This document shows positions 1 through 64,000 of a stretch of DNA of 64,000 nucleotides, one piece after another. The DNA is from Anaerolineae bacterium (lineage in GTDB: Bacteria; Chloroflexota; Anaerolineae; 4572-78; J111). The stretch lies in assembly GCA_016931895.1 (NCBI GenBank), contig JAFGDY010000237.1:1-64000 (forward strand), given 5' to 3'. The notes under the pieces are model-generated. The model did not search any database, was not told the origin of the DNA, and worked only from the letters and a program-made list of their open reading frames with translations. Within the stretch, counting starts at the first letter, position 1. Each line of letters starts with the position of its first letter. A program made the position numbers and the translations under genes.

Positions 1-136
1 ATTTTCTTGGATTAACACTCATATAGATTTTCGCCTATTTGAAAAGTGTCAACTTAACTATTCGTAAGAGATGAACCATCCCAAAAAACCGGATTATAAA
101 ATAGTATAAAGGTTAAGTGCGCCAAAAAATCGTAGT

Positions 137-553
137 TCACTCGCCCATCATCTGCACCACCAGGCGGCGAGACCGGCCGCGATTATCAAAATCCACAAAG
201 GCAATTTCTTGCCACGTGCCCAGAGTGAGCTGGCCGTCCACAAACGGCACAGTGATAGAGGGGCCAAGCAAGGCTGCACGGACGTGGGAAAAACCGTTGC
301 CGTCATGCCATCTTTGGTTGTGTTTGTATTCCCAGGCCTGGGCCGCCACGCGCTCAAAAAAATCTTCAAAATCTTGCAGCATCCCACTTTCGTATTCTAC
401 CGTGGTAATGGCGCTGGTGGCGCTGGGAGTAAACACAGTCGCCAGACCGTTTTTGAGACCGCTGCCGCGCACTGCCTCTTCTACCCGGCGGGTGATGTTG
501 TAAAAATCGCAAAAGCCTTTGGTGGATAGGCTAAATTCTTGAGTAACAACCAT
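137..553 (-). CDS. yjbQ: YjbQ/UPF0047 family protein
   Basis: The 138-residue product matches the compact single-domain YjbQ (UPF0047) family in length and in its closing block GTWQEIAFVDFDNRGR, which leads into a final beta strand. Members have been linked to weak thiamin-phosphate synthase activity, but the cellular role is unsettled. The usual His-Thr-Thr near residue 45 reads SATSAITT here, so catalysis may differ from the E. coli protein. The ATG has an AGGAG six bases upstream. It is the last gene of the minus-strand pheS-pheT run, 120 bases after pheT, with an inverted repeat in the gap, so co-transcription is possible but not shown. Confidence 0.85.
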   Translation of the reverse strand: MVVTQEFSLSTKGFCDFYNITRRVEEAVRGSGLKNGLATVFTPSATSAITTVEYESGMLQDFEDFFERVAAQAWEYKHNQRWHDGNGFSHVRAALLGPSITVPFVDGQLTLGTWQEIAFVDFDNRGRSRRLVVQMMGE

Positions 554-602
554 GGGTGACTCCTTTACCGTTCAAAAAGTAGGCAAAATGGTAAAATAAC
601 AA

Positions 603-639
603 AGTAGCAGGGTAGCTGTCTCTTTACCTGGCTACCCTG
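603..639. repeat. Inverted repeat between pheT and yjbQ
   Basis: GCAGGGTAGC at about 607-616 is the exact reverse complement of GCTACCCTGC at about 630-639, giving a 10-bp stem with a 13-nt loop. No run of T follows on the minus strand, so it is a poor terminator and may instead be an mRNA processing or stabilising hairpin. The same ten-base words recur in the pheS-pheT gap. Confidence 0.6.
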
Positions 640-673
640 CGCCTTGTTCAGTCTTTTAGATGAGACGCCGGGT

Positions 674-3343
674 TTAACTCCGCAATCTGGCGCCCAACTC
701 CTGCGCCAGGCGTTTGACAATTTTATCTTGCTGTTTGGCCACCACCTGGTCGGTGAGGGTGCGATCTTGGGCCTGGAAGGTAAGGCTGTAGGCCAGGCTC
801 TTTTTGCCCGGGCCAAGCTGCGCTCCCCAGAACACGTCAAACAAACGCACCTCCACCAGCAAGGGCCGGCCGGTTTGGGCGATGAGCGTTTCCACCTGTT
901 CCGCCGGAAGATTCTCATCCACCACCACGGCAATGTCTTGCTGCACTGCGGGAAAGCGAGAGAGACTCCGCACCACGTACAAGTCCGGTATCTGGCATAG
1001 CAAGGCGTCAAGGTCAAAATCGGCGGCCAGCACCGGCTGGCCATCGTCTACTTGCAGCTCGTAAGCAGCCACCACCAGCGGGTGCAACTGGCCCAACACA
1101 CCCATCGCCTGACCATTGACCCGCAACTCGGTCACCCGACCCGGATGGTAGGCTAGGTGTTGGGTGGGAATGTAAACGATGTTGTCCAGGTGCAGCCCAT
1201 TGAGAAACGATTCTACCACCCCCTTCAAATCATAAAAGTCAACCACACTCCTATCTGCACCAGGCAGCCAGGTAATGTCCTCACGCGGGCCGGCCATCAC
1301 CATAGCCAAGCGGACCGGCTCGGCGGGCAGGATGGCGGCTTCGCCCTGTTCCCCCTCTTGAGAAAGAGGATTGGGCAGGTAGACGCTACCCACTTCAAAT
1401 ACCTGCACCCGGTGATGATGTTTGCTATTTTCAGCCGCCATTTCCAATACGCTGTTGAGCAGGCTGTGGCGCATTACGGTCCGCTCCGGGGTGGAGGGAT
1501 TGGCCAGGGTAACATACTGCGCCCTGGCCGGATAGTCCTGGCCCAATACGCGAGCTTCGGCCTGGGGCGTGGTGAGCCGATAGGTGATCACTTCTTGCAG
1601 GCCGGCCTGGATCAACAGATCGCGGGTGCGCTCCTCGCGGTCAAGGGCAGGATTATTACGCTGCGGCGGCAGTTCGTCCGCAATTTCCGATACCGGCAGG
1701 CGATCATAACCGTAAATCCGAGCAATTTCTTCAATCAGGTCGGCCCGGCCCGTTGTCGGCTCGGCCGAAATGTCCAGCCGGTGATCCGGCACAGTCACCC
1801 GCAAGGTAGGGCTATCGGCCTGAATTTCTTGCACCTGGAATTCCAATGATTCCAAAATATGCTTGATCTTGGCCAATTCAATTTCGATCCCCAACAAGCG
1901 GGTCACTTCGGCCTGGGGCAGGTCAAACACCACGGCTTCCGGCGAGTTGGGATAATAATCCAACACCCCCTTGACCGCGGCGCCGGCCAGGTCGGCCATC
2001 AATTTGGCCCCTCGCAATGCGCCCAGCATCGCCAGGCTGGGATGCACGCCCCGGCTGAAACGATAGGCCGCCTCAGAGGGAATATTGAGCGCCTGGCTGG
2101 TGCGGCGAATGTTGATAAAGTTCCAGGCCGCCGCTTCCAATAGAATGTTTTGGCTTTGCTCACTGACCTCACTTTCTCCCCCCCCCATGATGCCGCCAAT
2201 ACTGAGATTGCCCTTGGGATCGGTGACCAAAATGGAGTAGTCAGGCATCTGGTGAATCTTTTCATCCAAGGTCAGCACAGTTTCGCCGGGTTCGGCCAGA
2301 CGGGTGATAATTTTAACCACTCCCTCCTTTGTACCCTCCGTTGAGGAGAAAGATGAGGGGGGATACTCAACCGCCCGGTGGCGCAGCACGTCCCAATCAA
2401 AGGCATGGTTGGGCTGGCCCGTTTCCAACATCACGTAGTTACTCACGTCCACAATGTTGTTGATGGGGCGCATCCCGGCCAGCCGCAATCGGCGCTGCAT
2501 CCAATAGGGCGACGGCTTGATTTCGATCCCCTCAAGCAGGATGGTCACAAAGCGGGGGTTCAACTCCGGCTCGGTGGTTTCAATATCCAACACACCTTCC
2601 AACGAGGGAGGCAACACCTCGGCGTGGCCCATGGTCAAACCACTGCCGGCCAGAACCGCGGGTTTATAATCGGCCAATTCACCCCCACTGACATCATATA
2701 CGGCGGGGTAGCGCACTTTCTGGCCCGTCAGCGCGGCTACCTCCCGCGCCACCCCCAAAATGGAGGCGCAGCGGCTGATGTTGGGCGTCAAGTCAATATC
2801 CAGCACCACATCGCCCCATAGATCAACCAGGGGTGTACCCGGCGGGGCATCATCCTGTGCCAGGATGATGCCCGTGTGGTCGTCGCTGAGGCCCAGCTCT
2901 TTTTCGGAGCAGAGCATATGGCGGTTCATGATCCCCCGCACTTCACGACCCTTGAGCTTCATTTTTGCGCCGGGTTCTTTGGCGTGACCATCGTAGACTG
3001 TGGCCCCTTCCATCACAAAAGGCGATTTGAGACCCAGGTGGCTAATGTCGCCCTGGCCGACGAACTCAAACAGGTTGGGTGCGCCGGTAACCACGGTTTC
3101 CGGCGCGGCGGCGCCAATGTCAACCGTAGCCAAAACCAGACGATCGGCGTTAGGGTGTTGCTCTACCTTAAGAATGTGGCCCAGCACCAATTTATCATGA
3201 TCCCAAACTAAATCAGCCCCTTCCACGCCGATATAGTCAATGCCGCCAACTTCCAGCCCGGCCAGGGTTAAACGTTTGGCCAGTTCTGCTACAGGTAACG
3301 TAATGTCTACAAAATCTTTTAACCAGCTAATAGGTACTTTCAT
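674..3343 (-). CDS. pheT: Phenylalanyl-tRNA synthetase beta subunit
   Basis: This is the large subunit of the cytoplasmic (alpha-beta)2 enzyme that charges tRNA-Phe. The N-terminus MKVPISWLKDFVDI is typical of PheT. An EMAP-like tRNA-binding domain follows (PNADRLVLATVDIG, about residues 40-150), then the B3/B4 editing region, the B5 domain and the catalytic-like core. The C-terminal FDX-ACB anticodon-binding domain (SRFPAVQQDIAVVV, about 795-889) closes the 889 residues. I chose the ATG at 3343 over an in-frame start 14 codons upstream because the family begins with MKVPISWL. It lies 105 bases behind pheS with a palindromic repeat between them, and both should share the attenuated promoter upstream of pheS. 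Confidence 0.96.
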   Translation of the reverse strand: MKVPISWLKDFVDITLPVAELAKRLTLAGLEVGGIDYIGVEGADLVWDHDKLVLGHILKVEQHPNADRLVLATVDIGAAAPETVVTGAPNLFEFVGQGDISHLGLKSPFVMEGATVYDGHAKEPGAKMKLKGREVRGIMNRHMLCSEKELGLSDDHTGIILAQDDAPPGTPLVDLWGDVVLDIDLTPNISRCASILGVAREVAALTGQKVRYPAVYDVSGGELADYKPAVLAGSGLTMGHAEVLPPSLEGVLDIETTEPELNPRFVTILLEGIEIKPSPYWMQRRLRLAGMRPINNIVDVSNYVMLETGQPNHAFDWDVLRHRAVEYPPSSFSSTEGTKEGVVKIITRLAEPGETVLTLDEKIHQMPDYSILVTDPKGNLSIGGIMGGGESEVSEQSQNILLEAAAWNFINIRRTSQALNIPSEAAYRFSRGVHPSLAMLGALRGAKLMADLAGAAVKGVLDYYPNSPEAVVFDLPQAEVTRLLGIEIELAKIKHILESLEFQVQEIQADSPTLRVTVPDHRLDISAEPTTGRADLIEEIARIYGYDRLPVSEIADELPPQRNNPALDREERTRDLLIQAGLQEVITYRLTTPQAEARVLGQDYPARAQYVTLANPSTPERTVMRHSLLNSVLEMAAENSKHHHRVQVFEVGSVYLPNPLSQEGEQGEAAILPAEPVRLAMVMAGPREDITWLPGADRSVVDFYDLKGVVESFLNGLHLDNIVYIPTQHLAYHPGRVTELRVNGQAMGVLGQLHPLVVAAYELQVDDGQPVLAADFDLDALLCQIPDLYVVRSLSRFPAVQQDIAVVVDENLPAEQVETLIAQTGRPLLVEVRLFDVFWGAQLGPGKKSLAYSLTFQAQDRTLTDQVVAKQQDKIVKRLAQELGARLRS

Positions 3344-3383
3344 ATTCAACTCTCGATTTTTTAAGTTTTTTGGCAATGGCGGC

Positions 3384-3449
3384 AAGGTAGCAAGTAGCAG
3401 GGTAGCGACTATTATAGCACTCTGCTACTCTGCCATTCTGCTACCCTGC
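3384..3449. repeat. Palindromic repeat cluster between pheS and pheT
   Basis: The gap is built from variants of GTAGCAGGGTAGC and its complement CTGCTACCCTGC. GCAGGGTAGC (about 3397-3406) pairs perfectly with GCTACCCTGC (3440-3449), the latter touching the pheS stop codon. Extra partial copies (CTGCTACTCTGC) lie in the loop. The same words occur after pheT (607-639) and a partial one at 4549-4559, so this is a small local intergenic repeat family rather than one terminator. Confidence 0.6.
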
Positions 3450-4474
3450 TAAAACTGCTCCAAAAACCGCAGGTCATTGCCCCAGAAATAACGGATGTCC
3501 TCGATGCCATGGCGGAGCATGGTGACCCGTTCCGGCCCCATGCCAAAGGCGAAACCGCTGAATTTGTCAGGGTCGTAGCCGCCGTTACGCAACACATTAG
3601 GGTGAACCATGCCGCAGCCCAGAATTTCCAGCCAGCCGGTATACTTGCAGATACGGCAACCCCGGCCGTCACACAAAAAACACTGCACGTCCATCTCCGC
3701 AGAAGGCTCGGTGAAGGGGAAATGGCTGGCCCGGAAACGCACCGGACGGCCCTCGCCGTAAAGCCGGTTAGTGAAGTTGATGAGCGTGCCCTTTAAATTG
3801 CTGAAACGGATGCCAGGACCAACGGCCAACCCTTCAACCTGATAGAATTGAATTTCCGAGCGAGCCGTAATCTGCTCGTGCCGGTAACACATCCCCGGCA
3901 AAATGACCCGAATCGGTTCCGGGTAATAGTCGCGCATTACTCGAATTTGGCCGGGTGAGGTGTGGGTTCTTAAAAGCACGTCAGGATTGGTGGTGTAGAA
4001 GGTATCCTGCATCTCACGAGCCGGGTGATGCGGCGGGAAGTTGAGGAACTGGAAATTCATTTCGTCGGTTTCCACGTCACGACTGCGATAAACCTGGAAG
4101 CCCATTTCGGCCCAAATCTGGTAGATACGGCGCAGGGTTTGGGTGCTGGGATGTAATCGGCCGCGGGACACGGGGCGTCCCGGCAGGGTCACATCGAGCG
4201 CGTCCTCCGCCAGGGCTTGCTCCATTTCGGTGACTTTCACGGCCTGGGCTTTCTGCTCGTAGGCCGCTTCCAGTTCTTGACGTAATTGGTTAGCCCGCTG
4301 ACCAAACGTAGGTCGTTCTTCTTTGGGCAGTTCACCCACCCGCCGCAGCATTTGGGTGATTTCGCCTTTGCGGCCAATGTATTTGCTGTGCCAGGCATCA
4401 AGGACATCGCCCGTATTGAGCTGCCCTAACTCGGCGCGGGCGCTTTCGGCCATGGTTTCGAGTTGGTTGAGCAT
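3449..4474 (-). CDS. pheS: Phenylalanyl-tRNA synthetase alpha subunit
   Basis: This is the catalytic subunit of PheRS, 341 residues, the normal length. An N-terminal coiled coil binds tRNA (about 1-90). The class II core follows, with HPAREMQDTFY, RTHTSPGQIRVM for substrate binding, and the conserved ending GFAFGMGPERVTMLRHGI...RYFWGNDLRFLEQF. A CxxC...CxxC cluster (CFLCDGRGCRICKYTGW, about residues 270-286) is present where some PheS have a short loop, and suggests a bound zinc. The ATG has GAGGAG eight bases upstream. The gene begins about 100 bases after an intrinsic terminator that follows a Phe-rich leader ORF, so expression probably depends on attenuation. Confidence 0.96.
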   Translation of the reverse strand: MLNQLETMAESARAELGQLNTGDVLDAWHSKYIGRKGEITQMLRRVGELPKEERPTFGQRANQLRQELEAAYEQKAQAVKVTEMEQALAEDALDVTLPGRPVSRGRLHPSTQTLRRIYQIWAEMGFQVYRSRDVETDEMNFQFLNFPPHHPAREMQDTFYTTNPDVLLRTHTSPGQIRVMRDYYPEPIRVILPGMCYRHEQITARSEIQFYQVEGLAVGPGIRFSNLKGTLINFTNRLYGEGRPVRFRASHFPFTEPSAEMDVQCFLCDGRGCRICKYTGWLEILGCGMVHPNVLRNGGYDPDKFSGFAFGMGPERVTMLRHGIEDIRYFWGNDLRFLEQF

Positions 4475-4575
4475 ATCTTGTTCTCCTCATCGTGGATAAT
4501 GTCTATCGTCGGCAGAGCCATATCATAGTCTATCTTGCCTTGTGAGACAAGTAGCAGGGGGCAAGAATGTTGGGC

Positions 4576-4611
4576 AAATAAAAAGGGCGCAACCGAGAGT
4601 GGTCGCGCCCT
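4576..4611 (-). terminator. Intrinsic terminator of the pheST leader (attenuator)
   Basis: On the minus strand AGGGCGCGACC (4611-4601) pairs with GGTTGCGCCCT (4594-4584) around a six-base loop, an 11-bp GC-rich stem with one G-U pair. TTTTTATTT follows. It lies 26 bases after the leader stop codon and about 100 bases before the pheS ATG. Its left arm can alternatively pair with 4661-4654 upstream (8 bp), so terminator and antiterminator exclude each other. Confidence 0.85.
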
Positions 4612-4637
4612 GGAAAACCCCTTGTTATCTAGCTGCC

Positions 4638-4814
4638 TCAACCTCCGGCCATCAGAGCGCGCCACAACGCGCCGCTAAAAAAGAAAAAGAACCCCATAAA
4701 GGCAAAGGCAAACACGGCCAACCAGGTGTTAGTATTGGCCGTACTATCTTCAGCTTTGGCAATCACTTCTATTTTGGGTTGGTTTTTGAGCCACCGGTAG
4801 AGTTGTTTTGACAT
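4638..4814 (-). CDS. Phe-rich leader peptide / small membrane protein upstream of pheS
   Basis: A 58-residue ORF starting MSKQLYRWLKNQ, with AGGAGA ten bases before its ATG and a strong promoter just upstream. The C-terminal third (AVFAFAFMGFFFFFSGALW) could be a single membrane helix and holds eight Phe, five of them consecutive (codons at 4691-4677). The RNA right after those codons forms alternative hairpins, and a terminator follows the stop. The E. coli pheST leader pheM is likewise Phe-rich but only 14 residues long. I infer a ribosome-stalling leader for attenuation of pheST. It could instead be, or also be, a real small membrane protein. The in-frame ATG at 4850 lies inside the -10 box and is rejected. 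Confidence 0.75.
   Translation of the reverse strand: MSKQLYRWLKNQPKIEVIAKAEDSTANTNTWLAVFAFAFMGFFFFFSGALWRALMAGG
4654..4691 (-). promoter_or_regulatory. Phe codon run and antiterminator arms of the pheST attenuator
   Basis: Five Phe codons occupy 4691-4677. Directly after them arm 1 (AGCGGCGCG, 4676-4668) can pair with arm 2 (GGCGCGCTCT, 4663-4654). Arm 2 can instead pair over 8 bp with arm 3, the left side of the terminator (AGGGCGCG, 4611-4604). A ribosome stalled on the Phe codons would cover arm 1 and free arm 2 to block the terminator. This is the 1:2 / 2:3 / 3:4 logic known from trp, his and pheST leaders. The pairings are seen; the mechanism is inferred. Confidence 0.7.
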
Positions 4815-4840
4815 GATATATTTCTCCTGATATTGATGAC

Positions 4841-4869
4841 AATATAGCACATTCCGGGGTCCATGTCAA
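4841..4869 (-). promoter_or_regulatory. Sigma-70-type promoter of the leader-pheST operon
   Basis: On the minus strand TTGACA (4869-4864), a 17-base spacer and TATATT (4846-4841) give a near-consensus promoter. The expected start is near 4834, about 20 bases before the leader ATG at 4814. Confidence 0.85.
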
Positions 4870-4903
4870 CCAATTTTTCAAAATTCAACCAAATTTCCTA
4901 TAA

Positions 4904-4919
4904 TTCAATGATTGTTGAA
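4904..4919. promoter_or_regulatory. ArsR-type operator, copy 1
   Basis: TTCAA-N6-TTGAA at 4904-4919 matches the half-sites and spacing of two further copies closer to arsR. It lies between the divergent pheST and ars promoters, about 40 bases upstream of the ars -35 box. Confidence 0.6.
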
Positions 4920-4944
4920 ATAAAATAGCATTTGTTATCTATGT

Positions 4945-4962
4945 AAGTGACGAATGTCACTT
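4945..4962. promoter_or_regulatory. Palindrome overlapping the ars -35 box
   Basis: AAGTGAC, four bases, GTCACTT: a perfect 7-4-7 dyad whose last two bases are the first two of the TTGACA box. The core GTGA-N6-TCAC resembles CRP/FNR-family sites. A regulator bound here would cover the -35 region. No matching regulator gene is in the window. Confidence 0.5.
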
Positions 4963-4989
4963 GACATCTACTGGCACAGGGCGTATAAT
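4961..4989 (+). promoter_or_regulatory. Consensus promoter of the arsenic cassette
   Basis: TTGACA (4961-4966), 17 bases and TATAAT (4984-4989) are a perfect sigma-70 consensus. The start would be near 4996, just ahead of an ArsR-type operator at 5001-5020. A strong promoter blocked by a repressor at +5 to +25 is the expected arsR arrangement. Confidence 0.9.
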
Positions 4990-5000
4990 CCAGCATAGAT

Positions 5001-5020
5001 ATTTCAATAGAGATTGAAAT
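5001..5020. promoter_or_regulatory. ArsR-type operator, copy 2
   Basis: A perfect 8-4-8 palindrome, ATTTCAAT and ATTGAAAT, containing TTCAA-N6-TTGAA. It sits at the predicted transcription start, so a bound repressor would block initiation. Confidence 0.8.
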
Positions 5021-5063
5021 AGATTGGGGCCTGAATAGAAGGTCGTTTTTTTGGATGATATAC

Positions 5064-5079
5064 TTCAATAGTTATTGAA
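5064..5079. promoter_or_regulatory. ArsR-type operator, copy 3
   Basis: TTCAATA, two bases, TATTGAA; again TTCAA-N6-TTGAA. It is 61 bases (about six helical turns) from copy 2 and 33 bases before the arsR ATG. Confidence 0.7.
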
Positions 5080-5112
5080 TTAATTACCCAAAAAGGCAAT
5101 GGAGATGATCGT

Positions 5113-5505
5113 ATGGCCGAGAAGCAAACTATTTGTGGGGAAACATTGGATAAAGCGACCACCATTCTTAAAGCCCTGGCCGATACCAACCGGCTACGGG
5201 TGCTTGACCTGCTAATGCAAGGGGACTCGTGTAATTGTGAGTTGAATGATCGCCTGGGGCTGCCGCCCAATTTGCTTTCACATCACTTGCGCATCTTGCG
5301 TAAAGCCGGGCTGATCCATAGTCGGCGTGATGCCGTTGACAGCCGCTGGATTTATTATGCTGTAGATCGAAAGGAGATCAGCCGGTGGCGAAACTGGTTC
5401 GACGAATTTTTTGATCCGGCTCGAATTCAGCCTCGCCTGGTTTTATGCGGCCCGGAAGGACAACTGACAACTGACGAACGAGTTCAGCCAACCAAAGGAA
5501 AATAG
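5113..5505 (+). CDS. arsR: ArsR/SmtB-family metalloregulatory repressor
   Basis: A 130-residue winged-helix repressor. The ArsR fold runs over residues 12-95 (LKALADTNRLRVLDLLMQG, then the recognition helix LPPNLLSHHLRILRKAGLI). A Cys-x-Cys pair (SCNCEL, about residues 38-43) lies where As(III)-sensing ArsR proteins carry their thiols, and another Cys is at position 8, so a three-thiolate arsenite or metal site is plausible. Binding of As(III), Sb(III) or a soft metal would release DNA. It is the first gene of the cassette, behind a consensus promoter with three candidate operators, so autoregulation is expected. GGAG precedes the ATG; the next gene begins four bases after the stop. Confidence 0.92.
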   Translation: MAEKQTICGETLDKATTILKALADTNRLRVLDLLMQGDSCNCELNDRLGLPPNLLSHHLRILRKAGLIHSRRDAVDSRWIYYAVDRKEISRWRNWFDEFFDPARIQPRLVLCGPEGQLTTDERVQPTKGK

Positions 5506-5509
5506 AATT

Positions 5510-6568
5510 ATGTCAACTTATCAAGCAGCTTCACCTTCCACCCGACCAGCCTGGCAATTGCCGGCATTAATGGTTGGGGCGGCCATTTTGTGGCTTATTC
5601 TGTGGAATGTATTGCAGCCGCTGGCCGATTGGTTGACCTACACCCTGCTGGGTCTATCGCCCGATAGCCATTTTGGCCAGGCAGTCAATTTCTTTTTGTA
5701 CGACACGTCCAAAATTTTGCTTCTTTTGAGCGGCATGATTTTTCTGGTCACCATCGTCCGGTCATTTTTTAGCCCAGAACGAACTCGCGCCCTTCTCGGC
5801 GGCAAACGGGAAGGTATTGGCAATGTGTTGGCCGCCGGGCTGGGCGTGGTCACACCGTTTTGCTCCTGTTCGGCGGTGCCGCTGTTCATCGGTTTTGTGG
5901 AAAGTGGAATTCCGGTTGGGGTTACATTTTCGTTTCTCATCGCCACCCCGGTGGTCAACGAGGTAGCCCTGGCCATGCTGCTGGGATTATTTGGTTGGCA
6001 GATTGCGGGGCTGTACCTGACGACCGGCCTGGTGATAGCCATTGTGGGCGGGGTAATTATTGGCCGGCTGAAGCCAGAGCGATATGTAGAAGATTTTGTG
6101 TGGCAAATTCGGGTAGGCCAGAATCAGGGCGTCGCCGCCAAACCTAGCTGGAATGATCGCATTCGCGATGCCATCCACATGACCCGCCAGATTGTAGGCC
6201 GGGTATGGCCGTTTGTGGTGATCGGTATTGCCATTGGCGCGGTCATTCACGGCTACATGCCGGAAGATTTTCTGGCCGGCATTATGGGGCGTCAGGCCTG
6301 GTGGTCGGTGCCCGCGGCAGTAGTATTAGGAATTCCCTTGTACGCCAATGCCGCGGGAGTGATCCCCGTGGTCTATGCCCTGTTGGAAAAAGGCGCGGCC
6401 CTGGGCACGGCGCTGGCTTTTATGATGTCGGTGGTGGCTTTGAGTTTGCCGGAGATATTCATTTTACGACGGGTTCTCAAACCAAAACTCATTGTGCTCT
6501 TCATCGGCATTGTGGGGATAGCCATTATTTTTACCGGCTATTTGTTCAATCTGATTATCCAAATCTAA
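5510..6568 (+). CDS. ArsP/YraQ-family permease
   Basis: A 352-residue polytopic membrane protein of the DUF318/YraQ permease family, with about eight hydrophobic segments. The signature VTPFCSCSAVPLFIGF (about residues 114-129) with paired Cys, followed by ATPVVNEVAL, is the conserved half-motif; a second half near PLYANAAGVIPVVYAL mirrors it. Known members include ArsP, which exports trivalent organoarsenicals, and permeases implicated in metal efflux. The four-base gap from arsR and the location in an ars cassette favour arsenical export, but the substrate cannot be read from sequence. A 33-bp palindrome 60 bases downstream may end or stabilise this part of the transcript. Confidence 0.88.
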   Translation: MSTYQAASPSTRPAWQLPALMVGAAILWLILWNVLQPLADWLTYTLLGLSPDSHFGQAVNFFLYDTSKILLLLSGMIFLVTIVRSFFSPERTRALLGGKREGIGNVLAAGLGVVTPFCSCSAVPLFIGFVESGIPVGVTFSFLIATPVVNEVALAMLLGLFGWQIAGLYLTTGLVIAIVGGVIIGRLKPERYVEDFVWQIRVGQNQGVAAKPSWNDRIRDAIHMTRQIVGRVWPFVVIGIAIGAVIHGYMPEDFLAGIMGRQAWWSVPAAVVLGIPLYANAAGVIPVVYALLEKGAALGTALAFMMSVVALSLPEIFILRRVLKPKLIVLFIGIVGIAIIFTGYLFNLIIQI

Positions 6569-6627
6569 ACTAATGCGGCGACGAAATTGAGTTTCGCCAC
6601 CAACTGTAGTTGTTCAGATAATGTTTT

Positions 6628-6660
6628 GGGTAGAGAAAGGACATTGTCCTGTCTCTACCC
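6628..6660. repeat. Extragenic palindrome after the permease
   Basis: GGGTAGAGAAAGGACA and TGTCCTGTCTCTACCC form a 33-base dyad with a single mismatch. No U-tract follows. A related dyad (GTAGGGACAGG ... CCTGTCCCTAC) lies after rho at 29407-29435, so these look like members of a dispersed REP-like family. Confidence 0.65.
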
Positions 6661-6717
6661 GGCAAGAATTCAAAATCTTTTTCTGAAAAACTATAAAAAA
6701 CTATGAGGAGTTAGACG

Positions 6718-6954
6718 ATGATCATTAAAATTTTAGGCGGCGGTTGCGCCAACTGCCAGAAAACAAAAGTTTTGGCGCAAGAGGTTGTTGCGAACCTGGG
6801 GCTGGAGGCCCAAATTCAGGAGGTTAAAGATATGGCCGACATCATGGCCTATGGCGTTATGACCACCCCCGCCGTGGTGATTGATGAAAAAGTGGTTCAT
6901 TCCGGCGGAGTGCCCACCCGCGATAAAATGGTTCAAATACTGCAACAAAATTAA
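6718..6954 (+). CDS. Mini-thioredoxin (TM0996/MTH895-type redox-active protein)
   Basis: A 78-residue thioredoxin-fold protein with the redox motif [10 protein letters not shown] (CxxC at residues 10-13) and the cis-Pro strand [12 protein letters not shown] typical of thioredoxin_3 proteins. Such proteins often accompany YraQ-type permeases and ars genes. Here it lies between the permease and ACR3 and could supply electrons to the thioredoxin-type arsenate reductase downstream or hand thiol-bound metalloid to the permease; both are inferences. GAGGAG precedes the ATG. Confidence 0.88.
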
Positions 6955-6979
6955 TCTTGCGATCTTAAGGAGGTCTACC

Positions 6980-8146
6980 ATGACAACTGCGGCGCAGCAA
7001 GGGGCGCAACCCAAAAGTGTAACCAGCCAACTGCCATTTCTGGACCGCTTTCTAACCCTGTGGATTTTTCTGGCCATGGCCGTGGGGGTGGGGCTGGGCT
7101 ATTTCGTCCCCGGCGTAGAAGCCTTTATCAACCGCTTTCAGGTGGATACCACCAATATCCCTATCGCCATCGGCCTGATTTTGATGATGTACCCACCCCT
7201 GGCCAAAGTAAAATATGAAGAGTTGGGCGACGTCTTCCGCAACTGGAAAGTGTTGGGACTGTCGCTGGCCCAAAACTGGATTATTGGGCCTATCTTGATG
7301 TTTGGGCTGGCGATCATCTTTCTGCACAACTACCCGGCGTACATGGTCGGCCTGATTATGATTGGCCTGGCCCGTTGTATTGCCATGGTCATTGTCTGGA
7401 ACGAGTTGGCTAAAGGCGACACCGAATACGCCGCCGGGCTGGTGGCCTTTAACAGCGTATTTCAGGTACTCTTTTACAGCGTGTACGCCTACGTCTTTAT
7501 CACCGTACTGCCGCCGCTATTTGGCTTGAGCGGCAGTCTGGTAGAAGTGAGCATGGGCCAGATTGCCCAGAGCGTCTTCGTTTATCTGGGCATCCCTTTC
7601 ATCGCCGGGATGTTGACCCGTTTCGTCCTGATTCGCGCCAAAGGTAAAGAATGGTATGAGACGCAATTCATCCCCTGCATCAGCCCAATCACCTTGATTG
7701 CTCTGCTATTTACTATTGTGGTAATGTTCAGTTTGAAGGGCAACCTGATTGTGACCATTCCGCTGGATGTGGTGCGGATTGCTGTTCCCTTGCTTATCTA
7801 CTTTGTGCTGATGTTCCTGGTTAGTTTTTGGATGGGGCGCAAAATTGGGGCCGATTATGCCAAAACAACCACCATTGCCTTTACCGCGGCCAGCAACAAC
7901 TTTGAGTTGGCCATTGCCGTGGCCGTGGCTGTGTTTGGCATCAACTCAGGCGTGGCTTTCGCTGCGGTCATCGGGCCGCTGGTGGAGGTACCGGTGCTGA
8001 TTGGGCTGGTAAACGTGGCTCTCTATTTCCAGCGACGGTATTTTGGCGGGACAGTGACCAGCGCCTCACCAGAGATAATTCAGGCCGCCGGAGAAGCCTG
8101 CCAGCCGGGACAGGGTCTGTCCGATGGACAGGAAATAACAAAATAA
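6980..8146 (+). CDS. acr3: Arsenite efflux transporter, ACR3 family
   Basis: A 388-residue membrane protein with ten predicted helices. ACR3 hallmarks are [19 protein letters not shown] (conserved Cys in TM4) and the TM9 region [24 protein letters not shown]3 exports As(OH)3, driven by proton motive force, and completes detoxification after ArsC reduces arsenate. The ATG at 6980 has an ideal AAGGAGGT six bases upstream and gives the family N-terminus; an in-frame ATG 33 codons earlier overlaps the thioredoxin gene and is rejected. It lies in the same transcript direction 25 bases after the mini-thioredoxin. Confidence 0.95.
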
Positions 8147-8266
8147 CTACAATCGAGGATAGGAACAACACCAGGGAACGCCATAATTGAATAGGTCTCC
8201 GGCCCGCCGATGCGCCAGAGACTTCACCTTCAAAACTTTATTTTATCTATAGAAAGGAAACCTGAA

Positions 8267-8704
8267 ATGACCAAACAAAAAGTGTTGTTCCTCTGTACTG
8301 GAAATTCGGCCCGCAGCCAGATGGCCGAAGCATTCCTTAAAAAATATGCTGGCGATCAATATGAGGCCCACAGCGCCGGGTTGGAGCCAAAAGGGATCAA
8401 CCCCTACACAGTCCGCGTGATGGAAGAAATCGGCATCAGCCTTGATGGGCAACATTCAAAAAGTTTGAAGGAGTATCTGGCCAAGGTCCATTTCCAATAT
8501 TTTTTTACCGTGTGCGACGATGCGGAGAAGAATTGCCCCCAGGCGTTTTTGATGAGCGCGGGGCGGCATGACCATTGGAGTTTTGAAGACCCTGCGGCAC
8601 TTGAGGGATCAGATGAAGAAAAGTTGGCCAAATTCCGCGAGGTGCGCGACCAGATTGACCGGCGGATCAAGGAGTGGCTGGCTGAACAAGACGTAACCGT
8701 GTAA
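8267..8704 (+). CDS. arsC: Arsenate reductase, thioredoxin-coupled (LMW-PTPase fold)
   Basis: A 145-residue cytoplasmic enzyme reducing arsenate to arsenite. The P-loop CTGNSAR (CX5R, residues 9-15) with [12 protein letters not shown] marks the low-molecular-weight phosphatase fold. The [11 protein letters not shown] segment holds the two further Cys used in the triple-cysteine disulfide relay of S. aureus-type ArsC, so thioredoxin is the expected electron donor, consistent with the mini-thioredoxins in this cassette. The ATG at 8267 has AAAGGAAA upstream; an earlier in-frame ATG adds 19 non-family residues. It lies 120 bases after acr3 and supplies its substrate. Confidence 0.95.
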
Positions 8705-8735
8705 TCGTCACGGCAGCTTAATTAAAAGACTGCGC

Positions 8736-8774
8736 TTGCCGGATTGTAAATCGCCATAAATTGTAATCCGGCAG
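8736..8774. other. Hairpin after arsC
   Basis: TGCCGGATT (8737-8745) pairs with AATCCGGCA (8765-8773), a 9-bp stem with a 19-base loop. No T-run follows, so it is an imperfect terminator candidate or mRNA 3'-end element. Confidence 0.45.
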
Positions 8775-8867
8775 GCGTGGAATATTTTTGGTTTATATAA
8801 TTAGTCATTGAATTTGACTGGCGGCTGATGTTTACCTGGGTTGGTCGGAATAGGTTGAGGATGGGCT

Positions 8868-9050
8868 GTGTCCGGTGCGCTGCTGATGATAAGCATCTTG
8901 CCTTGCCTGGAGTGTGGCGCGCCTCTGATGTTACACTTTTTTTGGCTGCTGCCATTACTTGCCGCTATTCGTACTGCAACCCGTTGCCGCCAGGCGGGCG
9001 ATGGAAAAACGGGGATAAATGCTTCCATGCAATCCTATTGCAACAAGTAG
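8868..9050 (+). CDS. Possible small membrane protein with CxxCG knuckle
   Basis: A 60-codon ORF opening with GTG and a TGAGGA ten bases upstream. The product has CLECGAPL (a CxxCG knuckle, about residues 14-21), then one hydrophobic stretch (LHFFWLLPLLAAI) and a basic tail. It lies in the 550-base space between arsC and the TauE gene in the direction of the cassette. I recognise no family. It may be a metal-binding membrane peptide or a chance ORF; codon use does not decide. Confidence 0.3.
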   Translation: MSGALLMISILPCLECGAPLMLHFFWLLPLLAAIRTATRCRQAGDGKTGINASMQSYCNK

Positions 9051-9258
9051 AAACGCTGAAGAAAAGCTGATCAATCCAAATGAAAGAGCATAACCGTGAA
9101 GTACAAACGTTGCCATCGCAGAGTGTGCCGTTGCCTGTGTCAATGTGGACGCGGGCCTGGCCTCAAACGACCGCCTCCGGCCAATCGTGGATAAGGCAAT
9201 GATTGGCAAAATTGAACCTGGTTACTTAACCATACAGTTGAATGTGGAGGTAAAAACA

Positions 9259-10179
9259 ATGTCTGTTAAATCATCGTCTCTATTTAAGGAATACCTGCCC
9301 ACGGCGGTCTTACTGCTCATCATGGTGGTCATTGCCCTGTGGTACTTCTTAGCCGGGCCTTCGGGCCAGATGACTACCGGCGCGCCGGCTGTGACTGTCG
9401 CCAGCGGGACCATCCTGATGATAGTCGGCTTCATTGCCGGCATATTGGGGGGGCTGATCGGAACCGGCGGCTGTAGTGTGATGCTGCCTATTATTCACTT
9501 TTGGATGGGCTATCCGGCCGCCATCGCGGTAGGAACAACCCTGTTTGCCGTTATCTTTACCGCCATCTCCGGGGGCTACGGCCATCTGGTACGCCGCAAT
9601 TTGGACGTGAAAGCCGTGCTGTGGATAGGCGGGGCCGGAATTTTGGGGGTTGTTCTGGGTTCCTGGCTCTTTACGCTGCTGGCCCCTCATAGCCAACTGC
9701 TGGGCCTGATCTTGGGACTGGTCTTTCTGTGGCCGGCTATCCGCATGGTCTGGGAGGGGATTACCCAGCGCAAGCTGCCCCAGCACGAAGGCAACACCAT
9801 TCCGGGGCCGGTTTGGGGGTGGGCCGTTTTCGGCTTCATCGTGGGCGTCGCCACCGGCGTGGCCGGGTTAGGCGGCGGTTACGCCCTGGTGCCGGGGTTG
9901 ATCTATCTCTTCGGCGCGCCGGTCTACATCACCATAGGCAGTTCGTTAGCTACCATGATTCCCCTGGCGGTGGCCGGCGGCGGGATAAAACTGATTCAGG
10001 GCTTTGTAGACGTGGGGGCCGGGCTGCTGCTGGCCCTGGGCACGATTATCGGGGCGCAGGTTGGTTCGGCCATCATCAAACGTTTCAAACCGACCACCCT
10101 TAAGCTCATTTTCGGTCTTTACTTTCTGTACGTGGCCGTCAAATTCATCACGGCCTACTTTGGGATCATGATTTGGTAA
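9259..10179 (+). CDS. TauE/SafE-family membrane exporter
   Basis: A 306-residue protein with about eight membrane helices arranged as two related halves. The Gly-rich signatures GGLIGTGGCSVMLPII (near residue 60) and VAGLGGGYALVPGLIYLFG (near residue 200) are typical of TauE/SafE proteins, which move sulfite, sulfoacetate or other sulfur anions. In an ars cassette it might export a thiolated arsenical or sulfur compound, but this is only inferred from position. GTGGAGG precedes the ATG at 9259; an upstream in-frame ATG at 9145 gives 38 extra hydrophilic residues and no good ribosome site. Confidence 0.88.
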   Translation: MSVKSSSLFKEYLPTAVLLLIMVVIALWYFLAGPSGQMTTGAPAVTVASGTILMIVGFIAGILGGLIGTGGCSVMLPIIHFWMGYPAAIAVGTTLFAVIFTAISGGYGHLVRRNLDVKAVLWIGGAGILGVVLGSWLFTLLAPHSQLLGLILGLVFLWPAIRMVWEGITQRKLPQHEGNTIPGPVWGWAVFGFIVGVATGVAGLGGGYALVPGLIYLFGAPVYITIGSSLATMIPLAVAGGGIKLIQGFVDVGAGLLLALGTIIGAQVGSAIIKRFKPTTLKLIFGLYFLYVAVKFITAYFGIMIW

Positions 10180-10211
10180 AGGCGATCCGTCCATATTGCT
10201 CAATGGTTATG

Positions 10212-10240
10212 GCAGGGAGGCGCGGTCATAGCCTCCCTGC
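10212..10240. other. Strong hairpin between TauE gene and second mini-thioredoxin
   Basis: GCAGGGAGGC (10212-10221) and GCCTCCCTGC (10231-10240) form a perfect 10-bp stem with a nine-base loop. A-rich, not T-rich, sequence follows, so it looks like an mRNA stability or processing element rather than a terminator. Confidence 0.55.
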
Positions 10241-10315
10241 GAAAAAAAGATGCAAGCCCCTCCCCATCAATAATTATTTGTCAGAGGGGAAATACAACCG
10301 TAAGAAGGTGTTCTC

Positions 10316-10570
10316 ATGGAGGTCTCTATTTTGGGTACCGGTTGTTATGATTGTCTGAATCTGGAATTGTTGACTGCTCAGGTGTTGAAGGATTTGGACC
10401 TGGCCAACGTCAAGCTGGTCTGTGTGAATGATCCACACCAGATTCGCAAATTCATCCCTGAGGATGCGCTGCCCGGTCTGGTCATCAACGGCCGTCTGGT
10501 TTCAAGCGGCCGTTTGCCAGATAGAACGGAAATCCAGCGGTGGTTGAGCGAAACAGTGGCCGTGGAATAA
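10316..10570 (+). CDS. Second mini-thioredoxin-like CxxC protein
   Basis: An 84-residue thioredoxin_3-like protein with GTGCYDCLNLELL (CxxC at residues 10-13) and a cis-Pro strand ALPGLVINGRLVSSG. It is clearly related to, but diverged from, the one at 6718. It follows the TauE gene as the last member of the plus-strand cassette. Two mini-thioredoxins, each next to a different permease, suggest dedicated redox partners. The function is inferred from family and context only. Confidence 0.82.
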   Translation: MEVSILGTGCYDCLNLELLTAQVLKDLDLANVKLVCVNDPHQIRKFIPEDALPGLVINGRLVSSGRLPDRTEIQRWLSETVAVE

Positions 10571-10587
10571 AAATAGGTTAGTATATT

Positions 10588-11037
10588 TTAGCCCAGACGT
10601 AGAAACGGCCGATCCCACGGGATCATCACCAGCATCACCAGCAATGACAAGGTGTACCAAATAACCGCCGTTCGGTGCTTTTTTAATGGCTCGGAGGCTT
10701 TTTTAGTAAGCACGCGCCCTATGTGGGCCACAATCAGGGCCACGATCATACCAAAGATATGTTCCACGGCAAAAAATCGCAACACGTTATCCCCCATCGC
10801 TGCGCCAAAGTTGGCAAACGCAACTTTGGTGATGGGACTAAGGAAAAGATACAACAAGAACCCCAATAGCACATTCATATCTACCAGGCTGACATAGGCC
10901 AGTCCCATCTTTTCGTTGGTGCGGGTCCAATCACTTTTGCTGAACCAGCCCCCCAACGATATAGCCACCGTGATAACGCCCACAATCAACACCAACCAGC
11001 GAAAAATACTGTGCAACAAGAGAACAAACACGTACAT
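10588..11037 (-). CDS. Four-helix membrane protein, cytochrome-b/CopD-like
   Basis: 149 residues with four hydrophobic helices. The first carries LLHSIFRWLVL and the third EHIFGMIVALIVAHIGR, so several His lie inside helices at positions that could hold a heme b, as in small cytochrome-b-like or CopD-like proteins. I do not recognise a named family with certainty. It is convergent to the ars cassette (17 bases apart) and co-oriented with the lipoprotein remnant behind it. A role in electron transfer is only a guess. Confidence 0.6.
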   Translation of the reverse strand: MYVFVLLLHSIFRWLVLIVGVITVAISLGGWFSKSDWTRTNEKMGLAYVSLVDMNVLLGFLLYLFLSPITKVAFANFGAAMGDNVLRFFAVEHIFGMIVALIVAHIGRVLTKKASEPLKKHRTAVIWYTLSLLVMLVMIPWDRPFLRLG

Positions 11038-11060
11038 TCAGGCCATCTCCTTGTTTAGAT

Positions 11061-12154
11061 TTACTTGTCAATTTCAAAATTCCAGATCCATTGTTCTTCC
11101 CGGCCATCTTTGGTGGTAATAAAGATATCCACGGCATGATTTCCATTTTGAATCTCTTCATCTCTTTCCGGCCACCGGTTATGATCTCTGAGGCTAAACA
11201 CGTTGCAATCTGGTTCACCACCCCCAAATACGCAGTAACCGGCTGTACGCTCGGTGCGCTCGTGAACTTCGCCGTTGGGGCCATTGATCACAATCTTAAC
11301 GCTTTCAATCCCGGCGCCATCCTGGTTGCCCTTTTGGGGATCATACACCTCCACCCGGAACACCAGCCGGTCGCGGAAGGTCACATCATTATTGGGACCC
11401 TTCAATTGATCCCGGGTAAAACCGGGGATGATGATTTTCCCTTTCAATTCTGACTGCCCGCCCTCAACCGGCACGTCAACCAGCAGCGGCGGGGTAGGCG
11501 TGGGCGGCGCGGGTTCGGTGGGGGTGGGCGGGATGGGGGTAGCTGTGGGCAACGGTGTTGGCGTGGGCGGCGTCTGCCCCAAGGGTAAACCTGTTAGATC
11601 AATATTGCAAGAAATATACTCCGCCCCGGCACTGACCCAACCGACCTGGCCGGTTTCCAGGACCTGGACTTGAATCCAGGTGTTGTCGGCAATACGGGCT
11701 TGAGGCATCACTACCACTCCCTGCAACAACGATGCCAGAGCAGGTTCATACACCACGCCCGGCCCGCTGCGGAGATTAAGGCCATTAGCCACACCACCGT
11801 ACATTCCGGCAATACCGGTGTGGCCGTATCAGGCGATTGGACGGTATTGCCGGTAGTTTGCGACGTAGTCGGCGACGTAGTCGGCAACGTTGCCGGCGAC
11901 AATGTTAATGATGGCAACGGGGTTTCGGTAAGTGGAGTTTTCTCGGCGACAGGTGACTCCTCCGTAACCTGCGCCTGGGCCAGCACCGCCTCGGCGGTAA
12001 GGGTAGCAGCCGCTGCTTTTTTAACCGCCACTTCGGTGGCAATAAGGTCGGGCGTAGCCGCCGGTTCGTCCCCCGATGGCGCAACCCCACAGGCAAATAA
12101 AAATGCGCCGGTTATTATTAATCCCCCCAGATACAACCGCAATCGGACAGGCAT
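11061..12154 (-). pseudogene. SH3b-domain lipoprotein interrupted by a frameshift
   Basis: Two overlapping minus-strand frames together make one protein. The first (12154 to about 11800) has a lipoprotein signal (GAFLFACGVAPSG) and an Ala/Thr-rich linker ending TATPVLPECTVV. The second (about 11804 to 11061) continues as VANGLNLRSGPGVVYEPALASLL, a bacterial SH3 domain, then a Pro/Thr linker and a 140-residue C-terminal domain ending WNFEIDK. Adding one base near 11795-11800 would restore a continuous frame. This may be a sequencing or assembly error, a true mutation, or less likely two genes. SH3b domains usually bind cell wall; the start lies ten bases after the TPR gene, so they share an operon. 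Confidence 0.7.
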
Positions 12155-12163
12155 GATTCCTCC

Positions 12164-13822
12164 TTAAAACTCAGCAGCCAGAACATCGAGCACATTCTCG
12201 CGCTTGGGTTCACAAAATTTACTCTTCAACGCTTGCAAGGTAGTATCGTAAAATTCGGCATCGGCCTCTTTGATACAATTATCGTAGGCCGTAAACGCTT
12301 TTTCAAACAGGGTTTCACTGGCCGTCTTGTTTTTTTCGACAAGCTGAATATGCCCCTGCCCATGATAAGCGGCGCCCAAAGCATGATAGGCTTCGGCCAG
12401 GTCGCGGTGCTGGGTAGGGTTCAACAAACCGATACCTTTTTCAAGAGACGTGATCGCCTGTTCATAAACCGGCAGTGCTTGATCGTAATTTCCGGCAAAT
12501 AGATGGGCTTCCCCCAAAAGACGATAGGTTTTCCCCAGTCCCAGTACCCCTTTAGTCTCCACCTGACTCCCCGTGCCGCTCTCAGCGGCAACCGCCTGGG
12601 AATATTGCTCAATGGCCAGATTCAAATAGTCATTCTCCAGACGTTCTGGGGGCGGAAAACTCTGCGCCCGCTGAAAGTAAACGCCACCCAAACCAATATA
12701 CGCCCGGGGATAATTTTCATCGTTGCCCAACGCCTTTTTGAAGGCTGCTTCGGCCTGGTCCAGATGATTAGCTTTTGTTTCATTCAAGGTGGCGTCTGGG
12801 TCGCGAGTGAGGAACAGCGCTTCCCGGCCAATAAAATAATCCAGGATACGCCGGCCTTGCGCCTCATCCCAACTTTCAAGTTCTGGCGAGTTTCCGGCTT
12901 CATTAAACACAGTCAGGGCATCTTCATGCCGCCCACTCAAATCTAGGGCCAGCCCTCGGGTAAACCAGACCAGCGCATCGGCGCGGACGCCCAGGTTTTC
13001 CTGAAAAAAGTTGCCGGCCCGCTGGTCACGCAAGTCCAACGGCAGCCGCACTTCAATCGGCGAGCCGAGTTGGTGTGTACCCACAATTTCATCCGCTTCA
13101 TTTTCAAGGTCGGCAATGTAAAATTCGGGGATAAAATAGGGCGGGTTTTCATCAACGGCAATGTTGCCATAGATCACCATCTGAGCGCCAATGCGCTCCG
13201 CAATTTTCTGGGCAACTTGCTGGCGCTCCGCCGGAGTATCTCCCTGAACCATCCCAATTTTGCCCCGCTTTTGCAGAAAACTCATACTATCGTGCCAGGC
13301 CACGGGTTGGTTTGCCGGCCAGTTTTTATACTCCGCCTGCATCTCGCCAAACATCCACTCGCTCAAGTTTTTGCCGTCTTCCGACACGCTAACCCGGCCC
13401 TGGGCATCAACCTGGCCAAAATCAGCGACGGCCACGTTAAAGGTGTTTAACGGCATCTGAGAGGGAACCAAAAAATACCAGGTGGCAAAAGCCGCTATCC
13501 CCAACGCCACCATCACCCCAATCACCAGGGGCAGAGCGGGAACGGTGATGTTGCCAATCTTGACAATATTCTTGCCCGCCACAATTTCCATGTCGCCACG
13601 ATCAAGGCCCAAAGTTAAAGGGGCTAACTGCCTCTCAAGCTCTGCTTTGGAAATTTCATTATTTAATCTGGCCTCAACCAAGGCAATCGCCGTCTGGTGA
13701 TCTTCAATTTGATTAATCAGGTCAAGGGGAGCGTTGCCGCCGAATTTGGCTTCACGCTCCTGGAGGATATTCAAGTGATGATGGAGAGTTTCCAGAAACT
13801 GTTTTAATTCGATGTCATCCAT
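12164..13822 (-). CDS. Membrane-anchored TPR protein with helical adaptor domain
   Basis: 552 residues from the ATG at 13822. Residues 1-75 (LETLHHHLNILQERE ... LINQIEDHQTAIALVEARL) form a helical module like one I know from the N-termini of NTPase, CHAT and WD40 proteins of Chloroflexi and cyanobacteria, thought to mediate protein contacts. A GKNIVKIGNI stretch and one membrane helix follow (about 98-122). The rest is outside or periplasmic: a region resembling a TolB-like/adenylate-cyclase-associated receptor domain (NTFNVAVADFGQ; AERIGAQMVIYG) and then TPR repeats (RAYIGLGGVYFQRA; LGLGKTYRLLGEAHLFAGNYDQALPVYEQA shown in part). No enzyme motif is visible. It heads the operon with the frameshifted lipoprotein. 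Confidence 0.7.
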   Translation of the reverse strand: MDDIELKQFLETLHHHLNILQEREAKFGGNAPLDLINQIEDHQTAIALVEARLNNEISKAELERQLAPLTLGLDRGDMEIVAGKNIVKIGNITVPALPLVIGVMVALGIAAFATWYFLVPSQMPLNTFNVAVADFGQVDAQGRVSVSEDGKNLSEWMFGEMQAEYKNWPANQPVAWHDSMSFLQKRGKIGMVQGDTPAERQQVAQKIAERIGAQMVIYGNIAVDENPPYFIPEFYIADLENEADEIVGTHQLGSPIEVRLPLDLRDQRAGNFFQENLGVRADALVWFTRGLALDLSGRHEDALTVFNEAGNSPELESWDEAQGRRILDYFIGREALFLTRDPDATLNETKANHLDQAEAAFKKALGNDENYPRAYIGLGGVYFQRAQSFPPPERLENDYLNLAIEQYSQAVAAESGTGSQVETKGVLGLGKTYRLLGEAHLFAGNYDQALPVYEQAITSLEKGIGLLNPTQHRDLAEAYHALGAAYHGQGHIQLVEKNKTASETLFEKAFTAYDNCIKEADAEFYDTTLQALKSKFCEPKRENVLDVLAAEF

Positions 13823-14040
13823 TTTAAGATTGCCAAAAAATATATAATTCAGACCCAAGCTTGCCCTGTGCAAACGATATGGGTGCTGGTGAAATTCACT
13901 TTTTTATATTGAGGAATGATTGGCTAAGGGGTGTGCAGCACCAGACCTTAACATTCAACGGGGGAATTATAGCATGCGCAAAATACAATTACAATAATCT
14001 GATGAATTTTATCTTGGATTTTGCCAGACGGGGTATCATT

Positions 14041-15000
14041 TTAAGCCGTGATCATGGATGCAGCCACCCCCAAACATATCTGCATTATTATAGTGCTGCC
14101 CCACAATAGGTAAGCAGCCAATTTTTCCCGCCGATAGACCACCTCGCCCAACAAAGCATTAAAAACCACCACCGCCACGCCAATGGTGGGCAGCAGCAAT
14201 AAGGTCCATTTGCCGGCGATGCGGTCGGCGCGCCCCAGGGCATTGAAGTGGACAGGCAAAACGGCGGGCAAGTCGGCAAAGGTAAAGGCCAAATACCCTA
14301 ACAGCGCCAGCCAGAGCAGACCGGCCAGGCCTAATAACCACCAGGCCAGAGGATCGGCCAGGAGCGGCGTGTTGAGCGGCCAACTCCGGCGCATGCCGGT
14401 TGACCACTCCTGCGTGGGGCCAAGCGATTGGCGAGACTGCCAGGCCTGCAGAAAACGATCAGGCTGCTGCGGGGAGATGACATAAGTTCGGCCCAAAGTT
14501 ATCACCAACAAACTATTAACCAGCGGCGCGGCGGCGTAAAATTTAAGGGGACTAAATCCGGCCAGCCGGCCCCAGCCATAGCGCAACCCGGCCAAATTTA
14601 GGCCCCAAAAACGGGCCGACTCGGCGACTGTTTGGGCCGGGATGATGGCTTCAATATGGTCAACAGGGATGCGATACTCAATCAAGCCCCATTGGATGGC
14701 CAAACCATTGCGGCTCAGATGATAGTGCAGTTTAAAAGCGATGGCGGCCCAATAGAAAGCAACAATGACTACAAGCAAAGCCACCAGCAAACCAATGAAT
14801 ATTTTGAAAAGGTCGAAGGGATCGCTTTGTTGGAACAATAAACTGACGACCCTGCACATAACTTCGGGGCAGTCAATAGGCATTTCAAGAGAAACACCTT
14901 GAGGTAACAAGGTAAGGAGAAATATAACCACAGTGGCAGCTAAAATTGCCACAATGAGGGCCAGAAATCCACTGCGGGTAGGATAAGGTTGAAACGTCAT
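14041..15000 (-). CDS. Membrane protein with bacterial PH and DUF1648 regions
   Basis: 319 residues. Two helices (about 10-35 and 65-90) precede a bacterial PH-like domain (EYRIPVDHIEAIIPAQ; GLRYGWGRLAGFSPLKFY). Three C-terminal helices follow, including LPAVLPVHFNALGRADRI, the DUF1648 signature. Similar proteins are membrane-associated and uncharacterised. The start overlaps the surE stop by four bases (ATGA type), so the two are translationally coupled downstream of the penicillin-binding protein gene. Confidence 0.75.
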   Translation of the reverse strand: MTFQPYPTRSGFLALIVAILAATVVIFLLTLLPQGVSLEMPIDCPEVMCRVVSLLFQQSDPFDLFKIFIGLLVALLVVIVAFYWAAIAFKLHYHLSRNGLAIQWGLIEYRIPVDHIEAIIPAQTVAESARFWGLNLAGLRYGWGRLAGFSPLKFYAAAPLVNSLLVITLGRTYVISPQQPDRFLQAWQSRQSLGPTQEWSTGMRRSWPLNTPLLADPLAWWLLGLAGLLWLALLGYLAFTFADLPAVLPVHFNALGRADRIAGKWTLLLLPTIGVAVVVFNALLGEVVYRREKLAAYLLWGSTIIMQICLGVAASMITA

Positions 15001-15827
15001 AGGGCCAGGTCTTCTAACTTCCAGCGTTTCAGGTCATCAATCATGCGATAGGCGGTCATATCCAGGTTAACCGGAGTAATGGAAATGAGTTTGTTGGCCA
15101 ACGCCCAGATGTCGGTCCCGTGATCGGCCACGCCTTGGGGAGGCAGACCACCAATCCAATAGTAAGGCCGGCCTCGTGGGTCTTCACGCGCCACCAGTTT
15201 GTCCCGGTAAACACGATGGCCCAGGCGGGTCAGTTCAATACCCTTTATCTCCGACCAGGGCACATCGGGCAAATTAATGTTCAGAAACATATTGGCGGGC
15301 AAGCCACGTTCACTCACTTTTTGGACCAACCGGGCGCAGAAGGCAACAATGGGCGTGTAATCAATTTCTTCGGCGATCTGTAAAAGGCCATCATTGTCGG
15401 ACCCATCTAAAACCGTGGGCAGCACCTCGTCATCATTTCGTTCACGCGAAATGGCCAGGGCAGGCACGCCTCTGATGGTGGCCTCAACGGCTGCGGCCAC
15501 TGTGCCGGAGTAAAAAACATCATATCCCAAATTGGCTCCGTGATTGATACCGGAAATGACCAGCTCTGGTTGCGGCTCTACCACTCCCAACAAAGCCAGG
15601 GCCACACAGTCGGGCGGAGGGGCCGTTGAGACAAAGGCCGGGCTGCCGTCGGACAGGGTGAAGGGATCAACCCGCAGGGGTTTATGCATGGTTTTGGGAT
15701 GCCCGGAGGCCGACCAGTTGTGATCGGGGGCAAACACAATGGTATCGGCCACGCTGTCCAGGGCCTTTTTGAGCGGAAAAAGGGCCGGGGCGTTTATGCC
15801 GTCGTCGTTGGTGATGAGGATGAGCAT
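14997..15827 (-). CDS. surE: 5'/3'-nucleotidase SurE
   Basis: SurE removes phosphate from nucleoside 5'- and 3'-monophosphates and is a cytoplasmic metal-dependent enzyme. The N-terminus MLILITNDDGINAP has the metal-binding NDDG, and SGINHGANLGYDVFYSGTVAAA holds the conserved SGIN-G-N and SGTVAAA blocks. 276 residues is the normal length. I chose the ATG at 15827 because SurE begins directly with the NDDG strand; an upstream frame extension lies inside the neighbouring gene. It starts ten bases after the PBP stop. Confidence 0.94.
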   Translation of the reverse strand: MLILITNDDGINAPALFPLKKALDSVADTIVFAPDHNWSASGHPKTMHKPLRVDPFTLSDGSPAFVSTAPPPDCVALALLGVVEPQPELVISGINHGANLGYDVFYSGTVAAAVEATIRGVPALAISRERNDDEVLPTVLDGSDNDGLLQIAEEIDYTPIVAFCARLVQKVSERGLPANMFLNINLPDVPWSEIKGIELTRLGHRVYRDKLVAREDPRGRPYYWIGGLPPQGVADHGTDIWALANKLISITPVNLDMTAYRMIDDLKRWKLEDLAL

Positions 15828-15837
15828 AGGCTTTTTT

Positions 15838-18800
15838 CTAACCCCTGATAACGCGATTACGGAGGGGAGGTAGCACAAACCCTTGAGGTTTATCAGCGGC
15901 TTCTTCCTCCTTCTCCTCTTCTTCCTCGTGAGTGATAAAGACCCGAATTGGTTCGGTTTTGGTTTCATTCCCCGCCGAGTCGTAGGCCACCACGTGAATC
16001 AGGTGGGACTCGGTATAGCCCAGGGTGGTGCTGATAATGGTCCAGCCATCGGAATAGACTTTTTGATAGCCAATCTTTTTTTCAGCCGGCTCATCGGGGG
16101 GCAGCGCTGCTAACTCCTCGGGGTCGGTAATGGGTGTAGTGACCGTAACTACGTGGGTTACGGTAAAAAATTCGCCGGTTTCAATGATTGAACCATCGGG
16201 TTGGGTAATGACCACGCTTTGCGTAACCGGCGCTTCCCAAAAAACCTGGGTGTCGGACAAAACCAGATTCCAGCGCAGGGTATAGGGGTCTACCGTGCTT
16301 TGGCCAATTTTCTGATTGTCCATAAAATACTCAACCCGGTTCATGGAGAAGTTGTCAAGCGCGTCAACCTGCAAATTGATCCATTCGTCATCTTCCAACA
16401 CGTAAACGCGCTCCGGCTCCGGGTTGATGATTTCAACTTCCGGGGGGGTGTTGTCAACCGTAACTTGCACGGCCTTACGCTCAACGCTCTGGTCGCCCCT
16501 GACTACGGTCAGTTGCAGGGTATATAGACCTTCTTCCTCGACAGTGGTATCCCAAAATTCCAACGGGCCGCCTTCAACCGGGCTGCCGTGGTCGCCGCCC
16601 AGTTGCCGCCACTCAGCCGGGTTGAGACCCTGGCCGTATTCAAGGCGATACAATTGAAAGCCGTCCAGTTGCGCATTGCCCGTTATCACTACCCCACCTT
16701 TGACATACTCATACGGACGCGGATTGATTACGGCTACCGGCCCCAGGTTGATGGCCGGACCGGTGCTGTCGTCGTATTCGGTGGGTGGTTGGGGAATGTC
16801 GTTCTCGCGCACCCAATCGTTGGCCACCGGCGGGTAAATTTCATACACGCGCTCTTCTACCAATTCCGGGGGGGTATAGACGGTAGCCAATTTTCCGTTT
16901 TCGCGGTTGACCCGGAAAACCTGATGCACGTTGTCTTTTTGTTTGGGTTCGGTGCCTTCCAGAAAAATTTCAGTGACAGTGCGCTCGGTGTGGTCGCCGG
17001 GCAACAGGCCGGAGACTGCGTCAACCTGCACGTCCACCAGGCCCCGGGGACGCTGCCAATACTCAATCGGTTTGTCTTGGTGGTAATAAAGCATCACATC
17101 GTGCCAGATAGGGGCTGCTCCGGAAAGACCGGTCACATCTTTCATTTCTTCATTGTTGTTGTTGCCCACCCACACGGCTGTGGCCAGTTGGGGGGTGAAG
17201 CCTACGGTCCAGTTGTCTCTAAAGTTGTTGGTGGTGCCGGTTTTGGCCGCAATAGGCCGGTCCTCAAAATCACGTTTCAAAACACTATTCGCGCCAAAGG
17301 CAGGGGTTCGGGCGGTGTTGTCGGAAAGAATGTCAACCATAAGATAAGCCAGGGCAGGGTCAAGGATTTGTTCGGTGGTTGGCTCTTTGTATTCGTAAAT
17401 AATATGGCCCTCTTTGTCCTCAATACGCAGAATAGCCACCGGGTCCAAGGTGCGATGGCCGGGCCGGCGGTCTACTTCAGGCACAGGCTGGCCGGCCATG
17501 ATGCCTAAATTGGACATTACGCTGAAGGCGTAAGCCATATCAATGGGCTTCACTTCGCCCCCGCCCAGGGTGAGGGCCAGGCCATAATAATCGGCGTTGA
17601 GCGTGGTCAGGCCCATCCGGTGCGCGGTGGCGATCACGTTTTTGATGCCGGCTTTGTGCAGCACCCACACGGCGGGAATGTTATAGCTGTTGGCCAGAGC
17701 GTTACGCAAACGCACCGGACCGTGATATTCGCGGTCGTAGTTCTCCGGCACGTAGGGCGGGTTGGGGTCGTCAGGAAAGGATTGGCGCACGTCCATGACC
17801 ATGGTGGCCGCATTGTACACGCCCTGGGAGAAAAGAGTGGTATAATTAAAAGGTTTGAAGGACGAACCGGGCTGGCGGCCAGGGTCGGCCGTGCAGACGT
17901 TGACATTGCCATCATTCTGCTCATCCCAATAATCTACGCTGCCAACCAGGGCCAGAATCTCGCCGGTTTTGGGGCGGATGGAAACAACACAGGCGTTGTT
18001 AGCATTGTGGTTATTGTCCTTTAACTCTTGGATATGGTTGGCCGCAATTTCCTGAGCCTTTTTGTTCAAGTCCAGATCAAGGGAAGTATAGACTTTTAAG
18101 CCGCCCCGGTAAATCAAGCCAAGGTCGTTGATGTTATATTTGCCGGGCGTACGCTCAAGTTCCTTGCGCACATGCACCGCAAAGTGAGGGGCCACAATAT
18201 TAAATCGCTCTTGAATCTTTTTGACCTGCATCTCTTCTTTGTAGATTTCATCAGCCTCTGCGCGGGTCAGGGCGCCTTCTTCCACCATCCGGTTTAAGGT
18301 GATAAGCTGGCGATACTTGGCCTTTTCCGCATTGTCAATGGGGTTGAGGTAGGGGTATTGAGGAATAGGGGCCAGCATAGCGCATTCGGCTTTAGTTAGG
18401 GCGCTGGCGGGTTTGTCAAAATAAACGCGGGCCGCCGCATCAATGCCGTAGGCTAAGTTAAAATAAGAGTTGGTGTTAAAATACCATTCCAGAATCTGGT
18501 CCTTGTCAAAACGACGTGTAATTTCAACAGCTAGAAGCACTTCTTTCAGTTTACGGGTGTAAGAAAGTTGGGTGCGTTCTTCTTTGTCAATCAAAATGTT
18601 TTTGATGAGCTGTTGGGTAATGGAACTGCCGCCCTGAACCTGCTCGCCTTGCAAGTTTTGCACAAAGGCGCGGCCAATTCCCTCGGGGTCAAAGCCGGGA
18701 TTTTCATAGAAAGTTTTATCTTCCAGAATAATCGTGGCATCGCGGCAAAATTCAGGAATTTCACTCAATTCAACATAGTTGCGGTCACCCCATAAGGGGT

Positions 18801-19089
18801 CAAAAATCTCATAGAGTAACACCTGGCCGGTGCGATCATAAATCTTGGTGGTTTCAAAATCTTCCTGCTCGGTTTCAATAGAGGTGGGGTCGGGCAGTTG
18901 TTGGGCAAAACTATCATAAACTGCATACGCTGCGCCAACACTGGTCAGGAAAGAGATAAAAATTGCGGCCACCGCCAGGGCCACAAGCAATAATCCCAGG
19001 CTCAAAACATACAGCAGAATTTTCGGTTTTTGTTCTTGCACCCGCCGCCGGCGACGACGGGTAATCATCACTTTTCGACTGGCTTGCAT
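15838..19089 (-). CDS. Class A penicillin-binding protein (PBP1A type)
   Basis: A bifunctional peptidoglycan synthase of 1083 residues. It has a basic cytoplasmic tail (RRRRRRVQEQ), one membrane anchor (about 25-50), the GT51 transglycosylase domain (GGSSITQQLIKN, with the first Glu in ILEDKTFY), and the transpeptidase domain with SSFK (PGSSFKPFNY), SYN and KTGT (AKTGTTNNFRDNW). Beyond about residue 780 come about 300 extra residues with Ig-like or bacterial adhesion-type strands (PRPYEYVKGGVVITG; VTVDNTPPEVEI) and a Glu-rich tail, longer than classical PBP1A. It heads an operon with surE and a PH-domain protein. Confidence 0.93.
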   Translation of the reverse strand: MQASRKVMITRRRRRRVQEQKPKILLYVLSLGLLLVALAVAAIFISFLTSVGAAYAVYDSFAQQLPDPTSIETEQEDFETTKIYDRTGQVLLYEIFDPLWGDRNYVELSEIPEFCRDATIILEDKTFYENPGFDPEGIGRAFVQNLQGEQVQGGSSITQQLIKNILIDKEERTQLSYTRKLKEVLLAVEITRRFDKDQILEWYFNTNSYFNLAYGIDAAARVYFDKPASALTKAECAMLAPIPQYPYLNPIDNAEKAKYRQLITLNRMVEEGALTRAEADEIYKEEMQVKKIQERFNIVAPHFAVHVRKELERTPGKYNINDLGLIYRGGLKVYTSLDLDLNKKAQEIAANHIQELKDNNHNANNACVVSIRPKTGEILALVGSVDYWDEQNDGNVNVCTADPGRQPGSSFKPFNYTTLFSQGVYNAATMVMDVRQSFPDDPNPPYVPENYDREYHGPVRLRNALANSYNIPAVWVLHKAGIKNVIATAHRMGLTTLNADYYGLALTLGGGEVKPIDMAYAFSVMSNLGIMAGQPVPEVDRRPGHRTLDPVAILRIEDKEGHIIYEYKEPTTEQILDPALAYLMVDILSDNTARTPAFGANSVLKRDFEDRPIAAKTGTTNNFRDNWTVGFTPQLATAVWVGNNNNEEMKDVTGLSGAAPIWHDVMLYYHQDKPIEYWQRPRGLVDVQVDAVSGLLPGDHTERTVTEIFLEGTEPKQKDNVHQVFRVNRENGKLATVYTPPELVEERVYEIYPPVANDWVRENDIPQPPTEYDDSTGPAINLGPVAVINPRPYEYVKGGVVITGNAQLDGFQLYRLEYGQGLNPAEWRQLGGDHGSPVEGGPLEFWDTTVEEEGLYTLQLTVVRGDQSVERKAVQVTVDNTPPEVEIINPEPERVYVLEDDEWINLQVDALDNFSMNRVEYFMDNQKIGQSTVDPYTLRWNLVLSDTQVFWEAPVTQSVVITQPDGSIIETGEFFTVTHVVTVTTPITDPEELAALPPDEPAEKKIGYQKVYSDGWTIISTTLGYTESHLIHVVAYDSAGNETKTEPIRVFITHEEEEEKEEEAADKPQGFVLPPLRNRVIRG

Positions 19090-19314
19090 GAGGCATTATC
19101 CTGAAAACAACTGAACTTCAACAAAAACGGCACACCGGCTCGAGAAAACAACCAGTCTACCGTTGAAACGGCATGGTAGCAGAAAGGAAGAGGTTGAGCA
19201 AGTTAAAAAATACTTTTCGACGGGTCAAAAAACTGGATAAACACGGGTTCATAGTTTGTAAAAGTCGGCGCAATTGTGTATGCTTAAAATGTTGAATTTA
19301 GGGCATTGAACTTG

Positions 19315-19343
19315 TTTACATGATTTTACCATTGTGGTAGAAT
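19315..19343 (+). promoter_or_regulatory. Promoter of the response regulator
   Basis: TTTACA (19315-19320), 17 bases, TAGAAT (19338-19343). The start would be near 19350, giving a short leader before the GTG at 19367. Confidence 0.7.
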
Positions 19344-19366
19344 AATGAGCGTTAAAAGAGGTTCCA

Positions 19367-19837
19367 GTGTCAAAATTTAGAATTCTTTGTATTGAAGATA
19401 ACCCTGATACGCAACGCATGCTCACCTTTGTTTTGGCCCGGGCCGGCTACGATGTGATTACAGCCGATGACGGGCCGCAAGGTATTCAAAAGGCCCGAGC
19501 CTGGCGTCCGGCCCTCATCCTGGTGGATATGATGATGCCCAAGATGAGTGGCGCGGAAACTATTGAAAAACTGCGCCAGATTGAAGCGATTAAAGATGTT
19601 CCTATTTTGGTCCTCTCGGCCTACAAAGACCAGGCGCTTATTGATGAGGCCCTGGAAGCCGGCGCCGATGATTATTTAATCAAAACCGTTTTACCCGACG
19701 ACTTAACCGAGATTATTGACCGGTGTTTAGAGATAGGAACAGTCGTATTAACTCAAAAAACCGCCCATATTAGAGTTAGGGGAGAAAACAAAAAAGCAAC
19801 CGCAAAAAAAGAAGAAGAAAAAGAAGAAGAAGAGTGA
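19367..19837 (+). CDS. Stand-alone CheY-like response regulator
   Basis: 156 residues: a single receiver domain (about 4-125) with the acidic pair EDN, the phosphoacceptor Asp in ILVDMMMPKMSG and the conserved Thr/Ser-Lys region (VLSAYKD; DDYLIKT). No output domain follows. The last 20 residues are a Lys/Glu-rich tail. The start is GTG with AGAGG upstream; the nearby ATG at 19345 is out of frame. It has its own promoter and a terminator, and no kinase gene is adjacent, so it probably takes part in a multi-partner phosphorelay. Confidence 0.9.
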   Translation: MSKFRILCIEDNPDTQRMLTFVLARAGYDVITADDGPQGIQKARAWRPALILVDMMMPKMSGAETIEKLRQIEAIKDVPILVLSAYKDQALIDEALEAGADDYLIKTVLPDDLTEIIDRCLEIGTVVLTQKTAHIRVRGENKKATAKKEEEKEEEE

Positions 19838-19864
19838 TTCTTTTGATCTGGCCTGTAATCCTGC

Positions 19865-19893
19865 AAAACAGACCAAACGGTCTGTTTTTTTGT
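19865..19893 (+). terminator. Intrinsic terminator after the response regulator
   Basis: AAAACAGACC and GGTCTGTTTT pair around AAAC, followed by a T-run. Standard rho-independent structure 28 bases after the stop codon. Confidence 0.9.
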
Positions 19894-20089
19894 TTCCCCT
19901 TACTCTTACCGGCGCTGCCGCATCCTCGATGAAAAAGGAACGACGAACGATAATACTTGGTTGGTCATTCGCCGGGAGTGGCTGGTCAAGAACACAATCT
20001 CCTCGTAAAATAATAGACGATGTCCCTAAATTTTGGATGAAAATTACCCCACTTTAGGCCGTTGTTTAGCCAACTTTTGCCCCACAATT

Positions 20090-20833
20090 TTATTTCTTCT
20101 CTATCACCAACAAGTGAGATAGGCCAAAGATACGCAAAGGTGTTTTTTCAAAAACGTAGGTAACTCGCTGCAAAACACGTCCCAGGACCGGGCGATGAGC
20201 CATCACGTTATCGTAACCGGGATAGATTTGGGTATGCGTGATAATAGTCACCGGCAGTTTGGCGACAAGCCGTCTGAGGTTGCCAATAGTATAGGCGCGA
20301 ACATGCGGGGCCAATTTCCGCCTAAACCTATCCGGCAGATAGTTGAGCAGGGGCATGTTGCCAAAATGGTATTGCCCACGCCAGTAGTGGCCGTGTGTTT
20401 CAAACGGATAAAGACGATTGGGACAAAAGATAACGGCGCGCCCCCCCTGTTTAAGCACCCGAACCATTTCAGCCACGCACAGGGCATCGTTTTGGACGTG
20501 CTCAATGACCTCATGACTCAAAACCAAATCAAAATAGCCGGACGGATAGGGCAAATTTTCTCCGGCAGCCACATGCGCCAAAGGAGAATACCCATAACTC
20601 TCGGCGACGCGCTCCGGTTCAATATCCAGCCCAACTACGTTGGGCGTAAATTCCCGCAACACCCGGAGATACAGCCCCACGCCACAACCATCAACCAAAA
20701 CTTTGCTCCGGCCCGAAAGGCGTTCCCCGGCCGCCGCTTTAATCATGGCCAGGCGGCGATTCTGCCCGGCCCGCCAAACCAAGCTGGGCACGCCCCGCTC
20801 GTCGGCTTTGGGGAATCCAGCAGAATTGGTCAT
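20090..20833 (-). CDS. Class I SAM-dependent methyltransferase
   Basis: 247 residues with a Methyltransf_11-type Rossmann core: motif I VLVDGCGVGLYL (about 45-56), the acidic end of strand 2 (VVGLDIEPE), and LVLSHEVIEHVQND as motif IV. The C-terminal part (THGHYWRGQYHFGNMPLLNYLP) resembles SAM enzymes near glycan or lipid synthesis genes. The substrate is unknown. The ATG overlaps the ubiE stop by four bases, so the two are coupled; a role in quinone or lipid modification is only suggested by this. Confidence 0.85.
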   Translation of the reverse strand: MTNSAGFPKADERGVPSLVWRAGQNRRLAMIKAAAGERLSGRSKVLVDGCGVGLYLRVLREFTPNVVGLDIEPERVAESYGYSPLAHVAAGENLPYPSGYFDLVLSHEVIEHVQNDALCVAEMVRVLKQGGRAVIFCPNRLYPFETHGHYWRGQYHFGNMPLLNYLPDRFRRKLAPHVRAYTIGNLRRLVAKLPVTIITHTQIYPGYDNVMAHRPVLGRVLQRVTYVFEKTPLRIFGLSHLLVIEKK

Positions 20834-21561
20834 TTGACCCCCACATGCAAGGCCACGGTCTTAAACATTAGCAGCGTATATTTTACCTCCCGCAGCCCCA
20901 CGCTTTCCATTTCAACTTGCAATTCAGCGGGACGTAAGAAGGCGTCGGCGGAAGCGGGCAGGTAACTATAGGCATCTCGCTGGCCGGTAATGAAGCCGCC
21001 CAGGAGAGGCACAACGTGGTGAAAATAGAAACAAAATACACTGCCCCATAAATTATCCGCCGGGCGCGGAACATCCAAAATCAGAACCCGTCCCCCAACC
21101 CGGCAGACTCGTCTTTGCTCGGCCAGGGCCTGGGAGACGCTGGTTACGTTGCGCAGCAAAAACCCACTGGCCACAGCGTCAAACGCATTATCGGCAAAGG
21201 GTAAATGAAGCGTATCGGCTCCACTCCAACTCAATAGCTCGGCCAACTTTGGGTTTGACCACCTTTGTTTCCGCCGGCGCTGTTGGGCCACATGCAGCAT
21301 GGGCAAGGTAAAATCCGCCCCAACAACGCGCGCCAGATGAGGGTATTGTTTCAGGGCCATAAAAGTAATGTCGCCGGTGCCGGCGGCAATGTCTAACAGC
21401 CTGCCGCCGGGCGATAATGACGCTTGCTCAAGCAACAATCTCCGCCAGCGGACATCCTGCCCGCCGGTCATTAGCCGATTCATTAAATCATACCGATGGG
21501 CAATGCGGGCGAACATAGTTTTAACGTATTGTTTTTTTTCAACCGGGGAAGTGAAAGTCAT
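20830..21561 (-). CDS. ubiE: Demethylmenaquinone C-methyltransferase
   Basis: About 243 residues. It contains the UbiE/MenG opening KKQYVKTMFARIAHRYDLMNRLMTGG, the SAM motif LLDIAAGTGDITF and the family block NAFDAVASGFLLRNVTSVSQAL. It methylates demethylmenaquinone in the last step of menaquinone synthesis, at the membrane surface. The usual C-terminal block is divergent. I use the ATG at 21561; a TTG seven codons upstream is possible. No other men genes are in the window. Confidence 0.88.
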   Translation of the reverse strand: MTFTSPVEKKQYVKTMFARIAHRYDLMNRLMTGGQDVRWRRLLLEQASLSPGGRLLDIAAGTGDITFMALKQYPHLARVVGADFTLPMLHVAQQRRRKQRWSNPKLAELLSWSGADTLHLPFADNAFDAVASGFLLRNVTSVSQALAEQRRVCRVGGRVLILDVPRPADNLWGSVFCFYFHHVVPLLGGFITGQRDAYSYLPASADAFLRPAELQVEMESVGLREVKYTLLMFKTVALHVGVK

Positions 21562-21612
21562 GGCCTCATTATCGGTAAACAACCGGCAATTGTCAATTTT
21601 CTAAAAACAGCA

Positions 21613-21640
21613 ACAAAAAAGCCCCCGCTCATCGGGGGCT
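21613..21640 (-). terminator. Intrinsic terminator of the 21665-22258 gene
   Basis: On the minus strand AAGCCCCCG pairs with CGGGGGCTT around five bases and is followed by TTTTT. It lies 25 bases after the stop codon of the membrane protein gene. Confidence 0.85.
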
Positions 21641-21664
21641 TAAAATTCTTCTGAGAAAAATCAA

Positions 21665-22258
21665 CTAACTGCTCAGCTTGGGGTAAATCATCCCCCCCAG
21701 CGAGCTAAAAAGCCCGGAGATCAAAGAACCTATGACACCCACAATGAGAAACATTCCAAAAACACGCCCGCCCAAAGCAATAATATCGGTAGACAGGCCA
21801 TAGCTAACCAAACCTTCCAACTGCTCCGGGGTAAATTGGTTCACAATGCCCTGGCCAAAATTAACAATGGGAATCCCCAACACCGACACCCCCACGGCGG
21901 CCAAGATCATGGCAATAATGCCGCCATACACCCCCGACCAAAAACCGGCCATCCAGCCCACCTTGCCGCCCTGATAACTGCTCTGCACCTTATCCCCGGC
22001 CAAAATGCCGGCCAACATTCCGGTGCTCAACCAGGCCACCAAAAAACCGGGCACCACCAGACAGGCCAAAAACTGCAAGGGAATCAGGCTGATTAACATC
22101 AAAAGCAAAATACAAATTCCGCCCACTAAACTGGCCTTTAAGCTGGAAATTACCAGTGAACCCGGCTGATTACTTTTTTGCGCTCTTTTTGATTTGACCC
22201 GGCGGCGCGGCCTGGAAACAATTTGAGGATGTTGTTGTCTTTGGGTTATGACCGTCAT
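21665..22258 (-). CDS. Small polytopic membrane protein, unknown function
   Basis: 197 residues: a basic N-terminal tail (SRPRRRVKSKRAQ), then four hydrophobic Gly-rich helices (GGICILLLMLISLIPLQFL; GWMAGFWSGVYGGIIAMIL; the last near FGMFLIVGVIGSLISGLF). No residues suggest a catalyst or channel filter. The glycine-rich helices resemble YrzE or DUF5518-type small membrane proteins, but I cannot assign a family. It is monocistronic, with its own terminator and about 380 bases of upstream spacing. Confidence 0.6.
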   Translation of the reverse strand: MTVITQRQQHPQIVSRPRRRVKSKRAQKSNQPGSLVISSLKASLVGGICILLLMLISLIPLQFLACLVVPGFLVAWLSTGMLAGILAGDKVQSSYQGGKVGWMAGFWSGVYGGIIAMILAAVGVSVLGIPIVNFGQGIVNQFTPEQLEGLVSYGLSTDIIALGGRVFGMFLIVGVIGSLISGLFSSLGGMIYPKLSS

Positions 22259-22636
22259 AACGCGCTCCTTCCTCTTTTTTAGTTGAAGTGGTTATTTTGT
22301 TTTTTCTAAAATTACCGACTGTTCCCTGAGCCGTATGGTAATTTCTACACAACCCTTATCTATCAAACTAAGGTCATTATAGCATGATTGCGTACCGTTT
22401 GGCAATTATCACTAAGCCATTTGGCCTACGCAATCTCTACGCAAACTGGGGAGATTTTACTACAAATCTCTTAGTTTGCAAAATAGGCCGGGCTAATTTG
22501 AAATAGGCCGGGCCAATTTAAAACAGACCCCCTCCCGATATTGCCCCTATTTACGGAATGTGTTAATATCGGTTAAAGGTTAAGCAACGTTAATTATGTC
22601 CAAAGATCGCGTATCCTGTTAGAGGGGATAAAAAAG
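22259..22636. other. Intergenic region with hairpin and 20-bp tandem repeat upstream of glgB
   Basis: Between divergent genes. 22441-22479 is a long dyad: GCAAACT and GAGATTT pair with AAATCTC and AGTTTGC around TACTAC. Directly after it, AAATAGGCCGGGCTAATTTG (22481-22500) is repeated with two changes at 22501-22520. The run on into CAGACCCCC resembles 29443-29462 after rho, suggesting a dispersed element. The glgB promoter follows at 22541-22569. Confidence 0.6.
22541..22569 (+). promoter_or_regulatory. Candidate glgB promoter
   Basis: TTGCCC (22541-22546), 17 bases, TAATAT (22564-22569), about 60 bases before the glgB ATG. Confidence 0.55.
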
Positions 22637-24580
22637 ATGACCAAGAAAAAAACGAGTCCGGCCAAAGAAGTTAAAACTACTCCCACCCAATGGCTCACGG
22701 ATTTTGATAAATACCTTTTGGGTGAAGGCACGCATGAACGAACCTACGAAAAAATGGGCGCCCACCTGGTTGAATTGAACAATCAAAAAGGCGTCCATTT
22801 TGCCGTGTGGGCGCCCAGCGCCCGGCAGGTTTATGTGATGGGCGAATTCAACGGGTGGCATGGCGAAAGCCACCCCATGCACTCCAGCGACAGCGGCATC
22901 TGGACGCTATTTGTGCCGGGCTTAGAGGAATACGCGCTATATAAATATCGCGTTGTTTCCCAAACCGGCGAGAGCTTTGATAAAACCGACCCCTATAGTT
23001 TTGCCATTGAACAACGCCCCAAAACTGCCTCAGTGGTGGTCAATCTTAGTCGCTACCAATGGGGCGACAGCAATTGGGTCAGCCATCGCGCCAAACACCA
23101 GGCCTTTGACGCCCCCATGTCTATCTACGAAGTCCATCTTGGCTCCTGGCGCAAAGTGCCCGATGAACAATGGGGCATCCGCTACCTGACCTACCGGGAA
23201 TTGGCCGACGAATTAATCCCTTATGTGCAGGAATTGGGCTACACCCACATTGAGCTAATGCCTATTGCTGAGCATCCCCTGGACGCTTCCTGGGGCTATC
23301 AGGTGCTTGGCTTCTTTGCGGCCACCAGTCGTTTTGGCCCGCCGGAAGATTTAATGTATTTTATTGACCAATGCCATCAACACAAGATTGGGGTGATTTT
23401 GGATTGGGTGCCGGCCCACTTCCCCAAAGACGGTGCGGGGCTTAATTATTTTGACGGCACTCATCTTTACTCCCACGCCGACCCCCGCCAGGGGGAGCAT
23501 CAAGATTGGGGCACGCTCATTTTTAATTACGGGCGCAACGAAGTCCGCGCCTTTTTAATTTCCAATGCCCTGTTTTGGCTCGACAAATACCATTTTGATG
23601 GCTTGCGGGTTGACGCGGTGGCTTCGATGCTTTATCTTGACTACTCCCGCGAAGAGGGACAATGGATACCCAACGAATACGGCGGGCGCGAAAATCTGGC
23701 CGCCATCAGCTTTTTACGCAAAGTCAACGAAGTAGTGCATGGCGTCTTCCCTGGGGTGCTGACCATTGCCGAAGAGTCCACGGCCTGGCCCATGGTCTCG
23801 CGGCCTACCTATATGGGCGGCCTGGGCTTCAGCTTAAAATGGAACATGGGCTGGATGCACGACACCCTCAAATATATGAGCAAAGATCCCGTTTTTCGCA
23901 GATACCATCACAACGACATGACCTTTAGCCTGCTATATGCCTTTAATGAAAACTTTATTCTGCCGCTCTCGCACGACGAGGTGGTCCACGGCAAAGGTTC
24001 GCTGGTCAACAAAATGTCGGGGGATGAGTGGCAGAAATTTGCCAATTTGCGGGCTTACTACGGCTTTATGTGGGGACACCCCGGCAAAAAATTACTCTTT
24101 ATGGGCGGCGAATTCGGCCAGTGGCAGGAGTGGAACTTTACCACCAGCCTGGAGTGGGAAGCTCTGCAAGCGCCCAATCACCAGAGCGTGCAACGTTTTA
24201 TTAAGGACTTAAATCACCTTTATCAAAATGAGCCGGCCTTGTACGAGGACGACTTTGAGTGGACCGGCTTCACCTGGCTTGACGCCAACGATAGCGACAA
24301 CAGCGTTTTTGCCTTCATCCGTAACGCCAGGTCCTCCGCTGAGTTCATCGTGGTGGTCAGCAACTTTACCCCTGTGCCGCGCCACAATTACCGCATCGGC
24401 GTGCCCAGGCCCGGCTACTACCAGGAAATCCTCAACAGCGATGCGACCCTCTACTGGGGCAGCAACGTAGGCAATGAAGGGGGTCGAGAAACAGAAAGCG
24501 TGCCCATGCATGGACACGCCCAATCACTCTCGCTTACGCTACCACCTCTGGCCACCATTATGCTTAAACTGAAGGGCTAA
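22637..24580 (+). CDS. glgB: 1,4-alpha-glucan branching enzyme
   Basis: 647 residues, normal for GlgB. An N-terminal carbohydrate-binding module 48 ([21 protein letters not shown]) precedes the GH13 barrel, with region I DWVPAHF, region [12 protein letters not shown] (nucleophile Asp), region III AEEST (acid/base Glu) and region [14 protein letters not shown]. An all-beta C-terminal domain follows. It makes the alpha-1,6 branches of glycogen. AGAGGGG precedes the ATG. It is monocistronic here; a glycogen-synthase-like gene lies 8 kb away on the other strand. Confidence 0.96.
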
Positions 24581-24592
24581 AGCAGTACAGCA

Positions 24593-25111
24593 TTATTCGT
24601 TATATTGGAGCAACGAGAAAACGTTATAACCCTGTAGCTTCTCTCGCCCCTTGAGAAAGTTTAACTCGATGACAAAGGCTACGCCTATCACCTCGCCGCC
24701 CAATTTCTCAACCAGATTGCAGGTGGCTTTGGCCGTGCCGCCCGTGGCCAGCAGGTCGTCTACAACCAAAACCTTCTGTCCCTTCTCAACGGCATCCACA
24801 TGGATTTCAATGGTGTTTGTGCCATACTCTAACTCGTAACTTTCGGCGGTGGTTTCGGCGGGTAGTTTGCCCGGCTTCCGCACCGGCACAAACCCAACGC
24901 CTAACTGATAAGCCAGCGGCGCGCCAAAAATAAAGCCCCTGGATTCTATCCCCGCTACTACATCCACCCCCGCCTCCCGATAATGACGAACCAGTTGGTC
25001 AACACTTTCCTTAAAAGCAGTCGGGTTTTTGAGCAAGGTTGTAATATCATAAAATAAAATACCCTCTATGGGAAAATCTGGTACGCTACGGATAGTGCTT
25101 GCTAAATCCAT
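24593..25111 (-). CDS. apt: Adenine phosphoribosyltransferase
   Basis: 172 residues. It has the type I PRTase fold with the PRPP-binding loop [16 protein letters not shown], the N-terminal [18 protein letters not shown] and the [14 protein letters not shown] block. It salvages adenine to AMP with PRPP. GAGGAG precedes the ATG. It converges on glgB with 12 bases between the stops. Confidence 0.96.
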
Positions 25112-25238
25112 TGTAGTGCTCCTCTTTTGTCTGTATGATCATCATGGCCTGGGTATGATTAAAACTGGGCTACAAAAGAGCACCATTCTAGCAAAATCCC
25201 CTGAAATGAGCAAGTGTCATAAATTTGTCTGTCTGTGG

Positions 25239-25244
25239 TATAAT
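25239..25244 (+). promoter_or_regulatory. Candidate -10 box upstream of the sugar-binding lipoprotein
   Basis: TATAAT lies 36 bases before the ATG at 25280. No good -35 hexamer stands at 16-18 bases, so the promoter may need an activator. Confidence 0.4.
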
Positions 25245-25279
25245 AAATCCCAACCCTGATGTTATTTTAAGGAAATGAT

Positions 25280-26728
25280 ATGGCTGACCACTTTTCTTTG
25301 CAAATGCTCTACCAGGCCTTGAGCCTGAGGCAAACAAGACAGAAACTTGGCAGGGGTTATTCCCGTCCATCCTCCCGTTCTACCGGCAGGGTGGTTCGTT
25401 TGATCACTGCCCTGGCCGCAGGTCTGGCTTTGATTGTTATCTCAGGTTGTCAACTGCCGGTGGCTACCACCGACACCCAGCAAAACACTCCCCCCGTTCA
25501 GACTACAGCCACCACCCGGCCTTATCGAACCCCTACGCTTGTGGCCACGCCTACCATAACCCCTACCACTACCCCGGAAGACTCTACCCTAACCCTAACC
25601 GTGTGGACCATTGAGACGATTTCTTCTGAGGCCGAAGGTGAAATCGGTAATTTTATCAGCAACAGCCTGCGCAACTTCAGGCGAGTCAACCCTGATCTTA
25701 AAGTTGAAATGATTCTCAAGAAACCAAGCGGCAAAGGCGGCGTTTTAGATTTTTTAAGGACTTCTCGAGAGGTTGCGCCGACCATCTTACCGGATGTAGC
25801 CGTACTCAATACCACCGACCTCAACCAGGCTTACACAGAAGGTTTGATTGAGCCACTTGGCGGCAAGCTAGACCGTTCTATTGCGCAAGACTTACTGCCG
25901 GCCGCGCGGAAGATGGGAACCATCAATAATACCCTGGTCGGTGTTCCCTTGGGCATAGAAATGGAACATACGGTTTATAATACCCGTACGTTTACCGCCC
26001 CCCTGGTGCTGTGGTCAGACGTTTTGAGCAGCAACACCCGCTACCTGTTTCCAGCTAAAGGAGTCAATGGCCTGGTCAACGACACCACCCTTTCTCTCTA
26101 TCTCTCTACAGGCGGCAAACTACTCAACGACCAGGGCGCGCCCACTATTGATGAGCGAGCTTTACGAGCTGTGCTGGACTTTTACCAACAGGCTATGGCG
26201 AATGATATTATTGACGCATCTGCGCTGGAAGCAGCCACCACCGAGGAACTCTGGCCGATTTACCTTGAAGCCAAAGCCGGTATTGCTCAAATCAGTGTTC
26301 GCCAATATCTGATTGACCGCGAGTTACTCAAGAACACCTCATTTGCCCCTTTGCCCGTGCCAAAAGAAGGTGTCTCCCCCGTGCTCATTATGCATGGTTG
26401 GACTCTGGTTTTAGTAACCGATGATGTCGAGCGCCAAAAAGACGCTTTGCGCTTAATTGAGTCATTCATGTCAACCAGTAACAATGCTACGTGGAACACC
26501 ATTAATCACTCAATCCCAACCCGGGAGACAGCTTTCAACCAACTTGCCGGAAACGACCCCTACTGGATATACTTGGCCGAACAACTGAACACGGCCCAGC
26601 CTCAACCTGCCTTTGCTGGCTACGACCGGGTTGGACGTATTATTCAGCAAGCGGTTCAACAAGTTATCAGTGGAGAAGCCACGCCCGAAGAAGCAACCGC
26701 CACAGCCGTTGATGCTTTAGCCCAATGA
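25280..26728 (+). CDS. Extracellular solute-binding lipoprotein (sugar-type ABC)
   Basis: 482 residues. After an unusually long basic N-terminus (about 40 residues) comes a hydrophobic segment and lipobox (LIVISGC, Cys near 57), a Thr/Pro linker, and a family 1 substrate-binding fold: VWTIETISSEAEGE, PDVAVLNTTDLNQAYTEGLIEPLG, VGVPLGIEMEHTVYNTRTF. It should be anchored outside the cell and bind a sugar or oligosaccharide. No ABC permease or ATPase gene adjoins it. Instead the next gene starts inside its stop codon (ATGA overlap) and encodes a GT81-like glycosyltransferase, an odd pairing. Confidence 0.82.
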   Translation: MADHFSLQMLYQALSLRQTRQKLGRGYSRPSSRSTGRVVRLITALAAGLALIVISGCQLPVATTDTQQNTPPVQTTATTRPYRTPTLVATPTITPTTTPEDSTLTLTVWTIETISSEAEGEIGNFISNSLRNFRRVNPDLKVEMILKKPSGKGGVLDFLRTSREVAPTILPDVAVLNTTDLNQAYTEGLIEPLGGKLDRSIAQDLLPAARKMGTINNTLVGVPLGIEMEHTVYNTRTFTAPLVLWSDVLSSNTRYLFPAKGVNGLVNDTTLSLYLSTGGKLLNDQGAPTIDERALRAVLDFYQQAMANDIIDASALEAATTEELWPIYLEAKAGIAQISVRQYLIDRELLKNTSFAPLPVPKEGVSPVLIMHGWTLVLVTDDVERQKDALRLIESFMSTSNNATWNTINHSIPTRETAFNQLAGNDPYWIYLAEQLNTAQPQPAFAGYDRVGRIIQQAVQQVISGEATPEEATATAVDALAQ

Positions 26729-28059
26729 AGATGTATCATCCCATGCTGCGCCCCGGCGCGCAGCGCCAACTCAAAACAATCGGTGAAGCTGATTTGGTGA
26801 TTGGTCTGCCTACTCATAAAAACACCCAAGATGCAGTGCACGTGGCGCGTGTTGCTTTAGCGGGAGCCGATCAACATTATCCCCACTTGCGTAGCGTACT
26901 GGTTAATGCCGATGTGGGCCTTGAAGCGACCACCCGTCGCCTGGTCGCAGCCCAGGCCTCGGTCAACGGTCATCATGGCCTGGTGGTCACAGGCCGATAT
27001 GAGGGTCAATTAGGCCAGGGCAGCGCCATTGCCGCTTTGTTTGATGCAGCTTTGGCCCTGGATGCCAAAGCAATTGTTATTTTAGATAGCCACACCCAAA
27101 CCATTACCCCAAACTGGATAGCCGGGTTGGCTCATTTGATCCTGGAAAACAAAGCTGATTTAGTTATGCCGCGCTATCAATGGTCATCGCTGGCGCCCGG
27201 CAGTATTTTGAGCGATTTGATTGCCTATCCGCTTTTCCGCGCCCTATGGGGATGGAGTGTACGCCACCCCGCCGCCCCTGATTTTGCCCTTTCGCCTCAG
27301 TTGGCTACTGCGCTGTTGGATGAGGATGTTTGGGAAACCGAGGTGGCGGCCTTTGGTTTGTCACCCTGGTTGTCTACATATGCGCTCCTGAACCATTGGC
27401 GGGTAGCCCAAACTGCGTTGGGAACAAAACAAACCTCGCTTGACCTATCTTTAGATATGCCACGGACCCCTGCGGATAAGAGCCGAGCCGGACGGCTCAA
27501 CGCCCGCTTCAAGCTTCAATTCCAAAACGTCGTCAGCGTTATGCTCCGCCTGGTATACGATTATAGAAAATCCTGGAAACAGGTAGACAATTTTTATTCA
27601 TTGTCCACCCTCACCGAATTTATGACCGCCGTTAACTCAAATCCGACTCCGGAACAAGACCCCACCCCGTTACTTGACGATTTGGCCCTGGGCTGGATAG
27701 AGTATCGAGCCTTGTGGCAACGCATCCTCACCGCCGACAACTTAACTCACCTGGAAGCCCTGGCCGCGCTTCCCCCGGACCGCTTCTACTTCCCTTCGGA
27801 TTTGTGGGCGCGGATAATTTATGATTTTGCCGTGGTTTTTAATAAAGGCGAGGATGATCCGGATCAAATTGTCAGTGCCTTATTTCCTATCTACCAGGGG
27901 CGTTTAGCCGCGTTTTGGCAAGAAATAGCCGGCCTCTCTTTGGTAGGCCGTGAAGGCACCATAGCGGCCCAAGCCGTGGAATTTGAAGAGAGCCGGCTCT
28001 ACCTTAAAAAACGCTGGCGAACTTACCGGCCTTGGTCCAGTCGAGAAGAGGTTGTTTAA
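26725..28059 (+). CDS. GT81-like glycosyltransferase with altered DxD
   Basis: 444 residues resembling glucosylglycerate and related GT81 synthases along its length: DLVIGLPTHKN (usually PTYNE), AIVILDSHTQTITPNWI, the IAYPLFRALWGWSVRHPAAPDFALS block, VWETEVAAFGLSPWLSTYALL, and the C-terminal LWARIIYDFAVVFNKGE ... LFPIYQGRLAAFW. The metal-binding DxD is DSH here, and the usual GGDFG is APDFA, so activity or donor may differ or be lost. It overlaps the lipoprotein gene by four bases. Alternatives are a compatible-solute synthase with unusual chemistry, or a non-catalytic paralogue. Confidence 0.75.
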   Translation: MKMYHPMLRPGAQRQLKTIGEADLVIGLPTHKNTQDAVHVARVALAGADQHYPHLRSVLVNADVGLEATTRRLVAAQASVNGHHGLVVTGRYEGQLGQGSAIAALFDAALALDAKAIVILDSHTQTITPNWIAGLAHLILENKADLVMPRYQWSSLAPGSILSDLIAYPLFRALWGWSVRHPAAPDFALSPQLATALLDEDVWETEVAAFGLSPWLSTYALLNHWRVAQTALGTKQTSLDLSLDMPRTPADKSRAGRLNARFKLQFQNVVSVMLRLVYDYRKSWKQVDNFYSLSTLTEFMTAVNSNPTPEQDPTPLLDDLALGWIEYRALWQRILTADNLTHLEALAALPPDRFYFPSDLWARIIYDFAVVFNKGEDDPDQIVSALFPIYQGRLAAFWQEIAGLSLVGREGTIAAQAVEFEESRLYLKKRWRTYRPWSSREEVV

Positions 28060-28081
28060 GGCAAACATCACTTATTCAACA

Positions 28082-28118
28082 AAAAAAGCCATCCTGTAGG
28101 GGGATGGCTTTTTAATTT
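28082..28118. terminator. Bidirectional intrinsic terminator
   Basis: AAAAAGCCATCC and GGATGGCTTTTT pair around a seven-base loop, with T-runs on both strands. It serves the GT81-like gene and the convergent M23 gene. Confidence 0.9.
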
Positions 28119-28136
28119 TTTCAAGGGGCAGAAAAT

Positions 28137-29282
28137 TTATGGCAAAAATCCATAGGGGTTACGCTGAACAGTACCTTGTCTGATTTCAAAATGCAGGTGC
28201 GGTCCGGTGGAGTTGCCGGTGCTACCCATTTCGGCAATGGTCTGGCCTTTGGCTACATCATCGCCTGCTTCCACGTAATAGGCTTGCAAGTGAGCATACA
28301 GGGTTTGAAAACCATTGCCATGGTCAATAACCACCACATAGCCGTAGCCGGTGTCATCCCAACCGGTCGCTATCACATGGCCGGAGTCCGAAGCCGTAAT
28401 CGGCGCGCCTAACCAACCACCTATGTCTAAACCGCGATGCCCTCCCCAATAGCCCTGCGTAATCGAGCCGCTGGCCGGCCAACCAAATATACCCGTTCCT
28501 TTGGTAGCATCTTCAGGCACAGGGCCGCTATAAGCCGTTACCGTGCGGGGCACATAAGGCTTGGTGCCGCCGGGCACCACCAGCCATTGTCCCGGTTGAA
28601 TAATCGGCTCGTCGGGATCCAACTCGTTCAAAAAATAGTCAATGATTGCGGCTGGTTCCACTTTGTAAGTGGCAGCAATACCCTCAAGGGTATCATCTCC
28701 CCCTACTTGATGGTACACGCCATCAACCGGCAAAATAGTTAACTCCTGGCCTACCCGCAACAAGTCCGGGTTATCGCCCAGGCTGGGGTTAGACCACATG
28801 ATGGTTTCAGGGGCTAAACCATATCTGAAGGCAATATCAAAAACAGTATCGCCAAATTCAACTACATAGGTTGTGATTTCTTCTTTGGTCCGGTCCGGGA
28901 TAATTGTATGGGGCACAACTGCCCGCACCAGTACGTCATCTTCAACACTGTTCAAACTGGCCGGCAGCGTCAATGGCGCGCTTTCTTCTGCGGTTACCGG
29001 GGCCACAACCGGCTCCTCGACAACGGCTTCTTGTTTGAAAGAACGAACAGCATTGCTCGTGGAGAAATGAATATTACTCAAGCCAACGGCCACCACCACC
29101 AGCAGGATAACAATGAGATGAGTTGAGACACGGCGCAACAGGGCATCATCACGGATCAACTTCTGGAAGGGCAAAATCACCATGTTTTGCAAACGACGAT
29201 AGGAGTTTATCATTGGCGCCTCACCAAACGAGGCTGGGTCTGAAGTGGTGTTAAACTGTTTTTTGACCACGGAGGGTTGCAT
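28137..29282 (-). CDS. Membrane-anchored LysM/M23 peptidoglycan endopeptidase
   Basis: 381 residues. One membrane helix (about 55-75, HLIVILLVVVAVGL) precedes two LysM domains (TYVVEFGDTVFDIAFRYGL ... ELTILP; VYHQVGGDDTLEGIAATYKV), which bind peptidoglycan, then an M23 domain with HRGLDIG (zinc His/Asp), YGYVVVIDHGNGFQTLYAHL and GPHLHFEI. It probably cleaves or controls cross-links in the wall. The ATG at 29282 has an AGAAGAG upstream; a TTG six codons earlier is the alternative. Confidence 0.92.
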   Translation of the reverse strand: MQPSVVKKQFNTTSDPASFGEAPMINSYRRLQNMVILPFQKLIRDDALLRRVSTHLIVILLVVVAVGLSNIHFSTSNAVRSFKQEAVVEEPVVAPVTAEESAPLTLPASLNSVEDDVLVRAVVPHTIIPDRTKEEITTYVVEFGDTVFDIAFRYGLAPETIMWSNPSLGDNPDLLRVGQELTILPVDGVYHQVGGDDTLEGIAATYKVEPAAIIDYFLNELDPDEPIIQPGQWLVVPGGTKPYVPRTVTAYSGPVPEDATKGTGIFGWPASGSITQGYWGGHRGLDIGGWLGAPITASDSGHVIATGWDDTGYGYVVVIDHGNGFQTLYAHLQAYYVEAGDDVAKGQTIAEMGSTGNSTGPHLHFEIRQGTVQRNPYGFLP

Positions 29283-29406
29283 AAGACTCTTCTCAGCCAA
29301 TCAGGTTTATGCTTACAGACACCCGTAAACAGACAAGTATAATAATCACTTATCCGGGGGGCGTCAAATTAAGCCTTAGTAGAGGGTGCGGCCCAAAATT
29401 TTGGCG

Positions 29407-29435
29407 GTAGGGACAGGTCAATGTCCTGTCCCTAC
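29407..29435. repeat. Extragenic palindrome after rho
   Basis: GTAGGGACAGG and CCTGTCCCTAC pair perfectly around seven bases. It is related to 6628-6660. It lies 30 bases past the rho stop and may act as its 3' hairpin. Confidence 0.7.
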
Positions 29436-29464
29436 TACTTACGGCCTAAATTGAGATAGACCCC

Positions 29465-30718
29465 TTAGTAGATTTCTTTGTTAAGGGTGGCCAAAAATTC
29501 GGTGTTGTTTTCCGTTTTGGGCAAACGTTCCAGAACCATTTCGGTGGCTTCGGTGCCGCCGCCCACGGCCGTAATCATCCGGCGCAGCGTCCATACCCGG
29601 GATAGGTCATCCGGCGATAACAGGAGGTCCTCACGGCGGGTACTGGAGCGCTCAATATCAATGGCCGGGAAGAAACGACGCTCGGAGAGTTTGCGGCTAA
29701 GGTGCATTTCCATATTACCCGTGCCTTTGAATTCCTCGTAGATCACATCGTCCATGCGACTACCCGTATCCACCAGACAAGTAGCAATGATGGTCAGGCT
29801 ACCTCCCTCCTCAATATTTCGGGCTGCGCCAAAAAACCGCTTGGGGGGATATAACGCCGCCGGGTCAATCCCACCCGAGAGGGTGCGGCCGCTGGGCGGC
29901 ACCACCATGTTATAGGCCCGGGCCAAACGGGTTAGAGAGTCCATCAAAATTACCACGTCGCGGCCTCCCTCAACCAAACGTTTGGCTTTGGCCAGGGCCA
30001 TTTCGGCCACGCGGGTTTGTGAGGTTTCCGGGTCGTCAAAGGTGGCGGCCATCACTTCGGCTTCTACAGAACGATCCATGTCGGTTACTTCTTCGGGGCG
30101 CTCGCCAATAAGCACGACCATCATGTGCAAATCCTGGTGATTGGCCGTGAGGCCATTGGCAATTTGTTTGAGAATGGTAGTTTTGCCCGCTTTAGGTGGG
30201 GAAACAATCAAACCGCGTTGCCCCCGGCCAATGGGAGCTAACATATCTAGCAAACGAGTAGAGAGGATATCTTTGCGGGTTTCCAGCTTTAATCGCTCTT
30301 CCGGGAAGATGGGGGTTAATCGCTCAAAAATCGGTCGTTTTTTGGCCGCTTCAGGATCAAGCCCATTAACTGCTTCCACCCGCAATAAGCCAAAATACTT
30401 TTCCGTATCTTTGGGTGGGCGCACCTGTCCAATCACCATATCGCCGGTACGCAGGCCAAACCGCCGGATTTGGCTTTGCGAAACGTAAATATCCTCCGGC
30501 CCGGGCAATAAATCCACCGAACGGAGAAACCCTATCCCATCTTGGATGATTTCCAACACGCCGCCGCCAAAAATAAAACCTTGAGCCTCGGCATTGGCCT
30601 TCAATATTTTTAAAACCAGATCGCTCTTTTTGAGCTTGGTGTACCCAGAAACTTCAAATTCTTTAGCCAGACTTCTCAATTCTTCAAGAGTCTTGGCTTC
30701 AAGTTCAGCCATATTCAT
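29465..30718 (-). CDS. rho: Transcription termination factor Rho
   Basis: 417 residues, the usual length. The Rho N-terminal SAP-like helices ([21 protein letters not shown]), the cold-shock RNA-binding domain ([23 protein letters not shown]), and the RecA-like motor with P-loop PPKAGKTT, Walker [17 protein letters not shown] and Q/R-loop [10 protein letters not shown] are all present. Rho is an RNA-dependent ATPase hexamer that releases untranslated transcripts. GGAG precedes the ATG. Confidence 0.97.
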
Positions 30719-31262
30719 AATAAAAGCTCCAGAAAATGTGTTGACGAAAGGTTATCAACTGCGGTTTTTGTTATTGTATTTAACAGTAAAAACTATAGGT
30801 TTTAAGCCCCTGCAGGGCCATTTCTGCCAGATAGAGTTCATAAAGTTACAGGGACAACATTTATCGCTTCACTGTCTGGCGACCGACTGCTTAAGTGAGG
30901 CCGCCAAACAAGTTTAAGTGCATACCGACAAGCCCATTTAGTGGTAATTTAGGGGATGCTGCCAAAGTATTTTTTCAAATTAATAATTCAGAGAAATCAG
31001 AGCCTTATAAAGATTTTTGGGTTGGGGGAATAGGGACTAAAGTTGCACAAAACTGTGCGGAGTGTCTAACTTATGCCGTATCTCAAACAAAATTATAACA
31101 TTTTTCCTTAATGCCGTCAACTTAAACTCAACACAAAGATGCGGCTCCATTTTGACCAAAAACGAAAGGAGTGCGGGATGGATTCCGCACTCCTGAATAA
31201 TTCGAGAAGGAATGAAAAGATGTCCTTTTTCACTCCTGATTGGGCAGATGACTTTTAGAGTT
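30719..31262. other. 544-base region between rho and gap without a convincing gene
   Basis: It is AT-rich. Short plus-strand frames exist (30895-31098) but have no ribosome site and no recognisable motif. A decayed coding sequence is possible. The rho promoter should lie near its left end and the gap terminator lies at 31158-31194. Confidence 0.5.
31158..31194 (-). terminator. Intrinsic terminator of gap
   Basis: AGGAGTGCGG (31167-31176) and CCGCACTCCT (31185-31194) form a perfect 10-bp stem; on the minus strand TTTCGTTTTT follows. It lies 70 bases after the gap stop. Confidence 0.8.
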
Positions 31263-32267
31263 TTAGAGCTTGCTCGCCATCAGATCGGCCAGGTCGGCGG
31301 TGCGGCAGGAGTAACCCCACTCGTTGTCATACCAGGTGACCACTTTTACCAGATTGCCGCCAAGGGCCTGGCAAAATTCAGCGTCAATGGAGCTGGACGC
31401 CGGGTTGCCTTTGTAGTCTATGGAAACCAGCGGTTCTTCCACGTAGTCCATCACTTTGCTCTTGGCTGCGGCTTCTTTCAGGGCGGCGCGGAGTTCTTCG
31501 GTAGTAACTTCTTTTTTCACCTCGGCCACAAAGTCAACCACTGACACCGTGGAAGTGGGCACGCGCAGGGCATAACCATCAAACTTACCCTTGAGTTCAG
31601 GAATAACCAGAGCCACGGCTTTGGCCGCGCCGGTAGTGGTAGGAATAATGCTCATAGCGGCGGCGCGAGCGCGGCGCAGGTCTTTGTGGGGCAAATCCAA
31701 AATGCTCTGGTCGTTGGTGTAGGCATGGATGGTGGTCATCAAGCCCTTGACAATGCCAAACTTATCATTGACCACTTTGGCCGCCGGGGCCAGGCAGTTG
31801 GTGGTGCAGGAGGCGTTGGACACAATATGATGCTTGGCCGGATCATACTGTTCTTCGTTCACGCCTAACACCACCGTCAAATCTTCGCCTTTGGCCGGGG
31901 CGCTGATAATGACCTTCTTGGCGCCGGCTTGCAGGTGTTTGCCGGCTCCCTCCCGGTCGCGGAAAATGCCGGTAGATTCGACCACAATGTCTACGCCCAA
32001 CTTGCCCCAGGGCAGCTTGGCCGGGTCGCGCTCGGCCAGCACTTTGAGCAGTTTGCCATCTACCTTCAGCCCGTCTTCAACCACTTCAATATTACCGTCA
32101 AACTTGCCATAGTTTGAGTCGTATTTGAGCAAGTGAGCCATGGTGGCCACGTTGCCAATATCGTTGACCGCAACCACTTCCAGGGTGTCAGGATAGGTGT
32201 CGCGGATCGCTTTGAACACTTGTCGGCCAATGCGGCCAAATCCGTTAATACCAACTTTTGTTGTCAT
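31263..32267 (-). CDS. gap: Glyceraldehyde-3-phosphate dehydrogenase, type I
   Basis: 334 residues. NAD-binding [15 protein letters not shown] opens the protein; the active-site [12 protein letters not shown] carries the catalytic Cys, and the C-terminal [15 protein letters not shown] is typical. It oxidises glyceraldehyde 3-phosphate to 1,3-bisphosphoglycerate in glycolysis and runs in reverse in gluconeogenesis. The acidic residue after the first nucleotide-binding strand is replaced by Asn (VVAVNDIG), as usual for phosphorylating NAD enzymes. GGAGG precedes the ATG. It is monocistronic. Confidence 0.97.
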
Positions 32268-32529
32268 TGTAAATGTTCCTCCAACATTTAAATAGGGTAA
32301 TATGTTTAAGTTAAATATTCAACTGTAATGCCAATTAGCAACAAATGGAATTTTAGAACTGATGCGGTTAATCTTCTATCGTAGAAGTGACGCACAAGGG
32401 GCGAAGCTTATCCTCGCCTGGGGGCAACGTGCAACTGCTGTAATTTAACCAGCCGCCATTATAAATGATGTAGCCAAGAGAGTCAAAGAAAGTTATGACT
32501 CTTTTTACTTGGTTGGCCGGGCCGGCAAT

Positions 32530-34374
32530 TTAACCGATTTTACGTTCCAGCGCCGCTTTTAATATCCAATCAAAATTATCTCGGTATTCATCTTGGCCGG
32601 GGATGAAAAATTCGGCAAACATGGCTCGATCTTTTTTGAGCCATTTGGCGAATTTCTCTATAAGTTGCTGGCGCTCAACGTGCCATTTTTTGACCAACAG
32701 GCCGTAACGGTACATCTCAACATATTGGCCGGCGGAAGTATCCCAACTGGCCTCAATCCGCATCGCTGTTTGGGCCATCTCGGCATGACGGGCGGGTTGG
32801 TGACGATAGGTATCGAGGGCGGCCTTGATTTGCCAGAAAAAGGCGTCGGCCTCGCCCGCCCGGTCGCTGATGTCAAGCCATTCATACAGATAGGCGCAGT
32901 GGCGCACTTTGGTCAGGCCGCCGGTGGCCCGGCCAATCACAACATTGCCCACCAGCGAAGCTTCGTAATCTACCAGGCCGCACGGCTCAAAACGGGAAGG
33001 AATAAGGCAAAAATCGCCGCCGGTCAGCATGAGTTTGGACAGGGGCAGGTTGAAGGTATTGTTGAAATAAACTCGGCCAGGATAGAGATGGGCCAGCCGG
33101 AAGAAATTCATCTCGCTGGCCTTGCCTCCGGCATCCCCATCCGGGGCAGAGGCGAGGATGATGAATTTAGCGCCGGTATCGTAGGCCAGGGTGCGCTCAA
33201 TAATGTCGGCCACTAGGCCCAGATTTTTCTGCTCAACCAACCGCCCGACGGCGGTGAGCAAAACCGGATCCCCTTGCGGTTCGGCGCCAAATGTTTCCAG
33301 GTGCAGCAGCCGTTTTAGCTCGGCCTTCACCGGCAAATGGTCCACATCAAAGGTATGGTCGCGGGCCAGCATTTCGGCCTGGGTGGTGAGATTTTGGAAA
33401 ATGGGATTCTGGGGGCCGCGCTTATTTTGCATTTGGCGCAGCACTTTGGCCTTAAGTTCCGGCAGATTTTCAGCGCGATTGCGGTCGCTCATGCCATTGG
33501 TGATGCCGGCAACGGGTAACTTTTCAAAAAGTTCAAGGTGGCGGTTAGGCACAAACACCTCGCCCGGCGGGCTGCCTTTTTGGGCATAAGCCCGGTGCCA
33601 AAGCGTGTCGTGACTTTCGCGGAGTTCGGCGGCGTAGCCCCACGTTCCGGCCAGATCGCCGCTAACGGTGGTGATTTTGCCGCCGGTTTCATGCACTTTG
33701 AGCATGCAGGCTTTCATCAGGTTGAGGTTATCAAAAAAGTCAAAATATTTGTGGAACAGTTTTTCGCCGGGCAGGTTGATCCGGTTAAGAGAATTATACC
33801 CGCCGCCAATGAGGGGGATGATGCCCTGGTAGGTGGCATTGTGAATGGTGAAATGAACCGGCACCTCGCTCAGATAATCATCGCCCAAATAAAAGGGGAC
33901 AAGGCCGACATGATAGTCATGCAGGTGGATAGTATCAAAATTGCCCTGCTTAATGTAACCGGCCATCGCCTGGCAGACAGCGGCATGTAGTTTGAGCGCC
34001 ACCTGGGGATCGGTGGGGTAGATGGCATTGGCATGGGTCCAGTGAAGTTGCCACTCGTCCCAAAAGTAAACAACCTTTTGGCCGTCGGGAAAAACGTGTT
34101 GGTAAATTTCAAAGTCAAAAGTATGTCCTTCAAGGGTAACGGGCAGGCGCAGCTCAAGTTTAGTGAGTTGGCTTTTGTCGTAATGGGCAAAGCAGGGGCT
34201 GAGCGTTTCAATCTCCAGATCAAGGCCCTGTTTGGTGGCAGCTTTCACCAACTCCGGCGGCAGCTCTTCCACAATCACCCCCAGGCCGCCCACTTTGGCC
34301 CCCAGACCGCTGGCGCTTCGACCAATTTCCCAGGCCAGCATGGCCACCCGTAATTTTTGATTTGTTTTGGGCAT
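32530..34374 (-). CDS. Glycogen synthase-like GT5 glycosyltransferase, enlarged
   Basis: 614 residues from the ATG at 34374 (GGAG upstream). The donor-binding KVGGLGVIVEELPPEL replaces the usual KTGGLGDV. VHFTIHNATYQGII is the GT5 mid-domain block. In the C-terminal lobe VGRLVEQKNLGLVADII and DFCLIPSRFEPCGLVDYEAS hold the catalytic Glu. It is about 130 residues longer than bacterial GlgA, with an insert near 250-350 and an extra helical tail. It likely elongates alpha-1,4-glucan with ADP- or UDP-glucose; the exact donor is not readable. GlgB is encoded 8 kb away. Confidence 0.78.
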   Translation of the reverse strand: MPKTNQKLRVAMLAWEIGRSASGLGAKVGGLGVIVEELPPELVKAATKQGLDLEIETLSPCFAHYDKSQLTKLELRLPVTLEGHTFDFEIYQHVFPDGQKVVYFWDEWQLHWTHANAIYPTDPQVALKLHAAVCQAMAGYIKQGNFDTIHLHDYHVGLVPFYLGDDYLSEVPVHFTIHNATYQGIIPLIGGGYNSLNRINLPGEKLFHKYFDFFDNLNLMKACMLKVHETGGKITTVSGDLAGTWGYAAELRESHDTLWHRAYAQKGSPPGEVFVPNRHLELFEKLPVAGITNGMSDRNRAENLPELKAKVLRQMQNKRGPQNPIFQNLTTQAEMLARDHTFDVDHLPVKAELKRLLHLETFGAEPQGDPVLLTAVGRLVEQKNLGLVADIIERTLAYDTGAKFIILASAPDGDAGGKASEMNFFRLAHLYPGRVYFNNTFNLPLSKLMLTGGDFCLIPSRFEPCGLVDYEASLVGNVVIGRATGGLTKVRHCAYLYEWLDISDRAGEADAFFWQIKAALDTYRHQPARHAEMAQTAMRIEASWDTSAGQYVEMYRYGLLVKKWHVERQQLIEKFAKWLKKDRAMFAEFFIPGQDEYRDNFDWILKAALERKIG

Positions 34375-34704
34375 TTTGGGACTCCGCAGTTGAGGCTTAA
34401 CTGTTAAAATTTTACCACGAATATGAGGGGGAGCAAGTTGCCATCTGAATTGACTCAGAGACCAAGTAAGGTACAATAGAATATATCTATGGGGTTTGTC
34501 AGTTGGGTCCCTCAAACCTGATTTTATGTCAGAATGCTTGACATTTGCTCCCATTCACGTAAAATAACTCTCGCTTTTCTGCTTGTTAACTAAATGGCAA
34601 ATCGGCCAGACCCAAGCCAACCTGAAAATATCCCTCTCTGGAAAAGCGACAACAGTTTAATAAACTACGGAGGGGGGTCAACGACTGATCCTTTGGAGAT
34701 AAGT
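34375..34704. other. Divergent control region between glgA-like gene and opp locus
   Basis: No gene seen. The minus strand carries a weak promoter (TTGCTC, 16 bases, TAAAAT at 34414-34409) for the glycogen-synthase-like gene. The plus strand carries the opp promoter at 34538-34565 and a 130-base leader. An in-frame extension of the first opp gene to 34594 is considered leader, not protein. Confidence 0.5.
34538..34565 (+). promoter_or_regulatory. Promoter of the oligopeptide transport locus
   Basis: TTGACA (34538-34543), 16 bases, TAAAAT (34560-34565). The start near 34572 leaves about 130 bases of leader before the ATG at 34705. Confidence 0.65.
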
Positions 34705-36540
34705 ATGCCAGGTATCGTATGTTTGCTATACCAGAAGCGTTTGATTTTTCTCTTTGTAGTTATGCTTCTGAGTTTTAGCCTTGCCTGTGGTTTAGGTGTT
34801 CCCGGTATTGAGAGTGACCAAAAGGCCCCTCCAGCAGCGACAGAAGCTTTTGATAACAGGGGCGGTTCCTTGCCCAGTGATGACAACCCGGCCGCTATTA
34901 ACGAATCTGCGACCAACAATGAGGCTTCTGAAACCCCTCAAACCGAAGAAACCGCCACAGATACAACTAAAGAAACCCAACCTGATCAAAATCTGGCCAA
35001 AGAGCAGGTTTTGATTTTGCCGGGAGGCAATCCGCCAACTTTTGATCCTCACCTGAGCGGCGACGCCACCTCGGCTGAGTACGTGGTAGAGATTTTTAGC
35101 GGCCTGATGGCCTACGATCCTGCCTTAAACCTGATCCCCGATCTGGCCGAAAGTTACGAAATCTCCGACGACGGGCTGGTATACACCTTCAACATCAGAC
35201 CCGAAGCCAAATTCCAGGACGGCAAACCCGTCCGCGCCCAAGATTTTAAGTGGTCGTTTGAGCGAGCCTGCGACCCGGCCACTCGTTCCTACACTGCCGA
35301 TACCTACCTGGGCGACATTGTGGGCTGCCGGGATAAATTACAAGATAGAGCCGATGAAGTGGCCGGCGTGGTCGTAATTGACGACCTGACCCTTCAACTG
35401 ACCATTGATGAACCCAAAAGCTTCTTTCTGGCCAAAATGACCTATCCCACCGCTTACGTGTTGGACCGGGAGAACGTTGAAATGGGCGGCCCCACCTGGT
35501 TCACCGAACCGAACGGCAGCGGGCCTTTTAAACTATCGCTACCCAATCCCAATCTGATTGTTTTGGAAAAAAACCAAAATTTCTATCGAGACCCCCAGCC
35601 GGTGCTGGGCCGCGTACTTTACCTGGTGAATGTGCCCGTTGATTTGAGAACAGGCTACGAAAAAGGATTTCCTCCAAAAATTGTGGAGGCGTTGGAATTG
35701 CCCGACAAAGCCACCTACGATATTATACCCGTAAGCCTGTCGGATTATGCCCGGGTTACAGACCCCAATAACGCCGTTAGCGGCGAATTTGTGTCAACCA
35801 ACGCCTTGAGCGTGTTTTACATTGGCTTTAATGTCAGGCAGCCCCCCTTTGATGATGTTAAAATTCGCCAGGCCCTTAACCTGGGGCTGGACAAAGAGCG
35901 GGTGGTCAAAGCCATTTATCGAGGCACCGTGCCCGTGGCCAACGGCATTGTGCCGCCCGGCATGCCGGACTATGATAATCCCGACCTGAAAGGTTATGAG
36001 TTTGACCCAGAACGCGCCCTGGCATTAATTGCCCAGTCATCCTACGGCGATGTAGCCCAGTTGCCGCCAATAACCTTGCACGTGAGCGGCGCGGGGGATA
36101 TTGTGGAAGCCCTGGTTAAATCTTACGAACAAAACCTGGGATTACAGATTGAGGTAGAAGAACTGCCCTGGGCCGAATTTTTGCAAGATTTGAACCGGCC
36201 CGACAGCCCTTATCAAATGTACCAACTCGGCTGGATTGCGGACTATCCTGACCCGCAGAATTTTTTGGAAATTCTCTTCCATTCTGATAGCGCCCAGAAT
36301 CACGGCGGTTATAGCAACCCGGCCGTGGACGTTCTGCTGAACGAGGCGCGAGGCGCCCAAGATGCTAACGAGCGTTTGGCCCTCTACCAACAGGCCGAAC
36401 AGCTCATCCTGGACGACGCCGTCTGGATTCCATTGACCTTTGACGTGGAAAACTGGCTGGTAAAACCCTATGTGCAAAATTACCAGATTCCGCCAATCAA
36501 GGTACCAAAGTTTCAACATATCTTAATTGCTGAACATTAA
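34705..36540 (+). CDS. Peptide-type ABC substrate-binding lipoprotein 1
   Basis: 611 residues of the SBP_bac_5 family. The lipobox FSLACG follows a hydrophobic stretch, then an acidic Thr/Glu linker of about 70 residues, then the family opening PGGNPPTFDPHLSGDATSAEYV and the hallmark DGLVYTFNIRPEAKFQDGKPVRAQDFKWSFER (shown in part). It should sit on the outer face of the membrane and feed the permease pair encoded downstream. The ATG at 34705 with GGAG nine bases upstream gives the signal peptide; a start at 34594 would bury it. It is the first of two tandem paralogues. Confidence 0.88.
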   Translation: MPGIVCLLYQKRLIFLFVVMLLSFSLACGLGVPGIESDQKAPPAATEAFDNRGGSLPSDDNPAAINESATNNEASETPQTEETATDTTKETQPDQNLAKEQVLILPGGNPPTFDPHLSGDATSAEYVVEIFSGLMAYDPALNLIPDLAESYEISDDGLVYTFNIRPEAKFQDGKPVRAQDFKWSFERACDPATRSYTADTYLGDIVGCRDKLQDRADEVAGVVVIDDLTLQLTIDEPKSFFLAKMTYPTAYVLDRENVEMGGPTWFTEPNGSGPFKLSLPNPNLIVLEKNQNFYRDPQPVLGRVLYLVNVPVDLRTGYEKGFPPKIVEALELPDKATYDIIPVSLSDYARVTDPNNAVSGEFVSTNALSVFYIGFNVRQPPFDDVKIRQALNLGLDKERVVKAIYRGTVPVANGIVPPGMPDYDNPDLKGYEFDPERALALIAQSSYGDVAQLPPITLHVSGAGDIVEALVKSYEQNLGLQIEVEELPWAEFLQDLNRPDSPYQMYQLGWIADYPDPQNFLEILFHSDSAQNHGGYSNPAVDVLLNEARGAQDANERLALYQQAEQLILDDAVWIPLTFDVENWLVKPYVQNYQIPPIKVPKFQHILIAEH

Positions 36541-36548
36541 AAATTGAG

Positions 36549-38390
36549 ATGAGGTTTCGGATTAATTCAGGGCCTGGCGCAGCAGCTTTACCGCATTGGC
36601 CGCGTTTCATGCCGTTTGCGGGAGCGGTTTTACTTTTGAGTTTTGGGCTGGCCTGTAGTTCGGGGCTTTTGGGTGGCCCCAACAACCGTCCGGCCAGCAC
36701 CAGAGTTTCAGAAAACAGCGTCTCGCCTACTTCCACCAGCACCAGCACGCCTGAACCTGCTTCCCCCACCTCGACCCCTGAGCCAGCGACAGAAACCCCG
36801 GAAGTTACGGAGGAACCCACCTTTACGCCCACCGTTACGCCAACGCCTACGCTCAATCTGGCCGACCGGCAAGTTTTGCATTTGCCCAGCGCCAAACCTA
36901 CCACCCTGGATCCGCACCTGACTGGCGATGCATTTTCGTTTGAATACATTGTGGAGATATTCAGCGGCCTGATGGCCTATGACCCTGAACTAAACTTGAT
37001 GCCGGACCTGGCCGAGAGTTACAACATTTCCCCCGATGGTTTGGTTTACACCTTCAGGCTCAGACCGGAAGCTCAATTTCATAACGGCCAACCCATCCGC
37101 GCCCAAGATTTTAAATGGTCGTTTGAGCGAGCCTGCGACCCGGCGACCGGCTCCCACACCGCCGGCACCTACCTGGGCGATATTGTGGGCTGCCGGGAAA
37201 AATTGCAAGGCCAGGTTAACGAAGTAAGAGGCGTAGCGGTGGTAGACGACCGGACCCTTCAACTGACCATTGACGAACCCAAGGGCTTTTTTCTGGCCAA
37301 AATGGCCTACCCCACCGCTTACGTGCTCGACCGGCAAAATGTGGAATCCGGCGGCGCAACCTGGTTCACGCAGCCAAACGGCAGCGGGCCGTTCAAACTC
37401 TCTCTTTTAGGCCAAAACATGATTGTGCTGGAAAAAAACCAGAACTATTACCGGGAGCCAAAACCCATTCTGAAGCAAATTACGTGCTTTTTTAATATCC
37501 CCCTTGACCTGCTGAGCGGTTACGAAAAAGGATTGGGCTTGCTGGGACGGCCGGAGGGGGTGACTTATGATATTATCCAGGTCAGCAATAATAATTTAGC
37601 TACAGTGGCCGATCCAAACAACCCTCTCAGTCAGGAACTGGTATCGGTCAATTTGTTGAGCGTCAATTATATCGGTTTTAACGTTCAGCAGCCGCCCTTT
37701 GACAACGTTAAAATTCGCCAGGCCCTTAACCTGGCCCTGGATAAACGAACGATTGTGAAAGCGGTGCAGGGCAATGTATACGTGGCCAACGGCATTGTGC
37801 CCCTGAACATGCCCGGTTATCAAAATCCTGACTTGAGCGATTATGAATTCGATCTGGAGCATGCTCTGGATTTGATTGCAGAATCCTCTTACGGGGATGT
37901 TAGTCAATTGCCCCCTCTCACCCTGCACGTGGGCACTGGCGCCGGAAATCTCTACCAAACCATTGCCGCTTCTTACCGGACAAATTTGGGGTTAGAAATC
38001 AGGGTAGAGCAGGTACCCTTTCCTGAATTTTTGGCCAATTTGAATCGGCCTGATACCCCTTATCAAATGTACTACCTGGGTTGGGTGGCCGACTACCCCG
38101 ACCCCCAGAATTTTTTGGAAGTACTGTTTCATTCTAAAAGCGCCCAAAACTACGGCCGGTATCACAATCCGGTGGTAGACGATCTCTTGAATGAGGCTCG
38201 AGGCACGCAAAATATACCGGAACGTTTGGCCCTGTACCGACAAGTCGAACAACTCATCCTGGACGATGCGGCCTGGATTCCACTTTATTTTGAAGTTGAA
38301 AACTGGTTGATCAAGCCTTATGTAAAAAATTTCCGGATTCCACCGATTAAAGTACCAAAGTTTCAGTATGTCTATATTGAAGCCCTCTAA
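36549..38390 (+). CDS. Peptide-type ABC substrate-binding lipoprotein 2 (tandem duplicate)
   Basis: 613 residues, strongly similar to the preceding product over the whole binding domain (EYIVEIFSGLMAYDPELNLMPDLAESY; GSGPFKLSLLGQNMIVLEKN; QMYYLGWVADYPDPQNFLEVLFHS in part). Lipobox GLACSSG and Thr/Pro-rich linker differ. It begins eight bases after the first copy, clearly one transcript. Differences cluster in the linker and around residues 330-370, so the two may bind different ligands. Confidence 0.88.
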   Translation: MRFRINSGPGAAALPHWPRFMPFAGAVLLLSFGLACSSGLLGGPNNRPASTRVSENSVSPTSTSTSTPEPASPTSTPEPATETPEVTEEPTFTPTVTPTPTLNLADRQVLHLPSAKPTTLDPHLTGDAFSFEYIVEIFSGLMAYDPELNLMPDLAESYNISPDGLVYTFRLRPEAQFHNGQPIRAQDFKWSFERACDPATGSHTAGTYLGDIVGCREKLQGQVNEVRGVAVVDDRTLQLTIDEPKGFFLAKMAYPTAYVLDRQNVESGGATWFTQPNGSGPFKLSLLGQNMIVLEKNQNYYREPKPILKQITCFFNIPLDLLSGYEKGLGLLGRPEGVTYDIIQVSNNNLATVADPNNPLSQELVSVNLLSVNYIGFNVQQPPFDNVKIRQALNLALDKRTIVKAVQGNVYVANGIVPLNMPGYQNPDLSDYEFDLEHALDLIAESSYGDVSQLPPLTLHVGTGAGNLYQTIAASYRTNLGLEIRVEQVPFPEFLANLNRPDTPYQMYYLGWVADYPDPQNFLEVLFHSKSAQNYGRYHNPVVDDLLNEARGTQNIPERLALYRQVEQLILDDAAWIPLYFEVENWLIKPYVKNFRIPPIKVPKFQYVYIEAL

Positions 38391-38442
38391 GGCGTTACAC
38401 CTGACACCTAATACGTGACACTATTTTTTAAGGGAGACCTGT

Positions 38443-39456
38443 ATGGCCACTTTACTTGAAGTAAAAAACTTAACCACTCAATTTTTTACCCAAGACGGCG
38501 TGGTGCATGCCGTTAATGGGATTGACTACACCCTGGACGAAGGCGAGACGCTGGGCATTGTGGGTGAAAGCGGTTGCGGTAAGAGCGTTAGTGTAATGTC
38601 ACTCATTCGTCTGATTCCCTCGCCGCCCGGTAAAGTTGTAGCGGGCGAAGTGCTTTTTGAAAACCGCAACCTGCTCAAAATCAGCAACGATGAAATCCGC
38701 TCTATTCGGGGCAACAAAATCTCGATGATCTTTCAAGACCCGATGACGTCTCTCAATCCTGTTTTAACGGTAGGGCGTCAGATCAGTGAAGCCCTGGAAC
38801 TTCACCTGGGGATGGATAAAAAACAGGCCCGCACCAGAGCCATTGAGTTATTGCAACTGGTTGGCATCCCCTCCGCCGCAGACAGGATTGATGATTATCC
38901 CCATCAATTCTCCGGCGGGATGCGCCAGCGGGCGATGATTGCCATGGGCCTTTCTTGTAACCCACAACTCCTTATCGCCGATGAGCCGACCACGGCTCTG
39001 GATGTTACCATTCAAGCCCAGATTGTGGACCTGGTGAAACGGCTGCGGGATGAATTGGGCATGGCCATTATCTGGATTACCCACGATCTGGGCGTGGTAG
39101 CCGGGTTGGCCGACAGAGTGATTGTGATGTACGCCGGTTATATTGTTGAAGAAGCGCCGGTTAAAGAGTTATACCTGAATCCTCGCCATCCCTACACCAT
39201 CGGTCTGCTGGGGTCTCTCCCCCGCCTGGATGAAGAACGGCCCAAACAACTCAAATCCATTGAGGGCCTTCCGCCAGATTTAATCAATCTGCCCCCAGGA
39301 TGTCCCTTCTATGAACGCTGCAACTACCGCATTGAGATATGCACCCGCGAGATGCCCCCCTTAAAGACCACTGGTATCAATCACAAAGTGGCCTGCCACG
39401 TAGATGTAGTCACGGCTCAACCAACAGTTGAGCAGCCCTATCAAGAAGTAGTTTAG
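38443..39456 (+). CDS. oppD: Oligopeptide ABC transporter ATPase (OppD-like)
   Basis: 337 residues. Walker [10 protein letters not shown] (about residues 41-49), Q-loop [11 protein letters not shown], signature [15 protein letters not shown], Walker [13 protein letters not shown] and H-loop ITHDLG are intact. The C-terminal oligo_HPY domain ([12 protein letters not shown] ... [15 protein letters not shown]) has the Cys cluster that in some members holds an iron-sulfur cluster. It powers the OppB-OppC channel together with the next gene product. AGGGAG precedes the ATG. Confidence 0.95.
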
Positions 39457-39480
39457 TTCTGTAATTGAGGCAAGAAAAAC

Positions 39481-40521
39481 ATGACCACAAACGGTAACGG
39501 TAAACACCAAACCCTCCTCAGCGTAAAAAATCTAAAAATGTACTTCCCTATCACCAAGGGAATTATTTTCCAAAAGCATGTGGGAGACATCAAAGCCGTA
39601 GACGATATCACCTTTGAGGTTAAAAAAGGTGAAACCCTGGGCCTGGTGGGCGAAAGCGGCTGCGGCAAAAGCACAACGGGCCGGGCCATTCTGCAACTCT
39701 ACCGGCCCACAGCCGGTTCGGTTATTTTTGAGGATAAGGAACTAACCACCCTCAAGGGCGAAGGAATGCGCCGCATGCGCCGTCACATCCAAATGATCTT
39801 TCAAGACCCCTATGCCTCCTTGAATCCCCGCATGACGGTGGGCAGCATTATTGGCGAGCCGCTGGAAGTGCATAATCTTTTAAGCGGCAAGGCTCGCCGG
39901 GAGCGAGTCAAAGAATTGCTGGAAATTGTAGGGTTGAACCCCTACTTTATCAACCGCTACCCTCACGAATTTTCCGGCGGCCAGCGGCAGCGCATTGGCG
40001 TAGCCCGCGCCCTGGCCGTGCAGCCAGATTTTATTGTGTGCGATGAGCCGATTTCCGCGCTCGATGTGTCCATTCAGGCTCAAGTGATTAATCTATTGAA
40101 ACGGCTGCAAGAAGAGTTCAACCTGACCTACCTTTTCATTGCCCATGACCTGTCGGTGGTGCGCCACATCAGCGACAGAGTGGCCGTGATGTACCTGGGC
40201 AAAATTATGGAAAAAACCGACCGCACCACCCTTTACGAAAACCCGCTGCATCCGTATACCCAGGCCTTGCTCCTGGCTGTGCCTATTCCCGACCCCATCG
40301 CCGAGGCAGAACGAGAGAAACGCCGGGTTATTTTACAGGGCGATGTGCCCAGCCCGGCCAATCCGCCCAAAGGCTGCAACTTCTGCACCCGCTGCCCGGC
40401 TAAATCGCGCGTGATGCAAACATACGGCATTGACTGCGCTATGGTTGAACCCAAATTCAGTGAGGTGGAAGCGGGTCATTGGGTGGCCTGCCATCTGTTT
40501 GATAGTTGCCAACCGTCATAA
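39481..40521 (+). CDS. oppF: Oligopeptide ABC transporter ATPase (OppF-like)
   Basis: 346 residues. Walker [11 protein letters not shown]-loop [16 protein letters not shown], signature [15 protein letters not shown], Walker [13 protein letters not shown] and H-loop IAHDLS are intact, and it has an oligo_HPY tail with CNFCTRCP. It forms the second half of the ATPase heterodimer. It follows oppD by 24 bases. Confidence 0.95.
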
Positions 40522-40779
40522 TAACGGGTTGCCCTATAGAACGGACAATAATCTGTTCTACAAAAAATGTAAGTTTTGTGATACGGAAATTTTGGCCTGT
40601 ATCAAGAAAGGAGGTGATGAAAAAATTTGATTGTCTGATTGGCAATGCGGCTGAGTAAGGCGGTCAGGGTAGGTTGGGCCGGTTGCTTACCGCAAAAATG
40701 TACATTTTTGATGATGGAAAGATGGCCAACTGTTTTGGCCAAAACAGTTAGTTAATTTTTTAGGTAAGAGGAGATAAGA
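40522..40779. other. Palindrome-rich spacer between oppF and the third binding protein
   Basis: It contains an imperfect dyad TAGAACGGA ... TCTGTTCTA (40538-40561), a full anti-Shine-Dalgarno complement AAAGGAGGTGATG at 40607-40619 with a 13-codon reading frame, an 18-bp perfect palindrome (40693-40710) and a 22-bp perfect palindrome (40728-40749) followed by AGTTAATTTTTT. The last could be a terminator or an operator for the gene at 40780. Confidence 0.55.
40728..40760 (+). terminator. Candidate terminator or operator upstream of the third binding protein
   Basis: AACTGTTTTGG and CCAAAACAGTT abut as a perfect 22-bp palindrome, then TTAATTTTTT. As RNA it makes a 9-bp stem with a GGCC loop; as DNA it would suit a dimeric regulator. 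Which applies cannot be decided here. Confidence 0.45.
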
Positions 40780-42645
40780 ATGATGTTTTCCAAAAAGACC
40801 CTTTTATTTTTGGTAGTCGTAGCTCTGTTGGGCGTGATCGCGGCTCAATGCGGCGCTCAACCAGAACCGCAAACTATTGTGGAAACGGTCATCGTTGAAA
40901 AAGAAGTGCAAGGCGAAACTGTGACCGTGGTAGAAACGGTTGAAGTAGTCAAGGAAGTAGAAGTTGAAAAGGTCGTTGAAGTAGCTCCCGAAGACCCCGA
41001 TGCTGGACGTGTCAGACTGGATGCAGTAACCGGAACTGAACCTCCCAGCCTTGATCCTTCGTTGGCAACAGACACTACCTCCATCTTCTACATTCGCCAG
41101 ATGTTTACGGGTTTAGCCAGCTTTGATGAGGACGCCAATGTGGTGCCGGCCCTGGCTACCGACTGGAGTGTATCGGATGATGGTTTGATCTGGACCTTCA
41201 ATTTGCGGGATGACATCCACTGGGTTCATCGTGATCCCAACACCGGCGAGTTTGAGGATTTGGGAGTAGTGACGGCTCAGGATGTGGTTTACGGCGTATT
41301 GCGCACGCTAGACCCCAACTCAGCTTCAGACTATGCCTATGTGCTGTATGTGATTGCCGGCGCTGAAGAATTCAATACCGCCGATCCCGGTGCCGAAGAC
41401 TTTGAAGACATCAAGGCGGCCGTTGGCGTGAGCGCGCCGGACGATACCACTGTTGAATTCACGCTGAAAGAACCGGCGGCCTACTTCCCCTCCATCGCGG
41501 CTATGTGGGTCACCTTCCCGGAACCGCAAGCAGCCATCGAGTCATGGGGCGATAACTGGACCGAGGCCGGCCTGATTGTGACCAACGGCCCCTACACCCT
41601 GAAGGAGTGGACCCACGGCTCAGAAATCTGGATCGAAAAGAACCCGTTGTGGGTAGATGCCGATAGCGTCCAGATCGAGTTGTTTGGCGGCCCCATTATT
41701 CAAGAAGCTTCTACCGTCCAATCAATGTACGAAAATAATGAAGTGGATATGATGGCCGATCCCGGTTGGGGTCCTCCCCTGCCCGACATGGATCGCATCA
41801 AGGCCGATCCGCAACTCAGCCAGGAACTCTTGATTGCGCCGCGCCTGTGCACCTACTACTACGGCTTTGTCAATTCCAAGCCGCCGTTTGACAATGTGCT
41901 GGTGCGCAAAGCCTTTGCCGCCGCCATTGACCGCCAGAGCTTGATTGACAACGTAACCAAGGGCGACCAGTTGCCGGCCCACTCCTTTGCCCCGCCGGGC
42001 ATCTTTGGCAACGTAGCTACCGATTTTGACATCGGCGGGTGGATGGTTGAAGCGAATTATGCCGACCAGGTGGCCCAGGCCCAGGCCTGGCTGGCCGAAG
42101 CGGGTTATCCCGACGGCGAGGGTCTTGACATTGTGCTGATGTACAACACCTCTGAAGCGCATGCCCAGATTGCCCAGGCCGTCCAGGCGATGTGGCAAGA
42201 AGCCTTCCCCAAGGCCACGATGACCATTGAAAATCAGGAATGGGCCGTTTACCTGAAGACTTTGCTGCCTGAATCGCCTGATGAGGAGAAGCCCAATGTT
42301 TATCGCCTGGGTTGGTGCGCGGACTATCCTGACAGCAACAACTGGCTGAACGAGGTCTTCAACTCCAAGAGCGGCCAGAACTATGCCAAGTTCAACAATC
42401 CCGACTTTGACGCCCTGGTTGAAGAAGCCGCTTTTGAGCCAGACCCGGCCAAACGCCTGGAGTTGTACAAGCAGGCTGAGACCATCTTCATTGACGAGGA
42501 AGCGGCCATCGCGCCCCTCTACTACTACACTTACGTCCGGCTGTACAAGCCTTGGGTCACCCCGGTCATCAGCCCGGTTACCGGCGACCCCATTGCCGAG
42601 TGGAAGATTGATTGGGAAGCCAAAAAAGCCGCTCTCGGTGAGTAA
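40780..42645 (+). CDS. oppA: Peptide-type ABC substrate-binding lipoprotein 3
   Basis: 621 residues, SBP_bac_5 family. A short signal with lipobox-like GVIAAQCGAQ is followed by a Val/Glu repeat linker (VETVIVEKEVQGETVTVVETV...), a style common in Chloroflexota binding proteins, and a domain opening TEPPSLDPSLATDTTSIFYI. KPPFDNVLVRKAFAAAIDR and YRLGWCADYPDSNNWLNEVF are family blocks. It is only distantly related to the two copies upstream. AGAGGAG precedes two adjacent ATGs. A very strong hairpin follows it, as often seen when binding protein must exceed permease. Confidence 0.92.
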   Translation: MMFSKKTLLFLVVVALLGVIAAQCGAQPEPQTIVETVIVEKEVQGETVTVVETVEVVKEVEVEKVVEVAPEDPDAGRVRLDAVTGTEPPSLDPSLATDTTSIFYIRQMFTGLASFDEDANVVPALATDWSVSDDGLIWTFNLRDDIHWVHRDPNTGEFEDLGVVTAQDVVYGVLRTLDPNSASDYAYVLYVIAGAEEFNTADPGAEDFEDIKAAVGVSAPDDTTVEFTLKEPAAYFPSIAAMWVTFPEPQAAIESWGDNWTEAGLIVTNGPYTLKEWTHGSEIWIEKNPLWVDADSVQIELFGGPIIQEASTVQSMYENNEVDMMADPGWGPPLPDMDRIKADPQLSQELLIAPRLCTYYYGFVNSKPPFDNVLVRKAFAAAIDRQSLIDNVTKGDQLPAHSFAPPGIFGNVATDFDIGGWMVEANYADQVAQAQAWLAEAGYPDGEGLDIVLMYNTSEAHAQIAQAVQAMWQEAFPKATMTIENQEWAVYLKTLLPESPDEEKPNVYRLGWCADYPDSNNWLNEVFNSKSGQNYAKFNNPDFDALVEEAAFEPDPAKRLELYKQAETIFIDEEAAIAPLYYYTYVRLYKPWVTPVISPVTGDPIAEWKIDWEAKKAALGE

Positions 42646-42688
42646 CTTTTAATTTATCCTTTCCAAAACAAAAGGTAAGGAACATCAT

Positions 42689-42728
42689 AGCGACGCAGTT
42701 TTGCCGGTAACGGTAAAACTGCGTCGCT
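42689..42728 (+). other. 18-bp hairpin between binding protein and permease genes
   Basis: Arms 42689-42706 and 42711-42728 pair over 18 bp (one G-U) around GTAA, a GNRA tetraloop. No U-tract follows. Such structures typically protect the upstream mRNA from 3' exonucleases and lower expression of downstream genes. Confidence 0.75.
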
Positions 42729-42739
42729 CAAAACAATTA

Positions 42740-42802
42740 AAACGTAAAAGGTGAAACGTGAGGAGTCAATAAGATTTGTCACGTTCTACGTTTCACGTTT
42801 TT
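42740..42802. repeat. Imperfect inverted repeat with GTGAAACGT half-sites
   Basis: GTGAAACGT (42751-42759) faces ACGTTTCAC (42788-42796), within arms of about 22 bases that pair imperfectly (AAAACGT ... ACGTTTT). The half-site resembles half of a ParB parS site but the full 16-bp palindrome is absent. Confidence 0.55.
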
Positions 42803-42827
42803 GGCAAAAACTGGAAAGGAGTACGCT

Positions 42828-43919
42828 ATGTTTGCTTACATTGTCCGTCGCCTGCTCTGGTCTATTCCGGTAATATTATTATTGGCTTTTGCTATTTTTG
42901 CCCTGATGAGGGCCATTCCCGGCGGCCCCTTTGATTTTGTAGGTGATAAAAGTCTGCCCAAAGCCGTGCGGCAAAACCTGGAACGCCGGCATCACCTGGA
43001 CTGGCCCCTGGGTTGGCAATTTTCCTCTTACATTTTGGGCGATGATGTAACCGGGGTTATTTGCCGGGGTCTCTATTTTGTGCCCGGTTGTGACATTGTC
43101 CAGGAATCGGCCGGTTTGGGCGTTTCTCAGGGCCTTATCCGGGGCGACCTGGGCATGGCCTTAAAACTGCGCGGTCGAACGGTCAATGATTTGGTCAAGG
43201 AGTCCTTCCCCATTTCCTTTCAACTGGGTATGATTGCCATGACCCTGGCCGTGTTGATCGGTATCCCGGCCGGAATCATTGCCGCGCTCAAACAAAATAC
43301 CTGGATTGACTATTCCAGCAGCTTTGTGGCTGTGGTTGGACTTTCCATTCCCAACCTGGTCTTAGGCCCGCTGCTGATCTGGATCTTTCCTCTAACCCTG
43401 GGCCGGCTCTATCCCGACCTTTTTGGCTGGATTCCCATTGCTACCTGGGGGGCCAAACCGCCCTTTTTATTGGGCCTTTTCCCTACCTCATTGGGGCCAA
43501 CTTTTTGGGCCCACGCTCTCTTACCGGCCATTGCCCTGGGTACGGCGTTCTCGGCGGCCATTGCCCGGCTGACCCGCGCCAGCCTGCTGCAAATCATTCG
43601 GGAGGATTACATTCGTACTGCCCGAGCCAAGGGATTGCATGAACGGACCGTCATCGTCATCCACGCCCTCAAAAACAGCCTGATCCCGGTGATTACCGTA
43701 CTGGGCCCCCTGCTGGTGGCCGTGGTCACCGGCACGTTTGTGGTGGAGCAAATCTTTGGCATCCCGGGGATGGGCAAACACTTTGTCACCAGTATCGGTA
43801 ACCGCGACTATCCCATTATTACCGGCGTCACGCTCATCTACGCCGTTTTACTGGTTTTGGCTAATCTGGCCGTAGACATCATCTATGGCTGGCTCGATCC
43901 ACGTATTCGTTATGACTAA
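42828..43919 (+). CDS. oppB: Oligopeptide ABC transporter permease (OppB-like)
   Basis: 363 residues with six membrane helices. The N-terminal MFAYIVRRLLWSIPVILLL and the EAA-loop region ASLLQIIREDYIRTARAKGLHERTV are characteristic of DppB/OppB. The EQIFGIPGMGKHF block and the ending IIYGWLDPRIRYD confirm it. A longer than usual loop (residues about 55-110, with Cys near VICRGLYFVPGCD) lies outside. AAAGGAG precedes the ATG at 42828. Confidence 0.95.
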   Translation: MFAYIVRRLLWSIPVILLLAFAIFALMRAIPGGPFDFVGDKSLPKAVRQNLERRHHLDWPLGWQFSSYILGDDVTGVICRGLYFVPGCDIVQESAGLGVSQGLIRGDLGMALKLRGRTVNDLVKESFPISFQLGMIAMTLAVLIGIPAGIIAALKQNTWIDYSSSFVAVVGLSIPNLVLGPLLIWIFPLTLGRLYPDLFGWIPIATWGAKPPFLLGLFPTSLGPTFWAHALLPAIALGTAFSAAIARLTRASLLQIIREDYIRTARAKGLHERTVIVIHALKNSLIPVITVLGPLLVAVVTGTFVVEQIFGIPGMGKHFVTSIGNRDYPIITGVTLIYAVLLVLANLAVDIIYGWLDPRIRYD

Positions 43920-44037
43920 AGACCGTAAATTAAATAACTTCCACGTTTTTGTCGCTCTCAAACTCAAATTGGGAACGAGAAAAGTTAATTTTAGTCCTAA
44001 TCCTATCCACATTTAGAGAGGGAGTATAAAGTGACTT

Positions 44038-45072
44038 ATGGCCGTTGTTGAACAAGCGCCAAAACCCTTAAGTGTGCCCCAACGCCGCGAACGCAGCCCG
44101 TTGAGCGATGCCATCAACCAACTGCTTAAAAACAGAGTGGCGGTTGGTAGTCTCATCTTTATTATTTTGCTAATCCTGGCAGCTATTTTTGCCGATTATG
44201 TAAATGCTTTTTCCGTGCAGGATCATCAGGAAGAATTAGACCGCACCAATCAGACTGCTTACGCCAAACAAACGTTGCAAGATAATAATGCCCTACCCGG
44301 CCAAGAATCAAAAAATCCCAATTTGCAAGGCTTTGTCTACTGGTTTGGGGCCGACAACCTGGGCCGAGATATATACAGCCGGACCCTGTACGGAACACGT
44401 GTCTCTATGTCGGTGGCTATAGTCGCGGCCACGGTGAGTTTGATCATTGGCCTGGTCTACGGCATGGTGGCCGGTTACGTTGGCGGGCGCGCTGACGATT
44501 TAATGATGCGCCTGGTTGACTTTCTCTATGGTTTGCCGGTGCTCATAGTGGTGATCTTGATGCAGGTCTACTTTAAATCGTTAGGCCGGCGCGGTGGAGA
44601 TGAAGGTTTGGTGGGGCTTCTGCTGAATCTTGACCAGGCCATGGGCGGTCTATTTTTTGTTTTTGTGGCCCTGGGGGCGGTGAACTGGCTGGGCATGGCC
44701 CGTATTGCCCGAGGCCAAACCCTGTCGGTCAAAAAGAAGGAATACGTTGAGGCGGCCAGGGCCATTGGCGTTTCAAATTTTGGGATTATCTTTAAGCAAA
44801 TTTTGCCCAATATTTTAGGGCCGTGCATTGTGCAGGAAACGCTGCAAATTCCCGGCTACATCCTGTTTGAGGCTTTTCTCAGTTTTATCGGCCTGGGCGT
44901 TAACGCCCCCACCCCCAGTTGGGGCATTATGATCAACGAGGCCTACCAGGGATTACGTTCCTATCCACACGGCCTCTTCCCGCCGGCGGTAGCCCTCACC
45001 ATAACCGTGCTGGCCTTCAACTTTTTGGGCGACGGCCTGCGCGACGCCTTTGACCCGCGCCTGCGGGAATGA
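44038..45072 (+). CDS. oppC: Oligopeptide ABC transporter permease (OppC-like)
   Basis: 344 residues, a DppC/OppC permease: N-terminal cytoplasmic segment, first helix VAVGSLIFIILLILAAIFADY, DNLGRDIYSRTLYGTRVSM, the EAA loop KKEYVEAARAIGVSNFGIIF and the end FLGDGLRDAFDPRLRE. It pairs with OppB to form the channel. It lies 118 bases behind oppB and ends the locus at an intrinsic terminator. Confidence 0.95.
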   Translation: MAVVEQAPKPLSVPQRRERSPLSDAINQLLKNRVAVGSLIFIILLILAAIFADYVNAFSVQDHQEELDRTNQTAYAKQTLQDNNALPGQESKNPNLQGFVYWFGADNLGRDIYSRTLYGTRVSMSVAIVAATVSLIIGLVYGMVAGYVGGRADDLMMRLVDFLYGLPVLIVVILMQVYFKSLGRRGGDEGLVGLLLNLDQAMGGLFFVFVALGAVNWLGMARIARGQTLSVKKKEYVEAARAIGVSNFGIIFKQILPNILGPCIVQETLQIPGYILFEAFLSFIGLGVNAPTPSWGIMINEAYQGLRSYPHGLFPPAVALTITVLAFNFLGDGLRDAFDPRLRE

Positions 45073-45089
45073 CAAATATTTTGCTTTTT

Positions 45090-45120
45090 CAGCCGGTCTT
45101 TAAGGGCCGGCTTTTTTTTA
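45090..45120 (+). terminator. Intrinsic terminator of the opp locus
   Basis: AGCCGG and CCGGCT pair with a short interior mismatch and loop, followed by eight T. It lies about 20 bases after oppC. Confidence 0.85.
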
Positions 45121-45129
45121 ATCCCTTTT

Positions 45130-45158
45130 TTGCCACCTATTCTTAATAATGTTATAAT
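45130..45158 (+). promoter_or_regulatory. Promoter of the 45165-45377 RNA
   Basis: TTGCCA (45130-45135), 17 bases, TATAAT (45153-45158). The start should be near 45165, 280 bases before the next ORF. Confidence 0.7.
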
Positions 45159-45164
45159 CCGCGT

Positions 45165-45377
45165 TTGACGCAGTTTGATGAAAACAAATCTGGCCACAAA
45201 GATTTGTCACTTTGGGCATACCACTCGCCCCAGCCGTTGAGCAAAGGGAGTGGTCACAATTCAGCATTGACTTTCCATTTTTCAGGGAGGGACTTACTGT
45301 GTCAATAATAACATCTCTTGAGGTTTTTAAGATAACCGTCGGCTTGATGCTAACGCATTGGGCGTGACGGTTTTTTT
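45165..45377 (+). ncRNA. Candidate structured small RNA or regulatory leader
   Basis: A promoter-to-terminator unit of about 213 bases with no ORF. Drawn by eye: ACAAATC/GATTTGT (45184-45190 with 45201-45207), ACCACTC/GAGTGGT (45220-45226 with 45248-45254), ATTGAC/GTCAAT (45266-45271 with 45301-45306), then a two-tier terminator hairpin (45334-45372) and seven T. It does not match any riboswitch core I know. It is either an independent sRNA or a leader that ends transcription before the large gene at 45444. Confidence 0.5.
45334..45377 (+). terminator. Two-tier intrinsic terminator
   Basis: AACCGTC pairs with GACGGTT; inside, GCTTGATGC pairs with GCATTGGGC around TAAC (with G-U pairs); a T-run follows. 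It stands 67 bases before the ATG at 45444. Confidence 0.75.
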
Positions 45378-45443
45378 ATTTGGCTCAAGTTAGCCAGGCC
45401 GTACCCCACCATCGTCACAATTGAATTAGGAAGAGGAGGAAAT

Positions 45444-48400
45444 ATGACCAGATCAGCATCCTTTGCGAATCGTCATTTCATCAAGGCTGTCCGCATTTTC
45501 GTCAAATCTATCCTGGGGGCAATCCTGATTCTTTTGCTCTGCGCTCCCCTTAAAATCTATGGGAACGGCCCTATTCCCTTTTCTGAAGACTTCAATAGCT
45601 TTAGCGGCAGTGGCTTTGCGCCCACGCCAAATATTGGGCAATTAGACTCGGATATCTGGATTGTGAACGGCCTCTCAGATGGCGATATTCTCTTTGGCGA
45701 CATCCAGACAACGGGCGACTTTGCCAGAGGTCTATCGGCGGGCGGCGTCACTACCGGCGGCATTTACGCCTTTGATGTTGGCGGCGGAAACAACATTCTC
45801 GGCGTCCAGCCTATAGGCACCGATTTCACCCCTGGAGAAATTACCCTGCGTCTCCAAAATAACGCCGGCGCTACCCTCACTCAATTGAATATTGCCTACG
45901 ACATCTGGTATCTTAATGATCAAGACCGGGCCAACTCATTGAACCTTTCTCACTCGTCAGATGACATCACTTACACTTCTATTGTCGCCCTCGACTTCAC
46001 CACCCCGCAAGCAGCCGATGCGCTTCCCGCCTGGCAATCTACGCCACGCTCCACTTCACTCACCGGCCTGAACATTGCCAATGGCAATTTTTTCTATCTT
46101 AAATGGACAGGTGACGACGTGAGTGGCGCAGGCAACCGAGACGAGTATGGGCTAGATAACGTACAGATCACGCTACCAACCGGCGATATGCCGCCCACCG
46201 TCGCCAGCACTACCCCACCCAACGGCGCAACAGCCATTGCCCTTGACGCCAATATTGACCTCAGCTTCAGTGAAGATGTCGCCGTAACCGCCCCCTGGTT
46301 CGATCTCAACTGCACGTCCAGCGGGGGACATTCCGCTACGGTCAGCGGCGGCCCGCAAAATTACACCCTCAACCCGGACACCAATTTTGCCAACAACGAA
46401 ACCTGCACCATAACCGTATTTGCGGCCCAGGTCACCGACCAGGACGGTGCGCCGGATACCATGGTTGCGGACTATGCCTTCAGTTTCACCACCATTGCCG
46501 CTGCCGGCAACTGGGTCATCAACGAAATCCATGCCGACCCGGCCGATCCAAATGGAGACGCCAACGGCGATGGTATCCGGGATGCCAGCGACGATGAATT
46601 TATTGAAATTATCAACAATAGCGGTGGTATCGTTGACATTTCAGGCTGGACCCTCTCAGACGGCGTTGGCCTCAAGCACACGTTTCCGGCCGGCACTGTA
46701 GTAATGGACCAATGTCCCGTTGTGGTTTTTGCCGGAGGCGCGCCCACCGGCGTCTTTGGCGGGGCGGTTGTCCAGACCGCCAGCACGGGCCAACTGGGCC
46801 TGAATAACGACGTGGACACAATCACCCTCAACAATGGCGCCATCGTCCAGGCCGTTTATCCTTACGGCAACGAAGCCAATGACGACCAATCCCTCACCCG
46901 TGACCCCGACCTGACCGGCCCTGACCCATTGGTTAGACATTCCACAGCCACGGGTTCGGGCGGCGCGCTTTTTTCGCCCGGCGTCAGGGTAGATGGTTCG
47001 TTGTTTGCAATGTGCGGCCCTCCTGACATTCCGCCCATCATCGTCAGCACTATCCCCCCCAACGGCGCGACTGGCATTGCCATTAATACCAACATTGACC
47101 TCAATTTCAGCGAAGATGTTGTTGTAACCGATCCCTGGTTCAACCTCAACTGCACGTCCAGCGGGGGACATACCGCCGTGGTTAGCGGCGGTCCACAAAA
47201 TTACACCCTCAACCCGGATACCGATTTTGCCAACAACGAAACCTGTACCGTGACCGTATTTGCGGACCAGGTTACCGACCAGGACGGCCCGCCGGATAAT
47301 ATGACCCACCATGAAGTTTTTACCTTTACCACCACTTCTCCACCCGCCCCCATCCTCATCAGCGAATTTTTGTACGACGGCGCCACCTCTTCCACCGAAG
47401 GCGACGAGTTCATTGAGTTGTGCAATCCAAATGCCGGGCCGGTGGACCTGACCGGCTACAAAACAGGCGACGAAGAAGTGAACGGCGGCGGCGAAAGTAT
47501 GTACCAACTTCCCCCTGGCGCCACGCTGGCGGCCAATGCCTGCCTGGTTATTGCCAAGGATGCGGCGCAATTTCAGGCTCGCTTTGAAAGTTGGCCGGAT
47601 TTTGAGACAGGCAGTTTAACCAAATACACGGCCTGGGGCAGCGGCAATTGGGCGCTGGCCAACAACGGCGACGAATTGCTGGTGCTTGGCCCCAACGATG
47701 AAATTCTGGACAGTGTGGCTTATCGCAACGGCGACTACGCCACCCTGGGCCTGGAACCGGACGCCTCCGCGCCCGAACCTCACAGCCTGCAACGTATCTG
47801 GCCCGTAGATACCAACTCAATGCCGCACGACTTTGTGCGGACGCTGCCCAATCCGGGCCAACCCACCATGCCTCCGTCGCCACTGGCTGTCCCGCCGCCG
47901 CCTGCGCCGCTGCCGGAGGGCATGAAGGCCTATTGGGGCGATCTACACGCCCACACCACCTACTCCGACGGAGCCGGCCCGCCCTATTATGCTCTGGCTA
48001 TGGCCCGCGCCGCCGGCCTGCACTTTTTTGCCATCACCGACCACGGCTGGCAAATTTCTGCCGCCCAGTGGGCCGATACTCTCAACCAAACCGCTAACGC
48101 CACGGCCCCCGGCCAGTTTATCGCCTTGCGGGGTCTGGAGTGGACGCACAAAACCGATGGGCACATCAATGTGTTCAACAGCAATACGCTCCTGAGCCGG
48201 ACTGACCCCATGTTTGATACCTTGCCCAAACTTTACAATTGGCTGGCGGCCAATCCCGAGGTCATTGCCCAACTCAATCATCCCGGCCTCAATTACGACG
48301 GCGATTTTAACAACTTTGTTTTCAACCCCCATGCAGCGCCGCGTGTTTTTATGCAAGAAATTGGCAACAATGCCCAGGGTTACGTTACTTACGAGCCGGC

Positions 48401-49925
48401 TTTTGTGCAGAGCAACACCCTTGGCTGGCGCGTTGCGCCCACCAATAACAGTGACATTCACACCGCCCACTGGGGCACGGATTCCCCCACCCGCACCGGC
48501 CTGGTTGCCCCGGCCCTCACCCAAACCGATTTGTTTGACGCCATGCGCGCGCGCCGCGTTTTTGCCACCGAAGACAACAACCTGGCCCTGGCCTTACGGC
48601 TGAACGGGGCCTGGATGGGCAGCGTTTTGAACACTACCGGCACTTTGCCCGCGGTGGTAGATTTTGTTGACCCCGACCCGGAGCCGTTGACGCTATACCT
48701 TTACGACGGCAATCTGCCTCTTGCCGCCATGCCTGTGGCCGCCTCCACCGGACAATGGTCAACCACGGTCAACGCTCTGCCGGGACACTTCTTTTGGGTC
48801 AAGGCGGTCCAGGCCGACGGCGATGCCGCCTACAGCGCGCCGGTGTGGATCGAAGGCCAGGCCCCGCCGGATACCATTTACCTCAACGAAATCCTGCCCG
48901 CGCCCAGAGATTGGGATTGGGACGGCAACGGCGAGGCTACCTATCAGGACGAGTGGATTGAACTTTTTAATCCCCTGGAGCGGCCGGTGGGCCTGGGCGG
49001 CTGGCGGCTGGCCGATAGCTCCGGCTGGGTTTACGACATTCCGCTGGGCGTGGTCATCCCTGCCGGGGGGTTTGCCACGTTCTACCACCACCAGACCGGC
49101 TTTTCCCTGAACAACGACGGCGATACGATCACCTTAATTCACCCCAACGGCAATTTGATCGACGCTTTCAGTTACCCCCACACCCCCGGCTACGATGAAA
49201 CATGGTGTCGCCTGCCCGACGGCCATGCTGATTGGAGCGAGGATTGCGGCCCCTCGCCCAACGCGGCTAATTGGGCACGCGCCTCGGCCGGGCCTCTGCA
49301 AGCCAACATCTTTGAGGCCAAACGGTTGGCGCTTGGGGCATGGGTCAAAGTTAAAGGCAGGGTAACGGCTCCGCCGGGGGTGTTGGGTAAGCGAAACATG
49401 TATATTCAAGATGACACGGCAGGCATTTTGATTTATCTGCCGGAAGATCACCGCTATTTCAACTTGGGCGATAAGGTGGAAGTAAAAGGTACTCTAAAAA
49501 TATATCACGAAGAATTTGAAATTGCAGTAAACGAGCGTAGCGACATCAAATTTCTGGAAGCCGGGTTCCCACCGCCACCATTGCCTCTTGCCACCACCTC
49601 GCTGCTGGAACCTTACGAGGGAATGCTGGTGATGCTGCAAGGTCAGGCCGTGCAATTCCAGGGAAGGTCAACCCTCTGGCTGGATGACAACACCGGCTGG
49701 GCCAAAGTTTACCTCCGGCAAAGCACCGGCATCAGAAAACCCTTCATTAAGGTTGGCACACCCGTTACCGCCACCGGCATTGTCAGCCAATATTCTGAAG
49801 ATGAAGACGCTCCTTCCCGCAACGATTACCGCCTGTTGCTACGCTACCAAACCGACCTGGTTTTGCCAGAACCGGCTCAGTCTCCCAACAGTTGGCCTAT
49901 ACTCTTACCGGAAACGGGATATTAA
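45444..49925 (+). CDS. Secreted lamin-tail / Ig-like / PHP phosphoesterase / OB multidomain protein
   Basis: 1493 residues. A signal peptide (hydrophobic segment about 19-35) is followed by a beta-rich region (45-245), Ig-like Big_5 domain 1 (about 248-352), lamin-tail domain 1 (GNWVINEIHADP, 353-500), Big_5 domain 2 (529-630), lamin-tail 2 (ILISEFLYDG, 634-790), and a CehA/McbA-type PHP domain (827-1060) with metal ligands in GDLHAHTTYSDG, AITDHGW, AQLNHPGLNYDG and NNSDIHTAHWG. Lamin-tail 3 (YLNEILPAP, 1145-1275) and two OB-like domains (about 1297-1475) follow. It probably acts outside the cell on phosphodiesters or phosphoesters. It ends in LPETGY without a membrane tail. AGGAGG precedes the ATG. 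Confidence 0.85.
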   Translation: MTRSASFANRHFIKAVRIFVKSILGAILILLLCAPLKIYGNGPIPFSEDFNSFSGSGFAPTPNIGQLDSDIWIVNGLSDGDILFGDIQTTGDFARGLSAGGVTTGGIYAFDVGGGNNILGVQPIGTDFTPGEITLRLQNNAGATLTQLNIAYDIWYLNDQDRANSLNLSHSSDDITYTSIVALDFTTPQAADALPAWQSTPRSTSLTGLNIANGNFFYLKWTGDDVSGAGNRDEYGLDNVQITLPTGDMPPTVASTTPPNGATAIALDANIDLSFSEDVAVTAPWFDLNCTSSGGHSATVSGGPQNYTLNPDTNFANNETCTITVFAAQVTDQDGAPDTMVADYAFSFTTIAAAGNWVINEIHADPADPNGDANGDGIRDASDDEFIEIINNSGGIVDISGWTLSDGVGLKHTFPAGTVVMDQCPVVVFAGGAPTGVFGGAVVQTASTGQLGLNNDVDTITLNNGAIVQAVYPYGNEANDDQSLTRDPDLTGPDPLVRHSTATGSGGALFSPGVRVDGSLFAMCGPPDIPPIIVSTIPPNGATGIAINTNIDLNFSEDVVVTDPWFNLNCTSSGGHTAVVSGGPQNYTLNPDTDFANNETCTVTVFADQVTDQDGPPDNMTHHEVFTFTTTSPPAPILISEFLYDGATSSTEGDEFIELCNPNAGPVDLTGYKTGDEEVNGGGESMYQLPPGATLAANACLVIAKDAAQFQARFESWPDFETGSLTKYTAWGSGNWALANNGDELLVLGPNDEILDSVAYRNGDYATLGLEPDASAPEPHSLQRIWPVDTNSMPHDFVRTLPNPGQPTMPPSPLAVPPPPAPLPEGMKAYWGDLHAHTTYSDGAGPPYYALAMARAAGLHFFAITDHGWQISAAQWADTLNQTANATAPGQFIALRGLEWTHKTDGHINVFNSNTLLSRTDPMFDTLPKLYNWLAANPEVIAQLNHPGLNYDGDFNNFVFNPHAAPRVFMQEIGNNAQGYVTYEPAFVQSNTLGWRVAPTNNSDIHTAHWGTDSPTRTGLVAPALTQTDLFDAMRARRVFATEDNNLALALRLNGAWMGSVLNTTGTLPAVVDFVDPDPEPLTLYLYDGNLPLAAMPVAASTGQWSTTVNALPGHFFWVKAVQADGDAAYSAPVWIEGQAPPDTIYLNEILPAPRDWDWDGNGEATYQDEWIELFNPLERPVGLGGWRLADSSGWVYDIPLGVVIPAGGFATFYHHQTGFSLNNDGDTITLIHPNGNLIDAFSYPHTPGYDETWCRLPDGHADWSEDCGPSPNAANWARASAGPLQANIFEAKRLALGAWVKVKGRVTAPPGVLGKRNMYIQDDTAGILIYLPEDHRYFNLGDKVEVKGTLKIYHEEFEIAVNERSDIKFLEAGFPPPPLPLATTSLLEPYEGMLVMLQGQAVQFQGRSTLWLDDNTGWAKVYLRQSTGIRKPFIKVGTPVTATGIVSQYSEDEDAPSRNDYRLLLRYQTDLVLPEPAQSPNSWPILLPETGY
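46188..46500 (+). repeat. Internal duplication, copy A (Ig-like domain)
   Basis: About 310 bases encoding Big_5 domain 1. It is near-identical over long stretches to 47029-47337 (for example CCGCCCA near the start and the TTACACCCTCAACCCGGA block). Recent duplication or gene conversion is likely. Confidence 0.8.
47029..47337 (+). repeat. Internal duplication, copy B (Ig-like domain)
   Basis: Second copy of the unit at 46188-46500, encoding Big_5 domain 2. The lamin-tail domains that follow each copy are more diverged, so the duplication unit or later conversion covers mainly the Ig-like part. Confidence 0.8.
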
Positions 49926-50054
49926 AGCCTTAAAACAAAAAAATCCCCCGGGTGGGGGCAGCACCCGGGGGTAATGAAAGGAGGAGGAGGAAAAATAAAA
50001 CACTAAAAACTAAATCACTCTTATGCTCTTATTATAACAGAAATCAAAATTTTG

Positions 50055-50082
50055 AAAACCCCAATTTTTGGGGGTTTTTGAA
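50055..50082 (+). terminator. Intrinsic terminator upstream of rpmH
   Basis: AAAACCCC pairs with GGGGTTTT around an AT-rich loop, ending in a T-run. It probably ends transcripts from the large secreted-protein gene. Confidence 0.65.
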
Positions 50083-50166
50083 TCTCTTACCTGAAATCAA
50101 TCCTCTTTGGCCCCGGCTAGACCAGCAATATCAAACAACCCATTAGTCACAATGAAAGTAAGCTTT

Positions 50167-50196
50167 TTGCCAATCATAGGGCATATAAGGTATAAT
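50167..50196 (+). promoter_or_regulatory. Promoter of the rpmH operon
   Basis: TTGCCA (50167-50172), 18 bases, TATAAT (50191-50196), 46 bases before the rpmH ATG. Confidence 0.65.
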
Positions 50197-50241
50197 TTCG
50201 TGTCCATCACTTAAAACTAGAAACAGAGGTTTTATACAAAC

Positions 50242-50418
50242 ATGCCTAAAAGGACATACCAACCCAAACGTCGCCACCGGGCCAGGGTGCACGGTTTTCG
50301 GGCGCGCATGGCTACCAGAGGGGGACGCAATGTTCTCAAAGCGCGGCGGACGCGCGGACGCAAAGTATTGGCTGTGCAACGACGGCATGCCAAGCGCACC
50401 AATTGGAACGCAGATTGA
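50242..50418 (+). CDS. rpmH: Ribosomal protein L34
   Basis: A 58-residue, highly basic protein beginning [20 protein letters not shown], with [19 protein letters not shown] matching L34 throughout; a short C-terminal extension ([15 protein letters not shown]) is slightly longer than in E. coli. It is part of the 50S subunit. AGAGG lies 12 bases before the ATG. It is first in the rpmH-rnpA-yidD-yidC-jag run. Confidence 0.97.
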
Positions 50419-50457
50419 GATCGCTCTTGCCGACGACTCGGCACTCCTGCTTACTTG

Positions 50458-50796
50458 ATGAGGCGACAACAACGATTACGCCGCAACAGTGATTTTCAGC
50501 AGGTGCGGCAGAATGGTAAGTTTTACGCCAGCCCCTTCATGGTGCTGGCTTTTCTACGAAATGACCTGGATTATAGCCGGTTTGGCTTTGTGGTCAGCAA
50601 ACGGTTAGGTAAAGCGGTCCAAAGAAACAAAATCAAGCGGCGGATGCGTGAAGCCGTTCGCTTGCGGCTTACCCGGATAAAATCAGGGTTTGATCTGGTT
50701 TTTATCGCTCGACAACCCATTAGCCAGGCCGGCTATGCCGAAATTGAGCAAACGCTGGAGTATTTGCTTAAAAAAGCCGGTTTATGGTTGTCTTAA
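50458..50796 (+). CDS. rnpA: Ribonuclease P protein component
   Basis: 112 residues. The RNR motif region (GKAVQRNKIKRRMREAVRLR) and the opening RLRRNSDFQQVRQNGKFY are diagnostic. It assists the RNase P RNA in maturing tRNA 5' ends. It lies 40 bases after rpmH, the conserved order. The start could also be the TTG immediately upstream at 50455. Confidence 0.95.
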   Translation: MRRQQRLRRNSDFQQVRQNGKFYASPFMVLAFLRNDLDYSRFGFVVSKRLGKAVQRNKIKRRMREAVRLRLTRIKSGFDLVFIARQPISQAGYAEIEQTLEYLLKKAGLWLS

Positions 50797-50855
50797 GCGA
50801 TATAAAAACTATAATAACCAGTAAGTTTTAGGGAATTGTCCGGTCACTTAATCAA

Positions 50856-51065
50856 GTGAAACAGTTAGTTTTAGCCTTAATTCGCTTTTACCAAAAGTTT
50901 ATTTCACCGGCCTTACCGCCGAGTTGCCGGTTCTATCCAACCTGCTCTCACTATGGCTACCAAGCTATTGCCAAATACGGCCTGATCAAAGGAGGGTGGT
51001 TGGCCGCTAAACGGATTGCCCGCTGCCATCCGTTTAACCCGGGAGGATACGATCCTGTTCCCTGA
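50856..51065 (+). CDS. yidD: Membrane protein insertion efficiency factor YidD
   Basis: 69 residues starting at [36 protein letters not shown] is the YidD signature with its conserved Cys (CRFYPTCS), and [23 protein letters not shown] the ending (both quoted in part: [24 protein letters not shown]). It is a membrane-surface protein aiding YidC-dependent insertion. Confidence 0.95.
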
Positions 51066-51108
51066 AACGGGGTTTTGAGTATTTTAGCTAGAGAGGATAA
51101 TACATATC

Positions 51109-52545
51109 TTGCGCGAGCAACTTTCAAAGATTTTACCCCTGGTTCTCATTGTTATTGCCAGTTATTTTCTATTTAACACTTTCAGGCTGTTCTTTTCACC
51201 GCCTGAAGAAGCAACACCGGCAGCAACAACAGAACCGGTAGCAACCCCAACGCCTTCTGTTCTCCCCCCAACAGCCGTAACCTCTACCGCTGCCGGATTA
51301 GGCGTTACCTTAGAAAAAATAGCGGGGACCAAAGATGTGGCCCTGGGCGAAGTTGTAACTTACACCGTTGTTATAAAAAATGAGGGAGCGGAAACCATCA
51401 ATGCCACCCTCACCGATACTTTGCCCGAGGGTCTGGTTCTCCAAAAGGTGGTCTCAGCCACTCTCGGCGCTGTTGAAGCGCATGTTAATGATAACACGCT
51501 TTCCTGGCGGGGAAGTTTGGCGCAGGGCGAGGAGGCGAGCATTGTTTATGGCGCTATTCCTCCCTCCACTTCAACCCCCGGTCAAACCTTGAGCAATATA
51601 GCCAGTTTACAATTTGGCGGAGCCACGTTAGAGGCCGATGTTGCTGTTACCACTTATGAACCCAGTCGCAATATTTGGGACAGATTTGTCAACCTGCTGG
51701 CCCTCATTTTGGTCTGGTTCAACAATATTTTGGCCAAAGTAAACATTCCCTATTCCTTTGGTTTTGCCATTATTCTTTTTACCGTGATAGTGCGCGGGCT
51801 GACCTTTCCCCTGAACATGCAGCAAATCAAATCGTCTAAGGCCATGCAAGAGTTACAGCCAAAATTGAAGGAGCTGCAAGAAAAACATAAAAATGATCGG
51901 GAAAAGTTGGCTCAAGAGCAGATGGCCCTGTATAAGGAACATGGCGTTAATCCATTGGGAGGATGCCTTCCCATGCTGGTGCAGATGCCTATCTGGTTTG
52001 CCCTATATCAGAGCCTGCGACTGTTGTCCAGGGAAGGTTTACTAAATGAGGGCTTTTTCTGGATTCCCAGCCTGTCTGGCCCCGTATCGGATTGGGGAGG
52101 CGGCATCGAATGGCTGTGGCCTTTGCCCCCTTCAGTTGGTTGGCCCCACGCCATCGCTTATTTGGTTTTGCCGGTTCTGCTAGTAGTTTCCCAACTGTAT
52201 ATGCAGCAAATGATGACGACCCCCACCACCGATCCCCAACAAGCCTCGGTGCAATCAATCATGAAATTTATGCCGTTTATGTTCGGCTATTTTGCCTTGG
52301 TTGTCCCTTCGGGGTTGACCTTGTACTGGTTTGTCAGCAACCTGCTGGCCATTGTGCAACAATACTTTACCAAGTCTCAACTGCAACCGGCCACACCCAC
52401 AGGAAAACCGGCAAAAGCCCCCGCCTCAACTAAAAACCCGGAACCTGTCCCGGTTTCGGCTGATTCGGCCTCTGCCAATCCAGGAGGAGATACAAAAAGT
52501 CAAAATGTCAGAAGTTCAAAACGAAAAAAACGACGCAAACGCTAA
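51109..52545 (+). CDS. yidC: Membrane protein insertase YidC with extracytoplasmic DUF11 domain
   Basis: 478 residues, TTG start with GAGAGGA upstream. After TM1 (about 8-30) and a Thr/Pro linker, residues 63-190 form a DUF11-like beta domain (VALGEVVTYTVVIKNEG; INATLTDTLPEGLVL; LSNIASLQFGG). The Oxa1/YidC core follows (FAIILFTVIVRGLTFPLNMQQ; GGCLPMLVQMPIWFALYQSLR in part; five helices), then a basic tail (SSKRKKRRKR) that can bind ribosomes. The core inserts membrane proteins; DUF11 normally occurs in surface proteins and is unusual in this place. The 3' end overlaps jag by 41 bases. Confidence 0.93.
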   Translation: MREQLSKILPLVLIVIASYFLFNTFRLFFSPPEEATPAATTEPVATPTPSVLPPTAVTSTAAGLGVTLEKIAGTKDVALGEVVTYTVVIKNEGAETINATLTDTLPEGLVLQKVVSATLGAVEAHVNDNTLSWRGSLAQGEEASIVYGAIPPSTSTPGQTLSNIASLQFGGATLEADVAVTTYEPSRNIWDRFVNLLALILVWFNNILAKVNIPYSFGFAIILFTVIVRGLTFPLNMQQIKSSKAMQELQPKLKELQEKHKNDREKLAQEQMALYKEHGVNPLGGCLPMLVQMPIWFALYQSLRLLSREGLLNEGFFWIPSLSGPVSDWGGGIEWLWPLPPSVGWPHAIAYLVLPVLLVVSQLYMQQMMTTPTTDPQQASVQSIMKFMPFMFGYFALVVPSGLTLYWFVSNLLAIVQQYFTKSQLQPATPTGKPAKAPASTKNPEPVPVSADSASANPGGDTKSQNVRSSKRKKRRKR

Positions 52546-53293
52546 AACTGTTGAAATCAAGGCCAAAACAGTAGATGAAGCCATTCTGTTGGGTCTGGCC
52601 CAATTGGGTTTACCCCAGGAGCAAGTTAACATTGAAGTTATCAACGAAGGTAAACGAGGGGTTTTTGGACTTGGGTCCGAAGAAGCGCAGGTCCGGTTGA
52701 CCCCCAAGGAACAACCCGATATCTCTCCACCTGATGAATCAGGCGTTTCTGACGAAGTCGCGGCTGTCGCGGCTGTCGCTATGGAAAAGCCGCTGTCTCA
52801 TACCCAGGGTCAGGGCCAGCCGGAAAGTGTGGCGGAGGTAGCGGCAGAATATCTGGCTGGCCTTTTAGAACGAATGGGTATTGAGGCCCAGGTTACCACT
52901 CGCCTGGTCCCGGAGCTAGTTGAGGCCGACGAAGAACCGCCGCTGGTTTTAGATGTCACCGGAAGAGATCTGGGGATCCTGATTGGCCGTCGCAGCGAAA
53001 CTTTGCAGGTGCTGCAATATATGGTGCGCTTGATGGTCAGCAAACACTTTAGTCGCTGGGAACCGGTGGTGGTTGATGTCGAGTCGTATCGGGTCCGCCG
53101 CCGCCGTTCATTGCAAAAAATGGCCGAAAAAATGGCCGAACGCGCCATAGCCACCAATCGCCGGGTGGTTCTGGAAGCAATGCCTGCTCACGAACGGCGT
53201 TTGATTCACCTGGCGCTGCGAGACCACCCCAAAGTATTCACCAAAAGTATCGGCAGCGATGACAACCGCAAGGTGACAATTATGCCAAGATAA
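52505..53293 (+). CDS. jag: Jag/KhpB-type RNA-binding protein (SpoIIIJ-associated)
   Basis: 262 residues: Jag_N domain (ANAKTVEIKAKTVDEAILLGLAQLGL in part; EVINEGKRGVFGLGSEEAQVRL), an Ala/Val-rich linker, a KH domain (LGILIGRRSETLQVLQYMVR) and an R3H domain (AMPAHERRLIHLALRDHPKVFTKSIG in part). It binds RNA and usually partners KhpA. The start at 52505 gives the Jag_N opening; it lies inside the 3' end of yidC. The linker contains a 9-base microrepeat at 52757-52780. Confidence 0.93.
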   Translation: MSEVQNEKNDANAKTVEIKAKTVDEAILLGLAQLGLPQEQVNIEVINEGKRGVFGLGSEEAQVRLTPKEQPDISPPDESGVSDEVAAVAAVAMEKPLSHTQGQGQPESVAEVAAEYLAGLLERMGIEAQVTTRLVPELVEADEEPPLVLDVTGRDLGILIGRRSETLQVLQYMVRLMVSKHFSRWEPVVVDVESYRVRRRRSLQKMAEKMAERAIATNRRVVLEAMPAHERRLIHLALRDHPKVFTKSIGSDDNRKVTIMPR

Positions 53294-53320
53294 CGCTGCC
53301 CGCACCGCACAGTCCAACCC

Positions 53321-53350
53321 AACCCACCCCAAACGGGTGGGTTTTGTTTA
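53321..53350 (+). terminator. Intrinsic terminator after jag
   Basis: AACCCACCC and GGGTGGGTT pair around CAAAC, followed by TTGTTT. It ends the rpmH-jag run. Confidence 0.8.
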
Positions 53351-53475
53351 TCCAATCTTGGGCCGACGCCGTTTAGCCACCTTGCCATTTTGTTTGTCAC
53401 TTCGGGCCATGTTACAATGGGCCTTGTTTGACGAATCCTGACAAAAACTCAATTTGTGACAATTACGTTTAATTT

Positions 53476-54273
53476 ATGACCCAACAATCTGCCTTCATTT
53501 ATAGCATCGCCAATCAAAAAGGAGGGGTGGGCAAAACAACCACCGCGGTTAACCTGGCCGCGTTTATTGCGGCTCGGCAAGCCCGGGTGCTGATTGTTGA
53601 CGCTGATCCCCAATCCAATGCCACTTCCAGCTTGGGCGCTCAGTTGGAGGATAATAACCTTTCTTTGTATGACGTCCTCATCAATAAAGTCCCGCTCAAA
53701 GAAACAATCATCGCCACCAACCGAGAACGTTTATTTGTGGCCCCGGCTTCCCCGGAATTGGCTGCGGCTGAAGTGGAGTTAGTGCAGCATCTGGCCCGCG
53801 AAAATGTTTTGCAAAAGGCCCTAACCCCAATCCGCACCGAATACGATTTTATTTTTATTGATACCCCACCCAGCCTAGGCTTGCTCACCATCAACGCCCT
53901 GACCGCCTCTGATCATGGGGTGATTATTCCCGTCCAATGTGAATACCTGGCCTTGGAAGGACTCAGCCAATTGGTTTATACCATTAACCTGGTGCGAGAC
54001 AGCCTGAACCCCAACCTGCATATTGCCGGGTTGGTGATGACTATGTATGATGGCCGCACCAACCTGGCCGCAGACGTAGTCAACGAGGTACGCGAACATT
54101 TCCCGGTTGAAATTTTCAAAACCATTATTCCCCGCAATGTTCGTCTCGGCGAGGCACCCAGTTACGGCGAAGATATTTTGGCGTATGCCCCAGACTCGGT
54201 TGGCTGCAAGGCTTACCGGGTGCTCACCGAAGAAGTGCTCAGCCGGGTGCGCCGGCAAATAACCGACAAATAA
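53476..54273 (+). CDS. parA: Chromosome partitioning ATPase ParA/Soj
   Basis: 265 residues with deviant Walker A KGGVGKTTTAVNLA (about 15-28), the switch DADPQSNATSSLG and Walker B FIFIDTPPSLG. ParA binds DNA non-specifically in the ATP state and moves ParB-parS complexes. It follows the jag terminator, so it is probably separately transcribed. The ATG at 53476 lies in AT-rich sequence without an obvious ribosome site. Confidence 0.95.
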   Translation: MTQQSAFIYSIANQKGGVGKTTTAVNLAAFIAARQARVLIVDADPQSNATSSLGAQLEDNNLSLYDVLINKVPLKETIIATNRERLFVAPASPELAAAEVELVQHLARENVLQKALTPIRTEYDFIFIDTPPSLGLLTINALTASDHGVIIPVQCEYLALEGLSQLVYTINLVRDSLNPNLHIAGLVMTMYDGRTNLAADVVNEVREHFPVEIFKTIIPRNVRLGEAPSYGEDILAYAPDSVGCKAYRVLTEEVLSRVRRQITDK

Positions 54274-54318
54274 GAAGTTGCTTAAAAACAACTCATTTCT
54301 TTTCTTCCCAAACTGGGT

Positions 54319-54345
54319 TTGCTCCCAAACTGAGTTTGGGAGCAA
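54319..54345 (+). other. Hairpin between parA and parB
   Basis: TTGCTCCCAAAC and GTTTGGGAGCAA pair over 12 bp around TGA. No T-run follows. A partial upstream copy (CCCAAACTGGG) lies at 54307-54317. It may set parA:parB mRNA ratios. Confidence 0.6.
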
Positions 54346-54417
54346 GAAAGTGTAGGAACAAGAAAACCCAGAACACACTTGTGCAATCCTGTCTTAAACC
54401 TGGAAAGGAAAACTCAA

Positions 54418-55293
54418 ATGACCAAAAAGCGAGGTTTGGGAAAAGGGCTAGGAGCTTTAATTCCCCACGGCCCGCCGGCGGTAAGTCCTGAAGTGCAGGC
54501 CGGGGCCATTACCGTGCCGGTTGACCAGATTGCGCCCAACCCTCACCAGCCCCGGCAGAACATGGACCAGGAAAAGTTGCAAGACCTGGCAAACTCCATT
54601 ATCGAACACGGCCTGATCCAACCGCTGATTGTCACCCGGCATGGCACAATGTATCAGCTCATTGCGGGAGAACGGCGCTGGAGAGCCAGCCGGTTGGCCG
54701 GCTTGAGCGTGGTGCCGGTCATTGTCAAAGAAACCAGCCCCCAACAAATGCTGGAGCTGGCCATTGTTGAAAACATTCAGCGGGCCGATTTAAACCCCCT
54801 GGAAGAAGCCGATGCCTACACCCAATTGATGGAAGAATTTGGCCTCACTCAAGAAGCCGTGGCCGAACGCGTGGGCAAAAGCCGGACCGCCGTCGCCAAC
54901 ACCGTGCGGCTTTTGAATTTGCCGGAAGAAATCAAAGCGGCGCTGGCCGCAGGCAAAATTTCAGAGGGACATGCCCGTACCCTTTTAAGCCTGAAGAAAC
55001 AGCGCGACCAACTGAACGCGCTGGAAACAATTATTAAACGCGAATTGAACGTGCGCCAAACCGAAACCCTGGTGCGGCAGCTTCTTTCCGGCGATGAAGC
55101 GCCCAAGCCCAAACACCCCCCGCTCACGCCCCACGATAAAAGTATGCTCGCCAGGTTTGAGTCTCAACTGGGCACCAAAGTTGAGCTAACCCGTACCGAT
55201 GAAGAGGCGGGGAAATTGGTTATTCATTTTTATTCTCAAGAAGAACTGCAAGCGATTTTTGACGCCATTTTGGGTGAGGGCGAACAATTATAA
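54418..55293 (+). CDS. parB: Chromosome partitioning protein ParB
   Basis: 291 residues beginning KKRGLGKGLGALIP. The CTPase/ParB box (NPHQPRQNMDQEKLQDLANSI in part; GERRWRASRLAGL), a helix-turn-helix (LTQEAVAERVGKSRTAVANTVRLL in part) and a C-terminal dimer domain are present. It nucleates on parS sites and spreads. The ATG at 54418 (GGAAAGGAAA upstream) gives the usual N-terminus; no parS was found in this window. Confidence 0.95.
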   Translation: MTKKRGLGKGLGALIPHGPPAVSPEVQAGAITVPVDQIAPNPHQPRQNMDQEKLQDLANSIIEHGLIQPLIVTRHGTMYQLIAGERRWRASRLAGLSVVPVIVKETSPQQMLELAIVENIQRADLNPLEEADAYTQLMEEFGLTQEAVAERVGKSRTAVANTVRLLNLPEEIKAALAAGKISEGHARTLLSLKKQRDQLNALETIIKRELNVRQTETLVRQLLSGDEAPKPKHPPLTPHDKSMLARFESQLGTKVELTRTDEEAGKLVIHFYSQEELQAIFDAILGEGEQL

Positions 55294-55314
55294 ATTTATC
55301 TTGACTTCAAATCA

Positions 55315-55351
55315 AAAAGGCCATCTACCGGTTTGGAGATGGCCTTTTTTG
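55315..55351. terminator. Bidirectional terminator after parB
   Basis: AAAAAGGCCATCT and AGATGGCCTTTTTT pair around ten bases, with T-runs on both strands. It serves parB and the convergent pentapeptide gene. Confidence 0.9.
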
Positions 55352-55388
55352 TCAAGGAACGAAAAGCATACTTTTTGACCTTCACTCA

Positions 55389-56804
55389 TCACTCTTTGGC
55401 CAGTTTGACCTCTTCCAACGCTTCCAGTTGATCCTGTAAAATACGCACCTCTTCATCAACCTCCGCCGAAAGATGGCCGTAATCGGCCACGTGGTTGGTG
55501 GATTGGCCGGTCAGTATCTGCGAATAGATAGTGCCCAGCGCCGAGAGGGTGCTTTCAATTTGAATTTCGGCCCTTTTCATCATGCGCTGCAACTGTTCCA
55601 GTGAAGCCAGTTGGTTTTTACGATTGGTCAGGGTGCGCTGCAATTCGGCGCGGGTGGCCTCATCGGTTTCCTGGGCCAGCCGGACTTTCAAATCGGCAAT
55701 ATATTGCGGCACCGACTCTAAATCGTGGCGGAGTAAGGTATTGTGCTGGTAGCGGTCAACCCGCCCGGCTAAATCCGCAATCGCCTGGGTCCAGTCATCA
55801 ACCTGCCGGGCCAAATCCTGTAAACGCGCTTCAGCTATCCCCCCACTTGTAGCCGCCAGCACGGCACTAATTTGCTCCCGGTAAGCCAGAGCTTTGTCCA
55901 GATGGGCTTGGAGGGTTTTGCTGGTTAAATTTTTTCCGGCCACCGACTCCTGTCTGGCGGGGGCCTGTACTGCCTCACGAATGATAGCCGGTTGTTCTTC
56001 TGTCTCGTCCGTTTCAGGCTCAACAACGGCTTGGTCGTCATCGCCGCCAATCAAAACAACCCAAAAATGGATACCCAACCCCATTCCCCAGGCTGCCGCC
56101 GGAAATAGAAACCAGAGATAAGAGGAGGTGAGGGCATTGATAATGCCCAAAGCCCCTATCACGGACACATAGGCGCTCAAGTGATCCCAAAAATCGCGCC
56201 ACTTCCCGCTGAGCCGGGGCAAAGAACGGATAACCAGATTCCAAAAATGGATACTTAAGCCTATGCCCCAAGCCGCCGCCGGAAATAAAAACCAGGGATA
56301 AGAGGGGGAGGTGAGGGCATTGATAATGCCCAACGCGCCAATGACCATCACATAAGGGCCAAGATGCTGTAAAAAACCGCGCCAATCGGGTTTGGCCTGG
56401 CCCTGGCTCAAATTGGTACGGCGCAAACGGGCTTCAGATAGATTGACGCCGGTCATATCTGCTCCGTCCAGGTTTGTGGCCTCTAAATTGGCTCCCTGCA
56501 TAGTGCTGTGGGCCAGGTTGGCTCTATCCAGATTGGCGGCGGTCAAATTGGCCCCATCCAGCCGGGCCTGGCGTAAATCGGCTTTTTTCAAATTGGCGTG
56601 ACTCAGGTCTACCCCGCTCAGATTGGCCCCGGTCAGCCGGGTTTTGCGTAAATTTGTCCTACTTAAATTGGCCTCGCTCAAGTCTACTCCGGCCAAATCA
56701 AAACCTTTTAAATCTGCACCGGCCAAATCAACTCGACGCAAATCGGGCGTTTTGCCCTGACGACGGGCAGTTTTAATCACTTGATTGAGTTGTTCGTATC
56801 CCAT
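55389..56804 (-). CDS. Pentapeptide-repeat / double 2TM / coiled-coil protein
   Basis: 471 residues. Residues 20-135 are A(D/N)LxX pentapeptide repeats (LAGADLKGFDLAGVDLSEANL in part), a right-handed beta helix. Then two copies of a 2TM domain (YVMVIGALGIINALTS ... WFLFPAAAWGIG; repeated at about 205-250), giving four helices. A Glu-rich linker and a long coiled coil (about 290-465) close it. No enzyme motif is visible. The repeated 2TM unit is also visible at DNA level. The architecture suggests a membrane-bound scaffold; function is unknown. It is the last gene of a seven-gene minus-strand run. Confidence 0.75.
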   Translation of the reverse strand: MGYEQLNQVIKTARRQGKTPDLRRVDLAGADLKGFDLAGVDLSEANLSRTNLRKTRLTGANLSGVDLSHANLKKADLRQARLDGANLTAANLDRANLAHSTMQGANLEATNLDGADMTGVNLSEARLRRTNLSQGQAKPDWRGFLQHLGPYVMVIGALGIINALTSPSYPWFLFPAAAWGIGLSIHFWNLVIRSLPRLSGKWRDFWDHLSAYVSVIGALGIINALTSSYLWFLFPAAAWGMGLGIHFWVVLIGGDDDQAVVEPETDETEEQPAIIREAVQAPARQESVAGKNLTSKTLQAHLDKALAYREQISAVLAATSGGIAEARLQDLARQVDDWTQAIADLAGRVDRYQHNTLLRHDLESVPQYIADLKVRLAQETDEATRAELQRTLTNRKNQLASLEQLQRMMKRAEIQIESTLSALGTIYSQILTGQSTNHVADYGHLSAEVDEEVRILQDQLEALEEVKLAKE

Positions 56805-56861
56805 GATGTCGCTTTCTGCGGTTAGGGGGAGGGTTTGGTAGTTAATAAGCGCCGTTGGTTG

Positions 56862-57941
56862 CTAAGTACGCTCCCACTGTTTAATAGAATCTTTAATCAA
56901 GGCTTTCACTTCAGGGTCAGGAATGTCATCAGGTCCAGCATAAATAGTTTCATTCACCTTGATTTGAATCCCTCCGCCTGGATCCGACAGGATGTCTATG
57001 GCCGTAGTAGAAGCCAATGGAGAAACCAACAAGCGGGTTTGGACGATTTTATTAATCTCATCGGCCAGATTAAAGCCGGTTAACTGACTCGATGCGCCGG
57101 GAGAGGCAGCGCTGGAACGTCCCAAAAAACCGCGAGGTTGTGGTTCTGGAGATTGGGCTTTTAAGGAAGCCAAAAAAGCGACCTCAGCTTCCGGGGAAGG
57201 TTTGGGCACAAGTTCAGGTTTGGCCGAAGATGGCTCCGGCTCCGGTGAGGAAGTGGCCGGTTCATAGGCGCTCGGGTCTGGCAGTTGCGAGACGGGCGTA
57301 GGCGCGGTGAGAGACATTGGCGTTTCACCTACTTTGGGCAGATAAACCGATTTGACACCTACTTCTGTGGCAATCACTCCCCCCGTAAAAGCCAACAAAT
57401 GAGCCGCCAATTCCAAAATGTATTGGCCGGTCTCCCGATCATCAATATCGGCCAATCTACCATAACGCTGCCCGGCTACCTCAACAATAAGTTGGCCCGA
57501 CCGCGGATGACGCAGCAAGCGTAGCAGTTCAGTCGGCTCCGCGGACCGGCCGGCAGGGGGACGATTCCCCAGCCGCGCTGCAATGTCAATTTTTTCTTCA
57601 TCGGGTTGTTTGGGTGCATCCATGTCAAAAACCTCCATTTCAACCTTACTCCTCAAAACAGCCAAATTCAAGTCAACTGCTGTGGGTGGGGCAGAAGCAG
57701 GCTCTTCAACCAGCTCCAAATCGTCCAGAGGGGGAGGGGGTAGCCCCGGTGCGTCTTCATCAGCGCCAAGGTCAACATACGTTTCTTCTTTAGACACAAA
57801 GCCGTGCTTCATTTTCGCCTTCTGACGCCTGCGGCTAAAGGAAAAAACCAAAAAGCCGGCCAGCAGCAACGCGCCGGTAAGAGGTACACACATTAAAAGC
57901 AATAATTGGTTAGATGTAGCGTTACCAATAAAATCTGCCAT
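56862..57941 (-). CDS. Membrane-anchored Pro/Glu-rich protein, unknown function
   Basis: 359 residues: a short extracytoplasmic N-terminus, one membrane helix (about 13-35, LLLLMCVPLTGALLLAGFLVF in part), a basic stop-transfer (SRRRQKAKMKHG), an acidic and proline-rich linker, a compact region (LLRLLRHPRSGQLIVEVAGQRYG; about 140-210) and a C-terminal domain (EINKIVQTRLLVSP ... IKVNETIYAGPDDIPDPEVKALI in part). The orientation implies a cytoplasmic body. I recognise no family. It lies 57 bases before the pentapeptide gene, so they may work together. Confidence 0.6.
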   Translation of the reverse strand: MADFIGNATSNQLLLLMCVPLTGALLLAGFLVFSFSRRRQKAKMKHGFVSKEETYVDLGADEDAPGLPPPPLDDLELVEEPASAPPTAVDLNLAVLRSKVEMEVFDMDAPKQPDEEKIDIAARLGNRPPAGRSAEPTELLRLLRHPRSGQLIVEVAGQRYGRLADIDDRETGQYILELAAHLLAFTGGVIATEVGVKSVYLPKVGETPMSLTAPTPVSQLPDPSAYEPATSSPEPEPSSAKPELVPKPSPEAEVAFLASLKAQSPEPQPRGFLGRSSAASPGASSQLTGFNLADEINKIVQTRLLVSPLASTTAIDILSDPGGGIQIKVNETIYAGPDDIPDPEVKALIKDSIKQWERT

Positions 57942-57982
57942 CGTCCTTCTCTTAACAACTACTCCGGTTATTCAATAACCAA

Positions 57983-58984
57983 TTATATTTTAATCTTACG
58001 CAAAAATTCGGCGCATGCTTCTGGCAAAGAAGGATTAATGAACATGCCGCTGCCCAACTCAAATCCAGCCGTACGAATTACCCGAGGCACGATGGTGACA
58101 TACCAATGCAAATAATCATTACTGATTTCTTTTAACGGCGCAGAACGAATAATCAGGTTAAAGGCCGGGTCGTGCAAACCAATAAAAAGCCGACGCAGCA
58201 CGTTGTATAATACCCTGGCCAGGTCCTCCATTTGCGCCGGTTGAGAATATAAAAAACTAACGCTATGTTGGCGGGGGAGAATCCAGATGTGAAAAGGGGA
58301 GGGGGCGGCATAGAGCATAAACGCCACAAAATGTTCGCTGGCAATCACTAATCGTTCACCCTTTTCCAGTTCATCGCGCATCATCACGCAAAAAACACAA
58401 TCGCCGTTGTCATCAAAATAGCGGCGAGCCTCTTCAATGCGATGCCGGATATCGGTGGGCACAACGGGCAAACCAATAATCTGGCTATGAGGATGTTTCA
58501 ACGATGCGCCCGCTTGATCGCCATGATTTTTAAAGTAGATAATTTGCTCAATCCGAGAATCGCCGCGAATACTCCAGCCGCGCTCGTAAAAGGTTTCCAA
58601 AACAACCTTTATCTCCTCAGGCGTCATCAGGGCCAGGGTGGTGTTATGCAGGGGGTGTTCCACAACAACTTCATGATAACCCACCCCCGAAATCAAACGA
58701 TGAACGCCATCATAGGTGCGGGCCAACTTGCCATCTGTGGAAAGCGCGGGATACCTATTACAAACCACCCTGGTTTGCCAGGAGGTCTCGGTAGAGGGCA
58801 CTCTGAGAACTTCCAAATCAAGTTCTTCATTGCCTGGACAAAACGGACACGTTGGATCGTAAGCGGGTTCCGTTTCAGGTATGACCGGCTCTTGCGCCTC
58901 AATATAATCATCCGGGCGCTTGGCTCGCTCGGTGGCAATCACCACCCATTCCTTGGTTGCCATGTTCTGCCTAAGTTCAGTCAT
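57983..58984 (-). CDS. galT: Galactose-1-phosphate uridylyltransferase
   Basis: 333 residues. The zinc Cys pair CPFCPGNE (about 46-53), the histidine-triad-like active site HPHSQIIG with the nucleophilic His, and a second HIWILPRQH block mark GalT of the HIT superfamily. It exchanges galactose 1-phosphate and UDP-glucose in the Leloir pathway, or acts as a related nucleotidylyltransferase. No galK or galE is adjacent. The ELRQN-ATKEW opening supports the ATG at 58984. Confidence 0.92.
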   Translation of the reverse strand: MTELRQNMATKEWVVIATERAKRPDDYIEAQEPVIPETEPAYDPTCPFCPGNEELDLEVLRVPSTETSWQTRVVCNRYPALSTDGKLARTYDGVHRLISGVGYHEVVVEHPLHNTTLALMTPEEIKVVLETFYERGWSIRGDSRIEQIIYFKNHGDQAGASLKHPHSQIIGLPVVPTDIRHRIEEARRYFDDNGDCVFCVMMRDELEKGERLVIASEHFVAFMLYAAPSPFHIWILPRQHSVSFLYSQPAQMEDLARVLYNVLRRLFIGLHDPAFNLIIRSAPLKEISNDYLHWYVTIVPRVIRTAGFELGSGMFINPSLPEACAEFLRKIKI

Positions 58985-59019
58985 TACTTATTCCCTGAAA
59001 CCCATCAATAACAAACCCG

Positions 59020-59670
59020 CTACGCTTCCAACAAGGTCAAAAACTCGTTGAGGATCATGGCTGTAGCCCCCCACACCCGATGCCCAAATACGTTAAAAAA
59101 GGGAACTCTACGCTGACCGCCTGGTAACAACCAGACTTCTTCCTGGCGGGTAGCCGGATTTAACAAGAGACCGAGCGGCGTTTCAATCAGTTCCGCCACT
59201 TCTTTAGGGTCAGGCCGAAAAACAGGCCGGGTAGAGCTAAAAGCCACAAAAGGATAAATGCAAAAATTACTGGGCGCCGTATACAGAGACGATAACGGGC
59301 CAATTACTTCAACCGTTTCTGGCAAAACGCCTATTTCCTCCATTGTTTCACGCAAAGCTGTTGCCTGGTATGTTTCTTCTTTCTCTCGGCGCCCGCCGGG
59401 AAAGGAAATCTGGCCGCTATGAACGCCGGGATAGTTGGGACGGCGGATCAGAACAAGGTGTAATTCTGGATGGGTGGCGGGGTGAGGATAGAGCAAAATA
59501 AGCACTCCGGCTTCACGACAAGCATTCATCCTTTTCCACCGATTTGTTTGACCATCTAGCGGCTCAGGCGCCATTTTTATTTGACCGTCAACACCAGGCA
59601 AGGATTTATCGGTCAGGGCATGTTGAACTTCCTCAATAGTGGGTGAAATGTGGTACGGATTGTTTATCAC
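59020..59670 (-). CDS. Nudix hydrolase, CoA pyrophosphatase-like
   Basis: 216 residues. The Nudix box is intact: GGRREKEETYQATALRETMEEIGV (quoted from 3' part: ALRETMEEIGV), preceded by VHSGQISFPGGR, which is the CoA-diphosphatase (NudL) signature. It likely cleaves CoA or related diphosphates. It overlaps no gene; 28 bases separate it from the SRPBCC gene upstream. Confidence 0.88.
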   Translation of the reverse strand: MINNPYHISPTIEEVQHALTDKSLPGVDGQIKMAPEPLDGQTNRWKRMNACREAGVLILLYPHPATHPELHLVLIRRPNYPGVHSGQISFPGGRREKEETYQATALRETMEEIGVLPETVEVIGPLSSLYTAPSNFCIYPFVAFSSTRPVFRPDPKEVAELIETPLGLLLNPATRQEEVWLLPGGQRRVPFFNVFGHRVWGATAMILNEFLTLLEA

Positions 59671-59697
59671 CCGGTATCTCCCCTGGCCGCCACGACT

Positions 59698-60156
59698 TCA
59701 TACCTGCACTCCAACCATTTTGACTCTTTCTTCCACACTTTGTTTAAATCGTCTCAGATTTTCACTGGCCACTGCTGGAGTGGTATATTGCTGGATAATC
59801 TTGTCGGCCAAAACCTCAACAAAGGCATGGGGGGGAGTATATTCCACCACCACCCGCATAGCCACATTTTTTTTACCAACTGGGGCCAGGGTGATGGTCC
59901 AGATGCTATCAATATCCCCGGTGGTTTTGGTAATCAAGGTGTCTGCCGTTTGTTCTAACACCTCACTTTGGCCGTTAAAATTCAGGCCCTCTACCGTATA
60001 ATGCCATTCATACGTCATCCCTGGCCCGCTGCCCTGCACGTGATCAATTTTACCTTGCACCGTAGTCCAGGTGGGGAAAGTTTTCACATCGTTCAACGCC
60101 TGCATGACCACATCTATGGGCGCTTCAATAACGGTGGTTTGCTCTACAACTAACAT
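59698..60156 (-). CDS. SRPBCC (START-like) family protein
   Basis: 152 residues with the helix-grip fold of polyketide-cyclase/dehydrase proteins: VEQTTVIEAPIDVVMQALNDVKTFPTW opens it (in part), GMTYEWHYTVEG and IWTITLAPVGKKNVAMRVVVEY form the sheet, and a long C-terminal helix closes the pocket. Such proteins bind hydrophobic ligands; ligand and role are unknown. Confidence 0.85.
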   Translation of the reverse strand: MLVVEQTTVIEAPIDVVMQALNDVKTFPTWTTVQGKIDHVQGSGPGMTYEWHYTVEGLNFNGQSEVLEQTADTLITKTTGDIDSIWTITLAPVGKKNVAMRVVVEYTPPHAFVEVLADKIIQQYTTPAVASENLRRFKQSVEERVKMVGVQV

Positions 60157-60255
60157 TTTTTGAACTCCTTCACCTAATTATATCACGAATTTTTAGAGAT
60201 CACAGGTTAAAAATAGAATACAGACGATGCAGGTAAAACGGAATTCGGCTAATTT

Positions 60256-61047
60256 TTACAAGGTTGGTGATGCCGCAGATTCACGTGCTTCAAGCATGGC
60301 TTTGATGAGTTCATATTGGTGAGGCTTATCCAAATCCATCCCTATTTCAGCATAACGTGTATCCACCACCAGCACATTTACATTGAGCCGCGCCCGCGCT
60401 CGTTCAGCCGCTTCATCAACCGTCATCGTGCGCAATAGGAAACGAATGATAAAGTTCAAGCCCAACATGCGGGCCTGATTCCAGTAATTCTTGCGCGAGC
60501 CGGTCAACGAGCGCAAAAGCCCCTCATTGGCCTTTGCCGCAGCAATGTCAAGCAAAAGCAAGTCGCCGCCGGAATAACGCCCCCCCTTAAAAGGCACAAA
60601 AGTTCGCTTTGAACCGGGAATTCGCGCTTCCATGGTTCTTTCTTCAACAATAGCGTAGTAACCATCAGCCTCCTGGGAGCCACACTCCGCCACAAAACCG
60701 CGCACAATTTCCGGCGTAATCAGCGGAATATCCGACGAGGCCAGCAAGATTTTTTTAACAGACGGGTTTAGCTGACGTATTTTGTCAAGCCCGGTTAACA
60801 CATTACTGATCAAGTCGCCCACCGCGCCGGTAAAACAAACCGGGGCGTCGCCAAAATCCACCTCGCCCGGTTCAAGGCCAACAACGGCAATATGCTCAAC
60901 CAGGCCGGATCGCCAGATAGCATCCACTACCCAGGCTATCATAGGTTTACCGGCTAAAGGAATAAGAGCTTTTTTTTCTATCCCGGTTAAGGCAAATAAC
61001 GGGTCATCCGGGTTGTTGATACCACCGGCAGTAACTATTGCGTCCAT
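60256..61047 (-). CDS. MobA-like NTP transferase domain protein
   Basis: 263 residues with a GT-A nucleotidyltransferase fold: MDAIVTAGG (instead of LAGGxGxRMG), KALIPLAGKPMIAWVVDAI, ASSDIPLITPEIV and the metal-binding GMDLDKPHQYEL. The loop that normally holds GxGTR is altered, so it may form a variant group. It might activate a sugar or phosphate alcohol as a nucleotide derivative. It lies 45 bases after the SDR gene in the same direction. Confidence 0.8.
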   Translation of the reverse strand: MDAIVTAGGINNPDDPLFALTGIEKKALIPLAGKPMIAWVVDAIWRSGLVEHIAVVGLEPGEVDFGDAPVCFTGAVGDLISNVLTGLDKIRQLNPSVKKILLASSDIPLITPEIVRGFVAECGSQEADGYYAIVEERTMEARIPGSKRTFVPFKGGRYSGGDLLLLDIAAAKANEGLLRSLTGSRKNYWNQARMLGLNFIIRFLLRTMTVDEAAERARARLNVNVLVVDTRYAEIGMDLDKPHQYELIKAMLEARESAASPTL

Positions 61048-61092
61048 TAGTCTGATTCCTTACTTTTATAACTTCTTTGCTAATAGTTTAAC

Positions 61093-62088
61093 TTAAATAT
61101 ATCCTTCAGCCCGAAGCCAGGCTTCGGTGCGACACATCCCCTCGGTAAGATCAACTTTTGGCACCCATCCCAAAAGCTTCCGCGCCTTTTGGTTGCTGAA
61201 ACTATTATCACTATGCAACGCTTTAACCAGCCGCCGATTGAAACTGGCCTTTCTCCCGCTCATAGCCGCGCCAAGCTCATTCAAAAAACCAAGCAGCCAG
61301 GCCAATTTAAAAGGAATCGATGGAAATGAGTCAATAACCAACATCCGTCCATACGCCCCCAAAAAGTCACGCCAGGGGATGGGAGAATCCGTTAAATTAA
61401 TGGCCTGGCCAACGGCGGCATCAATTTTGGCGCATAAAATCAAACCGTCCACCACATTATCAATATAGACCGGTTTACAAAAATAACGACCCCCATCAAT
61501 CAACATCATCCGACCTGCTTTAATCAATTCAACCGGACGGACGGTAAATTGATAAGAACCAGGCCCATACACTTGCGAAGGGCGGGCAGCCACCACCGGC
61601 AAACCCTTCTTTCGATAAGCGTTAAACACAATCTCTTCTGCCGCTATCTTCGAGTCGCCGTAAAGATCGCCTGACACACGAGGGGGTGTATTTTCATCAA
61701 TGTTGTCCTGCTGCAAAGAACCGTACACCGCGCAAGAACTCAGGTGAATAAATCGTTTCACCCCGGCAGCCAACGCAGCCTCAACCACGTTTTTAGTACC
61801 CTCCACATTAACCGCCCACACTGCGGCCCGGCTGCCGTGCTCACTGACCCAGGCTGCCGTGTGAAAAACAAGTTGGCAACCGGCCATCGCGCTCTGCACC
61901 GAAACCGGATCGGTAATGTCGCCCGGCATAAGCTCAACCCCTATGTCTGCCAACCGGCGTCCTTTTTCCGGGGTGCGGACCAGGCCCCGCACGACCACCC
62001 CTTCCTCTGTTACCAATCGTTCTGCCAGGCGTCCGCCAATAAAGCCGGTGGCTCCGGTAACAAGAATTCGTTTGCCACTTACATCCAT
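61093..62088 (-). CDS. NAD-dependent epimerase/dehydratase (extended SDR)
   Basis: 331 residues. It has the nucleotide-binding VTGATGFIGGRLAERL, the catalytic Tyr-Lys in YGDSKIAAEE, and an active-site SSCAVYG. The C-terminal half resembles 3-beta-hydroxysteroid dehydrogenase-like or hopanoid/sterol-related epimerases. The substrate is unknown: sugar nucleotide, sterol-like lipid or dihydroflavonol-type compound. It heads the minus-strand run that ends with the pentapeptide gene. Confidence 0.87.
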   Translation of the reverse strand: MDVSGKRILVTGATGFIGGRLAERLVTEEGVVVRGLVRTPEKGRRLADIGVELMPGDITDPVSVQSAMAGCQLVFHTAAWVSEHGSRAAVWAVNVEGTKNVVEAALAAGVKRFIHLSSCAVYGSLQQDNIDENTPPRVSGDLYGDSKIAAEEIVFNAYRKKGLPVVAARPSQVYGPGSYQFTVRPVELIKAGRMMLIDGGRYFCKPVYIDNVVDGLILCAKIDAAVGQAINLTDSPIPWRDFLGAYGRMLVIDSFPSIPFKLAWLLGFLNELGAAMSGRKASFNRRLVKALHSDNSFSNQKARKLLGWVPKVDLTEGMCRTEAWLRAEGYI

Positions 62089-62406
62089 CGGTAAACTTGG
62101 TCATAGAGGACTTTATTCAGACCCATTGTTACACTTCCTTATTTTGTTTGATGATACAACACAGAACAAAGTAGGGCAAAAGTTATAAGCAGCCACCGAC
62201 CATTGTTGATACCGTCCAAATAGGATCAGGAACAATAACGCCATCGTCGGTGCCAGATATTTTTACGACTTCAACCCTAAAATTATACGTTCCCTTACAA
62301 CTAACAGCAACTCCAAAGCGAAATGATGAAAGGTTTTGATAATCCGGCCAAACCTGTCTATAATGTTGGGGTTATCAATTTGCCATAGTGAGGGGTTGGC
62401 TAAACA
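62089..62406. other. Divergent spacer between SDR gene and mutM
   Basis: No gene or repeat seen. It carries the mutM promoter at 62336-62364. Confidence 0.6.
62336..62364 (+). promoter_or_regulatory. Promoter of mutM
   Basis: TTGATA (62336-62341), 17 bases, TATAAT (62359-62364), about 43 bases before the ATG. Confidence 0.75.
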
Positions 62407-63207
62407 ATGCCCGAATTACCTGAAGTCGAAACAGTGGTCAGGGGGTTGCGCAAGCCCCTAGTCGGACGCACCTTTACCGGGGTCACTGTATTATGGCCCA
62501 AAACAATCAAAACGCCATCCTTGCCGGAATTCAGCAAACGATTGCCCGGCCAACGCATTGAGGTTATTGACCGGCGGGCCAAGTATTTACGCTTTGACCT
62601 ATCCGGGGGAGACACTCTTTTTTTGCATCTGAAAATGAGCGGCAATTTAATGGTAGAACCGGCCAGCGAACCACCTCACCAACACGTGCGTACCATTTTT
62701 GACCTGGACAACGGCCACCAACTACGCTTCAAAGACATGCGCAAATTTGGCCGGGTTTATCTGGTGAACAACCCCGACCCCATCATCGGCAAATTAGGCC
62801 CGGAACCCCTGGCCGACGATTTTTCCGGCGACGACTTTCAAGCTCTTTTTCGCAAGCGGAAGGGGCGACTCAAACCGTTACTGCTTAATCAAGAATTCAT
62901 TGCCGGCATCGGCAATATTTACGCCGACGAAAGCTGTTTTTTGGCCGGTCTTGACCCCAGGCGACAGGTTGACACCCTCTCAAGTGTGGAATTAGAAAAA
63001 CTTTATCGGGCCATCCGCCAAGCTCTGCAGCATGGCATTATGTTCAAAGGAGCCTCATTGGATGAGGTATACCGGGGCGGCGAATTTCAGCATCATTTTC
63101 AGGTTTACGGCCGCACCAATAAGACGTGTTTCAAGTGCGGCTCGCTCATCCGGCGCGTCGTTCTGGGCGGCCGCTCAACCCATTTTTGCGAGCAATGCCA
63201 GCAATGA
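62407..63207 (+). CDS. mutM: Formamidopyrimidine-DNA glycosylase
   Basis: 266 residues. The mature N-terminal PELPEVETVVRGL holds the catalytic Pro and Glu; HLKMSGNL and the helix-two-turn-helix IAGIGNIYADE bind DNA; the C-terminal zinc finger uses CFKCGSLIRR ... THFCEQC. It removes 8-oxoguanine and formamidopyrimidines and nicks the abasic site. Length is normal. Confidence 0.96.
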   Translation: MPELPEVETVVRGLRKPLVGRTFTGVTVLWPKTIKTPSLPEFSKRLPGQRIEVIDRRAKYLRFDLSGGDTLFLHLKMSGNLMVEPASEPPHQHVRTIFDLDNGHQLRFKDMRKFGRVYLVNNPDPIIGKLGPEPLADDFSGDDFQALFRKRKGRLKPLLLNQEFIAGIGNIYADESCFLAGLDPRRQVDTLSSVELEKLYRAIRQALQHGIMFKGASLDEVYRGGEFQHHFQVYGRTNKTCFKCGSLIRRVVLGGRSTHFCEQCQQ

Positions 63208-63273
63208 GGGCAAACATTGAAAAGATTAGCGATTGATCTCTGTGATGGGGGCCGCTTCCAGCGGGGAGCAGTT

Positions 63274-63666
63274 TTAGGCAAACTGCTTTAAGTATGCCGA
63301 TACCGCGTCCATTTCAAAACCAAACTGCAATTTATCCCTGGTATGCCACTCGTAAATTTCAGCAGGGGTCAGCCAGACAATTTCCCGAATCTCGTCTGAT
63401 TGAAGCGGGCCAACATCTCCCAAGGGGCGGGCAGCAAAAATGGTGTAGTCAAACCCGGAGCGGTTGTAAAAAACGCCCAATTCGCCCAACACCTCAATGT
63501 CTACCGACAATTCTTCCTGTATCTCGCGGTGCAACGCGGCCACAGGGTCGGTTTCTTCGGGGTCAAGCCGGCCACCGGGAAAAGTCCATTTGCCAAACAT
63601 GGCCGGATTTTGAAAACGGTGATGAATCAAGAGGATTTCTGACCCGCGCACAAGCAAAGCGCGCAC
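63274..63666 (-). CDS. Nudix hydrolase
   Basis: 130 residues from a GTG start. The Nudix box GRLDPEETDPVAALHREIQEELSV (in part: ALHREIQEEL) is intact. The fold and length resemble ADP-ribose or 8-oxo-dGTP pyrophosphatases; substrate unknown. The reading frame stays open upstream (…FDKPYAVRALL), so a non-ATG start further out is possible; no ATG is present there. Confidence 0.85.
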   Translation of the reverse strand: MRALLVRGSEILLIHHRFQNPAMFGKWTFPGGRLDPEETDPVAALHREIQEELSVDIEVLGELGVFYNRSGFDYTIFAARPLGDVGPLQSDEIREIVWLTPAEIYEWHTRDKLQFGFEMDAVSAYLKQFA

Positions 63667-63785
63667 GGCGTAGGGTTTATCGAATTCCTGGTTGTTTTTT
63701 GAGGGGGTCTTGATTTTATCTCTCCCGGTTTTGTTTTGTTGTCTCCAAAAAATCTCAATAAAACAAACCTTATGGGTCTATGAAT

Positions 63786-64000
63786 TTAGGGTTTAATATT
63801 TTTAATCATCTCCAAAAAGTACCGATGAAACCGCAAGTCGTCGCTCAATTCGGGATGAAAAGCAGTGACCAATAAATTCCCCTGGCGCGCGGCCACAATA
63901 CGGCCATCATCCAGGCGGGCCAAAACCTCTACCTGCTCCCCAACAGCTTCTATCAATGGGGCGCGAATGAACACAGCCCGAAAAGGCGCATCATTGGCAA
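63786..64000 (-). CDS. pdxT: Pyridoxal 5'-phosphate synthase glutaminase subunit (3' part)
   Basis: Partial; the gene runs off the window. The visible 70 residues ([45 protein letters not shown] in part) match the C-terminus of PdxT, including the catalytic His and Glu in FHPE. It frees ammonia from glutamine for PdxS. pdxS is not visible. Confidence 0.92.

Follow-up and report, generated by a model that had tools for sequence, protein, structure and literature searches.

Among the described systems closest to the locus reported here is the pheM-pheST attenuator of Escherichia coli (Springer et al. 1985, as cited in PMC11802643), in which a Phe-codon leader of 14 codons, located downstream of rplT, is combined with a terminator and an antiterminator ahead of pheST. 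In Corynebacterium glutamicum (Actinobacteria), a Phe-Tyr-Phe leader precedes the DAHP synthase gene in the aroR-aroF attenuator, for which ribosome stalling has been proposed (Neshat et al. 2014; PMC11802643, PMC4046766); a single such leader is described. The uORFC-13-1 motif found before aroF in Acholeplasma comprises a uORF with one or more Phe codons and a terminator, and attenuation has been proposed for it as well (PMC8632094). In bacilli, the His leaders of hisS and hisZ attenuate a gene for an aminoacyl-tRNA synthetase by means of a leader peptide, and paralogous genes have leaders that resemble each other (PMC2965389). A 2010 survey listed leader-peptide attenuation only in Proteobacteria and Actinobacteria, in addition to its own case from Firmicutes (PMC2965389), and we found no earlier report of it in Chloroflexota in the open literature, which misses most subscription papers.

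In the 64-kb stretch of Anaerolineae (phylum Chloroflexota) DNA that we analysed (hereafter, the window), pheS is preceded by a 58-codon leader ORF with five consecutive Phe codons and by the arms of an RNA switch (Table 1). Leader and switch together very probably sense phenylalanine shortage ahead of pheST. Judging from sequence comparisons, we consider it highly probable that pheST is subject to ribosome-mediated transcription attenuation by this element, which would work by stalling at Phe codons and was most likely copied from the leader of a DAHP synthase (DAHPS) gene. The locus resembles its E. coli counterpart in having a Phe-codon leader, a terminator and an antiterminator ahead of pheST, and in the proposed logic. 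It differs in the presence of its own promoter, a promoter-like block (P2) downstream of the terminator and upstream of pheS, homology to aro leaders, and a leader that is, as had been remarked before, four times longer than the enterobacterial one. Homology between the window leader and pheM is not shown: no similarity between the two is evident by eye, nor would one be expected, and no Rfam leader family matches even at E 5.

Table 1. Features of the pheST leader region in the window (positions are those of the window).
Feature	Coordinates	Strand	Basis
Promoter P1 of the leader, TTGACA-17-TATATT, near-consensus	4841..4869	-	Promoter pattern search
Leader ORF, 58 codons, MSKQLYRWLKNQPKIEVIAKAEDSTANTNTWLAVFAFAFMGFFFFFSGALWRALMAGG	4638..4814	-	ORF listing; homologues 5' of pheS and DAHP synthase
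Five consecutive Phe codons (FFFFF), putative control codons	4677..4691	-	Sequence; Phe cluster in all pheS leaders
Arm 1, GGCGCGT, pairs with 4662-4656 (7 bp including 2 G-U)	4667..4673	-	Predicted fold of this sequence
Arm 2, antiterminator 5' strand, GTGGCGCGCTCTG	4653..4665	-	Fold, duplex tests and covariation
Arm 3, antiterminator 3' strand, CAGGGCGCGACCAC; overlaps terminator 5' strand (4611-4601)	4599..4612	-	Fold and covariation
Arm 4, terminator 3' strand, GGTTGCGCCCT, then U tract (4583-4575)	4584..4594	-	Terminator call and covariation
P2, promoter-like block between terminator and pheS, TTGTCT-17-TATGAT (4550-4522)	4518..4552	-	Promoter pattern; 4-genome alignment
pheS, 341 codons	3449..4474	-	PF01409 profile, E 3e-89
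pheT, next operon gene; boundaries as in mechanical ORF list	674..3385	-	Position after pheS

The main landmarks are those that an earlier note on this DNA had listed, namely a near-consensus promoter, the Phe run, and a U-tract terminator followed by pheS and pheT; the last of these is an ORF that we take to be pheT from its place after pheS and from general knowledge of the family. P1 is not peculiar to this leader, as 13 of 16 leaders of the same GTDB family match the pattern of a P1-like promoter 23–58 nt upstream of the leader ATG. The ORF has an AGGAG Shine-Dalgarno sequence and a stop codon at 4640 (- strand), and FFFFF occurs at just one other place in all six frames of the window.

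Two mutually exclusive structures can form from the arms. The terminator (4611-4601/4594-4584, - strand) is an 11-bp hairpin of -23.5 kcal/mol followed by the U tract TTTTTATTT, and the antiterminator (4665-4653 with 4612-4599) has a similar stability of -25.2 kcal/mol. The pairing of arms 3 and 4 over 11 bp is as the earlier note had it, and arm 1 does pair with arm 2 in the predicted fold, but the pairing of arms 2 and 3, put at 8 bp, proved to be one of 13 bp with one bulged A. Both structures are conserved by compensatory change. Specifically, in an alignment of 16 family leaders, 98.9 per cent of the terminator cells are paired and four pairs have changed on both sides (a covariation score reached by none of 500 shuffles), and the antiterminator is 84.1 per cent paired with four doubly changed pairs, compared with 31–57 per cent for slid versions. 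An alignment-independent test compared, for every leader, the duplex of arm 2 and its cognate arm 3 with the duplexes that the same arm 2 forms with the arm 3 of every other leader. Cognate pairings were more stable than swapped ones (mean -20.9 vs -17.0 kcal/mol; 49 leaders, permutation p 5e-5), and the same p-value, which is the floor of these permutations, was obtained for 33 aroH-type leaders and for 62 leaders.

The arrangement of these parts suggests how the switch would operate. Arm 2 lies between the control codons and the stop codon, about 12 nt after the last Phe codon and, in most leaders, 6–11 nt before the stop codon. The leader would be transcribed from P1 and translated. With ample Phe-tRNA, the ribosome would clear the five Phe codons, reach the stop codon and mask part of arm 2, leaving arms 3 and 4 to form the terminator, and the RNA would end near 4576. 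If Phe-tRNA were short, the ribosome would stall on the Phe run, ahead of arm 2, which would stay free to pair with arm 3, and RNA polymerase would continue into pheS-pheT. This geometry of masking and freeing is one that we infer from the usual ribosome footprint. A Trp codon is located inside arm 2, and stalling there would consequently have the opposite effect.

Another type of cis-element, such as a T-box or a protein-binding attenuator, might control pheST instead, with the ORF being incidental. T-boxes control pheST in many Firmicutes. However, a search of the element against Rfam returned neither a T-box nor any other family at or near threshold, the distance of about 25 nt from P1 to the leader ATG gives too little room for a T-box, and control codons combined with covarying arms fit the sensing of translation. 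We therefore regard control by such an element as extremely improbable.

The reading frame of the leader is under protein-level constraint (dN/dS 0.14 between the pheS leaders of G000 and G001). Across its N-terminal 28 codons, dN/dS is 0.07–0.5 in most pairs and 0.83 in one, which supports translation of the frame. The same constraint would suit an ordinary gene for a small membrane protein, followed by a terminator of its own; the Phe run would then be just a hydrophobic segment, and P2 would drive pheST. The C-terminal half of the leader is indeed hydrophobic, and P2 is conserved (in G000, G001, G004 and G010). We judge this explanation very unlikely, as a lone terminator leaves the covariation of the antiterminator unexplained, and two comparisons described below also argue against it. 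Additionally, the peptide might act in trans, like the leader peptide peTrpL of Sinorhizobium (PMC7298713). The conserved N-terminal part, MSKxLxxLxKNQxxVKV, which most leaders of both types, pheST and DAHPS, have in this family, would then be a small functional protein linking the two operons, a role that we consider unlikely.

P2, which lies 3' of the terminator, probably supports a basal level of pheST expression and could bypass the attenuator. An inverted repeat, CTTGT-CTC-ACAAG, spans its -35 element; P2 was rejected as a repeated operator, as it has a single match in the genome. On the other side of P1, three TTCAAT-N4-ATTGAA palindromes (4904-4919, 5003-5018 and 5064-5079) flank a promoter at 4961-4989 (+) that matches the sigma-70 consensus at 12 of 12 positions; an arsR-like gene (5113-5505, +) and genes resembling those for arsenic resistance follow it. 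The palindromes are likely ArsR operators, one of them near the promoter of the pheST leader.

Six of the 10 same-family genomes with readable sequence upstream of pheS carry a Phe leader there. Homologues of the window leader precede pheS in G001, G003 and G009, and a diverged one, assigned by position, in G010. A further leader, in G004, is of the pheS type, although its contig ends before any pheS; that leader and its P2 are followed by a VapBC-like toxin-antitoxin pair. The remaining four readable genomes (G002, G006, G008 and G011) are without a pheS leader, and hence it is not essential. In G006, which belongs to the same genus as G010, a nucleotidyltransferase-like ORF is found in that place (L035). 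The Phe cluster is present in all pheS leaders. The pheS leader of G005, read from that genome's own contig, has an unrelated N-terminus and has nevertheless kept the Phe cluster and the terminator, and its antiterminator arms are re-matched (arm 2 CTGTCGCGC with arm 3 GCGCGACAG). This combination of a new N-terminus with the same Phe codons and arms is difficult to reconcile with an ordinary membrane protein gene. The N-terminal peptide is partly conserved within the family, but is conserved neither in G005 nor outside the family. The membrane-like look of the leader follows from its Phe run and, given this lack of N-terminal conservation, needs no extra function; the dual-function membrane gene that the earlier note had offered as one option is not demonstrated.

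In each of the 10 family genomes with a complete DAHP synthase gene, a homologous leader with the same switch precedes that gene, also in the genome of the window (C248:70060-70239); no third homologous leader was found when the latter genome was searched. The window leader matches the DAHPS leader of G006 with an E-value of 1e-9 and 48 per cent identity, and the terminator sequence GGGCGCGACC is shared between the two leader types, occurring in most DAHPS leaders of the family. In 396 genomes of the class, every strong homologue of the leader that was found lies before DAHP synthase or is a pheS-type leader, and every one has both a terminator and an antiterminator. The ORF's occurrence away from pheST in relatives had been named in advance as evidence against attenuation. 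Such copies do exist, yet they precede DAHP synthase, where the terminator and arms accompany them as at pheST, and this strengthens the attenuator reading. The same distribution speaks against an ordinary membrane protein gene, and a stand-alone membrane protein was rejected as a candidate, as no strong copies occur away from DAHPS or pheS-type leaders.

The control codons of the two leader types differ. DAHPS leaders have clusters of mixed Phe, Tyr and Trp codons (e.g. AGVFYFFGYYFWGDLWRVLAGG), which fits an enzyme at the entry to the synthesis of all three amino acids. The ratio of Phe to Tyr plus Trp codons in the clusters is 40:12 in pheS leaders and 51:62 in DAHPS leaders (Fisher p 2e-4, which is only a guide because the rows are related). 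Most likely, an old attenuator of aro operons gave rise to the pheST leader as a paralogue retuned to Phe; the most probable route is copying of the DAHPS leader within this family, after which the control codons shifted to Phe. A leader tree with the pheS copies as one clade has a p-AU of 0.36, and a single origin is thus neither resolved nor rejected. Like the DAHPS loci of the family, the C. glutamicum and Acholeplasma systems combine an aromatic or Phe-codon leader with a DAHP synthase gene, with stalling proposed for the former and a terminator present in the latter. In contrast to C. glutamicum, for which one leader is described, the leaders studied here include a paralogue at pheST and have much longer aromatic runs; uORFC-13-1 differs in lineage and consensus and has no link to pheST. 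Bacilli likewise attenuate a synthetase gene through a leader peptide and have related leaders at more than one gene, but there the amino acid is histidine and the leader is common to duplicated hisS genes, whereas here the two genes are unrelated and belong to one amino-acid family.

An in-frame hairpin (ACGCTCGC/GCGGGCGT, then TTTTTTATTTTT) inside the DAHPS leader ORFs (L168-L177) is terminator- or pause-like, and its U tract encodes Phe-Tyr-Phe. It has z-scores of -1.7 to -5.1 in 10 of 10 DAHPS leaders, occurs also in G017 and G015, and is absent from pheS leaders. We considered a hairpin 5' of the aromatic codons as a possible universal component of the switch and dropped it from the mechanism, because only the family's DAHPS leaders have a strong one, unlike pheS leaders and most aroH leaders.

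In other families of the class, an aromatic leader precedes an aroH-type chorismate mutase gene, which is followed by DAHP synthase. Among Anaerolineae aroH loci for which 300 nt or more of upstream sequence is available, 27 of 28 have a terminator and 26 of 28 have a terminator and an aromatic cluster (at least 5 aromatic in 9 residues). The same test of leader plus terminator was negative at all 30 control loci (trpE, 0/8; tyrS, 0/12; trpS, 0/10) and positive at 2 of 78 pheS loci of the class, G001 and G009, both of this family. A general use of such leaders for all aromatic genes was rejected, as trpE, tyrS and trpS of the family have none. Covariation, cognate-arm pairing and the control loci together lend good support to the attenuator reading with which the earlier note had begun. 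In a sample of the phylum, leader and terminator precede aroH at 4 of 4 further Anaerolineae loci and at 9 of 26 loci of other Chloroflexota classes. Several leaderless loci of those classes have a trpA-like gene before aroH, which places aroH at a later position of the operon. Leaders of other classes (L266, L272, L278, L279, L286, L287 and L289-L291) often end in ...AWSLRTV or ...DWSLRIS. A second short conserved ORF, with the motif TTRE[AS][RK]..PSHF..(G)HWSR, is located between aroH and DAHPS, about 100 nt before DAHPS (L178, L179, L182, L185 and L190; also L232 and L240).

The family's DAHPS leaders and the aroH leaders of the phylum agree in position, codon type and switch; the sequences are short and strongly diverged, and the likeness may be due to convergence. 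An independent invention at pheST, as the earlier note had also allowed, conflicts with the homology to DAHPS leaders and with the occurrence of this attenuator type at the aroH/DAHPS operons of a large part of the phylum. Its expectation of a variable N-terminus, kept Phe codons and covarying arms was borne out best by G005 and the wider aroH leaders. The aroH clusters are interchangeable runs of Phe, Tyr and Trp codons with no fixed peptide motif, and they bear on one more explanation, in which the leader would be a TnaC-like nascent-peptide arrest sensor that detects free Phe via the peptide instead of by codon stalling. The length of the leader and the partial conservation of its N-terminal peptide in the family would suit such a sensor. 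The absence of a fixed motif, the correspondence of codon identity to the downstream gene, and the unconserved N-terminus in G005 and beyond the family all favor codon stalling, and we give an arrest peptide slightly less credence still than an ordinary membrane protein gene.

Taken together, the known comparators and the lack of a Chloroflexota report in the literature that we searched point to a known kind of device, an apparently undescribed group of aromatic leaders in Chloroflexota, and an instructive duplication. Leader attenuators would then serve the aromatic operons of a large part of the phylum. The pheST copy would be a natural example of an attenuator that was duplicated to a new gene and retuned via its control codons. 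With one scaffold at two genes with different codon sets, and with natural variants in which the N-terminus is swapped or the antiterminator re-matched, the evolution and design rules of attenuators would be directly testable in this family.
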